NCBI RefSeq assembly: GCF_017565705.1
Contig: NZ_JAGDYL010000006.1
Span: 62,001-126,000, forward strand
Reading direction: 5' to 3'
Source: Leucobacter ruminantium
Lineage (GTDB): Bacteria; Actinomycetota; Actinomycetes; Actinomycetales; Microbacteriaceae
Length of the DNA stretch: 64,000 nucleotides
The notes beneath the pieces were generated by a model, which searched no databases, was not told the origin of the DNA, and saw only the letters and a list, made by a program, of their open reading frames with translations. The position numbers and the translations under genes were made by a program. Of this stretch, positions 1 through 64,000 are shown one piece after another (the stretch's first letter is position 1; every line of letters starts with the position of its first letter).

Positions 1-1
1 G

Positions 2-661
2 GTGAACACCCTGCTGCGCATCGCGAGCGATACGAGCGGCGCCCCGCGCTGGGCGGGCTTCAACACCGATGTCGCCGGGCTCGCCATGGCGATCTCGAAC
101 GCCGGCCTCGACGCGACGAGCACCGTGGTGATCGGCTCGGGGGCCACGGCCGTCTCGGCGATCCTCGCCGCTCGCCGCCTCGGCGCGCGGCACGTCGAGG
201 TCGTCGCCCGCAACGTCGACGCGGTCGGCCGCCTGGTCGCCCGCTTCGGCGAGACCCGCGAGCCCGGCTCGGACTCGCCGCTCCACGTCTCGGGCACCGT
301 CCTGCCCCACGCGGTGAATCTCATTGCCGATATCGCCGCCGTCGCGGCGGCCGGCATAGACGCGCGCATCGCGTCTCCCACGCTCGTGATCTCCACCCTT
401 CCGGGACCGGCGGGCGCCGAGCTCGCGCTGCCGACGGGGCTGACGGAGGTGCCGCTCTTCGACGTCGCCTACGATCCCTGGCCCTCGCCCCTCGCCGCGC
501 GCTGGCGGGACGCGGGCGGCACCGCGCATGCGGGCACGGAGATGCTCGTGGAGCAGGCCCTCGCGCAGGTGCGCATCTTCGTCGGAGGCGATCCCTCCAT
601 CGCGCTCGAGGACGAGCCGTCCGTGCTCGCGGCGATGCGAGCCGCGAGTGTGGGAGGATAG
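2..661 (+). CDS. aroE: Shikimate dehydrogenase, 5'-truncated by the window edge
   Basis: Reduces 3-dehydroshikimate to shikimate with NADPH. The visible 219 residues begin just before the GFNTD motif (about residues 19-23), which carries the conserved catalytic/substrate-binding Asp of the family. A glycine-rich dinucleotide loop (VIGSGAT) follows near residue 43, and the C-terminal Rossmann region is complete. Family members are about 270-290 residues, so about 60-80 N-terminal residues, including the catalytic Lys and the Ser-x-Ser shikimate site, lie outside the window. It ends six bases before aroC, and its stop sits inside the aroC ribosome-binding site (GGAGG at 653-657). The GTG at position 2 is only the first in-frame start codon seen, not the real start. 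Confidence 0.9.
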
Positions 662-666
662 TCCTC

Positions 667-1863
667 ATGCTGCGTTGGCTTACGGCCGGAGAATCCCACG
701 GCCCCGAACTCATTGCCGTTCTCGAAGGGCTCCCCGCGGGGGTGCCAGTCTCTCTCGAAGGGATCCGCGAGGATCTCGCCCGTCGCAAGCTCGGCTACGG
801 TCGCGGCTCGCGCATGAAGTTCGAGCAGGACGAACTGCACCTCTCGGGCGGAGTGGTGCAGGGCGTCTCGATCGGCGGCCCCGTCGCCATCCGCATCGGC
901 AACACCGAGTGGCCGAAGTGGACCGAGGTGATGTCGGCCGAGAAGACCGAGCTCTCCGAGAAGTCGCGCGGTCGCGGAGCGCCGCTGACGCGGCCGCGCC
1001 CCGGTCATGCCGACCTCGTCGGCATGCAGAAGTACGGCTTCGACGAGGCCCGCCCCGTGCTCGAGCGCGCGAGCGCCCGTGAGACCGCCGCGCGCGTGGC
1101 CCTCGGCGCCGTGGCGCGCGCGTTCCTCGCCGAGCTCGGCATCCGCCTCGTGAGCCACACGATCTCCATGGGCGAGGTCGCGGTGCCCGCGGGCTCCCCG
1201 CTGCCAGGGCCCGACGACGTCGCCGCGCTCGACGCCGACCCGCTGCGCTGCTTCGACGCCGAGACGAGCGCGCGCATGGTCGAGGAGGTCGACGACACCA
1301 AGAAGTCGGGCGACACGCTCGGCGGCATCGTCGAGGTGCTCGCCTACGGGCTGCCCCCGGGGCTCGGCTCCTACGTGCACTGGGATCGCCGTCTCGATTC
1401 CCGTCTCGCCGGCGCGCTCATGGGCATCCAGGCGATCAAGGGCGTCGAGGTCGGCGATGGGTTCGAGACGACGAGGCGCCGTGGATCCCTCGCACATGAC
1501 GAGCTGCACCTCGAAGACGGACGCATCGCGCGCGACACCGATCGCGCGGGCGGCATCGAGGGCGGCATGACCACCGGACAGGTGATGCGGGTGCGCGCCG
1601 GCATGAAGCCGATCGCCACGGTGCCGCGCGCCCTCCCCACGGTCGATGTCGCGACGGGCGAGGAGTCGAAGGCGCATCACCAGCGCAGCGACGTCACGGC
1701 CGTACCCGCAGCCGGTGTGGTCGCCGAGGCGATGGTCGCGCTCGTGCTGGCCGATGCCGTCGCCGAGAAGTTCGGCGGCGACAGCGTCGCGGAGACGAAG
1801 CGCAACCTCGAATCGTATCTCGCGGCGATTCCCGAGCGGCTCGCGACCGTCATCGAGTCGTGA
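667..1863 (+). CDS. aroC: Chorismate synthase
   Basis: Last step of the shikimate pathway: converts 5-enolpyruvylshikimate 3-phosphate to chorismate using reduced FMN. The 398-residue protein is full length for the family. It begins [15 protein letters not shown], the typical opening, and has the [12 protein letters not shown] segment and the RPRPGHADL signature near residues 110-120. The ATG lies downstream of GGAGG at 653-657. The stop TGA overlaps the GTG start of aroK (GTGA at 1860-1863), so the two are translationally coupled. Confidence 0.97.
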
Positions 1864-2627
1864 GCGACCGTCGGCGCGCGGATCCCGGGGCCGAGTCCTC
1901 CGATCCGCGCCCCAAGCCCTCGCCGCCCCCTTCGGTGCAGGCAGGGGGGAAGGCGCGCGGAGCCTCCGGCGCCGTCTCGGCGGATGACGGAGCCGCCGGC
2001 CGGGCCACGCGCGGTCGGGATCAGGACGCGCCGTCGCGCACGCCCCGCAAGCGGCGCAGGCGCCGCCGCAGGCGTGGATCCCTCCCCGACCGGGCGATCG
2101 TGTTCGTGGGCCCCATGGCAGCGGGCAAGACGAGCCTCGGCAAGCGGGTGGCCCGCGAACTCGGCGTGCCCTTCGTCGACACCGATGCCGTGATCGTGCG
2201 CGAGCACGGCCCGATCACCGACTACTTCACCGCGCACGGTGAGGAGGAGTTCCGCAGGGTCGAGGCCGAGGTCATCGCGGCCGAGCTCGCCGTGCCCGGC
2301 ACACGGATCGTGGCGCTCGGCGGCGGTGCCGTGCTCACCGAGAGCACGCGCCTGCTGCTCGCCGGCCACCCCGTCGTGCTGCTGATGACCACGCAGGAGG
2401 CCGTGCTGCGCACGGCGAATCTGGCGCGCAGGCCGCTGCTGCGCAACGACCCGGCTGCGTGGGGGCGCATCCTCGAGGAGCGCCGTCCGCTCTACGAGGC
2501 GGTCGCAGACGTGACCTACCGCACCGACCGTGCCACCAAGGATCAGCTCGCGCGCCGCATCGCGCAGTGGGCGCGAAGCTATCGGAAGCGCCTGCCCGAG
2601 GCGGGCGAGACGAAGGAGCAGAGATGA
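1860..2627 (+). CDS. aroK: Shikimate kinase with a basic N-terminal extension
   Basis: Phosphorylates the 3-hydroxyl of shikimate with ATP. The kinase core starts near residue 78 (RAIVFVGP) with a P-loop GPMAAGKTS, a substrate segment FVDTDAVI, the GEEEFRRVE motif, a GGGAV loop and the RRPLLR lid. Canonical AroK is about 170 residues. This protein has 255 because of a leading stretch of about 75 residues that is low in complexity and ends in a run of Arg/Lys ([10 protein letters not shown]). The start is the GTG overlapping the aroC stop; a later start near the P-loop cannot be excluded. It overlaps aroB by four bases (ATGA). Confidence 0.9.
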
Positions 2628-3706
2628 GCGACAACGCGACCGTCATCGAGGTCACCGGCGAGAACGCCTACGGGGTGACGGTGGGGCGCGGGGTGCTGGA
2701 CCGGCTGCCGGAGGCGCTCGGCGACCGCGTCGCGAAGGTGCTCATCGTGCACACGGCGACGGTCGGCAAGCTCGCAGACGAGCTGCGCGAGTCGCTGCAG
2801 CAGCGCTACCACCAGGTGCTGCTCGCCGAGGTGCCCGACGCCGAGTCGGCCAAGCGCGTTGAGGTCGCCGCCTTCTGCTGGCAGATCATGGGCCAGGCCG
2901 ACTTCACCCGCACCGACGCCGTGATCGGCCTGGGCGGGGGAGCGGTGACCGACCTCGCGGGTTTCGTGGCCGCGACCTGGCTGCGCGGGGTGCGGCTCGT
3001 GCAGGTGCCGACGACCGTGCTCGGCATGGTCGACGCGTCGGTCGGGGGAAAGACCGGCATCAACACGGCGGAGGGCAAGAACCTGGTCGGCTGCTTCTAC
3101 GCGCCGGCCGCCGTCATCTGCGACCTCGACCTGCTGGCGACGCTGCCGCGCAACGAGATCCTGGCGGGCTTCGCCGAGGTCGCGAAGTGCGGCTTCATCG
3201 CAGAGCCCGAGATCCTCAATATCCTCGAGGCCGACGTGGATCGCGCGACCGATCCCTCGACCCCCGAGTTCCAGCGGCTGATCGAGCTGGCGATCGGGGT
3301 GAAGGCGCGGGTCGTCTCCGAAGACTTCCGCGAGGGAGGGCTGCGCGAGATCCTGAACTACGGACACACCCTGGGACACGCCATCGAGCACGCCGAGCGC
3401 TACCAGTGGCGCCACGGCGTGGCGATCTCGATCGGCATGATGTACGCGGCGGAGCTCGGGCGTCTGGCGGGATCCCTCTCCGAGGAGGTCGTGGAGCGCC
3501 ACCGCCGCATCCTCTCATCGCTCACACTGCCGCTCAGCTACCCCGCGGGGCGCTGGCCCGGCCTGCTCGCCACGATGCAGCGCGACAAGAAGGCCCGCGC
3601 GGGCATGCTGCGCTTCATCGTGCTCGACGACATCGCGAAGCCGCGCGTGCTCGCCGGTGCCGACGATGCGCTGCTGCAGTTCGCGTATCAGGAGATCGCC
3701 TCGTAG
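2624..3706 (+). CDS. aroB: 3-dehydroquinate synthase
   Basis: Second step of the shikimate pathway: NAD- and metal-dependent cyclisation of DAHP to 3-dehydroquinate. The 360-residue length matches the family. Visible motifs are the NAD-binding GLGGGAVTDLAGF, the PTTVLGMVDASVGGKTGIN segment, and the metal-ligand stretch with NYGHTLGHAIE. ATG at 2624 was chosen because it overlaps the aroK stop (ATGA) and follows AAGGAG at 2613-2618. The frame is open upstream to 2459, but that part overlaps aroK and has no ribosome-binding site. It is the last gene of the operon. Confidence 0.97.
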   Translation: MSDNATVIEVTGENAYGVTVGRGVLDRLPEALGDRVAKVLIVHTATVGKLADELRESLQQRYHQVLLAEVPDAESAKRVEVAAFCWQIMGQADFTRTDAVIGLGGGAVTDLAGFVAATWLRGVRLVQVPTTVLGMVDASVGGKTGINTAEGKNLVGCFYAPAAVICDLDLLATLPRNEILAGFAEVAKCGFIAEPEILNILEADVDRATDPSTPEFQRLIELAIGVKARVVSEDFREGGLREILNYGHTLGHAIEHAERYQWRHGVAISIGMMYAAELGRLAGSLSEEVVERHRRILSSLTLPLSYPAGRWPGLLATMQRDKKARAGMLRFIVLDDIAKPRVLAGADDALLQFAYQEIAS

Positions 3707-3739
3707 CAACGATGCGGGGCGAGGGATCCCTGCCGCCCG

Positions 3740-5239
3740 TCAGCCGACCCTGAAGCCCTGCCCCTCGAGGATGAGCCCCAGGACGCGTCGATCCTCGCGG
3801 TGCATCACGCTCTCGACGAAGCGCTCGAGCGCACGCTCGAGTGTCACCCCGCCCGCGCTGCCAGCGACCTTCTGCAGGATCGCGACGAGGGTGCGGGGCG
3901 CGAGCACCGCCTCCTCGAGGCCCGGCCTGCCGTCGATCTCGCGCTCGGTGCTGACGTAGTCGCCGAAGCCTCCGCCGTGCTCGCCGGCGAACACCTGTTG
4001 GCTGATGAAGGCGGCGCGGGCGACGCGGATGAGCTCGTCTGCGGTGAGTCCAAACGGCAGCGCGCCGCGCGAGTCGACGACTGCGGCCGCGGCGAGCAGG
4101 CCGTTCTCGACGGGGAACTGCTCGTAGGCCAGCCCCGAGTCGGGGTAGCGCACGCGGTAGCCGTTCGCTCCGAAGCGGTTGACGAGTTCGGCGCTCAGCC
4201 GGTCGAGCCCGCGGTAGCGGTGCGGGGTCTGCTCGTTGGCGGTGGCGATGATCGCGAATCCCGGTGCGATGCGCACGCGCCGACCCGCGTCCTCCTGCAC
4301 TCCCATCTCGTCGCCGGGGCGCAGCTGCAGGATGCGGTTGAGCCGCTTCAGGAACTCGGGCGGCATCGCGTTGATCTCGTCGAGGATGACGGGCCTGCCC
4401 TCCGTCATGGCGCGCAGCAGCGGGCCGGGTACGAAGGCGCTCACCGTCGCCCCTCCCTCGGAGCGCAGCTCGTGCGTGCCGATGAGCTGAGCGCTCGTGA
4501 TATCGCCGTAGCCGGAGACGAGCTCGGGTTCGCGGCCGATCCCGCGCCGCGCGAGGTGCTCGGCGAGTGCGGTCTTCGCGCCGCCGGTCTCACCGACGAG
4601 CAGCACGGGGTCGCCGCGCAGGATCGCGGGAAGCGCCTCGGCGATGATCTCCCGCATCTGCTCCGTGAGCAGCAGCCCGTCGCGGAGCTGGTCGCGCGCC
4701 TCCCGCAGCCGCATCGCGGCGAGCGCGTCGAGCACGCCGTCGCGTCGTTCCGGGGTGCGGATGCCGTCGCTCCAGTGCCGGGATGAGGGATCGGCGCCGC
4801 GCTCCTCCGGGGCCCGTGCCTCTGACCGCGTCTCGGCCCGCAGTCGGGCCACGCGGTGCCGTTCGCCGCGGGTGAGCGGCCGAGCGGCCGCGACGGCGGC
4901 GTCGACGGTGCGAGCGGCCGCTGCGAGGCGCGCGCGCCGCGTCAGCTCCTCGGCGCGCGCCGAGACGGCGATCCTGAGCGTACGTGCGCGCTCGGTGAGC
5001 GCCGTGCCGATCTCGGCGCGGTGCTCGGGGTCGGCGAGCAGGGCGTCGAGCCTCGACTCGACGGCGTCGAGCTCGTCTGAGAGTTCGGCGACGAGGGGCG
5101 ATGCGTCGTCGGCGTCGGCGGCCTGCCCGGGGCGGGTCGGCCGCCCGCGGTGCGCGGCCAGCGCGAGCCGCACGGTGCGCCGCTCGTCGGCGAGTTCGCG
5201 GGCCTCGGCGAGCACGGGGTTCGCGTCGAAGGGGAGCAT
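3740..5239 (-). CDS. MoxR-type AAA+ ATPase
   Basis: Predicted chaperone-like ATPase of the MoxR/dynein-related class, usually paired with a VWA protein and involved in protein remodelling or metal insertion. In its 499 residues, the first ~190 form a charged, helix-rich, probably coiled-coil region. The AAA+ core follows with Walker A GETGGAKT near residue 217 and Walker B VILDEIN, then a sensor-like IATANEQTP. It is divergent from the VWA gene at 5298. A promoter element TAGCGT (complement of 5246-5251) sits six bases before the ATG, suggesting a leaderless message. The physiological substrate is unknown. Confidence 0.85.
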   Translation of the reverse strand: MLPFDANPVLAEARELADERRTVRLALAAHRGRPTRPGQAADADDASPLVAELSDELDAVESRLDALLADPEHRAEIGTALTERARTLRIAVSARAEELTRRARLAAAARTVDAAVAAARPLTRGERHRVARLRAETRSEARAPEERGADPSSRHWSDGIRTPERRDGVLDALAAMRLREARDQLRDGLLLTEQMREIIAEALPAILRGDPVLLVGETGGAKTALAEHLARRGIGREPELVSGYGDITSAQLIGTHELRSEGGATVSAFVPGPLLRAMTEGRPVILDEINAMPPEFLKRLNRILQLRPGDEMGVQEDAGRRVRIAPGFAIIATANEQTPHRYRGLDRLSAELVNRFGANGYRVRYPDSGLAYEQFPVENGLLAAAAVVDSRGALPFGLTADELIRVARAAFISQQVFAGEHGGGFGDYVSTEREIDGRPGLEEAVLAPRTLVAILQKVAGSAGGVTLERALERFVESVMHREDRRVLGLILEGQGFRVG

Positions 5240-5245
5240 GCCGCC

Positions 5246-5291
5246 ACGCTACCACCGGGTCGGTCCGCGCCGCCGGGCCCGCCGCTAGGCT
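5246..5291. promoter_or_regulatory. Back-to-back leaderless promoters for the MoxR and VWA genes
   Basis: On the minus strand TAGCGT (complement of 5246-5251) stands six bases before the ATG at 5239. On the plus strand TAGGCT (5286-5291) stands six bases before the ATG at 5298. This is the actinobacterial arrangement in which transcription starts at the A of the start codon. Neither gene has a ribosome-binding site. The 58-bp gap leaves room for shared -35 control, but no clear -35 or operator was seen. Confidence 0.6.
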
Positions 5292-5297
5292 GGGCGC

Positions 5298-7184
5298 ATG
5301 GCCGACGGAACGACGGGCGCCGGCGCCGGCGAGGGCCTGCGGGCCGGACTGCGCGCGGCCGGCGCCATGCTGGGGGTGCCGGTCGTGGTGACCGACGGGG
5401 CGCTCTGGCAACTCGCCGGAGGAGAGCTGCGGGTGGGGCTCGGCTGGTACGCCGAGCGCGGCCACGGGGAGTGGGAGGCGCTCGCGCTCGCCGCGCTGCA
5501 GCTCTGGGAGGGCCCGCGCGAGGAGTTGCGCGCCCCGGCCAGGGCCCGGCGCCGACGCACGCTCGAGCGGCGGAGCCCCGCCGAGGCGCCGATGCTCGCG
5601 GCGATCGCTCGACTGCAGGCCGCCGCGGAGCTGCTTGCGGCCATGCCGGGGCTGCGGCGCCCGCTCGCGGCGGCCCTCGCGCGCGAGCTGCCGCCCGATC
5701 CCTCCGCGCTGCCGCGTCACCTGCAGTGGGTCGTGATGCTGCTCTCGCGGGGGATCGACGGCGGCGCTCCCGCAGGGCTCGCGCCGGAGGTGCGGCGCGA
5801 GTGGAGCGATCTGCGCGCGCTCGCCGGGGCGGGGGTCGACCCGCTGCGCCGGGTGCTCGCCCCCGATCCCTCGCGGACGCCGGTGCGCCGCCTGGAGCGG
5901 GCGGTCGCGCTGCTGCGGCCCCCGTATCTGCGGCTGCTCGCGCTCGATCTCGCGGAGCGGGGCATCGCCGAGACGCACCCGGACGGGGCCGAGGCGCCCT
6001 CCGAGGCCGTCGACACGCCGTCGCTCGGCGGCGAGCCGGGCGGTGGGGCGGGCGCGGGCGATCAACAAGCCGCCGAGGCGGGCGGAGACTCTGGATCCGT
6101 GCCCGAGGGATCGGACGAGAGCGCCAGGCGCGGCGAGGGTCGACAGGCGGCCGAGGGATCCGACCTTTTCGCCGCGGAGCAGGCCGGCTTCGCCCGCACG
6201 GTGCTCGCCACTCCGCTGCCGGGCGGCGGTGCGCTCGTCGAGGCGGTGCTCGACCTCGCGGCCGAGGCGCGCGCGGAGGGACGGGCAGATCCCCGGGAGA
6301 CCGCGGCCGGCCGCATCGGCGGCGGGAGCGGGGGCGGCGCTCTCGCCGATTACCGCAGTCGTGTGGCCGAACTCTCTCCCGCAATCGAGCGCATGCGCGA
6401 TCTGTGGCAGCGCGTGATCGCCGAGCGCATCGCACCCCGCCCGGCCCCCGGACGCCGCCCGCTGCCGGAGGGGGACGAGCTGGCCGTCGAGCACCTCGCG
6501 GGCGCCGTGGCCGAGGCGCGGTCGGGGATCCCTCGCCCCGCCGCGTTCCTGAGCCGCGTCGAACGACCGCGCCGCACCAGGCGCGCCGGGAGCACCGACT
6601 ACGTGCTGCTCGTGGACCGCTCGGCTTCGATGCAGGGCCCGGCCGCCGAAGCCGCGGCCGACGCGGTGCTCGTGATGACCGAGGCGCTCGCCGGGGTCGA
6701 CCGCGACATCGACCACGCCGAGGCCCGCACCGGCGCGTCGCTCGAACTCGACGTGCGCACCGCGGTCGTCGTGTTCGACGCCGAACCGGAGGTGCTGAAA
6801 CCGCTGTCGCGCGGAGTCGACGACGCCACGAGACGCGCGGTGCACGCGGCGGCCCGTTCGCCCAGGGGCTCGACCGACGATGGGGCCGCGCTGCGCGCCG
6901 CGGCGGCGGAGCTCGGGTTGGTGCGCGGCGAACGCCCGCGGCCCGCCCCCGACGGGCTCGAGCGCCGCCGCATCGTGATCCTCGTCGGAGACGGGGGATC
7001 GAACGACCCGGCCTCCGCGGAGCGGGAGCTGAGGCGACTGCGCTCCGTGGGCGTCGAGGTGCACGGCATCGGCATCGGCGACGACGAGATCGCCTTCCGC
7101 TATGCGCCCCACGGGCACCGGGTCGACGACCCCCGCGACATCCCGGATCGGCTGGAGGCCCTGGTCGCGGATGGGCTAGCGTGA
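5298..7184 (+). CDS. VWA domain protein, partner of the MoxR ATPase
   Basis: A 628-residue protein with a C-terminal von Willebrand factor A domain. The MIDAS metal site DRSAS is near residue 440, followed by a Thr/Ser-Asp loop (STDDG) and the later IVILVGDGG strand. The N-terminal ~430 residues match no family I recognise, and a Gly/Glu/Ala-rich low-complexity linker lies near residues 235-285. No signal peptide or membrane segment is visible, so it is probably cytoplasmic. MoxR-VWA pairs act together in known systems, but the target here is unknown. The start is fixed by the leaderless promoter at 5286. Confidence 0.8.
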   Translation: MADGTTGAGAGEGLRAGLRAAGAMLGVPVVVTDGALWQLAGGELRVGLGWYAERGHGEWEALALAALQLWEGPREELRAPARARRRRTLERRSPAEAPMLAAIARLQAAAELLAAMPGLRRPLAAALARELPPDPSALPRHLQWVVMLLSRGIDGGAPAGLAPEVRREWSDLRALAGAGVDPLRRVLAPDPSRTPVRRLERAVALLRPPYLRLLALDLAERGIAETHPDGAEAPSEAVDTPSLGGEPGGGAGAGDQQAAEAGGDSGSVPEGSDESARRGEGRQAAEGSDLFAAEQAGFARTVLATPLPGGGALVEAVLDLAAEARAEGRADPRETAAGRIGGGSGGGALADYRSRVAELSPAIERMRDLWQRVIAERIAPRPAPGRRPLPEGDELAVEHLAGAVAEARSGIPRPAAFLSRVERPRRTRRAGSTDYVLLVDRSASMQGPAAEAAADAVLVMTEALAGVDRDIDHAEARTGASLELDVRTAVVVFDAEPEVLKPLSRGVDDATRRAVHAAARSPRGSTDDGAALRAAAAELGLVRGERPRPAPDGLERRRIVILVGDGGSNDPASAERELRRLRSVGVEVHGIGIGDDEIAFRYAPHGHRVDDPRDIPDRLEALVADGLA

Positions 7185-7225
7185 TGAGCGGTGCCGTCGA
7201 CCGTCGATGGGGGGAGGAGCCGACC

Positions 7226-8038
7226 ATGACCGAGGGACCGCCGCTCGAGCGCGTGCGCCTCGCACGAGCGCTCTTCCCCGACCTCGCGGCCGAGCTCGAC
7301 GGGGCGCTCGCGCGCCACGGAGGCGACGACACCGCGTCGTTCGACGACTGGCTCGACGGGGCGGCGACCGAGATGCTCGGGGGCATCGGCTTCGACGAGG
7401 TGGCCGATCCCGCGATCTCAGCGCGGTTCGAGGCGGCGTTCGCCGCGGCGCGCGCAGCGGCGGATCGGCTCGGCGCGCCCCTGCCCGAACCCGAGGCATT
7501 CACCGCCGCGGGGGTTCCGTTCGAGCGCCTCGCATCGGCGATGGCGGCCGACCCCGAACTGCTGCCCGTGCCGGCTCCCCACGGGCTGGGGTCGGAGCGA
7601 TGGCGGCGGGCCTTCGCGCACGGCGACGTCGACGGACTCGTGCTCGCCACCGAGGCGCTGCGGGAGTTCGACGCGCTCGACGCGCTCGACGCGACCCCGA
7701 CCGGCGAGGCAGCGCCCCCCGCCGTCGAGGCGCCCGGCGGAGTGCGCTGGACCCTCAGGCTCGTGCCCGCGGGGCATCGCCCCGCGCGGCTGGGGCTCGG
7801 CTTCTCCCACGGGCCGCACCCGACCCTGCCCGAGATGCTGATGCTGCAGCTCATGCGCGTGATGAGCGGGGAGCCGCCGGTCGACGCGGAGAGCTTCACC
7901 TGGTTGTCGGGATCCCTCGCAGATGGACGCCTCGCGGCCCGTCACGTCTACGACGCGAGCGACGGGGTCGTGCGGATCAGCTGCCGCGAGGTCGGCAGCC
8001 AGGGGCCGCACCTCGGCGCCCGCCCGCCCGTCGGCTGA
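7226..8038 (+). CDS. Uncharacterised protein of the MoxR-VWA cluster
   Basis: A soluble 270-residue acidic protein (MTEGPPLERVRLARALFPDL...) that I do not recognise. It is rich in Ala, Glu and Asp and has no signal peptide or membrane helix. It follows the VWA gene directly. ATG at 7226 was chosen because a strong GGGGGAGGAG lies about seven bases upstream. An in-frame ATG at 7184 overlaps the VWA stop (TGATG) and would add 14 residues. Position suggests a third component or client of the MoxR-VWA machine; this is inference from location only. Confidence 0.65.
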   Translation: MTEGPPLERVRLARALFPDLAAELDGALARHGGDDTASFDDWLDGAATEMLGGIGFDEVADPAISARFEAAFAAARAAADRLGAPLPEPEAFTAAGVPFERLASAMAADPELLPVPAPHGLGSERWRRAFAHGDVDGLVLATEALREFDALDALDATPTGEAAPPAVEAPGGVRWTLRLVPAGHRPARLGLGFSHGPHPTLPEMLMLQLMRVMSGEPPVDAESFTWLSGSLADGRLAARHVYDASDGVVRISCREVGSQGPHLGARPPVG

Positions 8039-8233
8039 GCCGACCGCGCTCCGCCGGTCGCAAGCTCCGTCGACCGCGAGCCCGGCAGCCCGCACGCCCC
8101 GCCGGCCGCAAGTCCCGCGCTCTCGCTCCCTGACGGCCGCACGTCCTCGCGCTCCCGCACTCGCGCCCCGAATGCGTCGCCGCGTTACAGCCCCGTTTCA
8201 CCCCTCGACGGCCGCTCGTGCATGCTGTTCGGT

Positions 8234-9175
8234 ATGGCCGAACACCACGACCCTCGCAGTGCCGCGCAGGCCGGCCGCGTGCGCATCGCCGATGTCGAGC
8301 GCACCTTCGCGACGGCCGACGGGCCCCGCACCGTGCTGCGCGAGCTGACGCTCGAGGTGCGCGCGGGGGAGATCATCGCCGTCGTCGGCCCGTCCGGCTG
8401 CGGCAAGTCCACGCTGCTCCGGCTCATCGGCGGGCTCGACCTGCCGACCGCGGGAACCATCACGCTCGACGACGTGCCCGTCAGGGCGCACGACGACTCG
8501 ACCGCGATCGCGTTCCAGGAGCCGCGCCTGCTGCCGTGGCGCACGATCGCGCAGAACGTCGCGCTCGGACTGCCCCGGGGCACCCGCGGCGGGGAGGCGA
8601 GGGAGCGCGTCGCCGAGCTGCTCGAACTCGTGGGGCTCGGCCACGCGGCCGAGCAGCGTCCGCGCGAGGTCTCGGGCGGCATGGCGCAGCGGGCCTCCCT
8701 GGCCCGCGCCCTCGCCCGCAGCCCCCGCGTGCTGCTGCTCGACGAGCCCTTCGGCGCACTCGACGCGCTCACACGGCTGAAGATGCACGACCTCCTGCTC
8801 GACGTGCACCGCGCGCAACCCACCACCGTCGTGCTCGTGACCCACGACGTCGAAGAGGCGCTCTACCTCGCCGACCGCGTGCTGCTGCTCCGCAACCTGC
8901 ACGCCGCGCAGGCCGAACCGGCGAGGCCGCGGGCGCGCGTCGTCGCGCTGGGCTCGTCCTCGGGCATCGACGCGCTGGGCGCGGCACGCACGGCGGTGCG
9001 CGCGCCGGAGGTCGCCGCAGACCCCCGTCGCAGCGACGGATCCCTCGCCCGCCTCGTCCCCGTACCCGGTAGCAGGCCCCGCGACCGCGGCGCGCGAACC
9101 TTCACCGATCTGCGCACCAGCCTGCTCGACGGGCTGGGCGTGCACCACAGGCTCACGAACAAGGAGAACGCATGA
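8234..9175 (+). CDS. ABC transporter ATP-binding protein, sulfonate/nitrate/taurine type
   Basis: ATPase of an importer of the SsuB/TauB/NrtD family. It has Walker A GPSGCGKST, a Q-loop (IAFQEPRLLPW), signature VSGGMAQRASLARAL, Walker B VLLLDEPFGALD and the switch His in LVTHDVEEAL, all in standard order. The PFGALD and EPRLLPW segments are characteristic of this subfamily. About 90 residues after the core form an Arg/Ala-rich tail of unknown role. The start is either ATG 8222 or ATG 8234. The latter is preferred because CATGCT (8221-8226) lies seven bases before it, though this -10 is weak. It overlaps the next gene by four bases (ATGA). Confidence 0.85.
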   Translation: MAEHHDPRSAAQAGRVRIADVERTFATADGPRTVLRELTLEVRAGEIIAVVGPSGCGKSTLLRLIGGLDLPTAGTITLDDVPVRAHDDSTAIAFQEPRLLPWRTIAQNVALGLPRGTRGGEARERVAELLELVGLGHAAEQRPREVSGGMAQRASLARALARSPRVLLLDEPFGALDALTRLKMHDLLLDVHRAQPTTVVLVTHDVEEALYLADRVLLLRNLHAAQAEPARPRARVVALGSSSGIDALGAARTAVRAPEVAADPRRSDGSLARLVPVPGSRPRDRGARTFTDLRTSLLDGLGVHHRLTNKENA

Positions 9176-10197
9176 GCAGCATCACCCGTCGGATCATCCC
9201 CGCCACCGCGCTGGCCGGAGCGATGGCGCTCCTCCTCGCCGGCTGCGTGCAGGGCGAGGGGAGCGGGGGCGACGAGCCCGCCGAGAACAGCGAGTGGTCG
9301 ACGAGCACGCTCTCGCTCGACTGGGCGACCTACAACCCGCTCAGCCTCGTGGTCAAGGATCAGGGCCTCATCGAGGAGGCGCTCGGCGAGTCCGTCGAGG
9401 TCGAGTGGCAGCAGTCCGCCGGCAGCAACAAGGCCAACGAGCTGCTGCGCTCGGGCTCCGTCGACGTCGGCTCGACCGCGGGCTCGGCCGCCCTGTTCGC
9501 CCGCGCGAACGGCTCGCCCATCAAGGTGATCGACATCTTCTCGCAGCCCGAGTGGTCGGCGATCGTCGTCGGCCCGGACAGCGACATCACCGACGTCGCC
9601 CAGCTCAAGGGCAAGTCGGTCGCGGCGACCAAGGGCACCGACCCCTACTTCTTCCTGCTGCAGGCGCTCGAGGAGGCCGGCCTCGGCCTCGACGACGTCG
9701 AGGTGCAGAACGTGCAGCACGCCGACGGGCGCGCGCTGCTCGACGGCGGCTCGGTCGACGCATGGGCCGGCCTCGACCCGATCATGGCGGCGGCCGAGGT
9801 GGAGTCGGGAGACGAGCTCGTCTACCGCAACGTCGACTTCAACACCTACGGCTTCCTCAACGCCACCGAGGAGTTCATCACCGATCACGCCGACGTGGCG
9901 CAGGTCGTCGTCGACGCCTACGAGGAGGCGCGCGCCTGGGCGATCGAGCACCCGGAGGAGACCGCGCAGCTGCTCGCCGAGGCTGCGTCGATCGACCCGG
10001 AGGTCGCGAAGACCGTGATCGACGAGCGCTCCAACCTCGACGTCTCGGGCGTTCCCGGCGACGCGCAGATCGAGGTGCTGCGGAAGATCTCGCCGATCAT
10101 CGCCGAGTCGGGCGACGTCTCCGGCGGGCAGGAGGCGCTCGACGAGGCGATCGACACGATCGTGCACGACGAGTTCGCGATCAAGGCGACCGAGTGA
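9172..10197 (+). CDS. ABC transporter substrate-binding lipoprotein, SsuA/TauA-like
   Basis: Extracytoplasmic solute-binding protein. The 341 residues open with a signal peptide ending in a lipobox (LLLAGC, Cys near residue 25), so it should be anchored by lipidation. The mature part has the two-lobed pattern of the aliphatic-sulfonate/nitrate/taurine group (SAGSNKANELLRSGSVDVGSTAG; KGKSVAATKGTDPYFF). The exact ligand cannot be read from sequence. Known ligands of the family are alkanesulfonates, taurine, nitrate and thiamine precursors. The downstream methionine-synthesis gene favours a sulfur compound, by inference. Confidence 0.87.
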   Translation: MSSITRRIIPATALAGAMALLLAGCVQGEGSGGDEPAENSEWSTSTLSLDWATYNPLSLVVKDQGLIEEALGESVEVEWQQSAGSNKANELLRSGSVDVGSTAGSAALFARANGSPIKVIDIFSQPEWSAIVVGPDSDITDVAQLKGKSVAATKGTDPYFFLLQALEEAGLGLDDVEVQNVQHADGRALLDGGSVDAWAGLDPIMAAAEVESGDELVYRNVDFNTYGFLNATEEFITDHADVAQVVVDAYEEARAWAIEHPEETAQLLAEAASIDPEVAKTVIDERSNLDVSGVPGDAQIEVLRKISPIIAESGDVSGGQEALDEAIDTIVHDEFAIKATE

Positions 10198-11003
10198 CCG
10201 CTGGCACGATCGCGACCACGGGGGCGGCGCAGCAGCGCACGCCCCTGTGGTCGCGCACCTGGGTGCGGGTCGCCGGCGGTCTCGTCGTGCCGGTTCTCGT
10301 GGTGGCCGTGTGGCAGTTCGTGACGGCGACCGGCGCGGTGCCGCCGTATCGTCTGCCCGGGCCCTGGTCGGTCGTCGAGGCCGGCATCGAGCTCGTGGAG
10401 CGCGGCGAGCTCTGGCTGCACATCGCCATCTCCGTGCAGCGCGTCTTCATCGGCTTCCTGTTCGGCTCGGCCATCGCCCTCGCGTTCGCGGCGGTGGTCG
10501 GGTTGTCTCGCGTGGGCAGCGTGCTGCTCGCGCCGATGCTCGTCGCCCTGCGCGCAGTGCCGTCGCTCGCGTGGGTGCCGCTGCTGATCCTGTGGTTCCA
10601 GGTGGGCGAGCAGTCGAAGATCATCCTCATCGCGATCGGCGCCTTCTTCCCCGTCTACACGACGGTGGCCGACGCCCTGCGCCACGTCGACCCGCAGCTC
10701 GTCGAGGCGGGGCGCACCTTCGGTCTGCGCGGCTGGTCGCTCTTCCGCACCGTGCAGCTGCCGGCCGTCGTGCCGTCGGTGGTGTCGGGTCTGCGCCTCG
10801 CTCTCGCCCAGGCCTGGCTCTTCCTGGTGGCCGCCGAGCTGCTCGGCGCGTCGATGGGCCTCGGCTGGATGCTGAGCGATTCGCAGACCAGCGGCCGCGT
10901 GGACAGGATCCTGCTCTCGATCGTGCTGCTTGCGCTGCTCGGCACGATCACGAACGCTATCCTCGTTCTGTTCGAGAAGGCGGTGCTCAGGAGGTGGATG
11001 TGA
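10194..11003 (+). CDS. ABC transporter permease, SsuC/TauC-like
   Basis: Membrane channel of the importer: 269 residues with about six hydrophobic helices. The EAA loop contacting the ATPase is visible (DALRHVDPQLVEAGRTFGLRG, near residues 155-175). GTG at 10194 was taken as start because it overlaps the upstream stop (GTGA), as in neighbouring genes. Its own stop overlaps the acetyl-CoA synthetase start, so importer and enzyme genes are translationally coupled. Confidence 0.87.
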   Translation: MTAGTIATTGAAQQRTPLWSRTWVRVAGGLVVPVLVVAVWQFVTATGAVPPYRLPGPWSVVEAGIELVERGELWLHIAISVQRVFIGFLFGSAIALAFAAVVGLSRVGSVLLAPMLVALRAVPSLAWVPLLILWFQVGEQSKIILIAIGAFFPVYTTVADALRHVDPQLVEAGRTFGLRGWSLFRTVQLPAVVPSVVSGLRLALAQAWLFLVAAELLGASMGLGWMLSDSQTSGRVDRILLSIVLLALLGTITNAILVLFEKAVLRRWM

Positions 11004-13096
11004 CGGCGGTCGAGACCGGAACCGGGACAGGGATCGCGGCCGAGCCGCTGCCCGAGGCGCGCCTCGGCGAGAGCCGGTCGTTCCCGCCTGCCGAGGCGTT
11101 CGCCGCTCAGGCGAACGTCGACGCGTCGATCTACGAGACCGCGAACGCGGATCCGCTCGCCTTCTGGGAGGCTGCGGCGTCGAGGCTCGAGTGGGCGCGA
11201 CCCTGGCACACGGCCCACACCTGGCAGCCGCCCGTTCCGGGCCCCGACGGCCTGTCGGTGCCGCGCGCCGAGTGGTTCGTCGGCGGCCGCCTCAACGTCG
11301 CCGTCAACTGCGTCGACCGCCACGTCGCGGCGGGACGCGGCGAGAAGGTGGCCCTCTTCTTCGAGGGCGAGCCGGGCGACCGCGAGACGGTCACCTACGC
11401 CGAGCTGCAGCGCCGCGTCTCGCAGGCGGCGAACGGGCTGATCGCGCTCGGCATCGAGCCGGGCGACCGTGTGGTCGTCTACCTGCCCGTGCTCGTCGAG
11501 ACCGTCGTCATCGCGCTCGCGTGCGCGCGGATCGGGGCGGTGCACTCGCTCGTATTCGGCGGTTTCTCTGCCGAGGCCGTGCGCTTCAGGCTGCAGGACA
11601 CGGGCGCCAAGCTGCTCGTCACGAGCGACGGGCAGCACCGCAGGGGCGCGCCGGTCGAGGTGAAGTCGATCGCAGACGATGCGGCGAGGGATCTGCCGGC
11701 TCTCGAGCACGTGCTCGTCGTGCGGCGCACGGGTCAACCCGTCCCGTGGACGGAGGGCCGCGACGTGTGGTGGCACGACGCCGTCGGCTCGCAGTCGGAG
11801 GTGCACGAGGCGGAGGCATTCGACTCGGAGCATCCGCTGTTCATCATCTACACCTCGGGCACGACGGGCAAGCCGAAGGGCCTCGTGCACACCTCGGGCG
11901 GCTATCTCGCCCACGCGAGCTGGGCGCACTGGGCGCACTTCGACGCGAAGCCCGACGACGTGCACTGGTGCACGGCCGATCTCGCGTGGGTCACGGCGCA
12001 CACCTACGAGATCTACGGCCCGCTCTCGAACGGGCTGACCCAGGTGATCTACGAGGGCACGCCCGATGCGCCGCACCGCGAGCGGCACCTCGAGATCATC
12101 GAGCGCTACGGCGTCACCGTCTACTACACCGCGCCGACGCTGATCCGCACCTTCATGACGTGGTTCGGCGAATCGCTGCCCGCCGGGCACGATCTCTCGT
12201 CGATCCGCCTGCTGGGCACGGTCGGTGAAGCGATCAATCCCGAGGCCTGGGTGTGGTTCCGCCGCAATTTCGGGCGCGACGAGACGCCCGTGATCGACAC
12301 CTGGTGGCAGTCGGAGACCGGTGCCGCCATGGTGGCCCCGCTGCCCGGCGTCACGACGCTGAAGCCGGGTTCGGCGACGGTCGCGCTGCCCGGCATCGAC
12401 ATGGCGGTGGTCGACGAGCGCGGGGAGCCGGTCGAGCCCGGTCGCGCCGGCACTCTCGTCGCGCGGCGGCCGTGGCCGGGCATGGCGCGCACCGTGTGGG
12501 GCGACCCCGAGCGGTATCGCGACTCGTACTGGGCACCCTACGCGGGGTGCGGCGAACACGGCTGCTACTACGTGGCCGGCGACGGCGCGACGATCGACGC
12601 CGACGGCTGCATCTGGATCCTCGGCCGCCTCGACGACGTCGTGAACGTCTCGGGGCATCGGCTCTCGACCATCGAGATCGAGTCGTCGCTCGTCGCCCAC
12701 CCGGCGGTGGGGGAGGCGGGCGTGACCGGCGTCTCCGATCCGCTCACCGGGCAGGCCGTCGCGGCCTTCGTGGTGGACGGCTCGGCGGGGAAGGCCGACC
12801 CGGACGAGCTGCGCGCGCGTGTCGCGCGCGACATCGGACCGATAGCGAAGCCGCGCATCGTGGTGCGCGTGCCCGAACTCCCCAAGACCCGCTCGGGCAA
12901 GATCCTGCGCCGGCTGCTCTCGCAGCTGTGGCAGGGCGATACACTCGGCGATACCACCAGCCTGCAGAACCCCTGGGCCGTCGAAGGCGTGCGCGAAGCC
13001 GTGCGCCTGGCTCAGAGCCCGAGGGCCGATCACGAGCAGTCGAGCGCGCAGCGCGTTCCGGCGAAACAGCACGTTCCAGCGAAGGAGAACAGATGA
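11000..13096 (+). CDS. acs: Acetyl-CoA synthetase (AMP-forming)
   Basis: Activates acetate to acetyl-CoA through acetyl-AMP. The ANL core motifs are present: YTSGTTGKPKG (near residue 285), the WWQSETG segment whose second Trp limits the pocket to small acyl groups in known Acs, GRLDDVVNVSGHR, and the C-terminal TRSGKILRR with the regulatory, acetylatable Lys at about residue 634. At 698 residues it is somewhat longer than typical Acs (~650), with extra residues at both ends. The GTG start follows AGGAGG by five bases and overlaps the permease stop. A propionate preference cannot be ruled out. Confidence 0.93.
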   Translation: MTAVETGTGTGIAAEPLPEARLGESRSFPPAEAFAAQANVDASIYETANADPLAFWEAAASRLEWARPWHTAHTWQPPVPGPDGLSVPRAEWFVGGRLNVAVNCVDRHVAAGRGEKVALFFEGEPGDRETVTYAELQRRVSQAANGLIALGIEPGDRVVVYLPVLVETVVIALACARIGAVHSLVFGGFSAEAVRFRLQDTGAKLLVTSDGQHRRGAPVEVKSIADDAARDLPALEHVLVVRRTGQPVPWTEGRDVWWHDAVGSQSEVHEAEAFDSEHPLFIIYTSGTTGKPKGLVHTSGGYLAHASWAHWAHFDAKPDDVHWCTADLAWVTAHTYEIYGPLSNGLTQVIYEGTPDAPHRERHLEIIERYGVTVYYTAPTLIRTFMTWFGESLPAGHDLSSIRLLGTVGEAINPEAWVWFRRNFGRDETPVIDTWWQSETGAAMVAPLPGVTTLKPGSATVALPGIDMAVVDERGEPVEPGRAGTLVARRPWPGMARTVWGDPERYRDSYWAPYAGCGEHGCYYVAGDGATIDADGCIWILGRLDDVVNVSGHRLSTIEIESSLVAHPAVGEAGVTGVSDPLTGQAVAAFVVDGSAGKADPDELRARVARDIGPIAKPRIVVRVPELPKTRSGKILRRLLSQLWQGDTLGDTTSLQNPWAVEGVREAVRLAQSPRADHEQSSAQRVPAKQHVPAKENR

Positions 13097-14427
13097 GCGA
13101 GCACGAGTTCGGGTTCCGCACCCGGGCCCTCCACGCGGGCGGCACGCCCGACGCGGCCACGGGGGCGCGGGCCGTGCCGATCTACCAGACGACGTCGTTC
13201 GTGTTCGACGACGCGCAGGACGCGGCGAGCCTGTTCGCGCTGCAGAAGTACGGCAACATCTACTCCCGCATCGGCAACCCCACGGTCGCCGCGCTGGAGG
13301 AGCGCATCGCCTCGCTCGAGGGCGGCATCGGAGCGGTCGCGACCGCGAGCGGCATGTCGGCCGAGTTCATCACCTTCGCCGCGCTCGCGGGGAGCGGCGA
13401 TCATATCGTCGCCGCCGCGCAGCTCTACGGAGGCACGGTGACCCAGCTCGACGTGACGCTGCGCCGATTCGGCGTCGACACCACCTTCGTCGCGAGCTCC
13501 GACCCCGAGGAGTTCCGCAAGGCCATCCGCGCCAACACGAAGGCGCTGTACGTCGAGGTGATCGGCAACCCGGGCGGCGAGATCGCCGACCTCGAGGGGC
13601 TCTCAGCGGTCGCCCACGAGGCGGGCATCCCGCTCGTCGTCGACTCGACTCTTGCGACGCCCTACCTGGTGCGGCCCATCGAGCACGGCGCCGACATCGT
13701 GATCCACTCGGTGACCAAGTTCCTGGGCGGGCACGGCACGACCCTCGGCGGCGTCGTGGTCGAGGCCGGCACCTTCGACTGGGGCAACGGCAGGTTCCCG
13801 TCGATGACGGAGCCCGTCGACTCGTACGGCGGCATCCGCTGGTGGGACAACTTCGGCGAGTACGGATTCCTCACGAAGCTCCGCAGCGAGCAGCTGCGCG
13901 ACATCGGCCCCGCGCTCAGCCCGCAGTCGGCGTTCAACCTGCTGCAGGGTGTCGAGACCCTGCCGCAGCGCATCGACGCCCACGTGGCGAACGCCCGCAT
14001 CGTGGCCGAGTGGCTCGCGAGCGATCCCCGCGTCTCGTTCGTGACCTGGGCCGGCCTCGACGGCCACCCGCATCAGGAGCGCGCGCAGAAGTACCTCCCC
14101 CTCGGGCCCGGTTCGGTGTTCGCCTTCGGCGTGCGGCCGTCGGCGGAGTTCGGGAGCGATGCCGAGCGCCTGCAGGCTGCCCGTGAGACGGGTGCGAAGC
14201 TCATCGACTCGCTGCAGCTGGCGAGCCACCTCGCGAACATCGGGGACGCGCGCACGCTGGTCATCCATCCCGCGTCGACGACGCACCAGCAGCTCACCCC
14301 GGAGCAGCTCGAGGCGGGCGGCGTGCCCGCCGATCTGATCCGGATCTCGGTGGGCCTCGAGGATCCCGAGGACATCGTGTGGGATCTGGATCAGGCACTC
14401 GCAGCGGCGACAGGAGAGCAGCGATGA
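13093..14427 (+). CDS. metY: O-acetylhomoserine sulfhydrylase
   Basis: PLP enzyme of the Cys/Met metabolism family that joins O-acetylhomoserine with sulfide (or a thiol) to give homocysteine (or methionine). The protein has 444 residues, the normal MetY length. It opens FGFRTRALHAG, has the IYQTTSFVF segment, the PLP-binding Lys in HSVTKFLGG at about residue 209, and the C-terminal LVIHPASTTHQQL characteristic of MetY. The start overlaps the acs stop (ATGA) after GAAGGAG. The homoserine acetyltransferase metX, often next to metY, is not in this window. Confidence 0.94.
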   Translation: MSEHEFGFRTRALHAGGTPDAATGARAVPIYQTTSFVFDDAQDAASLFALQKYGNIYSRIGNPTVAALEERIASLEGGIGAVATASGMSAEFITFAALAGSGDHIVAAAQLYGGTVTQLDVTLRRFGVDTTFVASSDPEEFRKAIRANTKALYVEVIGNPGGEIADLEGLSAVAHEAGIPLVVDSTLATPYLVRPIEHGADIVIHSVTKFLGGHGTTLGGVVVEAGTFDWGNGRFPSMTEPVDSYGGIRWWDNFGEYGFLTKLRSEQLRDIGPALSPQSAFNLLQGVETLPQRIDAHVANARIVAEWLASDPRVSFVTWAGLDGHPHQERAQKYLPLGPGSVFAFGVRPSAEFGSDAERLQAARETGAKLIDSLQLASHLANIGDARTLVIHPASTTHQQLTPEQLEAGGVPADLIRISVGLEDPEDIVWDLDQALAAATGEQR

Positions 14428-14993
14428 ACGACAGCACCCGAGCAGACGCCGCAGCGGCCGGAGCCGCCTGCGCGCTTCCAGCACCGGCTCCCGAGCAGCA
14501 GCGCGTCGAGCGCACCTGGCAGGCGCCGAGCGCCGCCGCCCGGCTCGGCATTCTGCGCCGCGCGAAATCGATCGCGATCGTGGGGGCCTCGAACAACCCG
14601 GCGCGCGCGAGCTACTTCGTGGCGACCTACCTGTTGACGAGTTCGCCCTACGACGTCTACTTCGTGAACCCCCGCGCCGACGAGATCCTCGGGCAGCCCG
14701 TGTATGCGTCGCTCGCCGATCTGCCGGTCGTGCCCGACATCGTCGACGTGTTCCGCAAGCACGAGGATCTGCCCGGGGTCGCCCGCGAGGCCGTCGAGAT
14801 CGGCGCGAAGGCGCTGTGGCTGCAGCTCGGCTCGTGGAACGAGGAGGCCGCGGCGATCGCCGAGGAGGCCGGCCTCGACGTGGTCATGGACCGGTGCATC
14901 AAGATCGAGCATGCCCGCTTCCACGGCGGCCTGCACCTCGCCGGTTTCGACACCGGCGTGATCTCATCGAAGCGCCAGGTGGTCGCCCGGTAG
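14424..14993 (+). CDS. CoA-binding domain protein (YccU-like)
   Basis: A 189-residue protein with a Rossmann-like CoA-binding domain from about residue 40 (SIAIVGASNNPARASYFVATYL...) and the IVDVFRKHED and LGSWNEEAA segments typical of the YccU family. The role of the family is not established. It is the last gene of the overlapping operon and often accompanies metY/metX in actinobacteria. The start is ATG 14424, overlapping the metY stop. It ends 24 bases from the convergent ComB-like gene with no clear terminator between. Confidence 0.85.
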   Translation: MNDSTRADAAAAGAACALPAPAPEQQRVERTWQAPSAAARLGILRRAKSIAIVGASNNPARASYFVATYLLTSSPYDVYFVNPRADEILGQPVYASLADLPVVPDIVDVFRKHEDLPGVAREAVEIGAKALWLQLGSWNEEAAAIAEEAGLDVVMDRCIKIEHARFHGGLHLAGFDTGVISSKRQVVAR

Positions 14994-15017
14994 CAGCACA
15001 GCAGGCGTCGTGAGGGA

Positions 15018-15536
15018 TCAGACCCGCACGGCCTCGCTCTCGGCGTCGAGCTCGGCGGCGGCCCTGACCTCGTCACGGCGTCCCTCTGCCGCGAGCACGA
15101 GGCCCGCCGCGCTCGCCGAGAGCAGGTGCTTGAGCGCGCGCTTCAGCGCCCGGAACCCTTCGGTCGCCACGGCGACATCGGGGGCCGAGTGATCGAGGCC
15201 GAGCGCGGACAGCGCGTCGCCGATCGCGCCGGCCGCGAGGTAGTCCTCGACGGCGAAGGCACCGTCGTCGCCGGCGAGCACGAGGTTGATCGCGGTGCGA
15301 CCCCCGCGCGCGAGCTGCTCGTCGACGATCGCGCGCGCGGTGGCCGTCGCGTTGCGCAGGGATCCGCGATACACCGTCGGCGCGTGGAGGAGCGAGGCCG
15401 CGCTCGCGGCGAGTTCGGCGGAGTCGCCGATCGCGTCGACGATGACGACGATGCCGGATTGCGCGAGGCGCTCGATCCCTTCCGTGCCCCAGCCGAGGCG
15501 GACCTGATACGTCGATTGCGCGCGTGAGTCAGTCAT
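15018..15536 (-). CDS. ComB-like protein (2-phosphosulfolactate phosphatase family), short form
   Basis: 172 residues that follow the pattern of the ComB family: YQVRLGWG near the N-terminus, a VVIVDAIGDSAE strand where the family has VVVDVL, then RGSLRNATATA, LVLAGDD and the acidic AVEDYLAAGAI. Classical ComB dephosphorylates 2-phosphosulfolactate to 3-sulfolactate, but actinobacterial members are untested and this one is shorter than usual (about 220-240). The activity is therefore uncertain. A leaderless promoter precedes it. It is convergent with the ABC-acs-metY operon. Confidence 0.65.
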   Translation of the reverse strand: MTDSRAQSTYQVRLGWGTEGIERLAQSGIVVIVDAIGDSAELAASAASLLHAPTVYRGSLRNATATARAIVDEQLARGGRTAINLVLAGDDGAFAVEDYLAAGAIGDALSALGLDHSAPDVAVATEGFRALKRALKHLLSASAAGLVLAAEGRRDEVRAAAELDAESEAVRV

Positions 15537-15542
15537 CCCACC

Positions 15543-15548
15543 AGTTTA
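15543..15548 (-). promoter_or_regulatory. Leaderless -10 element for the ComB-like gene
   Basis: TAAACT on the minus strand lies six bases before the ATG at 15536, with no ribosome-binding site. This spacing places transcription start at the start codon. Confidence 0.5.
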
Positions 15549-15653
15549 CGATTCGGTGGCATGCGGGCGGAGCGCGCCGCGTCGCCGGGCGTCACCCGCC
15601 GTCGCATTCGGCCGAGTCGAGCGGCCTCCGATGCTGCTCCCACCGGACGGGCG

Positions 15654-15659
15654 TAGACT
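15654..15659 (+). promoter_or_regulatory. Leaderless -10 element for msrB
   Basis: TAGACT lies six bases before the msrB ATG at 15666 and no ribosome-binding site is present. No convincing -35 was found. Confidence 0.55.
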
Positions 15660-15665
15660 CGAACC

Positions 15666-16070
15666 ATGGCATACGAAGTCGAGAAGACCGAAGAAGAATG
15701 GCGTCGCGAGCTCGGCGAGGAGCAGTACGCGGTGCTGCGCCAGGCCGCGACCGAGCGCGCCTGGACGGGTGAGTTGCTCGACGAGGAGCGCGCGGGCTTC
15801 TACACCTGTGCGGGCTGCGGGGCGGAGCTGTTCAAGAGCGGCACCAAGTTCGATTCGCACTGCGGCTGGCCGAGCTTCTACGACGCGGTGGATCCCGACG
15901 CCGTCGAGCTGCTCGAGGATCACTCGCTCGGCATGGAGCGCACCGAGGTGCGCTGCGCCCGCTGCGGCGGTCACCTGGGTCACGTGTTCCCCGACGGCTT
16001 CGGCACGCCGACCGGCCAGCGCTACTGCATGAACTCGCTCTCTCTGAACTTCACGCCCGAGGCCGAGTAG
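15666..16070 (+). CDS. msrB: Peptide-methionine (R)-S-oxide reductase
   Basis: Repairs oxidised methionine in proteins by reducing the R-sulfoxide. In 134 residues it has two zinc-binding CxxC pairs (CAGC and CARC), the substrate segment [15 protein letters not shown], and the catalytic Cys in RYCMNSLSL near the C-terminus. Length and motif order are standard for single-domain MsrB. The start is fixed by the leaderless promoter. The 3' end overlaps the convergent thioesterase gene by 20 bases. Confidence 0.95.
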
Positions 16071-16656
16071 CGCGCTGCGCGGATCCCTCACCCTCCCAGA
16101 TGCTGGGGGCCTCGGCCCGCGTCGCGGGGAGCCGCGTGGAACGACCCCACGCGAGCACCTCTTCGGGCACGCGCAACTGCTCGGGATCGGCGCCGCTCTT
16201 CTCGATGATCTCGGAGACCGGCACCGTGCCGCCGCTGCGCCGCAGAATGCGACCCCGCACGATCGCTCGTGCGTAGATCTCGGGGCGGCGCTGCGCGTCG
16301 GGCCGCACGAAGCGCTGCTCGATGTAGACCGCCTGCTCGTCGAAGCCGAGGATCCGCGATTCGATCCAGAACCGCATCCACGGGTTGAGCGACTTGCGGT
16401 AGGAGATGGTCTGCCCCACGACCACCGGGTACCACCCCTCCCGCTTGAACAGCGGCAGCACGCCGTTGCGCTGGATCAGGTCGAAACGAGCCACGTCCAT
16501 CACCGACAGGTATTTCCCGTTGTTCATGTGGCGCAGCACGTCGAGGTCGGTCGGCCAGACGCGGAAGCGCGATCGAGAGACATCGCCGAAGCCGAGGCGA
16601 CGGCCGCGGGGGCCCACGAACCACAGGTGCCAGAGGGTGCGGAAGATCATGTGCAT
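16051..16656 (-). CDS. Acyl-CoA thioesterase-like hotdog protein
   Basis: 201 residues of the 4HBT/hotdog thioesterase group, with the diagnostic segment [16 protein letters not shown] near residues 35-50 (Asp and the HMNN turn), then SYRKSLNPW. Members hydrolyse acyl-CoA or act on thioester metabolites. The substrate cannot be named from sequence. The last ~35 residues are a polar tail that overlaps the 3' end of msrB on the other strand. The leaderless promoter fixes the start. Confidence 0.78.
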
Positions 16657-16662
16657 GGTGCG

Positions 16663-16668
16663 AGCCTA
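16663..16668 (-). promoter_or_regulatory. Leaderless -10 element for the thioesterase gene
   Basis: TAGGCT on the minus strand lies six bases before the ATG at 16656. It is followed directly upstream by a copy of the window-wide GAGGGATC motif. Confidence 0.55.
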
Positions 16669-16735
16669 GAGGGATCCCCGTCGATGACGGCTCGCTTTGT
16701 CGGGTCCCTTCAGGGCGTGCCCGGCGACGCCGGTG

Positions 16736-16741
16736 TAGGAT
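16736..16741 (+). promoter_or_regulatory. Probable -10 element of the efp-nusB operon
   Basis: TAGGAT lies 53 bases before the efp ATG, giving a short leader that contains the ribosome-binding site TGGAGA (16781-16786). No clear -35 was seen. Confidence 0.4.
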
Positions 16742-16794
16742 TGATCGTTGCGATCATTCGCTCGAACATCACAGAACCCTTGGAGAACACCCGC

Positions 16795-17358
16795 ATGGCA
16801 ACCTCGAACGACATCAAGAACGGCACCGTGATCAAGGAGAACGGTCAGCTCTGGAGCGTGGTCGAGTTCCAGCACGTCAAGCCGGGCAAGGGCGGTGCGT
16901 TCGTGCGCACCAAGCAGAAGAACGTCGTCTCGGGCAAGATCATCGACAAGACCTACAACGCGGGCGCCAAGATCGAGACCGCGAACGTCGATCGCCGCGA
17001 CTACCAGTACCTCTACCAGGACGGCGCCGACTTCGTCTTCATGGACAAGAGCGACTACGACCAGCTGACCGTCTCGGGCACCGTCGTCGGCGATTCCGCG
17101 AAGTTCATGCTCGAGAACCAGGACGTGCAGATCGCCCTCCACGAGGGGGAGCCCCTCTACCTCGAGCTGCCCGCCTCGGTGGTGCTCGAGGTCACCTACA
17201 CCGAGCCCGGTCTGCAGGGCGACCGCTCGACCGGCGGCACCAAGCCCGCCACCGTCGAGACCGGCGCTGAGATCCAGGTCCCGCTGTTCCTCGAGACCGG
17301 CACGAAGGTCAAGGTCGACACCCGCACGGGCGACTACCTCGGCCGCGTGAACGACTGA
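16795..17358 (+). CDS. efp: Translation elongation factor P
   Basis: Rescues ribosomes stalled at polyproline runs. The 187-residue length is exact for bacterial EF-P, and the three-domain pattern is complete. The tip loop KPGKGGAF carries Lys32, the residue that is beta-lysylated in enterobacteria and used unmodified in actinobacteria. The C-terminal signature [13 protein letters not shown] is present. The upstream frame is open to 16528, but ATG 16795 has the proper ribosome-binding site and the conserved N-terminus. nusB follows four bases later. Confidence 0.97.
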
Positions 17359-17362
17359 ACCG

Positions 17363-17779
17363 TTGTCGGCACGCACGAAGGCGCGCAAGCGCGCCCTTGA
17401 CATGCTCTTCCAGGCGGACGTGCGCGGCGAAGCGCTGCCCGCGGTCGTCGCCGCCGAGGCGAAGCGCGCCGTCGGCGAGCCGGATCGCGCCGCCTCCTGG
17501 CTCTACGCGCGCGAGATCGTCGACGGGGTCTCCGACCACCGCGACGAGATCGACGAGCTCATCATGAGCTATGCGCAGGGCTGGACCCTCGACCGTATGC
17601 CCAATGTCGACCGGGCGTTGCTGCGCCTCGCGTCATGGGAGATCCTCTTCAACGACGAGGTGCCCACGGCCGTTGCGATCGACGAGGCCGTGGAACTCGC
17701 CAAGGAGTACTCCACCGACGACTCCGGCCGCTTCGTGAACGGCGTGCTCGGCCGCATCGCCGACCACGCGAAGGCGTAG
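17363..17779 (+). CDS. nusB: Transcription antitermination factor NusB
   Basis: Binds boxA RNA with NusE/S10 to form the rRNA antitermination complex. The 138 residues include the N-terminal SARTKARKRALDMLFQAD motif and the C-terminal VPTAVAIDEAVELAKEYST signature. A TTG start at 17363 is used, four bases after the efp stop, which gives the standard N-terminus. efp-nusB is the usual actinobacterial neighbour pair. A strong hairpin follows. Confidence 0.95.
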   Translation: MSARTKARKRALDMLFQADVRGEALPAVVAAEAKRAVGEPDRAASWLYAREIVDGVSDHRDEIDELIMSYAQGWTLDRMPNVDRALLRLASWEILFNDEVPTAVAIDEAVELAKEYSTDDSGRFVNGVLGRIADHAKA

Positions 17780-17795
17780 CGGCTTCAGCCCTGCC

Positions 17796-17838
17796 GCCGA
17801 AGGCCCCGTCTTCCTCCGAGGAGGGCGGGGCCTTCGGC
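17796..17838 (+). terminator. Hairpin after nusB
   Basis: A perfect 13-bp inverted repeat (arms GCCGAAGGCCCCG and CGGGGCCTTCGGC) separated by 17 bases. There is no T-run, so it is probably an intrinsic terminator of the T-poor actinobacterial kind. Confidence 0.7.
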
Positions 17839-17852
17839 GTGCACCCATGCTC

Positions 17853-17858
17853 TACGCT
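17853..17858 (+). promoter_or_regulatory. Leaderless -10 element for the acyltransferase gene
   Basis: TACGCT lies six bases before ATG 17865. This decides the start against an in-frame ATG at 17847, which would lie upstream of the predicted transcript. Confidence 0.55.
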
Positions 17859-17864
17859 GAGGCC

Positions 17865-18470
17865 ATGCTCTGGGACTCGATACGCGCGGCCATCGCCCGC
17901 GCCTTCTGGCGACTCTCGTCGTGGCGCCTCGTGCGGGAGGCCGAGCCCGTCGCCGGCCCGAGGCTGCTGATCGGGGCACCGCACACCTCCAACTTCGACT
18001 TCGTGCTGATGCTCGGCATCGCCTGGGACGCGCGCATGCGCATCCACTGGCTCGGCAAGCGCGAGCTGTTCCGAGGGATCGCGGGGCCGGTCATGCGCGC
18101 GATCGGCGGTATCCCCGTCGACCGCTCGAATGCCGCGGGCGTCGTCGAAGCGGTCGTCGCGAGGGCACGCGAGACTGATCGCTTCCTGCTGGTGGTGACC
18201 CCGGAGGAAACGCGGAAAGGCAACGGCTGGCGCAGCGGCTTCTACCGGATCGCGATGGCGGCCGAGTTACCCGTCACCCTCGGCTACGCCGACGGCTCGA
18301 CCAAGACGGCCGGGCTCGGCGAGACGATCCGACTCACCGGCGACGTCGAGGCCGACATGGACCGCGTGCGGGCCTTCTACGCGTCGAAGACCGGCGTGCG
18401 CCCCGAGTATCGCACCGAGCCCCGGCTGAGCGACGAGGCGGCGCTGACCCGTCAGCTCGCGGGGGAGTAG
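17865..18470 (+). CDS. PlsC-family acyltransferase
   Basis: A 201-residue protein of the 1-acylglycerol-3-phosphate acyltransferase superfamily. The catalytic H-x4-D motif is HTSNFD near residue 42, and the substrate loop GGIPVDRSN follows about 50 residues later, with VVTPEETRKG in the position of the third block. The acyl acceptor is unknown and may not be lysophosphatidate. This short soluble-looking form with the TPEETR block is common in bacteria of various phyla. Confidence 0.8.
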   Translation: MLWDSIRAAIARAFWRLSSWRLVREAEPVAGPRLLIGAPHTSNFDFVLMLGIAWDARMRIHWLGKRELFRGIAGPVMRAIGGIPVDRSNAAGVVEAVVARARETDRFLLVVTPEETRKGNGWRSGFYRIAMAAELPVTLGYADGSTKTAGLGETIRLTGDVEADMDRVRAFYASKTGVRPEYRTEPRLSDEAALTRQLAGE

Positions 18471-18537
18471 GGGCGGCGAGAGTAGCGGCGGCCGTCACGG
18501 GCGAGGGATCCCCAGGTGCCCCGATGCGATGCCGCGC

Positions 18538-18543
18538 TACGCT
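18538..18543 (+). promoter_or_regulatory. Leaderless -10 element for the DUF3817 gene
   Basis: TACGCT lies six bases before ATG 18550. It argues against the in-frame ATG at 18529, which would precede the transcript. Confidence 0.5.
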
Positions 18544-18549
18544 GGCAGG

Positions 18550-19005
18550 ATGTCTCCCCGCCAGCTCTTCCGCCTGTTCGCCTTCGCAGAGGTCGTCACC
18601 TGGGCGGGGCTCATCACGGCCCTCGTCCTGCGCGGCGCGGGGGTGACGGCGGCCGCGGTGCCCGTCGCGGGTGGCATCCACGGCTTCGTGTTCCTCTGCT
18701 ACTGCGTGTCGACGGTGTTCGTGTGGGTGAATCAGCGTTGGAGCGCAGGGCGAGGGATCCTCGGCCTCGCCTGCGCGGTGATCCCTTTCGCCACCGTGCC
18801 GTTCGAACTGATGACCGATCGGCGCGGCCTGCTCGCCGGCCCCTGGCGGCTCGCGCCCGGCGGCGAGACCCCGCGCGGGTTCGTCGAGCACGTGCAGGCC
18901 TGGATCCTGCGCAACCCCTGGTGGTCGGTCGCGATCCTCGTCGCGCTCGTCACCGTCGCATTCGTCGTGCTGCTGCAGCTCGGCCCTCCCGTGCCGCGCG
19001 GCTGA
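18550..19005 (+). CDS. DUF3817 integral membrane protein
   Basis: A 151-residue protein with about four hydrophobic segments, opening SPRQLFRLFAFAEVVTWAGLI, the pattern of the DUF3817 family found across actinobacteria. Function is unknown. A charged loop (DRRGLLAGPWRLAPGGE) lies between the third and fourth segments. It is monocistronic: a leaderless promoter before it and the pyrR promoter after it. Confidence 0.75.
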   Translation: MSPRQLFRLFAFAEVVTWAGLITALVLRGAGVTAAAVPVAGGIHGFVFLCYCVSTVFVWVNQRWSAGRGILGLACAVIPFATVPFELMTDRRGLLAGPWRLAPGGETPRGFVEHVQAWILRNPWWSVAILVALVTVAFVVLLQLGPPVPRG

Positions 19006-19061
19006 GCCTCGCTCCGTGATGCTGCGGCGCGGCAACCGCGCGGGCGTACCGCGCCGTGCGC

Positions 19062-19067
19062 TAAGCT
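19062..19067 (+). promoter_or_regulatory. -10 element of the pyr operon
   Basis: TAAGCT, predicting transcription start near 19074 and a leader of about 54 bases before pyrR. Confidence 0.5.
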
Positions 19068-19093
19068 GGAGAAGTTGCAGCTTTTCTTTAACT

Positions 19094-19120
19094 GGCGTCC
19101 CGTGAGGCGCAGAAGGGGGG
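19094..19120 (+). promoter_or_regulatory. PyrR-binding hairpin over the pyrR ribosome-binding site
   Basis: The leader contains TCCCGTGAGG at 19098-19107, an exact fit to the PyrR-binding loop consensus UCC-N-G-N-G-A-G-G known from Bacillus attenuators, flanked by a short GCG/CGC stem. It lies directly upstream of the ribosome-binding site AGAAGGGGGG (19111-19120). In mycobacteria PyrR represses translation at such a site rather than by attenuation. The same mode is inferred here, since no terminator is present in the leader. Confidence 0.7.
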
Positions 19121-19127
19121 CTCGAAT

Positions 19128-19672
19128 ATGGGTACGCGAACAGTGCTGGAAGGCGCTGAGATCTCGCGGGCGCTGACTCGAATCTCGCACGAAATCATCG
19201 AAGCGAACAAGGGTGTCGCAGGCCTCGTACTCGTCGGCATTCCGACGCGCGGCACGCTGCTCGCTAGGCGCATCGCCGCGAACATCTCCCGCATCGAGGG
19301 TGTCGGGGTTCCCGCCTACCAGCTCGACGTCACGATGTACCGCGACGATCTCGCGAAGCACCCGACGCGGGCGCCGCAGCCCACCGACATGCCCGTCGCG
19401 GGCGTCGACGGCGCCACCGTGGTGCTCGTGGACGACGTGCTCTACTCGGGCCGCACCGTGCGCGCCGCGCTCGACGCGCTGAACGACCACGGCCGCCCGA
19501 AGGCTGTGCGACTCGCGGCGCTCATCGACCGCGGCCACCGCGAACTGCCGATCCGCGCCGACTACATCGGCAAGAACCTGCCGAGCGCGAAGCACGAGCG
19601 CATCTCCGTGAGTCTCGTGGAGTTCGACGGGGTCGACGCGGTGAGCATCAGCGAGGGATCGGAGGAGCACGC

Positions 19673-19676
<4 letters not shown>
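19128..19676 (+). CDS. pyrR: Bifunctional pyr operon regulator / uracil phosphoribosyltransferase
   Basis: RNA-binding repressor of pyrimidine genes that also converts uracil and PRPP to UMP. The 182 residues include the PRPP-binding loop [13 protein letters not shown] near residue 100 and the N-terminal EIIEANKG and [10 protein letters not shown] segments. The start follows a strong Shine-Dalgarno sequence embedded in the predicted PyrR-binding hairpin, so it probably regulates its own translation. It overlaps pyrB by four bases. Confidence 0.95.
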
Positions 19677-20625
<949 letters not shown>

Positions 20626-20629
<4 letters not shown>

Positions 20630-22014
20630 GCGAAACGGTCGAGAACGCAGTCAACCCCGACATCCTGATCCGCGGTGCCCGCATCGCGGCCGAGCTCACC
20701 GAGCGCGGCGCCGACCCCCGCTCCGCGGCCCCCGTCGACCTCCGCATCTCCGGCGGGCGGATCGTGGAGCGCGGCGGCGACCTCGCCCCGCGCGAGGGGG
20801 AGCGCGTGATCGAGGCCGACGGCCTCATCGCGCTGACCGGCCTCGTCGATCTCCACACCCACCTGCGCGAGCCCGGCTTCGAGCAGTCGGAGACGGTGCT
20901 CACCGGCACCCGCGCGGCCGCGGCCGGCGGTTTCACGAGCGTGTTCGCGATGGCCAACACGATGCCGGTGCAGGACACCGCCGGCGTGGTCGAGCAGGTG
21001 CAGTCGCTCGGCGACGCCGCCGGCTACGCCACGGTGCGCCCCATCGGCGCCGTCACCGAGGATCTCGCGGGCGAACGGCTCAGCGAGATCGGTGCCATGG
21101 CCCAGTCGCGCGCGCAGGTGCGGGTGTTCTCCGACGACGGCAAGTGCGTGCACGACCCGCTGCTCATGCGCCGTGCGCTCGAGTACGTGAAGACCTTCGA
21201 CGGCGTCATCGCGCAGCACGCGCAGGATCCCCGCCTCACCGAGGGTGCGCAGATGAACGAGGGATCCCTGTCGAGCGAGCTCGGTCTCAAGGGCTGGCCC
21301 GCCGTGGCCGAGGAGTCGATCATCGCCCGCGACGTGCTGCTGGCCGAGCACATCGGTGCGCGCCTGCACATCTGCCACCTCTCGACCGCCGGGTCGGTCG
21401 AGGTGATCCGCTGGGCGAAGGCCCGCGGCGTGCAGGTGACCGCAGAGGTCACCCCGCACCACCTCATCCTCACCGAGGAGCTCGCCCGCAGCTACGACGC
21501 GCGCTACAAGGTGAATCCGCCCCTGCGCCGCGACGAGGACGTGCGCGCCCTGCGGCAGGCGGTCGCCGACGGCGTCATCGACATCGTCGCCACCGACCAC
21601 GCCCCGCACCCGGTCGAGGCCAAGGAGTGCGAGTGGGACGTCGCGGCGTTCGGCATGGTCGGTCTCGAATCCGCGCTTCCGATCGCGCAGCTCACGCTCG
21701 TGAACGAGGGCCACGCCAGCTGGGCCGAGATCGAGACGCTGCTCTCGCAGAAGCCCGCCGAGATCGGGCGGCTGGAGGGCCACCCCGCCTCGCTCGAGGT
21801 CGGGCAGCCCGCCGATATCGCGCTCGTGGATCCCTCGGGATCCAGCGTCTTCGACCTCGACCGTCTGCGCGGCCAGAGCGTGAACTCGCCGTTCCTCGGC
21901 ATGGAGCTGCCCGGAAGGGTGGCCTATACCGTGCGCCGCGGCTACCTCACGCTCGACGGCGGCGACGTGGTGAGCCCCGAGACGGTCGCGGCCGCGGCGG
22001 GCGGGGCCCGATGA
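20626..22014 (+). CDS. pyrC: Dihydroorotase, class I
   Basis: Zinc amidohydrolase that cyclises carbamoyl-aspartate to dihydroorotate. The 462 residues have the metal motif [10 protein letters not shown] near residue 75, the [14 protein letters not shown] segment of class I enzymes, two later His ligands (HICHLSTAG and VTPHHL) and ATDHAPHP. The N-terminal ~30 residues are longer than in many homologues (extra [15 protein letters not shown] insertion). ATG 20626 overlaps the pyrB stop. Confidence 0.95.
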
Positions 22015-22538
22015 GCGCCTCCCAGATCGCGCTGATCTTCGCCGCCGTCGGCGTGCTGGCGCTGGCGGGCATGTGGCTGGCCTGGCGCGCCAGGGCGCGA
22101 CGCGACGCGGACATCATGCCCGGCGTCGGATCGCGCGGAGCGACCCCGCGCGACGACGCCCCGATCGCGAGCTTCCCCCGCGTGAGCTACGTCTCGACCA
22201 CGCCAGCCGATTCGCCGTTCGAGCGACTCGCGATCCCCGGCCTCCGGTACCGGGGATACGCCGAGCTGACCGTGAGCAGGGGCGGCGCGACCATCGCGGT
22301 GACGGGGGAGCGGCCGGTGTTCATTCCTGCCGCCGACATCCGGGGCACCGGCACCGCGAGCGGCCGCGTCGGCAAGGCGGTCGAGCGCGACGGCCTCTCG
22401 CTGCTGCGCTGGCGCGCGGGCGACCGCGTCGTCGAATCATCCTTCCGCCTCGCGGATCCCGCCGAGCAGGCGGCGTTCGCCGAGGCGATCGACAGCATCT
22501 CACTCACACCTTCGACGTCTCAGGAGGGCGCGAAATGA
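22011..22538 (+). CDS. Membrane-anchored PH-like protein within the pyr operon
   Basis: A 175-residue protein with one N-terminal transmembrane helix (residues ~6-24, [19 protein letters not shown]), a short basic stretch, and a soluble C-terminal part whose beta-rich pattern resembles bacterial PH-like domains. Actinobacterial pyr operons often carry such a gene between pyrC and carA (Mycobacterium Rv1382 is in this position). No enzymatic role is known. It overlaps pyrC (ATGA) and carA (ATGA), so it is fully built into the operon. Confidence 0.75.
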
Positions 22539-23784
22539 CCACCACAACTGAAATCACCGCTCCGCCCGCGACGGCGGTGCCCGACGGCGCCGCGGTGCTC
22601 GTGCTCGAGGACGGCTCGCGCTACACCGGCCGCGCCTACGGCGCCACCGGCCGCACACTCGGCGAGGTCGTGTTCTCGACCGGTATGACGGGCTACCAGG
22701 AGACCCTCACCGATCCCTCCTACGCGGGGCAGATCGTGCTCATGACCGCGCCCCACATCGGCAACACGGGCGCCAACGACACCGACATGGAGTCGCGCAA
22801 GATCTGGGTGTCGGGTTTCGTCGTGAGGGATCCCGCCCGCCGCGTCTCGAACTTCCGCGCCGAGCGCTCGCTCGACGAGGACCTGGTGAACGACGGGGTC
22901 GTGGGCATCTCGGGCGTCGACACTCGGGCCATCACCCGCCACATCCGCTCGGCGGGCGCCATGCGGGCGGGGGTGTTCTCCGGTGAGGATCTGCAGCTCT
23001 CGGAGGCCGAGCAGCTCGAGCTCGTGCGCGGTCAGGCCGAGATGGCGGGCCGCAACCTCTCCGCCGAGGTCTCCACGCAGGAGCGCTACGATGTCCCGGC
23101 CGCCGAGGGATCGGAGCGCGTCGGCTCGATCGCCGTGCTCGACCTCGGGATCAAGCGCGCGACCGTGCAGTACCTCTCGGAGCACGGCTTCGACGTGATC
23201 GTGCTGCCCGCCTCCACCACGGTCGAGGAGATCCGCGAGATCGCGCCCGACGCGCTGTTCTACTCGAACGGGCCCGGCGATCCCGCCGCCTCCGAGGCGC
23301 AGGTGCTCGTGCTGCGCGAGCTGCTGCGCGACGGGCTGCCCTACTTCGGCATCTGCTTCGGCAACCAGCTGCTCGGCCGCGCCCTCGGCTTCGGCACCTA
23401 CAAGCTGCCCTTCGGCCACCGCGGCATCAACCAGCCCGTGCTCGACAAGCGCACCGGTCGCGTCGAGATCACCGCGCAGAACCACGGCTTCGCGGTCGAC
23501 GCGCCCATCGAGGGCGAGCTCGAGGCGCCCGAGGGCTTCGGCCGCGTGCAGGTGAGCCACTACAGCCTCAACGACCAGGTGGTCGAGGGGCTCGAGTGCC
23601 TCGATATCCCCGCGTTCTCGGTGCAGTACCACCCGGAGGCCGCGGCCGGCCCGCACGACGCCTTCTACCTCTTCGATCGTTTCCGCCAGCTCGTGAAGGA
23701 CCGCACCTCGGTCTCGACGAGCTCGACCAGCGGCGCTCCGTTCATCGAGCCTGTCGAGATGAACGACGCAAAGGAGACCCACTA

Positions 23785-23785
<1 letters not shown>
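22535..23785 (+). CDS. carA: Carbamoyl-phosphate synthase small subunit
   Basis: Glutaminase subunit supplying ammonia to CarB. The 416 residues contain the N-terminal CarA domain ([19 protein letters not shown]) and a class I amidotransferase domain with nucleophile Cys in FGICFGNQL and a His/Glu pair in QYHPEAAAG. The last ~25 residues after VKDRTS ([16 protein letters not shown]...) are not family sequence. They are encoded by a palindromic repeat that has extended the gene. The start overlaps the upstream stop after AGGAGGG. Confidence 0.96.
23712..23759. repeat. Palindromic repeat inside the carA 3' end
   Basis: Imperfect inverted repeat, arms TCTCGACGAGCTCGA (23712-23726) and TCGAGCCTGTCGAGA (23745-23759), 13 of 15 positions complementary, with an 18-base loop. 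It resembles the short TCTCGACAAGCTCGA-type intergenic palindromes familiar from Microbacteriaceae genomes (recalled, not searched). It is translated in frame as part of CarA. Confidence 0.6.
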
Positions 23786-27077
<3,292 letters not shown>

Positions 27078-27078
<1 letters not shown>

Positions 27079-27944
27079 TGGGAACCGCCTCCTTCGGGGA
27101 CCGGCTCGCGGCGGAGTTCGCCGCGGGCCGGCACCTGTGCGCCGGCATCGACCCGCACGCCCCGCTGCTCGCGGAGTGGGGGCTCGACGACGACGCGGCC
27201 GGGGCCGAGCGCATGGGGCGCGAGGTCGTGGCCGCAGCCGCGGGCCTCGCCGCGTGCGTGAAGCCGCAGATCTCCTTCTTCGAGCGCTTCGGATCGCGCG
27301 GCTTCGCAGCGCTCGAACGGGTGCTCGCCGACGCGCGCGACGCGGGGCTGCTCGTCGTCGCCGACGTGAAGCGGGGCGACATCGGCTCCACCTTCGCCGC
27401 CTATGCCGACGCATGGCTCTCGCCGGGGTCGCCGCTCGAGGCCGACGCCATGACGGTCGCCGCCTACATGGGCTTCGACACCCTCTCGGGCGCCTTCCCT
27501 CACGTGCGCGAGCACGGCAAGGGCCTCTTCGTGCTGGCGGCGACCTCGAATCCGGAGGCGCGCGACGTGCAGCTCGCGCGTCGCTCCGACGGCCGCACCC
27601 TCGCCTCGGCGATGGTCGACGACGCGATGCACTGGAACGCAGAGCACGCACCCGGTGCCGCGGTCGGGTCGATCGGCGTCGTGCTCGGCGCAACGCTCGA
27701 CCTCGGGGCCTTCGGCATCGACACCGCCGAGCGCGGCCTCGGTCCCGCCCTGCCCGTGCTGGCCCCCGGCTTCGGCCATCAGGGAGCGCGGATCGAGGAC
27801 GCCGGGCGCCTCTTCGGCGGTATCGGCCACGCCCTGCTCGCCAACGAGTCCCGCAGCATCCTCGCGGGCGGCGCCGAAGGCCTGTCCGCCCGCGTCCGAG
27901 GCCGCGCCGATGCGATCGCTGCGGCGCTCGCCGGTGGCGCCTAG
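27078..27944 (+). CDS. pyrF: Orotidine 5'-phosphate decarboxylase, long form
   Basis: Final step of UMP synthesis. 288 residues, the actinobacterial/type 2 form, with the catalytic LVVADVKRGDIGST motif near residue 95 (Lys and Asp array) and the phosphate-binding APGFGHQGA. ATG 27078 overlaps the carB stop (TGATG). pyrD and pyrE are not in the window. The stop codon is itself part of the next gene's -10 element. Confidence 0.95.
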
Positions 27945-27947
27945 GCT
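27942..27947 (+). promoter_or_regulatory. -10 element of the mIHF-gmk gene, overlapping the pyrF stop
   Basis: TAGGCT, whose TAG is the pyrF stop codon. It predicts a start near 27954 and a short leader with the ribosome-binding site AAGGGGAGAG before ATG 27975. Confidence 0.5.
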
Positions 27948-27974
27948 GGATCCCTGAGAAAGGGGAGAGCTCAC

Positions 27975-28898
27975 ATGACCGAAACCCAGGAAGCGGCGCG
28001 TCGGATGCCCGAGGTGGACCGCGCTGCCGCCAACCGCGCCGCCATCGCCGCCAGGCAGGCGCGGGCAGAGCTCAAGAGGCGCCTGCGCAGCGGCGAGGCC
28101 TCTCCGCTGCGCGTGCTCGAGCAGTCCCGCGTGCCCGGACACCCCGCCGCGACGCTCCGCATCACCGACTACCTCCTGTCCTTCCCCGCCATCGGAGAGG
28201 TCAAGGCGGAGCGCATCCGCGAGCAGCTCGAGATCTCCGATCGGAAGCGGCTCGGCGGGCTGGGCAAGCTGCAGCGCGAACGCCTCGAGCGCTTCGTGCG
28301 CGAACGCACCGGCGCCGATCCCTCGGGCGAGCGGCCCCCGCTCACGGTGCTCGCGGGGCCGACCGCGGTCGGCAAGGGCACCGTTGCGGCCTACATCCGG
28401 GAGCACTACCCCGAGGTGCGGCTCTCCGTCTCCGCGACCACACGGGCTCCGCGGCCGGGCGAGCAGGACGGCGTGCACTACTTCTTCGTCGACGACGAGG
28501 GCTTCGACCGCATGCTCGCCCAAGGCGAGCTGCTCGAGTGGGCGACCGTGCACAACAGGTTCCGCTACGGCACCCCGCGCGGCCCAGTCGTCGAGTCCGC
28601 AGAGCGCGGCGAGCTCATGCTGCTCGAGATCGATCTCCAGGGCGCGCGCCAGGTGCGCGCGAGCATGCCCGAGGCCTGCCTCGTGTTTCTCGCGCCGCCC
28701 AGCTGGGACGAACTCGTGAACCGACTCGTCGGCCGCGGCACCGAGGACGAGGAGGAGCGCACCCGGAGGCTCGAGACCGCGAAGGTCGAGCTCGCCGCAG
28801 CAGACGAATTCGACGAGATCATCGTCAATGACGAGGTGCCCCGCGCCGCGGCGCGCCTCGTCGACCTCATGCGGGGCGAGCACTCCGAGAGCCGCTGA
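27975..28898 (+). CDS. gmk: Fusion of mycobacterial-type IHF domain and guanylate kinase
   Basis: 307 residues in two parts. Residues ~1-112 match mIHF, the actinobacterial nucleoid protein: [39 protein letters not shown] (helix-hairpin-like DNA-binding part) and [13 protein letters not shown]. Residues ~118-307 are a complete guanylate kinase (GMP to GDP): P-loop [41 protein letters not shown] and the [10 protein letters not shown] lid. In Mycobacterium these are separate adjacent genes (mihF, gmk) after pyrF. Here one reading frame covers both with no stop or start between. The whole protein should both bind DNA and phosphorylate GMP. Confidence 0.93.
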
Positions 28899-28900
28899 GC

Positions 28901-29851
28901 ATGCTCGACCAGGTCACCGAGCTCGACCCGCGCCAGTTCCTCGGCATCCCGCTCGCGCTCATCGGCGCGGCGCTGCTCGCATTCGGTGCGCAGTACCAGT
29001 CGCGCGGCCTCAACAAGGTCGAGCGCCTGATGGGCGAGAGTGCGGGATCGGGGCTCTCGCTGCGCCACGTGATCGGGCTGCTGCGCCGGCCCTCCTGGGT
29101 GTCGGGCACGCTGCTGCTCGGTCTCGCCGTCGTGTTCCAGATCGGATCCCTCGCCCTCTCGCCGATCATCATCGTGCAACCGATCGGGGTCGTGGGGCTC
29201 GTGATCACCTCCGTGCTGAACTCCCGCGTGAGCGGCGTGCGCCTCGGCAAGCGGGTCAAGGGCTCCATCGCACTCGCGGTTCTGGGCATCGTCGTGTTCG
29301 TGAGCGTAGCCGCCTTCACCGCGGCCGACCAGCCCGTGACCGACGCGAAGCTCATCGTGATCCTCGTCACGTTCGGGGTCGTGCTGCTGACCGCCCTGCT
29401 GCTCTTCATCGCATTCAGGCACCGGGGTGTGGCGATCATCTACATCGTGGGGGCCGGGGTGCTCTACGGCTTCGTCGCCACCTTCGCGAAGGCGGTCATC
29501 GGCCGGTTGCAGCAGGGCGAGTTCGAGTGGCTCACCTGGGCGTGCGTCGCGGCTCTCGCCGCCGGCGCCCTGCTCGGCATGGTCTTCGTGCAGAACGCCT
29601 ACTCCTCCGGGCCGCCCGACCTCGTCGTGGCCGGACTCACCGTCATCGACCCCATCGTGGCCGTGCTCATCGGCATCGTCGTGCTGCACGAGGCCGCGGG
29701 CGCGCCCATCTGGGCGGCGCTCGTCTTCGTCGTGTCGGGCGCGCTCGCGGTCACGGGCGTGCTGGGGCTCGCGAAGTTCCATCCGCAGACCGGGCAGTCG
29801 GCGTTGGAGACCGCGGAGGCCGGCGAGGCAGGGGAGACCTCGCAGCCTTGA
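28901..29851 (+). CDS. DMT-family transporter
   Basis: A 316-residue membrane protein with about nine to ten hydrophobic helices arranged as two similar halves, like the drug/metabolite (EamA/NIPA-like) superfamily. Segments such as LSPIIIVQPIGVVGLV and VVAGLTVIDPIVAVLIGIVVLHE are typical of actinobacterial DMT proteins. The substrate is unknown. It starts two bases after the gmk stop, so it is likely cotranscribed. The last ~25 residues are an acidic cytoplasmic tail. Confidence 0.8.
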   Translation: MLDQVTELDPRQFLGIPLALIGAALLAFGAQYQSRGLNKVERLMGESAGSGLSLRHVIGLLRRPSWVSGTLLLGLAVVFQIGSLALSPIIIVQPIGVVGLVITSVLNSRVSGVRLGKRVKGSIALAVLGIVVFVSVAAFTAADQPVTDAKLIVILVTFGVVLLTALLLFIAFRHRGVAIIYIVGAGVLYGFVATFAKAVIGRLQQGEFEWLTWACVAALAAGALLGMVFVQNAYSSGPPDLVVAGLTVIDPIVAVLIGIVVLHEAAGAPIWAALVFVVSGALAVTGVLGLAKFHPQTGQSALETAEAGEAGETSQP

Positions 29852-29880
29852 CTTCGCCTCGGAAGGGGTGACCGCAACAC

Positions 29881-29914
29881 TTGACAATTTAGGTCATCCT
29901 AACCATCATATGAT
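29881..29914 (+). promoter_or_regulatory. Iron-regulated promoter of the siderophore uptake operon
   Basis: A TTGACA -35 (29881-29886) is followed by a DtxR/IdeR-like box TTAGGTCATCCTAACCATC (29889-29907), which matches the left half and centre of the TTAGGTTAGGCTAACCTAA consensus, and an AT-rich -10 (CATCAT or TATGAT). The box lies between -35 and -10, so an iron-loaded DtxR-type repressor should block transcription. Confidence 0.75.
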
Positions 29915-29979
29915 GTGGCGCTCCGGACGGTGCGCCTCGAGCCTCCGATGCTCGACGGTCCGGCAGAAAGGGAACGCTC

Positions 29980-31020
29980 TTGCGCGTCTCACGTCTTCTC
30001 TGCGGCGCAGCCGCACTCTCCCTCACCGCCGCTCTCGCGGCATGCTCCTCGGGAGGATCGGCGCAGACCGACGACGGCGCCGCGGCATCGGCCGACGGCT
30101 ACCCGATCCAGATCGAGCACGTGTACGGCACGACGACCATCGCAGAGAAGCCCGAGCGCGTCGCGACGGTCGCCTGGGCGAACCACGAGGTGCCCCTCGC
30201 CCTCGGGGTCGTACCGGTCGGCATGAGCAAGGCGGCCTGGGGCGACGACGACGGCGACGGGGTGCTGCCCTGGGTCGAGGACCGGCTCGAGGAGCTCGGC
30301 GCCGAGACGCCGGTGCTCTTCGACGAGACCGACGGGATCGACTTCGAGGCCGTCAACGACACGAATCCCGACGTGATCCTCGCCGCCTACTCCGGCCTCA
30401 CCGAGGAGGAGTACCGCACGCTCTCCAAGATCGCGCCCGTGGTCGCCTACCCGGACACGCCGTGGGGCACCTCGCTCGAGGACATGATCGAGCTCGACTC
30501 GGCGGCGATCGGCATGCAGCAGGAGGGAGGCGAGCTCATCGACGAGCTCAACGGCGAGATCGAGGCCTCGCTCGCCGCGCACCCCGAGCTCGACGGCAAG
30601 AAGCTGCTCTTCGCCTACCTCAACCCTTCCGACCTCTCGAAGATCGGCTTCTACACCGTGCACGACACGCGGCCCGGCTTCCTCGCGGGCCTCGGGCTGC
30701 CCCAGCCGGAAATCGTCGAGGAGGAGAGCGGCGAGACGGAGGAGTTCTACGTCGAGCTCAGCTCCGACGTGGCCGACCGCTTCGCCGACGTCGACGTGTT
30801 CGTCACCTACGGCGATGCCGACGGCGCGCTCGTGAAGCAGCTCCAGGCGGATCCGCTCCTCTCGCAGATCCCGGCGATCGCGGAGGGACGCATCGCGATC
30901 CTCGAGGACTCGACGCCGCTCGCCGCGTCCGCGAACCCGTCGCCGCTCTCCATCGGCTGGGGCATCGACGACTACTTCGCGCTGCTCGCCGACGCGACCG
31001 CGGGCTCGGGCGGCGAGTGA
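29980..31020 (+). CDS. Iron-siderophore ABC transporter substrate-binding lipoprotein
   Basis: Captures a ferric siderophore outside the cell. The 346 residues open with a signal peptide and lipobox (LAACSS, Cys near residue 22), then a two-lobed FepB/FhuD-type fold (KPERVATVAWANHEVPLALGV; NPDVILAAYSGLTEEEY; RIAILED near the C-terminus). The TTG start lies seven to eight bases after AAAGGGA. It is the first gene of the iron-box operon and overlaps the first permease by GTGA. Confidence 0.9.
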   Translation: MRVSRLLCGAAALSLTAALAACSSGGSAQTDDGAAASADGYPIQIEHVYGTTTIAEKPERVATVAWANHEVPLALGVVPVGMSKAAWGDDDGDGVLPWVEDRLEELGAETPVLFDETDGIDFEAVNDTNPDVILAAYSGLTEEEYRTLSKIAPVVAYPDTPWGTSLEDMIELDSAAIGMQQEGGELIDELNGEIEASLAAHPELDGKKLLFAYLNPSDLSKIGFYTVHDTRPGFLAGLGLPQPEIVEEESGETEEFYVELSSDVADRFADVDVFVTYGDADGALVKQLQADPLLSQIPAIAEGRIAILEDSTPLAASANPSPLSIGWGIDDYFALLADATAGSGGE

Positions 31021-32108
31021 CCCTTCGGATCCTCGGGCGACCGGCCGCTCCGCCTGCGGCGTCCACCGGGGCGGCGGCGAGACCCGGGTCTCCCGCCGCG
31101 GAGGTGCTGCGTCGCGGCGCCGCGCGCCGCACGGGCTGGCTGCTCGTGCTCGGCGTCGCGGTGCTGCTGCTCGGCGTCGTCTCGGTGGCGCTCGGCGCCC
31201 GAGACGTTGGGCTCGCGGACATCATCGGCGCGTTCCAGGGATCCTCCGACAGCGTCGGCGAGGGTGCCGTGCTCAAGCGCCTGCCGCGCACGGTGCTCGC
31301 CGCGCTCGTCGGCGCGGCGCTCGCGGTCGCGGGCACGGCGATGCAGGCGGTGACCCGCAACCCGCTCGCAGAGCCCGGCATCATGGGCGTCTCGAGCGGC
31401 GCCGCGCTGGCCGTGGTCGCGTGCATCAGCTTCCTCGGCGTGCACCGCCCCTTCCCGCTCATGGGGATCGCGATCGCCGGCGCGGCGGGCGCAGCCCTCT
31501 TCGTCTACGTCGTCGGATCGCTCGGCGGCGGGGGAGCGACGCCCTACAAGCTGGCGCTCGCGGGTGCCGCGAGCGCCGCGGCCTTCATCTCGCTCACGAA
31601 CGCCATCATGCTGCCGCGCGTCGACCTGCTGCGCACCTTCCAGTTCTGGCGGGTGGGGAGTGTGGGCGGCGCGAGCTGGGAGAGCATCGCCGTGGCCATG
31701 CCCTTCTTCGCCGTCGGCGCCGCGGTCTGCGTCTGGACGGCGCGCGGCATGAACAGCCTCGCGCTGGGGGACGCCCTCGCGACGGGCCTCGGTGAGCACG
31801 TGATGCGCACGCGCGCGATCGCCGCGTGCGGCGCGGTGGTGCTCTGCGGGGCGGCGACCGCGGTCGCCGGACCCATCGGCTTCGTCGGACTGCTGGTGCC
31901 GCACGCGTGCCGCACCCTCATCGGTCCGGATCACCGCTGGCTGGTGCCCTGCTCTGCGCTGGGCGGTGCGGTGCTGCTGCTCGCCGCGGATGTGCTCGGG
32001 CGCGTGATCGCGCGTCCGGAAGAGGTCGAGGCGGGCGTGATCACGGCCTTCCTCGGCGCTCCGTTCCTCATCTGGATCGTGCGCCGGCAGCGGGTGAGGG
32101 AGCTGTGA
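31017..32108 (+). CDS. FecCD-family iron-siderophore permease, subunit 1
   Basis: A 363-residue membrane permease with about nine to ten helices. It carries the family segments RLPRTVLAALVGAALAVAGTAMQAVTRNPLAEPGIMGVSSGAALAV near residue 90 and GPIGFVGLLVPHACRTLIGPDHR near residue 285. The first ~40 residues are a polar Ala/Pro-rich cytoplasmic tail. The GTG start overlaps the binding-protein stop. It forms a heterodimer with the next gene product. Confidence 0.92.
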   Translation: MTLRILGRPAAPPAASTGAAARPGSPAAEVLRRGAARRTGWLLVLGVAVLLLGVVSVALGARDVGLADIIGAFQGSSDSVGEGAVLKRLPRTVLAALVGAALAVAGTAMQAVTRNPLAEPGIMGVSSGAALAVVACISFLGVHRPFPLMGIAIAGAAGAALFVYVVGSLGGGGATPYKLALAGAASAAAFISLTNAIMLPRVDLLRTFQFWRVGSVGGASWESIAVAMPFFAVGAAVCVWTARGMNSLALGDALATGLGEHVMRTRAIAACGAVVLCGAATAVAGPIGFVGLLVPHACRTLIGPDHRWLVPCSALGGAVLLLAADVLGRVIARPEEVEAGVITAFLGAPFLIWIVRRQRVREL

Positions 32109-33126
32109 GCGCCGCGCTGGTTGCGGAGGGGCGCAGGCGACGGCTGCGCCGTCGGGGAGTCGCGACCGTCGGACTCGCCGTCGCGGTGCTCATCGGGTTC
32201 CTCGCGATGCTCATGGTCGGCCGCACGTTCTACGGCATCGACGAGGTGGTCCGCGTCGTGCTCGGAGAGCCGGTCCCGGGCGCATCGTTCACCGTCGGCG
32301 AGCTGCGGCTGCCCCGCGCGACGCTCGCCGTGCTCGCCGGCTTCGCGTTCGGAATTGCGGGCGCGACCTTCCAGACGATGCTCGGCAACCCGCTCGCGTC
32401 GCCCGACATCCTGGGCATCAGCTCGGGAGCCGGGGCCGCCGCGGTGTTCGGGATCGTCGTGCTCGGTCTGAACGAGTCGGCCACCTCTGCGTTCGCCCTC
32501 ATCGGAGCGCTGGCCACGGCGGGGGCCATCTTCCTGCTCTCGAATCGCGGGGGCTTCGTCGGCACGCGCTTCATCCTCATCGGCATCGGTCTCGCCGCCA
32601 TGCTGCAGAGCATCACCTCGTACATGCTCGCACGCGCCGCGGAGTGGGACATCCAGCGCGCCATGCAGTGGCTCTCCGGCAGCCTGAACGGCGCGAGCTG
32701 GGAGCAGCTGCTGCCGCTCGCCCTCGCGACGTGCGCGTTGCTGCCCGTGCTGCTGCTCGGCAGCCGGTCCCTCGAGCTGCTGCGCTTCGGCTCCGACACG
32801 GCGACGGCGCTCGGCGTGCCGGTGACGTGGGCGCGTCTCGTCCTGATCGTCGCCTCGGTGGCGCTGCTCGCCTTCGCTACCGCCAGCAGCGGACCCATCA
32901 TGTTCGTGGCGTTCATGGCGGGACCGATCGCCGCCCGACTCGTGGGGCCGGGCTCCTCGCTGCTGCTGCCCGCGGGGTGCACCGGAGCGCTGCTCGTGCT
33001 GCTCGCCGACCTCGCCGGTCAGAACCTCTTCGGGGAGCGCTACCCCGTCGGGGTCATCACGGGCGTGCTGGGTGCGCCCTACCTGATCCTCCTCCTCATC
33101 CGCATGAACCGCACAGGACAGACCTC

Positions 33127-33130
<4 letters not shown>
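32105..33130 (+). CDS. FecCD-family iron-siderophore permease, subunit 2
   Basis: Second channel subunit, 341 residues, with the same family signature: RLPRATLAVLAGFAFGIAGATFQTMLGNPLASPDILGISSGAG near residue 60 and the C-terminal GPIMFVAFMAGPIAARLVGPGS. The GTG start overlaps the stop of subunit 1 (GTGA), and its stop overlaps the ATPase start (ATGA). Confidence 0.92.
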
Positions 33131-33987
<857 letters not shown>

Positions 33988-34833
33988 GTTTGTCGAACGG
34001 GTCTCGCCGACCTTCGTGCGGGTGACCTTCGGCGGCGAGGATCTCCGCGAGATCGGCAACCCCGAGCGCACACTCGACCAGCGCATCAAGCTGATCTTCC
34101 CGCCCGCGTCGGGGGAGCTGCCCCGACTCGCAGACGACGCCGATTGGTACGCGGCGTGGCTCGCGATCCCGGAGGCGGAGCGGGGATCGATGCGCACCTA
34201 CTCGATCCGGGATCTGCGCGTCGAGCCGGACGGCGCGACACGGCTCGTCGTCGACTTCGTGCTGCACCTCGCCCCGGGGGCGACGGGACCCGCATCGCTC
34301 TGGGCGAGCCGCGCCGCCGCCGGCGACGAACTGCTCATCATCGGACCGCGCCGAGGTCGCCTCGACGGGGGCGGCATCGAGTTCGAGCCCGGCGAAGCCG
34401 CCGGCGTGCTGCTCGCGGGCGACGAGACCGCCGCGCCCGCCATCGCGCGCGTGCTCGAGGAGCTCCCGGCCGACGCGCGGGGCATCGCGTTCATCGAGGT
34501 GCCTGAGGCTGGAGACCGCCTTCCCGTCGCGGCGCCCGCCGGCGTCGAGCTGCGCTGGCTGCCGCGCGGCGAGGCGCTGCACGGCACGTCGCTCATCCCG
34601 GAAGTGCTCGCGCACCTGGGGGAGCGGGCGGAGCCCGCGATCGAGGACGTCGCGGGTGAGGAGCTGCTCTGGGAGACGCCGCAGTACTCGGGCCTCGGCG
34701 AGGAGATCGGCCCCCGGCACGACCGGCACGACCGCTACTACTGGATCGCGGGGGAGAGCGGGGTGGTGACCACGCTGCGCCGCCACCTGGTGCGCGAGCT
34801 CGGGATCGCGCGCTCGCAGGTCGCGTTCATGGG

Positions 34834-35505
34834 CTACTGGCGTCGCGGCGTGGCGATGAAGGGCTGAGCCCCGCGCCCGGGCCTGAACGACGACACCGTC
34901 GGCTCGCCCGCGATCCAGAAACGCCACGGGAACGCGGGCCCTCCTGCCTTGCCCGCCACGCCGACGCGCGGACCGCGCGCGATCTCGCGGGGCTCCTCGC
35001 CCGCCCCGGGGAGTCGCAGGGCGAACGGTGCCGCGAGCAGATCGAGCCCGTCATGGGTCTCGCGCCGCACCCCGAGCGCGGAGGCGAGGTTTCCCGGCCC
35101 GCGGGCGAGCATGCGGGGCTCGACGGGGATCCCTCGCCTCGCCGAGCGGCGCAGCTGCGCGAGTTCGGATCCCTCGACCACCTCGCCGGCCCTGATGAGC
35201 ACCCCCGATGCCGTGCCCGCGGGGGAGCAGACCAGGTTCAGCGCGAAGTGCATGCCGTAGCTGAAGTAGACGTAGGCGTGACCGGGCGGGCCGAACATCG
35301 AGGCGTTGCGCTCGGTGCGACGGTCCTTCGAGTGGGATCCCGCGTCGTAGGGCCCCGCCGTGCCCACGCCGTGATAGGCCTCGACCTCCGTGATGCGCAC
35401 GGCGACCGCCCCGTCGGGGGAGTCGAGCCGCAGCGTCGCCCCGAGCAGGCGCGGGGCCACCTCGAGAGCGTCGGGCAGGAAGAAGTCGCGCTGCATGCGC
35501 TCCAT
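34834..35505 (-). CDS. 3-methyladenine DNA glycosylase (Aag/MPG type)
   Basis: Base-excision repair enzyme that removes alkylated purines. The protein begins MERMQRDFFLPDALEVAPRLLGATL and has the family's RITEVEAYHG (catalytic Glu), GPYDAGSHS, the Tyr-rich GHAYVYFSYGMHFALN wall, the GPGNLASALG loop and RVGVAGKAGGPAFPWRF. With start ATG 35505 it has 223 residues, near the family length. The frame stays open to 35616, but those residues are not conserved in character. An internal ATG at 35496 is also possible. Confidence 0.88.
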   Translation of the reverse strand: MERMQRDFFLPDALEVAPRLLGATLRLDSPDGAVAVRITEVEAYHGVGTAGPYDAGSHSKDRRTERNASMFGPPGHAYVYFSYGMHFALNLVCSPAGTASGVLIRAGEVVEGSELAQLRRSARRGIPVEPRMLARGPGNLASALGVRRETHDGLDLLAAPFALRLPGAGEEPREIARGPRVGVAGKAGGPAFPWRFWIAGEPTVSSFRPGRGAQPFIATPRRQ

Positions 35506-35663
35506 TGTGGCAGGGCGGCGGAACGCGCCGCTGAGCGGGCCCGTGAGTCGCGCGCGGACCGCGGGTCGCGGCGCACTCATACTCGCTTGCAGCGGCCGCG
35601 TCAACGGGGTCGGCACGGCGGCCGCGGAAGGGCACGATGGGGAGCGGAACGGAGGTACTCATC

Positions 35664-35864
35664 ATGAGCATCGGAACCGGCATCGTCCTCTTCGTCATCG
35701 GAGCGATCCTCGTCTTCGCGGTCAACGTGCAGGTCGACGTCGTCAACCTCGACTTGATCGGCTACATCCTGATGGGAGCGGGCGCGATCGTCTTCTTCCT
35801 GGGACTCATCCTGCTGCTCGTGCGCCGCAGGCGCGACGGAGTCGTCGACACGACGATCGAGTAG
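35664..35864 (+). CDS. DUF6458 small membrane protein
   Basis: A 66-residue protein with two transmembrane helices (GIVLFVIGAILVFAVN and LIGYILMGAGAIVFFLGLILLLV) separated by a short VQVDVVNLDL loop and ending in a basic/polar tail. This matches the DUF6458 micro-protein found throughout actinobacteria. Function unknown. ATG 35664 was chosen because GGAGG (35651-35655) is eight bases upstream; a longer start at 35637 has no ribosome-binding site. Confidence 0.8.
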   Translation: MSIGTGIVLFVIGAILVFAVNVQVDVVNLDLIGYILMGAGAIVFFLGLILLLVRRRRDGVVDTTIE

Positions 35865-35941
35865 GGGCGTCCGGCGACCGACCCGCACGACGACATGGCT
35901 CCGCCCCCTGGCCGGTCCCGCTAAGATGGAGCAGTTGCCAG

Positions 35942-36018
35942 GGGGCGTTAGCTCAGTCGGTCAGAGCAGCGGACTCATAATCCGTCGGTCGCGGGTTCAA
36001 GCCCCGCACGCCCTACCA
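35942..36018 (+). tRNA. tRNA with CAU anticodon, probably elongator tRNA-Met
   Basis: A full cloverleaf: acceptor GGGGCGT/ACGCCCT, D-arm GCTCAGTCGGTCAGAGC, anticodon stem GCGGA/TCCGT with loop CTCATAA (anticodon CAT at 35976-35978), and T-arm with GGTTCAAGCC. CCA is encoded at 36016-36018. The first base pair G-U excludes an initiator-type mismatch. tRNA-Ile2 (CAU modified to lysidine) is the alternative and would need tRNA classification to settle. Confidence 0.9.
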
Positions 36019-36096
36019 GTGTTCGCGAGGGATCGCGCGACGCGATAGCACGAGCGGGGCCCGCGCACCTCCCGGCAGCGCGTCCGCAGAGCGCCG

Positions 36097-36855
36097 CTAC
36101 CGCCCGGACTCGGGGTCGTAGCCGGCGTCGATGAGGGAGGCTGCGCGCTCGGTCTGCTGCGCGAAGTCGAGCATGTCGGTGCGGAGCCCGAGGTCGCGGT
36201 CGACGTGCAGCGCCATCGAGTGCGCCGCGCTGCGCACGTCGCGCGCCTCGATCGCCTCGAGCACGGCTCCGTGGTCGCGGTGCATCGTCTCGATGGTGGT
36301 GCCGAGGATGACGCGCCCCTCGGTGCTCGCGCGTTGCAGGATCGAGAGCACGCCGATGTAGAGGTCGAGCAGCAGCTTGCTGCCGCTGGCCTCGACGACG
36401 AGCAGGTGGAAGGCGCCGGGGGTGGCGCTGCGGTCGCAGGTATCGGTGGTGCCCTCGCCCGCGGCGGTCGACCGCGCGTAGGCGTCGCGCAGCGCCTCGA
36501 GCTGCTCCTCGCTGCGGTTCACGGCGGCGTGCTGCGCCGCCTCGATCTCGAGGGATCGGCGGTAGACGAGCACCTCCTCGAGGTCGTGCTCGGCGAGGAA
36601 CTCGGTGAGGATGGTGCTGACCGGGGTGCGCGAGCGGACGAAGGTGCCGACGCCGGGCACGGTCTCGAGCATGCCGAAGGCCGCGAGGGATCGCACGGCC
36701 TCGCGCACGGTGGACTTGCCGACGCCGATCAACTCCATGAGCTCGGCTTCCTTCGGGATCAGCGATCCGACGGCCCATTCGCCGCTGGAGATGCGTCCGC
36801 GGAGGAAATCGAGCGTGTCGCGTGCTTTCTGAGAGCCGCGAGTCGAGCTTGTCAT
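36097..36855 (-). CDS. GntR/FadR-family transcriptional regulator (FCD domain)
   Basis: 252 residues. An N-terminal winged helix-turn-helix of GntR type (LRGRISSGEWAVGSLIPKEAELMELIGVGKSTVREAVRSLAAFGMLE, with GVGTFV closing the wing) is followed by an all-helical FCD ligand domain with Asp/His positions (FHLLVVEASGS; HRDHGAVLEAIEARD). Such regulators usually bind small carboxylates. It is divergent from hemH, and the 170-bp gap holds a 27-bp site shared with other heme and iron promoters, so it is a candidate regulator of heme genes. AGGGG lies six bases before ATG 36855; a -10 TATAGT is at 36892-36897 on the minus strand. Confidence 0.88.
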   Translation of the reverse strand: MTSSTRGSQKARDTLDFLRGRISSGEWAVGSLIPKEAELMELIGVGKSTVREAVRSLAAFGMLETVPGVGTFVRSRTPVSTILTEFLAEHDLEEVLVYRRSLEIEAAQHAAVNRSEEQLEALRDAYARSTAAGEGTTDTCDRSATPGAFHLLVVEASGSKLLLDLYIGVLSILQRASTEGRVILGTTIETMHRDHGAVLEAIEARDVRSAAHSMALHVDRDLGLRTDMLDFAQQTERAASLIDAGYDPESGR

Positions 36856-36970
36856 GTACGACCCCTGTTGATGTGCGAGAAACCTGGGTCAACTATATCG
36901 AGCGGGCCCATCGGCGCGGTCCGCGCGGCCCGCGTGAGACGCGGGAACCGGGACGCGTACCCCGACACGC

Positions 36971-36997
36971 CAGATCAGATCTTATACATCAGATCTA
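36971..36997 (+). promoter_or_regulatory. Candidate operator upstream of hemH
   Basis: 27-bp element: half CAGATCAGATCT (36971-36982), spacer TATA, half CATCAGATCTA (36987-36997). It agrees at 21 of 27 positions with the site between hemA and hemE, and its right half is repeated exactly, in reverse, before efeU. It covers the expected -35 of the hemH promoter. Confidence 0.6.
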
Positions 36998-37012
36998 CAG
37001 GCGACCTGGTGC

Positions 37013-37018
37013 TAGCGT
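37013..37018 (+). promoter_or_regulatory. Leaderless -10 element for hemH
   Basis: TAGCGT lies seven bases before the hemH ATG at 37026, with no ribosome-binding site. The candidate operator ends 15 bases upstream. Confidence 0.5.
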
Positions 37019-37025
37019 TCCAGGC

Positions 37026-38123
37026 ATGACGGAAAACGCCCTGCCCTACGACGCGCTCCTGCTCTGCTCGTTCGGCGGCCCGAACGGCCCCGACGACGTG
37101 ATCCCCTTTCTCAAGAACGTGACCCGCGGCAAGGGCATCCCCGAGGAGCGCCTCGCCGAGGTCGGCGAGCACTACCACCATTTCGGCGGCCGCAGCCCGA
37201 TCAACGAGCAGAACCTCGCGCTCGTCGCGGCGCTGCGCGACGAGCTGGAGCGGCGAGGGACCGCGCTGCCCGTGATCTGGGGCAACCGCAACTGGCCGCC
37301 CTACACGGTCGACACGCTGCGCGACGCGAGCGCCTTCGGGGCGAAGCGGGTGCTCGTCATCGTCACGAGCGCGTACGCCTCGTACTCGGGCAGCCGCCAG
37401 TACCGCGAGCACCTCGCCGCCGCGATCGCCGAACTCGGGGCCGAGGCGCCCGAGATCGACATCGTGCGCCCCTTCTTCAACGACCCGGGCTTCATCCGGG
37501 GCAACCTCGAAGCGATCGAGGAGGCGGCGGCCCGTCTCGAGGGAGGCCTCGACGGCGCGCGCATCGTCTACGTCACGCACTCCATCCCCGACACGATGCA
37601 GGAGGCCTCCGCTGTCACCGGTCCCGGCTACCGGGAGCAGCACGAGGACGTGCGCGCCACGATCGACGCCGCGCTGCACGAGCGCCACGGGATCGAGATC
37701 TCATCGTCGCTCGCCTACTGCTCGCGTTCGGGCAGCCCGCACGTGCCGTGGCTCGAGCCCGATGTGAACGACCACCTCGAGGAACTCGCGGCGCAGGGCG
37801 TGAAGAAGGTGATCATCGCGCCGATCGGCTTCATCTCCGACCACATGGAGGTCGCGTTCGACCTCGACGTCGAGGCGCTCGAGACGGCCGCCGAGCAGGG
37901 CATCGCCGCCGTGCGCGCGGGCACCGTCGGCGTGCGCCCCGTCTTCGTCTCGGGCCTCGTGGATCTCGTGCTGGAGCGCGCGGCTCGCGAGCGCGGCGAA
38001 GCCGTAGAGCCGCGTGTCGAGGGATCCCTCCCCGCGCTTCCCGACGTCGCGCCCCCGGGCAGCTGCCGCATGCGCCACGGAGAGGTGACCGGGATCCCCG
38101 TGATCGCCGGCACCGCCGACTGA
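37026..38123 (+). CDS. hemH: Coproporphyrin III ferrochelatase
   Basis: Inserts ferrous iron into the porphyrin. With HemQ next door the substrate is expected to be coproporphyrin III (CpfC), as in other actinobacteria. The 365 residues open LPYDALLLCSFGGPNGPDDV, have HHFGGRSPINEQ, the conserved SAYASYSGSRQYREHL, VTHSIPDTM near residue 185 and the acidic metal-path region GFISDHMEVAFDLD. ATG 37026 was preferred over an upstream in-frame start because the predicted transcript begins at about this base. hemQ follows 62 bases later. Confidence 0.95.
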   Translation: MTENALPYDALLLCSFGGPNGPDDVIPFLKNVTRGKGIPEERLAEVGEHYHHFGGRSPINEQNLALVAALRDELERRGTALPVIWGNRNWPPYTVDTLRDASAFGAKRVLVIVTSAYASYSGSRQYREHLAAAIAELGAEAPEIDIVRPFFNDPGFIRGNLEAIEEAAARLEGGLDGARIVYVTHSIPDTMQEASAVTGPGYREQHEDVRATIDAALHERHGIEISSSLAYCSRSGSPHVPWLEPDVNDHLEELAAQGVKKVIIAPIGFISDHMEVAFDLDVEALETAAEQGIAAVRAGTVGVRPVFVSGLVDLVLERAARERGEAVEPRVEGSLPALPDVAPPGSCRMRHGEVTGIPVIAGTAD

Positions 38124-38185
38124 GGCCCCGAGCGCGGACCACGAGCACCGAAGCACGCCGAAGCAACCAGACGAGGAGCAGACGA

Positions 38186-38920
38186 ATGACGAATGAGACG
38201 TCAGCGGAGCGGCCGCAGATCGACCACAGCGGGATCGCGGAGCGGATCAATGCCGATGTGAACTACACGATGTACGCGGTGTTCCGCATCGAGCGCGACA
38301 GCGGCCGCCTCGGCGTCTCGCCCGCCTGGCGCGAGATTGCGGGCGGCCTGCTCCGCGAGCTCGACGCGATCGAGGGGCTGACCACTCGCGGCTGGTACGA
38401 CGTCGCGGGCTTCCGTGCCGACGCCGACGTGCTGGTCTGGTGGCATGCGCCCACCTCCGAGGCGCTGCAGGAGGCGTATCGCGCCGTGCTCGAGTGGGGC
38501 GGCGGCCGCCTGCAGCCGGTGTGGTCGAACATCGGCGTGCACCGAGCCGCGGAGTTCAATCGCGGGCACGTGCCGGCGTTCCTCGCGGGGGAGGAGCCGC
38601 ACGGCTACCTCTGCGTCTATCCCTTCGTGCGCGGGCGCGAGTGGTATCTGCTGCCCGACGAGGAGCGCCGCGAGCTGCTGCGCGAGCACGGCGCCGCGGC
38701 GCGCGACTACGGCGACGTGCTCGCCAACACCGTCGCCTCGTTCGGACTCGGCGACTACGAGTGGCTGCTGGCCTTCGAGGCCGACGATCTCACGCGCATC
38801 GTCGACCTCATGCGCGAGCTCCGGGCGACGGGTGCGAGGCGGCACGTGATCGAGGAGACGCCGTTCTTCACGGGCCCGCGCCGTGCCCCCGAGGAACTGC
38901 TCGCCCGCGCGCTCCGCTGA
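38186..38920 (+). CDS. hemQ: Coproheme decarboxylase
   Basis: Last step of the coproporphyrin-dependent pathway: peroxide-driven decarboxylation of coproheme to heme b (also called ChdC). The 244 residues include the diagnostic YPFVRGREWYLLPDEER near residue 145, which contains the radical-forming catalytic Tyr, and the C-terminal LMRELRATGARRHVIEETPFFTG. ATG 38186 has the ribosome-binding site GAGGAG. It is cotranscribed with hemH by position. Confidence 0.96.
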   Translation: MTNETSAERPQIDHSGIAERINADVNYTMYAVFRIERDSGRLGVSPAWREIAGGLLRELDAIEGLTTRGWYDVAGFRADADVLVWWHAPTSEALQEAYRAVLEWGGGRLQPVWSNIGVHRAAEFNRGHVPAFLAGEEPHGYLCVYPFVRGREWYLLPDEERRELLREHGAAARDYGDVLANTVASFGLGDYEWLLAFEADDLTRIVDLMRELRATGARRHVIEETPFFTGPRRAPEELLARALR

Positions 38921-38957
38921 ACGCCTCTTCGACCTCGCCTTCCGGGTGAACGGGAAG

Positions 38958-39005
38958 TGAGCGCAGCCTCACCTTGCTTGCGCGCACGAGGAATCGGCGT
39001 AGCTT
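38958..39005 (+). promoter_or_regulatory. dps promoter with a possible iron box
   Basis: A -10 TAGCTT (39000-39005) with TTGCGC as possible -35 (38978-38983). Just upstream, TGAGCGCAGCCTCACCTTG (38958-38976) fits 13 of 19 positions of the DtxR/IdeR consensus (CTCACCT core). A perfect GTTCGCACGAAC palindrome lies in the leader at 39017-39028. Either could mediate control; both are weak inferences. Confidence 0.4.
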
Positions 39006-39045
39006 TGAACGTGACAGTTCGCACGAACGAAAGGGGAACCACTCG

Positions 39046-39534
39046 ATGGCTACCAAGCAGATCAACATTCCCGCAGCGCAGGGCGACCTGCAGCGCCCCA
39101 CCGGCGTCGCGCAGTACCTCAGCCCGGTGCTGCACGACCTCATCGCCCTCGGCGTCAACGGCAAGCAGGCCCACTGGCACGTGCGGGGCGAGAACTTCAT
39201 GGGCGTTCACGAGTTCCTCGACCAGGTCGTGACGCACGCGCAGGACGCGGCCGACGAGGTCGCGGAGCGCGTGGTGGCCCTCGGGCTGCCCGTCGACGGC
39301 CGCATCGGCACCGTCGCGGCCCGCACCACGACGCCGGAGATGAGCGACGGCTTCCAGCAGTCCGACATCACGGTGCGCGAGGTCGTCGCACAGCTCGACG
39401 CGACGCTGGAGACGCTGTACGCGGCGGTGAAGGGGCTCGACGAGATCGACCTCGTCAGCCAGGACATCGTCATCGCGATCGCGCAGCAGCTCGACAAGGA
39501 TCGCTGGTTCCTGTTCTCGCACTACGCGGAGTAG
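39046..39534 (+). CDS. dps: Dps-family DNA-binding ferritin-like protein
   Basis: Forms 12-mers that oxidise and store iron and protect DNA. 162 residues with the ferroxidase signature: HWHVRGENFMGVHEFLDQVVTHAQDAADEVAERV near residue 45, supplying the inter-subunit His/Asp/Glu ligands, and a C-terminal DRWFLFSHY. ATG 39046 follows AAAGGGG. The frame is open upstream to 38974, but that part precedes the promoter's likely transcription start. It sits between the heme and iron-import genes, which fits its role, and is followed by a strong terminator. Confidence 0.93.
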   Translation: MATKQINIPAAQGDLQRPTGVAQYLSPVLHDLIALGVNGKQAHWHVRGENFMGVHEFLDQVVTHAQDAADEVAERVVALGLPVDGRIGTVAARTTTPEMSDGFQQSDITVREVVAQLDATLETLYAAVKGLDEIDLVSQDIVIAIAQQLDKDRWFLFSHYAE

Positions 39535-39570
39535 GGGGGGTCGAGTCGCCGACTCGAGGTCGCACACCCG

Positions 39571-39614
39571 AAGGGGCGGGAGCGGATTCACTCGAATCCG
39601 CTCCCGCCCCTTTT
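39571..39614 (+). terminator. Strong intrinsic terminator after dps
   Basis: A perfect 17-bp stem (39573-39589 with 39594-39610) around the loop ACTC, GC-rich at the base and followed by TTTT. It is the most classical Rho-independent terminator seen in the window and separates dps from the efe operon. Confidence 0.93.
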
Positions 39615-39633
39615 GTGCGCCGAAAACCGCGAA

Positions 39634-39683
39634 TAGATCTGATGAAGTGTGCTAGGTTCTACTCGTAAGGCATGCCTTACCTA
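39634..39683 (+). promoter_or_regulatory. efeUOB promoter with two regulatory elements
   Basis: TAGATCTGATG (39634-39644) is the exact reverse complement of the 11-base half found before hemH and hemE. A -10 TAGGTT lies at 39653-39658. Just downstream is a perfect 16-bp palindrome GTAAGGCATGCCTTAC (39665-39680). The 19 bases 39666-39684 agree with the DtxR/IdeR consensus at about 13 positions. The operon may therefore answer both to iron and to the heme-linked regulator. Confidence 0.6.
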
Positions 39684-39712
39684 CATCTCACGATAGACGG
39701 AAGGCTGCGCAG

Positions 39713-40636
39713 ATGATCGGAACCCTGATGATCGGCCTGCGCGAGGGCCTCGAGGCCGCGCTCGTGGTGAGCGTGCTGCTCGCCTACGTGAAGCGCATCG
39801 GGCGCCCCGACGCGGCACGCAAGATCCGGCTCGGCGTCGCGGCCGCGGTGCTGCTCTCGCTCGTCATCGGCGCGGTGCTCACCTACGGCGCCTACGGGCT
39901 CTCCTTCCGCGCCCAGGAGGCGATCGGGGGATCCCTGTCGATCATCGCCGTCGCCATGGTCACCTGGATGGTGTTCTGGATGCTCCGCGCCGCGCGCGGG
40001 CTCAGCGGCGAGCTGCGCGAGCAGGTCGACCGCGCGCTCATCGGGGGCGGCTGGGGCGTCGCCGCCATCGGCTTCATCTCGGTCGGGCGGGAAGGGATCG
40101 AGACGGCGCTCTTCATCTGGGCCACCACTCGCGCCAGCGAGATCTCGCCGCTCGTCGGCTTCCTCAGCGCGGTCTCTGGCATCGTGCTCGCGGTGCTCCT
40201 CGGCTGGGCACTGTTCCGCGGCATGCTGCGGATCGACCTGACGAGGTTCTTCCGCTGGTCCGGCGTGCTGCTCATCGTCTTCGCGGCCGGCGTGCTCGCC
40301 TACGGCGTGCACGACCTGCAGGAGGCTGCCTTCCTGCCCGGCCCCTTCGCCGAGGCCCCGGCCGGCGCCGCGCCGCTCCTCGCCGCCTGGTACGGCGACG
40401 CCGCATGGGCCTTCCGGATCCCTCACATCATCGCCCCCGACGGCTTCGTCGGCGCGCTGCTCAAGGGCGCCTTCGGCTTCTCGCCCGAGATGACGAAGCT
40501 CGAACTGCTCGTGTGGGCCCTCTACCTCGTCCCGACCCTCGTGCTGTTCCTGCGCCGCTCGCTCGCACAGGGACGCGCGACCCGCGAACGCCGCGCCGCC
40601 GCGCCGGCCGTCGCCCTCTCGAAAGGAACCCCGTGA
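39713..40636 (+). CDS. efeU: Iron permease EfeU (FTR1 family)
   Basis: Membrane channel for iron, 307 residues and about seven helices. The two FTR1 iron-binding REGxE motifs are present: REGLEAALVV near residue 10 and GREGIETALF near residue 125. It works with EfeO and EfeB in the EfeUOB system. The C-terminal tail is basic. ATG 39713 follows GGAAGG. The stop overlaps the efeO GTG. Confidence 0.94.
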   Translation: MIGTLMIGLREGLEAALVVSVLLAYVKRIGRPDAARKIRLGVAAAVLLSLVIGAVLTYGAYGLSFRAQEAIGGSLSIIAVAMVTWMVFWMLRAARGLSGELREQVDRALIGGGWGVAAIGFISVGREGIETALFIWATTRASEISPLVGFLSAVSGIVLAVLLGWALFRGMLRIDLTRFFRWSGVLLIVFAAGVLAYGVHDLQEAAFLPGPFAEAPAGAAPLLAAWYGDAAWAFRIPHIIAPDGFVGALLKGAFGFSPEMTKLELLVWALYLVPTLVLFLRRSLAQGRATRERRAAAPAVALSKGTP

Positions 40637-41850
40637 ATCCACGCACCTCCCGCCGCACTCCGCGCCTCGCCGCGCTCGGTTCCCTCGCCGCGACAGCGGC
40701 GGGAGCCCTGCTGCTCACCGGCTGCGTTCCCAACGCGGCGCCCGACGCCCAGAGCATCGCGGTCACAGCGAGCGACACCGACTGCGCGGTCGAAGCCCCG
40801 AAGGCCGAGAGCGGGAACGTCACCTTCAGTGTCACCAACGAGGGCACGAAGGTCAACGAGTTCTACGTGCTCGGCGGCAACGCGCTCACCATCGTCGGCG
40901 AGGTCGAGAACATCGCGCCGGGGGCGACGCGCGAGCTCACCGTGCAGGTGAACCCCGGGGAGTACTTCACCAGCTGCAAGCCGGGCATGATCGGCGCCGG
41001 CGTCGGCCAGGCCGCGTTCACCGTCACCGGCGAGGCGCTGGAGACCTCGCCCGAGGAGGACGCGGTCGTGGAGCAGTACATCGCCTACGTGAAGGCGCAG
41101 ACCGAGGAGCTCGTGCCGCAGGTCGAGGCCCTCGTCGAGGCCTACAAGGCGGGCGACGACGAGCGGGCCAAGTCGCTCTTCCCCGTGGCTCGCATCAGCT
41201 ACGAGCGCATCGAGCCGACCGCCGAGCAGTTCGGCGACCTCGACCCGAAGATCGACTACCGCAAGCCGGGAGCCGACGAGGAGGGACTGCCGTTCACCGG
41301 GTTCCACCGCATCGAGATGGACCTCTGGCACGACGCCGCGGTCGCGAACGGCGACTACGCGGGCGATCCCGATCTGACCCCGCTCACCCCGGAGCAGCGC
41401 GCCGAGCTCGGCGATCGGCTCGTCGCCGACATCACGGAACTCAAGGAGAAGGTGGCCTCGCCCGACTTCGGTCTCACGCTCGCCGACATCACCGAGGGCG
41501 CCAAAGGACTGCTCGACGAGATCGCGGCCCCGGACGGCAAGCTGCCGGGCGAGGAGAACGAGTTCGCGCACACCGACCTCTGGGACTTCACGGCCAACGT
41601 CGAGGGATCGTACGTGGCCTTCGACACCGTGCGCGGTCTCGCCGAGGCGAACGGCTCCGAGGATCTCGTCGCCGAACTCGACACCGCCTTCGACGACATG
41701 TTCGCGCTGCTCGGCACCTACGGCTCCTACGAGAAGGGCTTCGTCTTCTACGACACCGTCGGCGAGGGCGAGCGGCAGGAGCTCGCGGCGAAGCTGAACG
41801 CGCTGAGCGAGCCCATGTCCAGGCTCACCGCGGCGGTCGTGAAGAACTAG
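40633..41850 (+). CDS. efeO: EfeO iron-uptake lipoprotein
   Basis: Extracytoplasmic iron-delivery protein of EfeUOB. The 405 residues begin with a signal peptide ending in the lipobox LLLTGC (Cys near residue 32). An N-terminal cupredoxin-like domain (residues ~40-140) and a C-terminal M75/imelysin-type helical domain follow, with the metal-binding HxxE motif in GFHRIEMDLWHD near residue 225. The GTG start overlaps efeU (GTGA). Both domains are present, as in the enterobacterial EfeO rather than the short EfeM form. Confidence 0.94.
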   Translation: MNPRTSRRTPRLAALGSLAATAAGALLLTGCVPNAAPDAQSIAVTASDTDCAVEAPKAESGNVTFSVTNEGTKVNEFYVLGGNALTIVGEVENIAPGATRELTVQVNPGEYFTSCKPGMIGAGVGQAAFTVTGEALETSPEEDAVVEQYIAYVKAQTEELVPQVEALVEAYKAGDDERAKSLFPVARISYERIEPTAEQFGDLDPKIDYRKPGADEEGLPFTGFHRIEMDLWHDAAVANGDYAGDPDLTPLTPEQRAELGDRLVADITELKEKVASPDFGLTLADITEGAKGLLDEIAAPDGKLPGEENEFAHTDLWDFTANVEGSYVAFDTVRGLAEANGSEDLVAELDTAFDDMFALLGTYGSYEKGFVFYDTVGEGERQELAAKLNALSEPMSRLTAAVVKN

Positions 41851-41855
41851 CGGGC

Positions 41856-43190
41856 ATGAACGGAGCGATGGAACCCGCGGGCGGGGAGCCCGAGGAAGTC
41901 GAGGGCGAGGGATCCGGAGAGACCGGTGCCCTGCGCCCATCGCGGCGCGGACTGCTCGGCCTGCTCGGGGCGGGAGTGGCCGGCCTCGCGGTCGGCGGAG
42001 CGGGCGGCGCCGCGATCGCCGCCTCGGCGGCCGGCGGCCAGACCGCGGCGGGCCGCTCGTCGGTCGTGCCGTTCCACGGCGAGCATCAGGCCGGCATCGT
42101 CACGCCCGCCCAGGATCGGCTGCACTTCGCGGCCTTCAACATGGTCTCCGGCTCCTCCCGCGACGATCTCATCCAACTGCTCCGCGACTGGAGCGAGGCC
42201 GCCGAGCGGCTCACGCAGGGCAGGCCGCTCGGCACCGGCCTCGAGCCGGGCGACGCGCTGCTGCCGCCCGACGACACGGGCGAGGCCGAGGGGCTGCAGG
42301 CCGGAAACCTCACGCTCACCTTCGGGCTCGGGCGATCCCTCTTCACCGGATCGGGGGAGGGAGGCTCCGAGGATCCCTACGGTATCCGCTCGCAGCTGCC
42401 CGCGGCCTTCGAGCCGCTGCCGTCGTTCGCATTCGACCTGCTGGAGCCGGCGCAGAGCGGAGGCGACCTCTGCGTGCAGGCCTGCGCCGATGACCCGCAG
42501 GTCGCCGTGCACGCGATCCGCAACCTCGCCCGCATCGCCGTGGGTCGTACGCACCTGGCCTGGAGCCAGCTCGGCTTCGGCCGCACCGCCTCGACGTCGC
42601 GCAGGCAGGACACGCCGCGCAACCTCTTCGGCTTCAAGGACGGCACGATGAACGTGATGTCCGACGAGACGGAGGCCCTCGCCGAGCACGTCTGGGTCGG
42701 CGACGAGGCTCCCGCATGGCTGCGGGGCGGCAGCTACATCGTCACCCGGAAGATCCTCATGACGATCGAGGCGTGGGATCGCGCGTCGCTCGCGGAGCAG
42801 GAGCGCACTTTCGGCCGCACCAAGCTCGCGGGCGCGCCGCTCACGGGCGGCGGCGAGTTCGACCATCCCGACTTCGCGGCCGAGCGCGACGGCGCCCCGG
42901 TCATCGACATGGCCGCGCACGTGCGTCTGGCGCACCCCGATCAGAACGGCGGCACGCGCATCCTGCGGCGCGGTTACAACTACGTCGACGGCTCCAACGA
43001 GCTCGGGCAGCTCGGGGCCGGGCTGTTCTTCATCTCGTTCCAGAGGGATCCCGCGGCGTTCGTGCGGCTGCAGCGATCCCTGAAGCACGATCTGCTGGGC
43101 GAGTACATCAGGCACATCTCCTCCGGCCTGTGGGCCGTTCCGGGGGGCGTGCGCCGCGGCGAGTTCGTCGGGCAGCGGCTGTTCGACTGA
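41856..43190 (+). CDS. efeB: EfeB, DyP-type heme peroxidase
   Basis: Secreted dye-decolorising peroxidase of the EfeUOB system, thought to act on ferrous iron or heme. The 444 residues carry a twin-arginine-like signal (RRGLLGLLGAGVAGL, Arg pair near residue 29). The DyP distal motif GFKDGTMN is near residue 262, and the C-terminal proximal His region AAHVRLAHP is near residue 355. It requires heme, made by the flanking genes. It starts five bases after efeO and converges with hemA. Confidence 0.94.
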   Translation: MNGAMEPAGGEPEEVEGEGSGETGALRPSRRGLLGLLGAGVAGLAVGGAGGAAIAASAAGGQTAAGRSSVVPFHGEHQAGIVTPAQDRLHFAAFNMVSGSSRDDLIQLLRDWSEAAERLTQGRPLGTGLEPGDALLPPDDTGEAEGLQAGNLTLTFGLGRSLFTGSGEGGSEDPYGIRSQLPAAFEPLPSFAFDLLEPAQSGGDLCVQACADDPQVAVHAIRNLARIAVGRTHLAWSQLGFGRTASTSRRQDTPRNLFGFKDGTMNVMSDETEALAEHVWVGDEAPAWLRGGSYIVTRKILMTIEAWDRASLAEQERTFGRTKLAGAPLTGGGEFDHPDFAAERDGAPVIDMAAHVRLAHPDQNGGTRILRRGYNYVDGSNELGQLGAGLFFISFQRDPAAFVRLQRSLKHDLLGEYIRHISSGLWAVPGGVRRGEFVGQRLFD

Positions 43191-43212
43191 GAGCGGTCGG
43201 AAGCCGCTCCCG

Positions 43213-44451
43213 TCAGGCGTCGGCCCCGATCCCGAAGAGCGCCGCGGTCGCGCTGCGCGCCTCGTCGGCACGACCGGCCCTGCCCAGCGCGCGGATACGC
43301 TCGCTCGGCTCGTGCAGCAGCCGGCCGGTGAAGCGGCGCAGAGCGCTCTCGATCTCGGTGCTCGACCCGGCGTCGCCGTCCCGCTCGGCGCGCGGGCCGC
43401 GCCTCGCGCGGCAGAGCTCGTCCTCCAGAAGACCGAGCACGTGCTCACGCAGCGTGACGAGAGTCGGCAGCGCCTCGCGCTCGGCCTGCGAGGCCGCGAA
43501 CTCGACGGCGGCCTCCCGCACGAGCCTGCGGGCCTCGGCGCCCGCGCTGAGCTCGGGGATGGGGGCGTGCCGCGCGATGGCGTCGATGTCGAGCAGTTCG
43601 ACGCCATCGAGGGATCCGACGGCCGGGTCGACGTTGCGGGGCATGCCGAGGTCGAGGAGGAGCCGGGGGCGCGCTTCGAGTCGGGCGAGGTCGGGCGCCG
43701 TGATCAGCGGATCGCTGACGCTGCTGCACGCGATGAGGAGGTCGGCCGTGGCGAGCGCATGACCGAAGCCCTCGGGCGGCACGGCGCCGATACCGCGGGC
43801 GTCGGCGAAAGCGGCGGCGCGGCCCGAGGGGGAGTGCACCGCGATGCGCTGCGCGCCCCGCGCGTTCAGCGCGGCCACCGTCGCTCCCGCGTAGGCGCCG
43901 GTGCCGATGAGCAGCACGCGCGCCTGGGCCCACGATTCGATGCGGCGCTCGGCGAGCAGCAGCCCGAGGCGCACGAGGGATCGGCCCTCGCCCTGGATGC
44001 CGGTGCGGTTCTTGACGTCGCGGGAGACGCGGTGCGCCGCCTGGAACAGGCGCTCGAGCGGGTCGGAGACGGTGCCCGCGCGGTGTGCGGCGGAGTGGGC
44101 GCGGCGCACCTGCCCGGCGATCTCGCCCTCGCCGACGGCCGCCGACTCGAGACCGCACGCGACCGCGAACAGGTGCTCCGCGGCGAGCTCGTCGGTGTGC
44201 ACGCCCAGCGCTTCGGAGAGTTCGGCCGTTTCGACCCCGGCCGCCTCGGCGATCCGGCCGACCGAGACATCGGGGTCGCCCTCTCGCAGGTCGAGGTAGG
44301 CCTCGAAGCGGTTGCAGGTCGCGACGATCACGGATCCTCGCGCGAAGCCCGGTTCGGCGAGGGATCGGGCGATCTCGGCCGAGCGTCGCTCGAGGTGCTC
44401 GAGCAGCGGGATCGGGGTCCTGCGGTAGTCAGCGGAAAGGCAGAGCAGCAT
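43213..44451 (-). CDS. hemA: Glutamyl-tRNA reductase
   Basis: First committed step of C5-pathway heme synthesis: reduces glutamyl-tRNA(Glu) to glutamate-1-semialdehyde. The 412 residues carry the nucleophile Cys46 in ATCNRFEAY, the LFAVACGLESAAVGEGEIAGQVR block, an NADPH loop VLLIGTGAYAG and a C-terminal dimerisation region. It is divergent from hemE and shares the intergenic operator. A minus-strand -10 TATCCT (44515-44520) predicts a leader of about 60 bases. It converges with efeB; a small hairpin (43191-43209) lies in the 22-bp gap. Confidence 0.94.
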   Translation of the reverse strand: MLLCLSADYRRTPIPLLEHLERRSAEIARSLAEPGFARGSVIVATCNRFEAYLDLREGDPDVSVGRIAEAAGVETAELSEALGVHTDELAAEHLFAVACGLESAAVGEGEIAGQVRRAHSAAHRAGTVSDPLERLFQAAHRVSRDVKNRTGIQGEGRSLVRLGLLLAERRIESWAQARVLLIGTGAYAGATVAALNARGAQRIAVHSPSGRAAAFADARGIGAVPPEGFGHALATADLLIACSSVSDPLITAPDLARLEARPRLLLDLGMPRNVDPAVGSLDGVELLDIDAIARHAPIPELSAGAEARRLVREAAVEFAASQAEREALPTLVTLREHVLGLLEDELCRARRGPRAERDGDAGSSTEIESALRRFTGRLLHEPSERIRALGRAGRADEARSATAALFGIGADA

Positions 44452-44514
44452 GTGAAGATGGTTCTCGACGGCCTCGCGGCCCGGTGGTTCGGTGGATTTC
44501 TGGTCGCTGGGATG

Positions 44515-44563
44515 AGGATAGTCCGTAGATCTGATCTATCTCATCAGATCTATAAGCTAGCAT
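44515..44563. promoter_or_regulatory. Divergent hemA/hemE promoters with a shared perfect dyad operator
   Basis: A perfect inverted repeat TAGATCTGAT (44526-44535) and ATCAGATCTA (44543-44552) with a 7-bp spacer. It ends five bases before the hemE -10 TAGCAT (44558-44563) and covers the -35 position of the hemA promoter (-10 TATCCT at 44515-44520, minus strand). One bound protein could control both directions. It is the most symmetrical of the three related sites. Confidence 0.75.
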
Positions 44564-44571
44564 TCCATCCG

Positions 44572-45693
44572 ATGAACGATCTCACCGACACCCGGTCCGC
44601 CGCGCTTCCCGCCGGACACCCGCTGCTCGACGGCCGTACGGCCGATGCCCCGCTCGTGCGCGCCCTGCGCGGGGACCGCCCCGAACGCACCCCGGTCTGG
44701 TTCATGCGTCAGGCAGGCAGGTCGCTGCCCGAATACCGCGAGCTGCGCGCGGGCATCCCGATGCTCGCGGCATGCCTCGACTCCGCTACGGCGTCGGAGA
44801 TCACCCTGCAGCCGGTGCGCAGGCACGGCGTGGACGCGGCCGTCTTCTTCAGCGACATCGTGGTGCCGCTCCTGCTCGCCGGGGTAGACGTCGAGCTCGT
44901 CGCGGGCCGCGGGCCGGTGTTCGCCGACCCCGTGCGCACGGCGGCCGACGTCGCGCGCTGCAGGCGGGAGCACCCCGTCGAGCGCCTGCGCGAATCGTTC
45001 GGACCGGTCGCAGACGCCGTGGCCGCGAGCGTCGCCGAGCTCGGCGGAACGCCGCTCATCGGCTTCGCCGGAGCACCCTTCACCCTGGCGGCCTATCTCG
45101 TCGAGGGCGGCCCGTCGAAGGACCACCTGCGGGCTCGCTCGCTCATGCACTCCGATCCCGAGGCCTGGAGCGAACTGCTCGCTTGGGTCGCCGAGCTGAG
45201 CGGTGCCTTCCTCGAGGCGCAGGTGCGCGCGGGCGCGAGCGCCGTGCAGCTCTTCGACTCGTGGGCCGGCTCCCTGAGCGCGGTCGACTACCGCGAGCGC
45301 GTCGCTCCCGCCTCGCGCGCCACGCTCGCGCCCGTGCGCGACCTCGTGCCCGTGATCCACTTCGCCGTCGGCTCCGGCCACCTGCTCGAGGAGATCGCAT
45401 CGGTCGGCCGAGACACAGACACGGACACAGACACCGCCGTGACCGTCGGCGTCGACTGGCGCACACCGCTCGACGAGGCCAGCCGCCGCCTCGGCGATGC
45501 GGTGCCGCTGCAGGGCAACCTCGACCCGGCCTACCTCGACGCTCCCGCGCCCGTCCTCGAAGCGCACCTCGACGACGTGCTGCGGCGCGGTCTCCGGGCA
45601 CCCGCCCACGTGCTGAATCTCGGCCACGGCGTGCCGCCTACGGCCGACCCGACGGTGCTCACGCGCATCGTGGAGCTCGCCCATGCCCGATGA
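44572..45693 (+). CDS. hemE: Uroporphyrinogen III decarboxylase
   Basis: Converts uroporphyrinogen III to coproporphyrinogen III. The 373 residues include the N-terminal signature PVWFMRQAGRSLPEYRELR near residue 40, the ILQPVRR-equivalent TLQPVRRHGVDAAVFFSDIVVPL, GFAGAPFTLAAYLVEGG and the C-terminal LNLGHGVPPTADP. The leader is at most a few bases, so ATG 44572 is close to the transcription start. A short run of acid-rich codons (DTDTDTDT) near residue 282 looks like a small in-frame repeat expansion. Confidence 0.96.
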   Translation: MNDLTDTRSAALPAGHPLLDGRTADAPLVRALRGDRPERTPVWFMRQAGRSLPEYRELRAGIPMLAACLDSATASEITLQPVRRHGVDAAVFFSDIVVPLLLAGVDVELVAGRGPVFADPVRTAADVARCRREHPVERLRESFGPVADAVAASVAELGGTPLIGFAGAPFTLAAYLVEGGPSKDHLRARSLMHSDPEAWSELLAWVAELSGAFLEAQVRAGASAVQLFDSWAGSLSAVDYRERVAPASRATLAPVRDLVPVIHFAVGSGHLLEEIASVGRDTDTDTDTAVTVGVDWRTPLDEASRRLGDAVPLQGNLDPAYLDAPAPVLEAHLDDVLRRGLRAPAHVLNLGHGVPPTADPTVLTRIVELAHAR

Positions 45694-47161
45694 CCGACCG
45701 CGGGTCGCCGTCGTCGGGGGCGGTATCTCAGGTCTCACGGCCGCGCGCGACCTCGCCCGCGGCGGCGCCTCGGTCGAGGTCTACGAGGCCGGGGACGCGC
45801 TCGGAGGCAGGATCGCCCAGGCGGAGTTCGGCGGCCACCGCTTCGACGTCGGGGCCGAGGCCTTCGCGACGCGCGGGGGAGCGGTGTCCGCCCTCGCGGA
45901 CGAGCTCGGGCTGGGCGATCGCGTGGCGGCCCCGGCTCAGCTCGGCAGCTGGGTGATCGCGGGCGGGGTCGCTGCGCCGCTGCCGCCAGCCGGCACCCTC
46001 GGCATTCCCGTCGCGCCGCTGTCGGCCGCCTCGCGCCGCGTGCTCGGCATCAGGGGAGCGCTGCGCGCAGCGATCGAACCCCTGCTGCCCGCCCGGGCGG
46101 GGCGCGGCTCGCGCTCGCTCGGCGCGCTGGTGCGCAGCAGACTCGGCGCCCGCGTCGTCGAACGGCTCGTGCGTCCCGTGACGCTCGGCGTCTACGCCTC
46201 CGACCCCGAGGAGCTGCCCGTCACGGCGGCGCAGGGACTCGCCGAGGCCTTCGCCGCCCGCGGATCCCTGCTCCGCGCCGCCCGCGAGCTCCGCGACCGC
46301 ACGACCTCGGCCGGCGGGGCGGTCGCGGCGTTCGAGGGAGGCATGGCGCCGCTCGTCGCGGCGCTGGAGACGGACCTCGCCGCGGCCGACGTTCCCGTGC
46401 GCACGCGCACGCCGATCTGCGGCGTCGAACGGATCGGGGGCCGCTGGCTGCTGCGCGGCTCATCCGGCGAGGAAACCGGTTCGGCCGATGCGCTGCTGCT
46501 CGCGGTTCCCGAGTCTCGAGCCCGCGCCGTCCTCGGCCTGCCGCAGCGGCCGGGCTCCGAGCACCGCGTCGAGGTGATCGCACTGCTGATCGACGACTCC
46601 CGCCTCGACGGCGCCCCGCGCGGCACCGGTGTGCTCGTCGCCCCCGACGGCGCGGAGCACGGGATCCGCGCCAAGGCGCTCACCCACGTCACCGCGAAGT
46701 GGCCCGACCGCGCCGCCGCTCTCCCCGAGGGCAGACACCTGCTCAGGCTGTCCTACGGCCGCGCCGGCAGCTCGCCCGAGACGGACGGTCTCGACGACGA
46801 TGCGGCGCGCGCGCTCGCCCTGGCCGACGCGTCGCGCATACTCGGGATCGAACTCGCATCCCGCGACGTGCGCGCCTTCGCGAGGCACCAGTGGGAGATG
46901 TCACTGCCCGCCTCCGATCCCTCGCCGCTCGATGCGATGAGGGATCCCTCGCGCACGACGGGCGAACCCGAGCCCGCGATCGACGTGACCGGCGACTGGG
47001 TCGCGGGCACGGGGCTCGCCTCGGTCGTGCCGGCCGCCCGCGCCGCGGCGGGCCGCCTGCTCGAGGCGCTGAGGGATCCCTCGCGCAGCGGCGGCCACCG
47101 TCCGACCGCACCCCACCCGCACCGCGGGGAAGCCGCCCGACCCCAGGAGTCAGCCGCATGA
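45683..47161 (+). CDS. hemY: Coproporphyrinogen III oxidase, HemY/CgoX type
   Basis: FAD enzyme oxidising coproporphyrinogen III to coproporphyrin III in the HemQ-dependent route. The 492 residues open with the dinucleotide loop VAVVGGGISGLTAARDLARGG and EVYEAGDALGGRI, have RLVRPVTLGVYASDPEEL mid-protein and end in the FAD-closing GDWVAGTGLASVVPAARAAAGRLLEAL. Near the C-terminus DPSRTTGEP and RDPSRSGG are encoded by copies of the window-wide GATCCCTC motif. It overlaps hemE by 11 bases and hemC by four. Confidence 0.93.
   Translation: MPDDRPRVAVVGGGISGLTAARDLARGGASVEVYEAGDALGGRIAQAEFGGHRFDVGAEAFATRGGAVSALADELGLGDRVAAPAQLGSWVIAGGVAAPLPPAGTLGIPVAPLSAASRRVLGIRGALRAAIEPLLPARAGRGSRSLGALVRSRLGARVVERLVRPVTLGVYASDPEELPVTAAQGLAEAFAARGSLLRAARELRDRTTSAGGAVAAFEGGMAPLVAALETDLAAADVPVRTRTPICGVERIGGRWLLRGSSGEETGSADALLLAVPESRARAVLGLPQRPGSEHRVEVIALLIDDSRLDGAPRGTGVLVAPDGAEHGIRAKALTHVTAKWPDRAAALPEGRHLLRLSYGRAGSSPETDGLDDDAARALALADASRILGIELASRDVRAFARHQWEMSLPASDPSPLDAMRDPSRTTGEPEPAIDVTGDWVAGTGLASVVPAARAAAGRLLEALRDPSRSGGHRPTAPHPHRGEAARPQESAA
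46916..47082. repeat. Cluster of GATCCCTC motif copies in the hemY 3' end
   Basis: Three copies of the window-wide octamer within 167 bases: GATCCCTC at 46916, and the full 12-bp palindrome GAGGGATCCCTC at 46939-46950 and 47071-47082, the last two followed by GCGC. The gene reads through all of them in frame. The motif is described in full among the findings. Confidence 0.7.
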
Positions 47162-48243
47162 ACACCCTCGACCGTCACAACACCGGAGCAGAGGGGACGC
47201 GCGTGTTCGTCGCCGAGGGAGCCGTCGACGCCGCGCCCGGCCTGCTGCGGGTGGGCACGCGCGGCAGCGCCCTCGCCGTCGCGCAGACGACGACCGTCGC
47301 CGAGATCATGGCCGCCGCGACCGGGCTCGACGTCGCCCTCGTGATCGTCACCACGCAGGGCGACACCTCGCGCGCGCCGCTCTCGCAGCTCGGAGGCACC
47401 GGCGTCTTCGTGAGCACCCTGCGCGACGCGCTGCTCGCGGGGGAGTGCGACTTCGCCGTGCACTCGCTGAAGGACCTGCCGACCGGGGCCTGCCCGGGCA
47501 TCGGGATCGGCGCGATCCCCGAGCGCGCGGACGCCCGCGACGCACTCTGCGCGCGCGACGGGCTGACGCTCGACGCGCTGCCGAGCGGCGCGCGGGTCGG
47601 CACCGGATCGCCGCGCCGCGCCGCGCAGCTCCTCGCGCGTCGCCCCGACCTCGACGTGCGCGATCTGCGCGGCAACGTCGACACCCGCCTCGGCCGGGTC
47701 GGCGTCGACCTCGACGCCGTCGTGCTCGCCTGCGCCGGGCTCGACCGGCTGGGGCGATCCGAGTCGATCACCGAGCGCTTCCCGCTCGACGAGGCGCCGG
47801 CAGCACCCGGGCAGGGGGCTCTGGCTATCGAGGTGCGCGCCGACGATGCGACGCGCTCGCCATACGCCGAGGCCCTCGCCGCGCTCGACCACGCGGAGTC
47901 GCGCGCGAGCGCCCTCGCGGAGCGCGCCGTCCTCGCCACGCTCGAGGCCGGCTGCGGCGCGCCCGTCGGCGCGACCGCGCACGTCGGGGAGGGCAGGCTC
48001 GTGCTGCGCGCCGAGGTCGCGAGCCTCGACGGCACGCAGCGCCTCGTCACGGTGGAGGAACTGCCCTGGGCGGCAGGCGACCCCGAGCACGCGCAGACCC
48101 CGCAGCGGCTCGGACGGGCCGTCGCGCAGCGCCTGTTCGAGATGGGCGCCGCGATGATCGCTCCGCTCTCCGGGACGGCACCGGGGGCGGACCGCCCGGG
48201 AGGGTCCCGCCCCGACTCATCACTCCCGGGAGCACCGCGATGA
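47158..48243 (+). CDS. hemC: Porphobilinogen deaminase (hydroxymethylbilane synthase)
   Basis: Polymerises four porphobilinogen units on a dipyrromethane cofactor. 361 residues: the substrate loop VGTRGSALAVAQTT after a ~30-residue non-conserved N-terminus, HSLKDLPT, TGSPRRAAQL, RDLRGNVDTRL, the flexible-lid APGQGALAIEVR and the cofactor-binding Cys266 in EAGCGAPVGA. The start overlaps the hemY stop. The last ~25 residues are a low-complexity Gly/Pro tail. Confidence 0.95.
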   Translation: MNTLDRHNTGAEGTRVFVAEGAVDAAPGLLRVGTRGSALAVAQTTTVAEIMAAATGLDVALVIVTTQGDTSRAPLSQLGGTGVFVSTLRDALLAGECDFAVHSLKDLPTGACPGIGIGAIPERADARDALCARDGLTLDALPSGARVGTGSPRRAAQLLARRPDLDVRDLRGNVDTRLGRVGVDLDAVVLACAGLDRLGRSESITERFPLDEAPAAPGQGALAIEVRADDATRSPYAEALAALDHAESRASALAERAVLATLEAGCGAPVGATAHVGEGRLVLRAEVASLDGTQRLVTVEELPWAAGDPEHAQTPQRLGRAVAQRLFEMGAAMIAPLSGTAPGADRPGGSRPDSSLPGAPR

Positions 48244-49136
48244 CCACCGGGCTCGCGGGGCGCCGTATCCTCGTGCCGCGCGGCGGCGCCGCGGGCGCGC
48301 GCTGGGCCGACGCGATCCGCGAGCGCGGCGGCGAGCCGATCGTCGCGCCGCTCCTCGAGACTGCGCCGCCCCGCGATCCCTCGCCGCTCGCCTCAGCCGT
48401 CGAACGGTGGAACCGCGGGGCGTACGACTGGCTGGTGGTGACGAGCGCGAACGGCGCGCACGCCTTCGCCGACGCGGGCGCGCTGCCCGGTGCGGACGCC
48501 GATGTGGCGGCGGTGGGCCCGACGACCGCCGCTGCGCTTCGCGAGCGCGGCTTCCGGGTGGCCCTGCAGCCCGAGCGGGACTGTACGGCCGTCGGTCTCG
48601 CGGCGGCGCTGCTCTCGCGGATCGGGACGGTCGAGCGCGGGGGCACGGCCGTCGGTGCGGCGGCCATGCGCATCCTCCTGCCCGTCTCCGAGCTGGCGGG
48701 CACTGAGATCGAGACCGCCCTCGCCCGCGCCGGTCACGCGCCCGAGAGGGTCACGGCCTACCGCACGCTCCCGACGCCGCGAGACCCCGGCATCGAGGCT
48801 CGGGTCGCCGCCGGTGCGGTCGACGCCGTTCTCGTGCTCAGCGGCTCCGGCGCCGATGAGGCGGCCCGCCGATTCGGGCCCGCGCTCACCCGGGTGCAGG
48901 GCGCCGCGCCCGGTGCCGGTGCCGCCCCCGGAGGTGGAACCGACCTCCCCTCGGGCATCTCCGTCGCGGCGATCGGTGCTCCCACCGCCCGCGCACTCGC
49001 CGTGCACGGGATCCCCGTCGCGGCCGTCGCCGAACATCCCACCCCCGAGGCGCTCCTCGACGCGCTCACCACTGCGCTCGCCGGGCGCCCCCTCCCAGCT
49101 TCCGATCCCTCACCCGCAGAAGGAACCCACGCATGA
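48240..49136 (+). CDS. hemD: Uroporphyrinogen-III synthase
   Basis: Closes and inverts ring D of hydroxymethylbilane. The family is poorly conserved. Position between hemC and hemB and the pattern [58 protein letters not shown] and the later [14 protein letters not shown] support the call. 298 residues, a little longer than usual because of a Gly/Ala-rich insert near residue 225. ATG 48240 overlaps the hemC stop. Confidence 0.88.
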
Positions 49137-50116
49137 ACAGGCCACCCGTCATCAGACCCCGACGCCTCCGCCGCACCCCGGCCCTGCGGCGTCTCGCAGC
49201 CGAGACCCGACTCCACCCGGCCGAGCTCATCCTGCCCGCGTTCGTGCGCGAGGGCATCGACGAGCCCCGCCCGATCTCGTCGATGCCCGGCACCGTGCAG
49301 CACACCATCGACTCGCTGCGGCGCGCGGCGGCCGAAGCGGCCGAAGCCGGCGTCGGAGGCATCATGCTCTTCGGAGTGCCCGAGCAGCGCGATGCGCGCG
49401 GCAGCGCGGCCGACGACCCCGACGGCATCCTCAACCTCGCCACGCGCGCCGTCGTGGAGGAGGCGGGCGACGCCCTCGTGGTGCAGACCGACCTCTGCCT
49501 CGACGAGTTCACCGACCACGGCCACTGCGGCGTGCTCGACCCCGACGGCGACGGCGGCATCGACAACGACGCGTCCCTCGAACGCTACCGATCCATGACG
49601 CTCGCTCAGGCGGCGGCCGGCTCGGCCGTGCTCGGGCTCTCCGGCATGATGGACGGGCAGGTCGCGGCGGTGCGCGAGGCGCTCGACGAGGCCGGCTACG
49701 AGGAGACCGCGATCCTCGGCTACTCGGCGAAGTACGCCTCGGCCTTCTACGGTCCGTTCCGCGAGGCGGTCGACTCGCAGCTCCAGGGGGATCGCCGCTC
49801 GTACCAGCAGGATCCCGCGAACCGTCGCGAGGGCGTGCGCGAGGCCGAGCTCGACCTCGCCGAGGGAGCCGACGTGCTCATGGTGAAGCCGGCCATGTCC
49901 TACCTCGACGTGCTGGCCGATGTCGCGGCCTTCAGTCCGGTTCCCGTCTGGGCCTACCAGGTGTCGGGGGAGGCCGCGATGATCGAGGCGGCGGCCGCCA
50001 ACGGCTGGATCGACCGCAGACGAGCGATCGAGGAGTCGGTGCTCGGCATCAAGCGCGCGGGGGCCGATGCCGTGCTGAGCTACTTCGCCGTCGAGCTCGC
50101 GGGGTGGATCCGATGA
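49133..50116 (+). CDS. hemB: Delta-aminolevulinic acid dehydratase (porphobilinogen synthase)
   Basis: Joins two aminolevulinate molecules. 327 residues with the two active-site Lys: the first in [17 protein letters not shown] near residue 200 and the Schiff-base Lys in [14 protein letters not shown] near residue 250. The cysteine/acidic metal region is [19 protein letters not shown] 49133 overlaps the hemD stop after AAGGA. The stop overlaps hemL by four bases. Confidence 0.97.
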
Positions 50117-51501
50117 GCGGCGGAATCGGCGGAGCGCCGGTGCCTGCGGCTTCGACTCCCGCGGCACCCGCCGGCCCCGCCCGCAGCGCGGCACTCGCGG
50201 AACGGGCCTCCCGCGTGATCCCGGGTGGTGTGAATTCGCCGGTGCGCGCATTCGGCTCCGTCGGCGGCACCCCGCGCTTCCTCGTCTCGGGGAGCGGACC
50301 CTACGTCACCGACGCCGACGGCGCCGAGTACGTCGACCTCGTGGCCTCGTGGGGCCCTGCGCTGCTCGGCCACGCGCAGCCCGACGTCGTCGAGGCCGTG
50401 CGCAGCGCGGCGAGCCGCGGGCTCGGCTTCGGCGCCTCCGTGCCCGAGGAGGCCGAGCTCGCAGAGGAGATCATCGCGCGCGTGCCGCTCGTCGAGCGGG
50501 TGCGCCTCGTGTCGACGGGCACCGAGGCCACGATGACGGCGATTCGGCTCGCCCGAGGCGCGACGGGCCGCCCGCTCCTCATCAAGTTCGCCGGCCACTA
50601 TCACGGGCACTCCGACGGACTGCTCGCCGAGGCCGGCTCCGGCCTCGCCACGCTCGCCCTGCCGGGCTCCGCCGGCGTCACGGCCGAGACCGCCGCGCAG
50701 ACCCTCGTGCTGCCCTACAACGATCTCGGCGCCCTCGAGCGCGCCTTCGCCGAGCACGGCGACCGCATCGCCGCCGTCATCGCCGAGGCCGCAGCCGCCA
50801 ACATGGGCGTGCTGCCGCCCGAGCGCGGCTTCACCCGGGGCATGATCGAGCTCGCGCACGCGCACGGCGCGCTCGTGATTCTCGACGAGGTGCTCACCGG
50901 CTTCCGCGCCGGTCCGGGCGGATACTGGGGCATCGAGCGCGCGGACATGCCGGAGGGCGCCGCCCCAGACCTCGTCACCTTCGGCAAGGTGGTGGGCGGC
51001 GGGCTCCCGCTCGCCGCGCTCGGGGGCCGCGCCGACCTCATGGAGCTGCTCGCCCCGCTCGGCCCGGTCTACCAGGCGGGCACGCTGTCGGGCAATCCGC
51101 TCGCGGTGGCCGCCGGACTGACGACGCTCCGCCTTGCGGATGACGGCGCCTACGCTCGACTGGGCCGCGCGGCCGACGCGATCTCGAGCGGCCTCTCGGA
51201 GGCACTCGCCTCCGCCTCGGTGCCGCACCGCGTGCAGCGGGCGGGCACACTGTTCAGCCCCGTCTTCGGCGACTACACCGAAGCGCCGCGGGACTACGCC
51301 GACATGCAACGGCAGGAGACGTGGCGCCACCGGGCATTCTTCCACGCGATGCTGGAGCAGGGCGTCAACCTGCCGCCGAGCGCCTTCGAGGCGTGGTTCG
51401 TGACCGCGGCGCACGACGACGCCGCGATCGAACGCGTGATCGCGGCGCTGCCCGCCGCCGCGCGGGCGGCGGCGTCGGCGAGGCCTCCCTCCGCGGATTG
51501 A
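50113..51501 (+). CDS. hemL: Glutamate-1-semialdehyde 2,1-aminomutase
   Basis: PLP enzyme that makes 5-aminolevulinate from the HemA product. The 462 residues include the N-terminal [13 protein letters not shown], the [16 protein letters not shown] block, [12 protein letters not shown], the PLP Lys at about residue 292 in [11 protein letters not shown], and [18 protein letters not shown]. It is the last gene of the hemE operon, followed by a hairpin shared with the convergent amidotransferase gene. The first ~25 residues are an Ala/Pro/Gly-rich extension. Confidence 0.96.
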
Positions 51502-51505
51502 GCGA

Positions 51506-51554
51506 GCGGAGCGAGTCGAAATCGAGGAGCGATCCAGGATTCGACTCGCTCCGC
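51506..51554. terminator. Bidirectional hairpin between hemL and the amidotransferase gene
   Basis: A perfect 15-bp inverted repeat, arms GCGGAGCGAGTCGAA and TTCGACTCGCTCCGC, with a 19-base loop, in the gap between two convergent genes. There is no T-run. The arm sequence (GAGCGGAGCGAGTCGAA) is a dispersed palindrome familiar from Microbacteriaceae gene ends (recalled, not searched), so it may also count as a repeat. Confidence 0.65.
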
Positions 51555-51576
51555 CCGTCGAGCCTGCGGGAGAACC

Positions 51577-52341
51577 CTACGCCGCGACGCTCGGCGCGGG
51601 CGCGGGGGTCGAGCAGAGGTACTCCTCGACGAACCGCCCGAGCACCATGTGCGAGGCGCGCACATCCACGCTCGCCGCGCGGGCGAGAATCGTGTCGACC
51701 TCGCTCGGCTCGAAGTAGCCGTGGCTCGCGTAGGCGCGCACCCGCGAGGAGAACGAGGCCGTGTCGAGTTCGGGGTGGAACTGGGTGGCGTAGACGTTGC
51801 TGCCGACGCGGAAGGCCTGCACGGGACAGGTGGGGGAGCCCGCGAGCACGACGATGCTCTCGGGTACCGCGCTGATGGCCTCCTTGTGTCCGACGAAGGC
51901 GTAGAAATCGGCGGGCAGCTCGTGGAACAGCCGGTCGCGCGCGCCCTCCTCGGTGAGGCTGATGAGCACGGCCTGCGAGGTCTCGCCGTAGGTGCGGTCC
52001 ACGCGGGCGCCCTGGTGCGCGCCGATCGTGCCGATGCCGTAGCAGACGCCCAGGAACGGCACGTCGAGCCGCACGACCTCGTCGAGCAGCTCGGCGAGCT
52101 CGCGCTCCACTCGCAGCTCGGTCGGCGACTTCCTCTCGACGGGCTCGCTCACGGTGAAGGGGCTGCCCGCGAGGATGATGCCCGAGTAGCGTTCGAAGTC
52201 GATCGGCCCGAGCGGGGCGCGGTCGATGCGGCGCCACTCGAGATCCTCGGGGAGGAGCCCCGTGAGGCGGCAGTAGGCCGCGTGCTCGTCAGCGGCCTCG
52301 AGGTCCTCGCCCCGGGTCGTGATGAGGAGGAACGGCTTCAT
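51577..52341 (-). CDS. Class I glutamine amidotransferase domain protein
   Basis: A 254-residue stand-alone GMP-synthase-like glutamine amidotransferase. The nucleophile elbow is PFLGVCYGIG (Cys100), with an oxyanion region GIILAGSPFTV and the catalytic His/Glu in QFHPELD. No partner synthase gene is adjacent, so the acceptor of the released ammonia is unknown, and some such proteins act on gamma-glutamyl compounds instead. The start ATG 52341 is supported by TACGGT (minus strand, 52349-52354) seven bases upstream; an in-frame start at 52386 is less likely. Confidence 0.85.
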   Translation of the reverse strand: MKPFLLITTRGEDLEAADEHAAYCRLTGLLPEDLEWRRIDRAPLGPIDFERYSGIILAGSPFTVSEPVERKSPTELRVERELAELLDEVVRLDVPFLGVCYGIGTIGAHQGARVDRTYGETSQAVLISLTEEGARDRLFHELPADFYAFVGHKEAISAVPESIVVLAGSPTCPVQAFRVGSNVYATQFHPELDTASFSSRVRAYASHGYFEPSEVDTILARAASVDVRASHMVLGRFVEEYLCSTPAPAPSVAA

Positions 52342-52348
52342 GCTCACT

Positions 52349-52354
52349 ACCGTA
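52349..52354 (-). promoter_or_regulatory. Leaderless -10 element for the amidotransferase gene
   Basis: TACGGT on the minus strand, seven bases before ATG 52341, with no ribosome-binding site. Confidence 0.45.
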
Positions 52355-52462
52355 GCGTTGGCGAGGGATCCTGCCGAGCGGATCACGAACTGTTACGCGC
52401 GGCAGGATCCCTCTGGGATCGAAGTGGATGACCTGCGGTGACCGATCGATGCCGGTCGCCGA

Positions 52463-53707
52463 TCAGGACCGGTCGTAGGAGCGGACCGCGACCACGGCGT
52501 TGTGGCCGCCGAACCCGAAGGAGTTCGATATCGCGAGCTGCGGCCCATCGCCGAGCGGCTGCGCCTCGGGCGAGGCGGAGAGCGGGATCTCGGGATCCTG
52601 CTCGACGAGGTTGATGGTCGGGGGAGCGAGGCGGTTCTGCACCGCGAGCACCGTGAACAGCGCCTCGAGCGCACCCGTGCCGCCGAGCAGGTGACCCGTG
52701 GCCGCCTTGGTCGCGGAGACGGGGATCTGCTTCACGCGGTCTCCGAAGACCTTGTGCAGCGCCGTGTACTCGGCGATGTCGCCGACGGGGGTCGAGGTGG
52801 CGTGCGCATTGATGTGGGTGACGTCATCGGGGGTGGCGCCGGCCTGCTCGAGGGCGATGTGCACGGCGCGGCTAGCACCGCGGCCCTCGGGGTCGTTAGC
52901 GGTGATGTGGTACGAGTCGGCGGTGACTCCGCCGCCCGCGATCTCGGCGTAGATCCTGGCGCCGCGCGCGAGGGCGTGCTCCTCGGTCTCGAGCACCAGG
53001 GCTGCTGCTCCCTCGCCCATGACGAAGCCGTCGCGGTCGACGTTGTAGGGTCGCGACGCCGTCTCGGGCGAGTCGACGCGCTTCGAGAGCGCCTGCGCCG
53101 AGTTGAAGGAGGCCAGAGTGATCGGGTGGATCGCGGCCTCGGCGCCGCCGGCGATGACGACATCGGCGAGACCGGCCTGCAGGTGCTCGTAGGCGTTCAC
53201 CACCGACTCGGTGCTCGAGGCGCAGGCCGAGGCGACGGTGCGCGCGTAAGCGCGGGCCTCGAGGTGCATCGACACCGCCGCGGAGGGCGCGTTGGGCATG
53301 AGCATGGGCACGGTGAGGGGCATGACGCGGCGCGGGCCCTTCTCGCGCAGGGTGTCCCACGCGTCGAGCAGGGTCCAGAGACCGCCGATCCCCGTGGCCC
53401 AATCGACGCCGAGACGCTCGGAGGGCACCTCGGGCTCGCCCGCGTCGGCCCAGGCCTCGAGCGCCGCGACCAGGGCGAATCGGCTCGAGGGATCCAGTCG
53501 CTTCGCGACCGGTCGTTCCAGCACCTCGGCGGGGTCGACCTTGGCCGTGCCCGCGAAGTTCACGGCGAGCCCGTACTGCTCGGCCCAGTCGTTGTCGAGC
53601 GTGCGCACGCCCGACTCTCCTGCGAGCAGGGCGGTCCAGCTTTCGGGCGCGGTTCCGCCGATGGGGGTGGATGCGCCGATGCCCGTAACGACAATCTTCT
53701 TCGTCAT
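52463..53707 (-). CDS. fabF: Beta-ketoacyl-ACP synthase II
   Basis: Elongates acyl-ACP with malonyl-ACP. The 414 residues include the Cys162 nucleophile in VASACASSTES, the two catalytic His in NAHATSTPVGD and ATGHLLGGTG, and the C-terminal NSFGFGGHNAVV. It is the last gene of the fab operon. A small inverted repeat (52437-52460) follows its stop and may act as terminator. It is separated from acpP by a hairpin that could lower its expression relative to acpP. Confidence 0.96.
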   Translation of the reverse strand: MTKKIVVTGIGASTPIGGTAPESWTALLAGESGVRTLDNDWAEQYGLAVNFAGTAKVDPAEVLERPVAKRLDPSSRFALVAALEAWADAGEPEVPSERLGVDWATGIGGLWTLLDAWDTLREKGPRRVMPLTVPMLMPNAPSAAVSMHLEARAYARTVASACASSTESVVNAYEHLQAGLADVVIAGGAEAAIHPITLASFNSAQALSKRVDSPETASRPYNVDRDGFVMGEGAAALVLETEEHALARGARIYAEIAGGGVTADSYHITANDPEGRGASRAVHIALEQAGATPDDVTHINAHATSTPVGDIAEYTALHKVFGDRVKQIPVSATKAATGHLLGGTGALEALFTVLAVQNRLAPPTINLVEQDPEIPLSASPEAQPLGDGPQLAISNSFGFGGHNAVVAVRSYDRS

Positions 53708-53753
53708 GTGTGAGTGCTCCGCGGTCGGGTGTGGAACGGAAGTGTGTGGGGGA

Positions 53754-53780
53754 GGGGCCGGGCCGAAACGGCCCGACCCC
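53754..53780 (-). terminator. Possible attenuator between acpP and fabF
   Basis: On the minus strand an 11-bp stem (GGGGTCGGGCC with GGCCCGGCCCC, one G-U pair) closes the loop GTTTC. It lies 11 bases after the acpP stop and before fabF. With no T-run it could act as a partial terminator or RNA stabiliser, allowing more acpP than fabF message. Confidence 0.45.
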
Positions 53781-53791
53781 GTGCAGGTGGC

Positions 53792-54040
53792 TTAGGCCTG
53801 AGCCTTGACGATGAAGTCGACGGCGTCGCCGACGGTCTTGAGGTTCTTGACCTCCTCGTCGGGGATCTTCACGTCGAACTTCTCCTCGGCGTTGACCACG
53901 ATGGTCATCATCGAGATCGAGTCGATGTCGAGATCGTCGGTGAACGACTTGTCGAGCGCGACGACGTCAGCGGCGATGCCGGTCTCGTCGTTGATGAGCT
54001 CGGCCAGACCTGCCAGGACCTCTTCGTTGCTGAATGCCAT
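53792..54040 (-). CDS. acpP: Acyl carrier protein
   Basis: Small acidic carrier of fatty acid synthesis, 82 residues. The 4'-phosphopantetheine attachment site is Ser41 in DLDIDSISMM, with the usual VNAEEKFDVKIPDEEV helix after it. ATG 54040 follows AAGGAGA. It lies between fabH and fabF in the standard actinobacterial fab order. Confidence 0.97.
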   Translation of the reverse strand: MAFSNEEVLAGLAELINDETGIAADVVALDKSFTDDLDIDSISMMTIVVNAEEKFDVKIPDEEVKNLKTVGDAVDFIVKAQA

Positions 54041-54153
54041 GTGGGTTCTCCTTGTGTTGATGGTGATGTTGAGTGTCGATGGGACTGTGGAAGTATATTC
54101 GGCCGTACCAGTCTGACCCGGGAGCGCGCCGCTCGCGGCGCGACGCGCGGGGG

Positions 54154-55158
54154 CTACGGCAGCTCGACGACCTGTGCGCCGTAGACGAGCCCCGCGCCGA
54201 AGCCGATGGTGAGCGCGAGGCCGCCGGACAGCTCGGGCCGCTCCTCGAGCAGGGCGTGCATGGCGAGAGGGATCGAAGCCGCGGAGGTGTTGCCCTGCAT
54301 CTCGATGTCGCGCGCGATCGCGACCGTCTCGGGGAGCTTGAGCTGCTTCGCGAACTCGTCGACGATGCGCATATTCGCCTGGTGGGGGATGAAGGCTGCC
54401 AGGTCGCCCGGCTCGATGCCGGAGACCTCGAGCGTCTGCCTCGCGACCTTCGCCATCTCCCAGACGGCCCAGCGGAACACGGTCTGCCCATCCTGCCGCA
54501 GCGTCGGCCACGGCACCTCGGTCGGGTTCGCGCGGTACTCCTCGAAGGTGGAGGTGACGCGGATCGTGTCCCACTTCTCACCGTCGGAGCCCCACACGGT
54601 GGGGCCGATGCCGGTGCGGTCGCTCGGGCCGACGACGACGGCGCCGGCGCCGTCCGCGAGCAGGAAGGAGATGCTGCGGTCGGTGGGATCGACGATGTCC
54701 GAGAGCTTCTCGGCGCCGATCACGAGCACGTTCTTGCAGACACCCGCGCGCACGAGCGCGTCGCCCTGCGCGACTCCGTACACGTAACCGGCGCAGGCGG
54801 CCGAGATGTCGAAGGCGGCGGCGGGTGTGAGGCCGAGGCGATGCGCGGCGAGGGCGGCCATCGAAGGGGTCACCGCGACGTTCGAGATGGTCGAGATGAT
54901 CACGCCGTCGATCTCGGAACGCTCGAGCCCCGACTTCGCGATCGCCTCCTCGCCGGCCTCGACCGCGAGGTCGACGGCCTGCACCGACGCGCTCGCGCGA
55001 CGACGCTGCACGATGCCCGTGCGCTGCCTGATCCACTCGTCGGAGGAGTCGATGGGGCCCACGAGGTCGTCGTTGGGGACGTTCAGGTCGCCGCGGGCGG
55101 CACCCAGACCCAGGATGCGGGTGTGGGCGGGCCCCGTGGGCTGCACGAGTGATGCCAT
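54154..55158 (-). CDS. fabH: Beta-ketoacyl-ACP synthase III
   Basis: Starts chain synthesis by condensing an acyl-CoA primer with malonyl-ACP. 334 residues with catalytic Cys122 in SAACAGYVYG, His in FIPHQANMRI and Asn in GNTSAASIP, plus the N-terminal SSDEWIRQRTGI. Branched primers are expected in this group but cannot be proven from sequence. It lies 17 bases downstream of fabD. Confidence 0.97.
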   Translation of the reverse strand: MASLVQPTGPAHTRILGLGAARGDLNVPNDDLVGPIDSSDEWIRQRTGIVQRRRASASVQAVDLAVEAGEEAIAKSGLERSEIDGVIISTISNVAVTPSMAALAAHRLGLTPAAAFDISAACAGYVYGVAQGDALVRAGVCKNVLVIGAEKLSDIVDPTDRSISFLLADGAGAVVVGPSDRTGIGPTVWGSDGEKWDTIRVTSTFEEYRANPTEVPWPTLRQDGQTVFRWAVWEMAKVARQTLEVSGIEPGDLAAFIPHQANMRIVDEFAKQLKLPETVAIARDIEMQGNTSAASIPLAMHALLEERPELSGGLALTIGFGAGLVYGAQVVELP

Positions 55159-55175
55159 GTACGTGATCCTTCCGG

Positions 55176-56102
55176 TCAGGCGGACTCGGCGACCAGGGCG
55201 ATCGCCGCGTCGAGGTCTGCAGGGCTCTTGATCGCGACCGCGGGCACGCCCTTCAGCGCCCGCTTCGCGATGCCGGTGAGGGCGCCCGCCGGGGTGAGCT
55301 CGATGAGGCCGGTGATGCCGGCATCCTGGAACCCGGTCATGCAGGCGTCCCAGCGGACGGGGTTCGCGACCTGCGAGACGAGCAGTTCGACGAAGCGCTC
55401 ACCGCTCTCCACGCGGGAGCCGTCGGAGTTGGTCCAGAGCGGCCTGCCCGGATCGGAGGCCGAGACGCCCGCCGCCGCGCGCTCGAGCGCGGGGATCGCC
55501 GGCGCCATGAAGGAGGTGTGGAACGCGCCCGCCACCTGCAGCGGGATCACACGGGCTCCGCGGGGGGCGTCGTCGGCGAGGGCGCGCAGCGCGGCGAGCT
55601 CGCCCGCCGCGACGATCTGGCCGCCGCCGTTGCGGTTGGCAGGGGTGAGGCCGTGGGCCTCGATCTTCGCGAGCACATCGGCCTCGACGCCGCCGACCAC
55701 GGCCGACATGCCGGTCTCGACCTGAGCCGCGGCCTCGCTCATCGCGCGACCCCGCTCGCCGACGAGGGCGAGCGCGTCGCCCTCGGAGAGCACGCCGGCC
55801 GCGGCTGCTGCCGCGAACTCGCCGACGGAGTGCCCGGCGACTCCGGCCCCTCCGGGGTCGGTGCGCGCCGAGAGCTCTCGCCAGGCGAGCAGGCTCGCAG
55901 CGACGATGAGCGGCTGCGCCACGGCGGTGTCGCGAATCGTTTCGGCATCGCTCTCGGTGCCGTGCGCGATCAGGTCGACCCCGGCGCGCTCGGAGGCCTC
56001 GCCGAGGAACTCGCGGCTGCCGGGAAGCTCGAGCCATTCGCTCAGGAATCCGGGGGTCTGTGAGCCCTGTCCAGGGCAGGCGATAACAATCACGTCTCTC
56101 AT
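55176..56102 (-). CDS. fabD: Malonyl-CoA:ACP transacylase
   Basis: Loads malonyl groups on ACP. The 308 residues start MRDVIVIACPGQGSQTPGF and have the catalytic Ser in GHSVGEFAAAAAAG near residue 90, plus a later Gln/His region (VAGAFHTSFM, catalytic His). ATG 56102 was chosen for the family N-terminus; ten more in-frame residues to 56132 lack a ribosome-binding site. A 165-bp gap with a candidate FasR operator separates it from fasR. Confidence 0.95.
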   Translation of the reverse strand: MRDVIVIACPGQGSQTPGFLSEWLELPGSREFLGEASERAGVDLIAHGTESDAETIRDTAVAQPLIVAASLLAWRELSARTDPGGAGVAGHSVGEFAAAAAAGVLSEGDALALVGERGRAMSEAAAQVETGMSAVVGGVEADVLAKIEAHGLTPANRNGGGQIVAAGELAALRALADDAPRGARVIPLQVAGAFHTSFMAPAIPALERAAAGVSASDPGRPLWTNSDGSRVESGERFVELLVSQVANPVRWDACMTGFQDAGITGLIELTPAGALTGIAKRALKGVPAVAIKSPADLDAAIALVAESA

Positions 56103-56156
56103 CTTCTCAGATCGTGGTCCGCGTTTCTGCATATGGTCGATGACAAAATCGCGAAA

Positions 56157-56170
56157 CCTTTGTTGAAAGG
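56157..56170 (-). promoter_or_regulatory. Inverted repeat upstream of fabD, candidate FasR operator
   Basis: A perfect CCTTT-GTTG-AAAGG dyad in the fasR-fabD gap. On the minus strand it overlaps a possible -35 (TTTCAA), followed 17 bases later by TGTCAT. FasR-type regulators bind in front of fabD in mycobacteria and streptomycetes. The assignment is by position and symmetry only. Confidence 0.4.
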
Positions 56171-56267
56171 GGCCTACTTCTCACTGGTTCGAGGCGCGGG
56201 GGCGGGACACGGAGGGAAGCGGCGACGCGGGGCGGCGGGGAGATCCCTCACCCGCGGGGATCGGGCC

Positions 56268-57464
56268 TCAGCGCTTCTGAGCACCGCCCCGCCTGCCCTG
56301 CTGAGCGATCGACCCCGCGATGAGCGCCGCCTGCAGGATGAGCGCCTCACGGGCCCCCGTGGCGTTCCAACCGATGAGCTCCGACACCTTCTTGAGGCGG
56401 TAGCGCACCGTGTTCGGGTGCACGAAGAGCTCACGGGCCGTCGCCTCGAGGGACCGGCCGTTGTCGAGGTAGCACCACAGCGTCTCCAGCAGCTCGCCCG
56501 AGTGCGCGCGCAGCGGCTCGTAGATCTGCTCGATCAGGGTGCGGCGGGCGAGGCCGTCGCCCGCCAGAGCGCGCTCGGGCAGCAAGTCGTCGGCCGCGAC
56601 CGGGCGCGGTGCGTTGCGCCAGGCCCGAGCGACCGCGACCCCCGCGAGCGCCGCCCTGGCGCTGCGAGAGGCGTCGACGAGGTTGTCGACCTGCGGACCG
56701 AGCACGAGCGGCCCGTCGGAGAAGCCGTCGGCGAGCTGCTCGGCGATCTCGAGGAAGCTCAGCGGCTCCTCGGGGGGTGCGCCCGGCTCGCGCGGCTTCG
56801 GCTCCATTCGGCCGAGCACGAGCACGAGCCGGGATCCCTGCAGCCCGACGAGCAGATCGGCGCCCGCGTGGCGCGCCGTGCGCCGCAGCTGGTCCACGTC
56901 GACGACGCGGTCGGCGGTGCCCACGAGCACCGCCGACTCGCCGTCGCCGTGCCAGCCGAGCGCCGCGATGCGGCTGGGCAGCTCGTCATCGCTCTCGCCC
57001 GTGAGGATCGAATCGACGACGAGCGCCTCGAGCCGAGCGTCCCAGAGTCCCCGGGCCTCCGCGGCCCGCGCGTAGACATCGGCGGCGGCGAAGGCCACGT
57101 CGCGCGAGTACTGCAGCACCGCCTCCCGCAGCCCCTCGCTGCGGGGCGCCACGCGCTCCTCGACGACGGAGACCACGACGCGGATCAGCTGCAGCGTCTC
57201 CTGCAGGCTGATCGAGCGGAGCAGCTCCCGGGGTGCCGAGCCGAAGACGTCGGAGGCGATCCACGGCGTCGAGGAGGGATCCTCGTACCACTGGATGAAC
57301 GAGCTGATGCCGGTCTGCGCGACGAGACCGACGGCGCTGCGCCTGGACGGCGGCATGTCGCCGTACCAGGGCAGCGTCTCGTCGAGCCGCGTGATGGTGC
57401 GCGTCGAGAGCTCACCGGTGATGGAGCGCAGCCAGGCCAGCTCCTGTTCCTTGGTCCGATCCAT
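56268..57464 (-). CDS. fasR: PucR-type regulator of fatty acid synthesis (FasR-like)
   Basis: 398 residues. The C-terminal helix-turn-helix of the PucR/CdaR group (SLEATARELFVHPNTVRYRLKKVSELIGW near residue 345) is clear. The N-terminal ~150 residues form a sensor-like helical region and a GGDEF-like middle domain links them. Its place between aceE and fabD is that of FasR, which in mycobacteria activates fab genes and responds to long-chain acyl-CoA. ATG 57464 is 14 bases downstream of the aceE stop. Confidence 0.88.
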   Translation of the reverse strand: MDRTKEQELAWLRSITGELSTRTITRLDETLPWYGDMPPSRRSAVGLVAQTGISSFIQWYEDPSSTPWIASDVFGSAPRELLRSISLQETLQLIRVVVSVVEERVAPRSEGLREAVLQYSRDVAFAAADVYARAAEARGLWDARLEALVVDSILTGESDDELPSRIAALGWHGDGESAVLVGTADRVVDVDQLRRTARHAGADLLVGLQGSRLVLVLGRMEPKPREPGAPPEEPLSFLEIAEQLADGFSDGPLVLGPQVDNLVDASRSARAALAGVAVARAWRNAPRPVAADDLLPERALAGDGLARRTLIEQIYEPLRAHSGELLETLWCYLDNGRSLEATARELFVHPNTVRYRLKKVSELIGWNATGAREALILQAALIAGSIAQQGRRGGAQKR

Positions 57465-57478
57465 GGACGACCGCCGGG

Positions 57479-60205
57479 TCAGGCCTCGCCGCCCGCGCCG
57501 CCGGTCGTGCCGGCGTTGACGTCGTTCAAGCGGTACTTCTCGGCCGCCCGAGCCGGGATCGAGGCGTCGATCCTGCCCTGGTGAGCGAGACGCTGCAGGA
57601 CCTTCACGACGACCGACTCGCGGTCGATGCCGAAGTAGCGCCGCGCGGCCGCACGGGTGTCGGAGAAGCCGAAGCCGTCGGCACCGAGCACCGAGTAGTC
57701 GCCCGGCACGAAGGCGCGCACCAGCTCGGGCACCTGACTCGCCCAGTCGCTCACAGCGACGAACGGTCCCTCGGCCTCGGCCAGTTTCTCGGTGAGATAC
57801 GGCACGCCCGGTTCCTCGTCGAAGTGACGGAAGTTGTGGGCCTCCGCGGCGAGTCCGTCGCGCTGGAGCTCGCCCCAGCTGGTGACGCTCCACACGTCGG
57901 CCGCGACGCCCCAGTCCTCGGCGAGCAGCGCTTGGGCCTCGATCGCCCACGGCACGGCGACGCCCGACGCGAGGATCTGCGCGGGGATGCCGTCGCCGCT
58001 CGCGGGGCTCACCCTGTGGATGCCGCGGACGATGCCGTCCACGTCCACGTTCTCGGGCTCCGCGGGGTGCACGATGGGCTCGTTGTACACGGTGATGTAG
58101 TACATCACGTTCGGGTCGGGGTGCTCTCCGCCGTACATGCGGTCGATGCCCGAGCGCATGATGTGGCCGATCTCGTAGCCGTACGCCGGATCGTAGGCGA
58201 CGACGGCGGGGTTCGTCGCCGCGAGGGCGAGCGAGTGGCCGTCGGCGTGCTGCAGGCCCTCGCCCGTGAGCGTCGTGCGGCCTGCGGTCGCGCCGATCAC
58301 GAAGCCGCGCGCCATCTGATCGCCCGCAGCCCACATGGCGTCGCCCGTGCGCTGGAAGCCGAACATCGAGTAGAAGATGTAGACGGGGATGAGCGGCTCG
58401 CCCTGCGTGGCGTAGGAGGTGCCGACAGCGGTGAGCGCGGCGTTCGCGCCGGCCTCGTTGATGCCGACGTGCAGCAGCACGCCCTGCGGGCTCTCCTTGT
58501 AGGCGAGCAGCAGCTCGCGGTCGACCGACACGTAGTTCTGCCCGTGCGGGTTGTAGATCTTCGACGTGGGGAAGTAGGAGTCCATGCCGAAGGTGCGCGC
58601 CTCGTCGGGGATGATCGGCACGATCCGGTCGCCGATGCCCTTGTCGCGCATGAGATCCTTGAGCAGGCGCACGAACACCATCGTGGTCGCGGCCTCCTGC
58701 GTGCCGGATCCCTTCGCGGCGATCGCGTAGCTCTTCTTCTCGGGAAGCGCCAGCGTCCGCGACTTCGTGCGGCGCTCGGGCAGGTATCCGCCGAGCTCGC
58801 GACGGCGCTCGTGGATGTACTTGATGGTCGGGTTGTCGTCGCCCGGGTGGTAATAGGGCGGAAGGTAGGGGTTCTCCTCGAGCGTCGCATCGCTGATCGG
58901 GATGTGCATGGCGTCGCGGAACATCTTCAGATCCTCGAGCGTCATCTTCTTCATCTGATGCGTCGCGTTGCGGCCGGCGAAGTGCGGGCCGAGACCGTAG
59001 CCCTTGATCGTCTTCGCAAGGATGACGGTGGGGCGGCCCTTGTGCTCGACCGCCGCCTTGAACGCCGAATAGACCTTGCGGTAATCGTGGCCGCCGCGGC
59101 GCAGACCCCACACCTGGTCGTCGGTGTAGTCCTCGACGAGCTTCAGTGCGCGCTCGTCCTTACCGAAGAAGTGGTTGCGGACGTAGGCGCCGTTCTCGGC
59201 CTTGTAGGTCTGGTAGTCGCCGTCGGGCGTCGTGTTCATGACGTTGAGCAGCGCACCCTCGGTGTCGCGGGCGAGCAGGTCGTCCCACTCGCGGCCCCAG
59301 ATCACCTTGATGACGTTCCAGCCGGCGCCGCGGAAGAAGCTCTCGAGCTCCTGGATGATCTTGCCGTTGCCGCGCACAGGGCCGTCGAGGCGCTGCAGGT
59401 TGCAGTTGATCACGAAGTTCAGGTTGTCGAGGCCCTCGTTCGCCGCGACCTGCAGCTGTCCGCGGCTCTCGACCTCGTCCATCTCGCCGTCGCCGAGGAA
59501 GGCCCACACCTGCTGGTCGGAGCAGTCCTTGATGCCGCGGTTGGTGAGGTACTTGTTGAGCTGCGCCTGGTAGATCGCGTTGATCGGGCCGAGACCCATC
59601 GACACGGTGGGGAACTGCCAGAAGTCGGGCAGGAGGCGCGGGTGCGGGTAGCTCGGCAGGCCGTTGGGCGCCTGCGACTTCTCCTGGCGGAAGCCGTCGA
59701 GCTGCTGCTCGCTCAGGCGGCCCTCGAGAAAGGCGCGGGCGTACATGCCGGGGGAGGCGTGCCCCTGGATGAAGATCTGGTCGCCGCCGCCCGGGTGGTC
59801 CTGGCCGCGGAAGAAGTGGTTGAAGCCGACCTCGTAGAGCGAGGCGGCCGAGGCGTAGGTCGAGATGTGACCGCCGACGCCGATGCCCGGGCGCTGGGCG
59901 CGGTGCACGGTCATCGCCGCGTTCCAGCGCAGCCAGTGACGGTACTCGCGCTCGGTGCTCTCATCGCCCGGGAACTCGGGCTCGTCCTCGCTCGCGATCG
60001 TGTTGACGTAGTCGGTCGTCGGCACCATCGGCACGTTCAGGTGCAGCTGGCGCGACCGGTCGAGCAGACTGGTCATGATCTCCCGACCCCGGCCCGCTCC
60101 GCGCTCGTCGACGACAGCGTCGAGCGATTCCCGCCACTCTGCGGTCTCCTGCGGATCGATGTCGTCGTGGTCCGGCGCGTAGGGATCCTGAGTGTTCACA
60201 GCCAA
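57479..60205 (-). CDS. aceE: Pyruvate dehydrogenase E1 component, homodimeric
   Basis: Decarboxylates pyruvate within the pyruvate dehydrogenase complex, giving acetyl groups for the fab pathway next door. The protein has about 908 residues, normal for the single-chain E1. The thiamine-diphosphate motif [12 protein letters not shown] runs to [13 protein letters not shown] near residue 250. Other family segments are [11 protein letters not shown]-like [28 protein letters not shown] and the C-terminal [18 protein letters not shown]. The TTG at 60205 was chosen because it follows TTGGAG by eight bases and gives AVNTQDPY, the usual opening. ATG 60226 and GTG 60199 are alternatives. Confidence 0.95.
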
Positions 60206-60305
60206 GATTGATGCTCCAATCACCATGTTGCGTGCCGGTGGCGCGCGGGTTGATGCGCGGACGCGGGGCACTGCGACAGCTCGCGGGATTCGCGTGCTGC
60301 GCTCC

Positions 60306-60311
60306 AGACTA
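60306..60311 (-). promoter_or_regulatory. Possible -10 element for aceE
   Basis: TAGTCT on the minus strand, predicting a leader of about 100 bases before the aceE start. The rest of the 290-bp gap between aceE and the peroxiredoxin gene shows no further gene. Confidence 0.35.
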
Positions 60312-60436
60312 GCGAAGTTCCACGGCAAAACACGCAATTCCGTTGTCGAGAGTGTCACAACGGCACAATCCTCGTCGGTGCGCCGTCGGCAGCGCGGGCG
60401 GCGGTGCGGGCTACGGTGCGGCGGCCCATGCGGGAG

Positions 60437-60442
60437 TAGCCT
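60437..60442 (+). promoter_or_regulatory. Possible -10 element for the peroxiredoxin gene
   Basis: TAGCCT, 53 bases before ATG 60496; the leader contains the ribosome-binding site ACAGGAGA. Confidence 0.4.
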
Positions 60443-60495
60443 GGGGGAGACCCCACCGCAACGATGGCGCCGCGGGCGCCGGAACAGGAGACCCC

Positions 60496-60957
60496 ATGGT
60501 CATCGAGGTCGGCGCCCAGGCGCCCGATTTCACGCTGTCCGATCAGCACGGCGAGGAGCTCACGCTCTCCGAACTCGTCGAAGAGGGCCCGGTCGCCCTC
60601 GTCTTCTTCCCGCTGGCTTTCTCGGGCATCTGCACGGGGGAGCTGTGCGAGCTGCGCGACAACATCTCCGTCTTCGCCGACAGCTCCGTGCGCCTGCTCG
60701 GCATCTCCGTCGACTCGGTCTGGGCGCTGAAGGCGTGGGCCGCGCAGGAGGGCTACGAGTTCTCGATCCTCTCCGATTTCTGGCCGCACGGCGCGGTGGC
60801 GCAGCAGTACGGCGCGTTCGTCGAGGAGCGAGGGATCGCCACGCGCGCGACCGTGCTGATCGGCGAGGACCGGCGCGTGCTCGCCTCGTTCGAGACGGCG
60901 CCGGGGGAGGCGCGCGACTTCGCCTCCTACCGCGAGGCGATCGAGGCGCTGGGTTAG
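60496..60957 (+). CDS. Peroxiredoxin, AhpE/Bcp-like
   Basis: Reduces peroxides through a reactive cysteine. The 153 residues have [18 protein letters not shown] with peroxidatic Cys46. The flanking sequence (FPLAF.GIC.GEL) is that of mycobacterial AhpE. A second Cys51 five residues later matches the resolving cysteine position of Bcp-type enzymes, so a local disulfide mechanism is possible. ATG 60496 follows ACAGGAGA. Confidence 0.9.
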
Positions 60958-61069
60958 GGATCCCTCGCCTTCGCGAGCGGCGCTCGCACACTGGGGACCG
61001 GCGCGCCTCGCCCGATTCGCGGCGGCGGTGCCGGTTCCCCTATGCTGAGGTGGTCCGTTTCGCGGGCGC

Positions 61070-61143
61070 GCGCCTGTAGCTCAGTTGGTTAGAGCATCTC
61101 GTTTACACCGAGAGGGTCGGGGGTTCGAGTCCCTCCGGGCGCA
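61070..61143 (+). tRNA. tRNA-Val (UAC anticodon)
   Basis: Cloverleaf with acceptor GCGCCTG/CGGGCGC, D-arm GCTCAGTTGGTTAGAGC, anticodon stem TCTCG/CGAGA around loop TTTACAC (anticodon TAC at 61104-61106) and a T-arm with GGTTCGAGTCC. CCA is not encoded (CTC follows the discriminator A). A likely -10 TATGCT is at 61041-61046. Confidence 0.93.
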
Positions 61144-61203
61144 CTCACTCGCTTCGGGGCCGGATTCTGCCGGGTTACGTCGGGTCTTCCTAGCGGCCAG
61201 GGA

Positions 61204-61479
61204 TCAGCGGTCGTAGCGACCCGAGGCGATCGCACGCTCCCGCTTCTTCGCCGCTTCCTCCTCACGGTTCTTCGGGGGAGTCCGCGCCACCAGTCCGTCG
61301 AGCAGGCGCTGGGTGGACCCGGCGATCTCGTCGACCGCCAGGTCGAACGCCTCGCGATTCGCCTGCGACGGCTTGGTCGTGCCCGCGATCTTGCGCACGT
61401 ACTGCAGAGCGGCGGCGCGCACCTCGTCGGTCGTCGCCGCGGGCTCGAAGTTGTGGAGAGTGTGAATGCTGCGACACAT
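61204..61479 (-). CDS. DUF2277 family protein
   Basis: 91 residues opening MCRSIHTLHNFEP and containing DEVRAAALQYVRKIAGTTKPSQANREAF, the pattern of DUF2277, a small conserved family of unknown function. The C-terminal ~25 residues are basic and charged (KNREEEAAKKRERAIASGRYDR). A leaderless promoter fixes ATG 61479. Confidence 0.8.
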   Translation of the reverse strand: MCRSIHTLHNFEPAATTDEVRAAALQYVRKIAGTTKPSQANREAFDLAVDEIAGSTQRLLDGLVARTPPKNREEEAAKKRERAIASGRYDR

Positions 61480-61485
61480 ACCCTC

Positions 61486-61491
61486 ACGGTA
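61486..61491 (-). promoter_or_regulatory. Leaderless -10 element for the DUF2277 gene
   Basis: TACCGT on the minus strand lies six bases before ATG 61479. The six bases (GAGGGT) would be poor as a ribosome-binding site at this distance. Confidence 0.5.
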
Positions 61492-61554
61492 CGCCCGCGG
61501 GCTGCGTAGGGGAAGGAGCCGAGCGGGCCTTCCCGATCTAATTTGACATAATAT

Positions 61555-61822
61555 AGATTATCGGTGATTGTGGCGCGGAGCGCATCATCTCCTTGGAATA
61601 CGTTTCCATCCGCCACAATCACCGATAATCTGCGGCCGAGATCAGCAGCAGACCGATGATTGCAGTGCGGTGCACGTCACCTCCACGGAATACGTTTCCG
61701 TTCGCCGCAATCACCGATAATCTACGGCCGAGATCAGCGGGCAAACCGGCGGTTGTGGCGAGGTGCGTGCCACCTCCTTGGAATACGTTTCCGTTCGCCG
61801 CAATCACCGATCATCTACCCGC
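61555..61822. repeat. Three tandem ~92-bp hairpin repeats
   Basis: Three imperfect copies at a period of 92-93 bp. The block GGAATACGTTTCC begins at 61595, 61687 and 61780 in the three units. Each unit ends with CACAATCACCGATAATCT or a close variant and GGCCGAGATCAGC. In unit 1 two 21-base arms (61555-61575 and 61611-61631) are perfectly complementary around a 35-base loop; in units 2 and 3 the left arm has decayed. The 5' flank is unusually AT-rich (TTGACATAATATAG). No gene is recognised. On the minus strand the block reads as a repeated peptide (IAANGNVFQGG), which is probably incidental. Confidence 0.8.
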
Positions 61823-61876
61823 CGGAGTCGGCGAGCAAAGCGTTAGCCGGTGCGCAACCAGAATTTCGGCGCTCGC

Positions 61877-62665
61877 TCAGCGCGGCTCGGCGAGCAGCAT
61901 GACGGTGCGCGTGGCGAACGCACTCATGCTGAAGGCGCCCAGCTGGCCCACGCCGAGCATGAGGTCGGTGTCCCCGCTCGACACGGCGACGACCAGCATG
62001 ACGAGCGCAATGGCCAGAAGCACCCAAGCTGACATAACGAGAACGATCGCGATCAACCGCCCCATCACCGCGCTTCGCCCGCTCGACAGCGGTCGGATCA
62101 GCGCCGCCGCGGCGAAGCCCGCCACGCCGAGCGCGATCGCACCGAACACGTCGCTCGGGCGATGCCACCCGTAGGCCAGCAGTTGCCAGGCGACCACGGA
62201 GAGCAGCACCGCTCCCCCGAGCGCGGTGAACCCTCGCGCCACGGCAGGAACCGCCCAGATGAGCGCCGCGACCAGCACCGTGAACGTCGTCATGTGCCCG
62301 CTCGGGAAGGTGTTGGGCGCGTCGAGTTCGAAGAGTTCCGGCCGCGACAGCACCCGCAGTTTCAGCAACTGCGACGCTCCGATCGCCACTCCAGACACCG
62401 CGACCACGCCGATCGCCCTGCGCCAACCGTGAGTGGCCAGCGCGAGCAGGCCGATGACCGCGAGGGCGATCGCGATCCCCGCCTCCGAGACGAGGTTCAG
62501 CGGGGGCGGCGGGTTCGTCGTGAACTCCGCCGCGTCGAGCACGGTGGCCTCCGCGCGCTGCCCGAGCGCGCTCTGCACGCCGAGCAGATACGACGCTCCC
62601 CCGACCGCGGTCCAGAACAGCGAGAACCAGAGGGCGCGCCGGCGCGAACCAGGGCGAGCGCTCAC
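61877..62665 (-). CDS. PAP2-superfamily phosphatase, membrane-bound
   Basis: A 262-residue integral membrane protein with about seven helices and the acid phosphatase motifs in order: KLRVLSRPE near residue 110, PSGHMT near residue 125, and YGWHRPSDVFGA near residue 170 (His and Asp of the third motif). Substrates of the family are lipid phosphates such as undecaprenyl diphosphate or phosphatidate; which applies here is unknown. The start GTG 62665 overlaps the methyltransferase stop. The helix bundle extends about 60 residues past motif 3. Confidence 0.85.
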   Translation of the reverse strand: MSARPGSRRRALWFSLFWTAVGGASYLLGVQSALGQRAEATVLDAAEFTTNPPPPLNLVSEAGIAIALAVIGLLALATHGWRRAIGVVAVSGVAIGASQLLKLRVLSRPELFELDAPNTFPSGHMTTFTVLVAALIWAVPAVARGFTALGGAVLLSVVAWQLLAYGWHRPSDVFGAIALGVAGFAAAALIRPLSSGRSAVMGRLIAIVLVMSAWVLLAIALVMLVVAVSSGDTDLMLGVGQLGAFSMSAFATRTVMLLAEPR

Positions 62666-63519
62666 GAGTCGCCCCGCTCATCTGCGGCGAGGGATCCCTC
62701 GCTCCGCCCCGAAGACGCCGTCCGAACGGCCCACAGCACGAGAGCGGCCGCCGTGGAGACGTTCAGCGAGTCCACGCCGTGCTCCATGGGGATCACGACC
62801 GAGCGCTCGGCTGAGGCGAGCGCGCGCCGCGACAGGCCGGGCCCCTCGGAGCCGAACATCAGCGCGAGGCGCTCGGGCAGGTGCCCGACGTAGTCGGCCA
62901 GGTCCTCGGCGTCGTCGCGCAGCGCGAAGGCGACGAGCTCGTACCCCTCCTCGCGGAACATCGGACCCGCCTCGCGCCAGTCGGGCAGCCTCGCCCAAGG
63001 CACCTGCAGTACGGCGCCCATGCTCACGCGCACCGCGCGACGGTAGAGCGGGTCGGCGCAGGCGGGCGACAGCAGCACGGCATCCGCGCCGAGGGCGGCC
63101 ACGGACCGGAAGATCGCACCCACGTTCGTGTGATCGGCGAGATCCTCGAGCACGACCACTCGCCGCGAAGCGCGCAGCAGCTCCGCTGGGTCGAGCGGCG
63201 CGGGCCGGTGCATCGACGCGAGTGCCCCGCGGTGCATGTGGAACCCGGTGAGCGCCTCGAGCTGCTCGGGCTCCCCTACGTACACGGTAACGTCCGGGTG
63301 CTCGACGAGCAGGGGCTCGACCCGGGGCAGCCACTCCTCGAGCAGCAGCACGGAGCGCGGCCGGTGCCCGGCCCGGAGCGCCCGCTCGATGACCTTCGGC
63401 GACTCGGCGAGGTAGAGGCCCTCCTCCGGCTCGCGTACGCGTCGCAGCGCGACGTCGGTCAGACTGGTGTAATCGGCGAGCTCGGGCGCTGCGAGGTCGT
63501 CGATGCGTCGCAGTCTCAT
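62662..63519 (-). CDS. TrmH/SpoU-family RNA 2'-O-methyltransferase
   Basis: 285 residues. An N-terminal substrate-binding domain (LAESPKVIERALRAGHRP) precedes a SPOUT knot with the three family motifs: DHTNVGAIFRSVAALG near residue 130, LMFGSEGPGLS near residue 235 and IPMEHGVDSLNVSTAAAL. It methylates ribose in tRNA or rRNA; the target cannot be read. It overlaps both neighbours (ATGA with the hydrolase, GTGA with the phosphatase). Confidence 0.9.
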   Translation of the reverse strand: MRLRRIDDLAAPELADYTSLTDVALRRVREPEEGLYLAESPKVIERALRAGHRPRSVLLLEEWLPRVEPLLVEHPDVTVYVGEPEQLEALTGFHMHRGALASMHRPAPLDPAELLRASRRVVVLEDLADHTNVGAIFRSVAALGADAVLLSPACADPLYRRAVRVSMGAVLQVPWARLPDWREAGPMFREEGYELVAFALRDDAEDLADYVGHLPERLALMFGSEGPGLSRRALASAERSVVIPMEHGVDSLNVSTAAALVLWAVRTASSGRSEGSLAADERGDS

Positions 63520-64000
63520 GCCCGAGTCTCGCCAGCGAAGGCGGCCGGCACGGCCACGGCCGACGAGGTCATGCGCGACGCCGGCGCGCCCGGCCGAGGC
63601 TCGGTCAAGAACCGCCCGATGAATGCCACCGCGTCGTCGACCGCCTCGTAGTGCACGAGGTGGCCGACGCCCGGCAGGATCCGCAGCTCGGAGCCCGGCA
63701 CGCGGTGCCGCAGGTCGAGCTGCTTCGCGAGCGGGGTGATGTCGTCGCGGTCGCCCGCGATGAGCAGCGTGGGCATCGAGAAGGAGCTCGCGAACTCGGC
63801 GACCGTGTGCGACACCGATGCGCGGAAGGCCTGCAGCAGGGTCGAGGGATCCGAGAAGGTGCTGAAGTGGCTCGCGTGCTGACCGTGGATCCAAGTCCGC
63901 AGCTCCGCGTCGCCCGTCTTCGCCATGACCTCGCTCATCACCCGCACGATGGCCGGGTTGCCGAGCAGCCCGCGAGCGGCGCGCTCGGGCAGCAGCTCCG
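63516..64000 (-). CDS. Alpha/beta hydrolase, C-terminal part
   Basis: The gene runs in from beyond the right edge; 160 residues are visible. They contain the acid strand PTLLIAGDRDDITPL (catalytic Asp) and the His motif GVGHLVHYEAVDDAVAFIGRFL of the alpha/beta-hydrolase fold. The nucleophile elbow is outside the window. The last ~20 residues form a polar tail. Substrate unknown. The visible GTG at 63947 is internal, since the frame stays open to the edge. Confidence 0.82.
   Translation of the reverse strand, partial: ELLPERAARGLLGNPAIVRVMSEVMAKTGDAELRTWIHGQHASHFSTFSDPSTLLQAFRASVSHTVAEFASSFSMPTLLIAGDRDDITPLAKQLDLRHRVPGSELRILPGVGHLVHYEAVDDAVAFIGRFLTEPRPGAPASRMTSSAVAVPAAFAGETRA

What the first reader, a model, noticed from the sequence alone, without database searches (positions are those of the whole stretch)
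36971..44552. A shared CATCAGATCTA operator links heme synthesis and EfeUOB iron import
The exact 11-mer CATCAGATCTA occurs before hemH (36987-36997) and hemE (44542-44552), and in reverse before efeU (39634-39644). At hemA/hemE it forms a perfect 10-bp inverted repeat with 7-bp spacing; the hemH site keeps 21 of 27 positions. By chance an 11-mer of this composition should occur about once or less in 64 kb, and all three copies lie just before start codons of functionally linked genes. The sites overlap predicted -35 regions. I know of no described actinobacterial heme regulator with this operator. The divergent GntR/FCD protein beside hemH is the best candidate, but this is inference.
Basis: partly seen in the sequence, partly recalled or inferred. 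Interest (0 to 1): 0.82.

Follow-up and report, generated by a model that had tools for sequence, protein, structure and literature searches.

The report
Heme and iron-uptake operator in Leucobacter
A short repeated DNA sign sits before the genes that make heme and import iron in Leucobacter bacteria and close relatives, and a little-studied GntR-type regulator encoded beside it probably reads it, which would make it a new kind of heme/iron switch.

Summary
Comparison redefines the operator: not one 10-7-10 inverted repeat but 13-bp near-palindromes (YASATC-W-GATSTR) 14 bp apart, two or three per hemH and hemA/hemE promoter, and one at efeU. Of 54 genomes of the genus (Leucobacter) 43 carry the tandem form, at 59 places, 58 of them at hemH or hemA/hemE. 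The GntR/FCD gene beside hemH is found full-length in 41 of these 43 genomes and in 0 of the 11 others; in a family sample of 299, all 8 genomes with the gene have the site, against 5 of the other 291. Site-less genomes cluster on a tree, so independent events are few. In some relatives this gntR follows iron-transporter genes divergent from hemH-hemQ, with the array between. The unit core matches the operator of the GntR repressor LutR. I infer a GntR/FCD repressor of heme synthesis and iron acquisition. Against sole control: genomes without this gntR keep variant units at hemE (8 of 8) and some at efeU, so a paralogue may also bind. Effector and sign are unknown; no such regulator appeared in the papers searched.

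The parts
36971..36997 (.). hemH operator: two 13-bp units (36971-36983 CAGATCAGATCTT, 36985-36997 TACATCAGATCTA), 14 bp apart, between gntR and hemH
   Evidence: of 35 distinct hemH promoters read, most fetched because they carry the site, 33 have two or more units and 30 have a pair 14 bp apart
37013..37018 (+). putative -10 box TAGCGT of hemH, 15 nt after the array
   Evidence: read by eye; similar place in relatives
44526..44552 (.). hemA/hemE operator: two units (44526-44538 TAGATCTGATCTA, 44540-44552 CTCATCAGATCTA), 14 bp apart
   Evidence: tandem array in 38 of 38 genus hemE loci outside the 8 loci of gntR-less genomes, in 0 of those 8 (46 of the 48 hemE matches)
44558..44563 (+). putative -10 box TAGCAT of hemE, 5 nt after the array
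   Evidence: read by eye; compare
44564..44576 (+). third, weaker unit TCCATCCGATGAA overlapping the hemE start codon
   Evidence: 1 mismatch to TTCATCNGATGAA; similar in several relatives
39634..39646 (+). efeU operator: single unit TAGATCTGATGAA, 6 nt before putative -10 TAGGTT (39653-39658)
   Evidence: a unit just before the -10 box in 19 of 36 efeU promoters of the genus, elsewhere in the promoter in 7, none in 10 (judged by eye)
39666..39679 (.). palindrome TAAGGCATGCCTTA in the efeU promoter, DtxR/IdeR-like by recall
   Evidence: read; similar palindromes in most efeU promoters printed
36097..36855 (-). GntR/FCD regulator (P1), 252 aa, candidate reader of the operator
   Evidence: Pfam FCD 1e-16 and GntR 2.8e-16; alignment and model
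   Evidence: open frame; no family search was completed for it
38186..38920 (+). hemQ (coproheme decarboxylase, my assignment), 244 aa
   Evidence: open frame; no family search was completed for it
   Evidence: no family search was completed for it
40633..41850 (+). efeO, GTG start
41856..43190 (+). efeB

Best explanation
The motif is the operator of a heme/iron regulon controlled by the GntR/FCD protein encoded at 36097-36855. Shown by sequence: 13-bp near-palindromic units (core ATC-W-GAT) in arrays with a 14-bp period at hemH and hemA/hemE and as a single unit at efeU, conserved across the genus, and a GntR/FCD gene whose presence follows the tandem form. Inferred: each unit is bound by one GntR dimer through its winged helix; neighbouring dimers bind together; bound dimers cover the -35/-10 region and repress coproporphyrin-pathway heme synthesis together with EfeUOB (in relatives also a FecCD-type iron transporter). 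The FCD domain, which keeps three metal-site histidines, would bind a heme-pathway or iron-status ligand, most likely so that repression holds while heme or iron is sufficient; DtxR would act separately at efeU.
For: Rarity and placement in the whole genome. Genus: 43 of 54 genomes have the tandem site, reversed-pattern control 0 in all 54; 58 of the 59 places lie at hemH or hemA/hemE (coordinates compared by me), the other lies beside gntR at a contig end. Co-occurrence in the genus: full-length orthologue (65% identity or more) in 41 of 43 site-bearing and 0 of 11 site-less genomes; in 12 of 30 gntR loci there is no unit within 200 bp upstream of gntR, and in 4 of these (G304, G291, G014, G315) the gene is on another contig or about a megabase from the sites. 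Family sample of 299, window genome included: orthologue (59% or more) in 8, all 8 with the site; site in 5 of the other 291 (one search scored at most 9 candidates per genome). Context: gntR follows iron ABC-transporter genes, divergent from hemH-hemQ (L145, L159, L161) or hemQ (L142), with the array between (Pfam run on L145 and L161 members only). 14-bp spacing: 37 unit pairs at 14 bp, 10 at 28 bp. LutR operator TCATC-N1-GATGA. FCD and GntR domains; H150, H195, H217 invariant in 30 aligned proteins.
Against: The 8 hemE loci of genomes without the orthologue all keep two variant units (TTCATC-N-GATGAA type; CACGTCTGATGAA and TACATCTGATGTA in G344) flanking the hemE -10 box, so something else reads related sites there. 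At efeU a unit is present in 4 of 8 genomes without an intact orthologue (G312, G326, G344, G339) and in 22 of 28 with it, so the efeU unit follows the gene only weakly. G202 and G151 have the site at hemH without this gntR at E 1e-55. G328 and G339 have the site and no gntR match (fragmented drafts). Site-less genomes are clustered on the hemE tree: 3 label changes, one origin not excluded by starred branches. No binding, expression or effector data.
Confidence: 0.62

Rival explanations
1. A paralogous GntR/FCD protein (P2, own genome C9:29261-29956, about 50% identical, near-identical recognition helix) or another relative is the main or an additional reader, and P1 reads mainly the tandem form.
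For: All 7 genus members of the family sample have a match of 49-51% besides or instead of P1, two of them (G096, G208) without P1; the four checked are P2 orthologues. P1-less genomes keep units at hemE and some at efeU. G202 has P2 but no P1 and carries the hemH site. G344 has a 51-55% GntR beside a SIP gene.
Against: P2 presence does not follow the tandem form; no unit was found in the six P2 loci scanned; P1, not P2, is linked to hemH and the iron transporter.
Confidence: 0.25
2. The operator belongs to an unrelated regulator encoded elsewhere, and P1 merely shares its phylogenetic distribution.
For: Co-occurrence rests on few independent events; no systematic profiling of other regulators was possible.
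Against: Gene linkage, transporter context, and a core shared with the operator of a GntR repressor.
Confidence: 0.12
3. Same regulator, but an activator rather than a repressor (not exclusive of the others).
For: The promoters lack a consensus match; array-to-(-10) distances of 15 and 5 nt differ by about one helical turn (read).
Against: Arrays lie over the -35/-10 region and a third unit covers the hemE start; at the SIP gene of this genome the unit ends 3 bp before the start codon; LutR, NanR and DgoR are described as repressors.
Confidence: 0.2
4. Chance or a conserved non-regulatory repeat.
For: None beyond the shortness of the efeU site.
Confidence: 0.01

Closest known systems
LutR of Bacillus subtilis (GntR family)
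   Same: Operator TCATC-N1-GATGA has the same ATC-N-GAT core and symmetry as one unit; GntR DNA-binding domain (PMC11734750, passages)
   Different: Regulates L-lactate use; [quoted passage not shown] its DNA-binding domain (8PQM) is only a modest match (E 5.7e-05)
NanR of Escherichia coli (GntR family)
   Same: Several dimers packed on short adjacent repeats (PMC8012715, passages)
   Different: Repeats GGTATA, sialic acid regulon; cooperativity uses a 32-residue N-terminal extension
HrrSA and ChrSA of Corynebacterium
   Same: Actinobacterial control of heme genes such as hemA, hemE, hemH and hemQ by heme or iron status (PMC10991733, passages)
   Different: Two-component systems, not GntR
DtxR/IdeR
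   Same: Iron control; a DtxR-like palindrome (motif recalled) stands in the efeU promoter
   Different: Different palindrome, present also in efeU promoters without the unit
Irr of alpha-proteobacteria
   Same: Joint control of heme and iron genes (recalled; PMC3413700 seen only as listing and start of abstract)
   Different: Fur family (recalled), unrelated to GntR

Membership tests
GntR superfamily, FadR subfamily (FCD) | N-terminal GntR winged helix and C-terminal FCD domain | tested here: met
   PF00392 2.8e-16 and PF07729 1e-16, both above the curated cut-off; the 50 PDB fold matches listed are led by GntR-family proteins, with modest TM of 0.32-0.46
GntR superfamily, FadR subfamily (FCD) | FCD metal-site histidines (common, not universal) | tested here: met
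   H150, H195, H217 invariant in 30 aligned proteins and aligned with histidines of 6az6; spacing like TM0439 and Ps5454 (PMC7674646, passages). Metal binding itself not tested
GntR superfamily, FadR subfamily (FCD) | Typical operator GT-N3-AC (typical, not defining: exceptions are listed in the source) | tested here: not met
   Core is AT-CWG-AT, as in LutR; consensus from PMC4494728, passages
LutR orthologue | Orthology and lactate-gene targets | tested here: not met
   Targets are heme/iron genes; 8PQM is only a distant match. Full-length LutR was not compared
LutR orthologue | ATC-N-GAT core in the operator | tested here: met
HrrA/ChrA response regulators | Receiver and LuxR-type output domains (recalled) | tested here: not met
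   The candidate has GntR and FCD domains only
NanR-like cooperative repeat binding | Several dimers on adjacent repeats | not testable with these tools
   14-bp phased units are suggestive
Heme-sensing regulator | Direct heme binding | not tested
   No data; the cysteine near position 140 is not invariant

The most novel reading that the evidence does not exclude
The FCD domain of this regulator senses heme, a porphyrin intermediate or iron itself, making it a GntR-family master switch that balances heme synthesis with iron import, an actinobacterial counterpart of Irr, reading 14-bp phased arrays of LutR-like palindromes.
Probability: 0.33. Interest if true: 0.78.

Novelty: new variant of a known kind. 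Interest (0 to 1): 0.62.

Why it matters
In the review passages I saw, known actinobacterial control of heme synthesis is limited to Corynebacterium two-component systems and DtxR. A GntR/FCD regulon joining the coproporphyrin pathway to iron import would add a new sensor family to heme control, give FCD domains a new ligand class to test, and offer a compact operator grammar (14-bp phased palindromes) with three ready test promoters.

Tried and rejected
The 10-7-10 inverted repeat was dropped as the working model because relatives vary the inner arms while keeping ATC-W-GAT cores 14 bp apart. A role throughout the family was rejected: of 62 hemE loci from named genomes, only the three Leucobacter ones have a match with up to 6 mismatches. 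Of the five family sites outside P1-bearing genomes, two are at hemH (G202, G151); G093 lies beside an M20 peptidase and another GntR gene, G020 before a PadR-like gene and G229 inside an open frame, and these three are treated as chance. A second efeU element after the DtxR-like palindrome (ACATCACATGT-like) also occurs without the gntR and was not assigned to this regulator. My note after that the unit in gntR-less genomes overlaps the hemE start codon was incomplete: one unit lies 5 nt before the -10 box in most, a second follows the box at the start codon. SIP as a fourth target is tentative: a unit ends 3 bp before the start in this genome (L214/L221) and similar ones stand in some relatives, but many SIP promoters lack it and it overlaps the ribosome-binding region.

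That came from reading 31 of 36 efeU promoters and leaving out G339. Reading the other five showed units in G312, G326 and G344, which lack the orthologue.

Errors of mine: the hemH, hemQ, dps and efeO query proteins were one base out of frame; they still marked homologous loci, but their identity figures are not used; hemH was redone in frame and four context loci with all genes. One search also read alignment rows as DNA (warnings), which did not affect the listed hits. In one search the start codon of several hemE rows was misplaced; one search repeats the count without start calling. The 'P1+' rows include G339, in which no gntR was found; G332 and G336 were not.

Full report
Observation. 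The 11-mer CATCAGATCTA is present at the three stated places; 100 dinucleotide shuffles average 0.01. The 27-bp inverted repeat is perfect at 44526-44552 and has 2 mismatches at 36971-36997. In the whole 3,305,448-base genome the pattern with up to 3 mismatches occurs only at these two promoters, and the 10-mer ATCAGATCTA only at the hemH, efeU and hemA/hemE promoters.

What the operator is. Related sites show a finer unit: a 13-bp near-palindrome, YASATC-W-GATSTR. At hemH and hemA/hemE two such units stand 14 bp apart. In 35 distinct hemH promoters (a biased sample: most were fetched because they carry the site) 33 have two or more units and 30 a pair 14 bp apart; unit pairs fall at 14 bp 37 times, at 28 bp 10 times and at other distances 6 times, and several promoters have three units. 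With one mismatch allowed the unit occurs at 9 places in the genome (reversed control 2): 5 are the hemH, hemA/hemE and efeU units, one ends 3 bp before the start of a siderophore-interacting protein gene, and three look unrelated.

Conservation. The genus is inferred to be Leucobacter because records of Leucobacter coincide in position with genus loci. Of 54 genus genomes 43 carry the tandem site; the reversed pattern gives 0 in all 54. The 27 loci newly fetched by that search are all at hemH or hemA/hemE; comparing all 59 places with later calls, 58 are, and the last, in G336, lies beside gntR at a contig end. At hemE, 38 of 38 loci outside the gntR-less genomes have the tandem array and 0 of 8 in gntR-less genomes (46 of the 48 hemE matches). 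Of 62 hemE loci from named genomes, only the three Leucobacter ones show it.

Iron genes. Of 36 efeU genes found in the genus, 19 have a unit just before the putative -10 box, 7 have one elsewhere in the promoter and 10 have none (31 promoters, five; judged by eye). A unit is present in 22 of 28 genomes with an intact orthologue of the gntR and in 4 of 8 without, so at efeU the link to this particular protein is weak. In other genera and in G333, G335 the array lies between hemH (or hemQ) and genes of an iron-type ABC transporter (L142, L147, L148, L159, L161; permease not resolved in L145). Pfam was run on L145 (Peripla_BP_2, ABC_tran) and L161 (FecCD) members only; the others are named by resemblance.

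The regulator. The protein at 36097-36855 has GntR and FCD domains. Full-length orthologues of 65% identity or more are in 41 of 43 site-bearing genus genomes and 0 of 11 site-less ones. The two exceptions, G328 and G339, are fragmented drafts. G340, site-less by the tandem pattern, has a gntR that reads in two frames and a single unit at hemH; a sequencing error cannot be excluded. In the family sample of 299, window genome included, orthologues of 59% or more are in 8 genomes, all with the site; 5 of the other 291 have a site, three of them in unrelated contexts. One search scored at most 9 candidates per genome. In 12 of 30 gntR loci there is no unit within 200 bp upstream. In five of these gntR is about 3 kb from the hemH site and in one (G341) directly upstream of it; in four (G304, G291, G014, G315) it is on another contig or about a megabase from the tandem sites. 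In L142, L145, L159 and L161 gntR follows the transporter genes in one direction, facing away from hemH-hemQ or hemQ. Caution: on a hemE tree the 8 gntR-less genomes need 3 changes and are clustered, so the large counts reflect few events.

Family comparison. LutR, a B. subtilis GntR repressor, binds TCATC-N1-GATGA (PMC11734750, passages), the same core. The usual FadR-subfamily operator has GT and AC 3 nt apart, and an arginine in the HTH prefers the G (PMC4494728, passages); here the corresponding residue, placed by my comparison with a recalled FadR sequence, is proline or alanine, which fits AT in place of GT but is not a test. NanR shows that GntR dimers can pack on adjacent repeats (PMC8012715, passages). 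Three FCD histidines are invariant in 30 aligned proteins; in TM0439 such histidines hold a metal (PMC7674646, passages). The model has mean pLDDT 81 and pTM 0.61; its best PDB matches are GntR-family proteins.

What does not fit. All 8 hemE loci of gntR-less genomes keep two units of the TTCATC-N-GATGAA type (other flanks in G344) flanking the hemE -10 box (G208 completed). Some protein must read these, perhaps the paralogue P2: all 7 genus members of the family sample have a match of 49-51% besides or instead of P1, and the four checked are P2 orthologues; but no unit was found in the P2 loci scanned. G202 and G151 have the hemH site without the orthologue at the threshold used.

Mechanism. 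Shown: operator grammar, targets, co-occurrence of the tandem form with the gene. Inferred: dimers on each unit, joint binding, repression by covering the -35/-10 region, and an FCD ligand tied to heme or iron status. The sign and the ligand are unknown.

Literature. Searches listed no GntR regulator of heme synthesis among the titles and abstract starts shown; in the review PMC10991733 the word 'GntR' has 0 occurrences in the main text (passages). The library lacks most subscription journals, and I did not read the listed papers beyond the passages named.

Noticed in passing
39681-39697: Downstream of the DtxR-like palindrome in the efeU promoter a second element (ACATCACATGT-like in relatives) is conserved, also without the gntR; its reader is unknown.
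   Followed up: partly
L214:1501-1513 (own genome C1:4430-4442): A unit TACATCTGATGAA ends 3 bp before the start of a siderophore-interacting protein gene; similar units stand in some relatives, many lack it.
   Followed up: partly
L149:5552-6332 (genome G340): The gntR orthologue reads in two frames and the hemH promoter keeps one unit only; decay or sequencing error.
   Followed up: partly
L297:6262-6948 (own genome C9:29261-29956): Paralogue P2, a conserved GntR/FCD gene, with a MerR-like gene beside it in L297, L299 and L153 and an ABC transporter beside it in G088.
   Followed up: partly
L281:9550-10649 (genome G310): hemE reads in two frames in this genome.
   Followed up: no
33920-34867: Another siderophore-interacting protein gene in the window, after open frames that look like an iron ABC transporter by eye; no unit of this operator was found there.
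   Followed up: no
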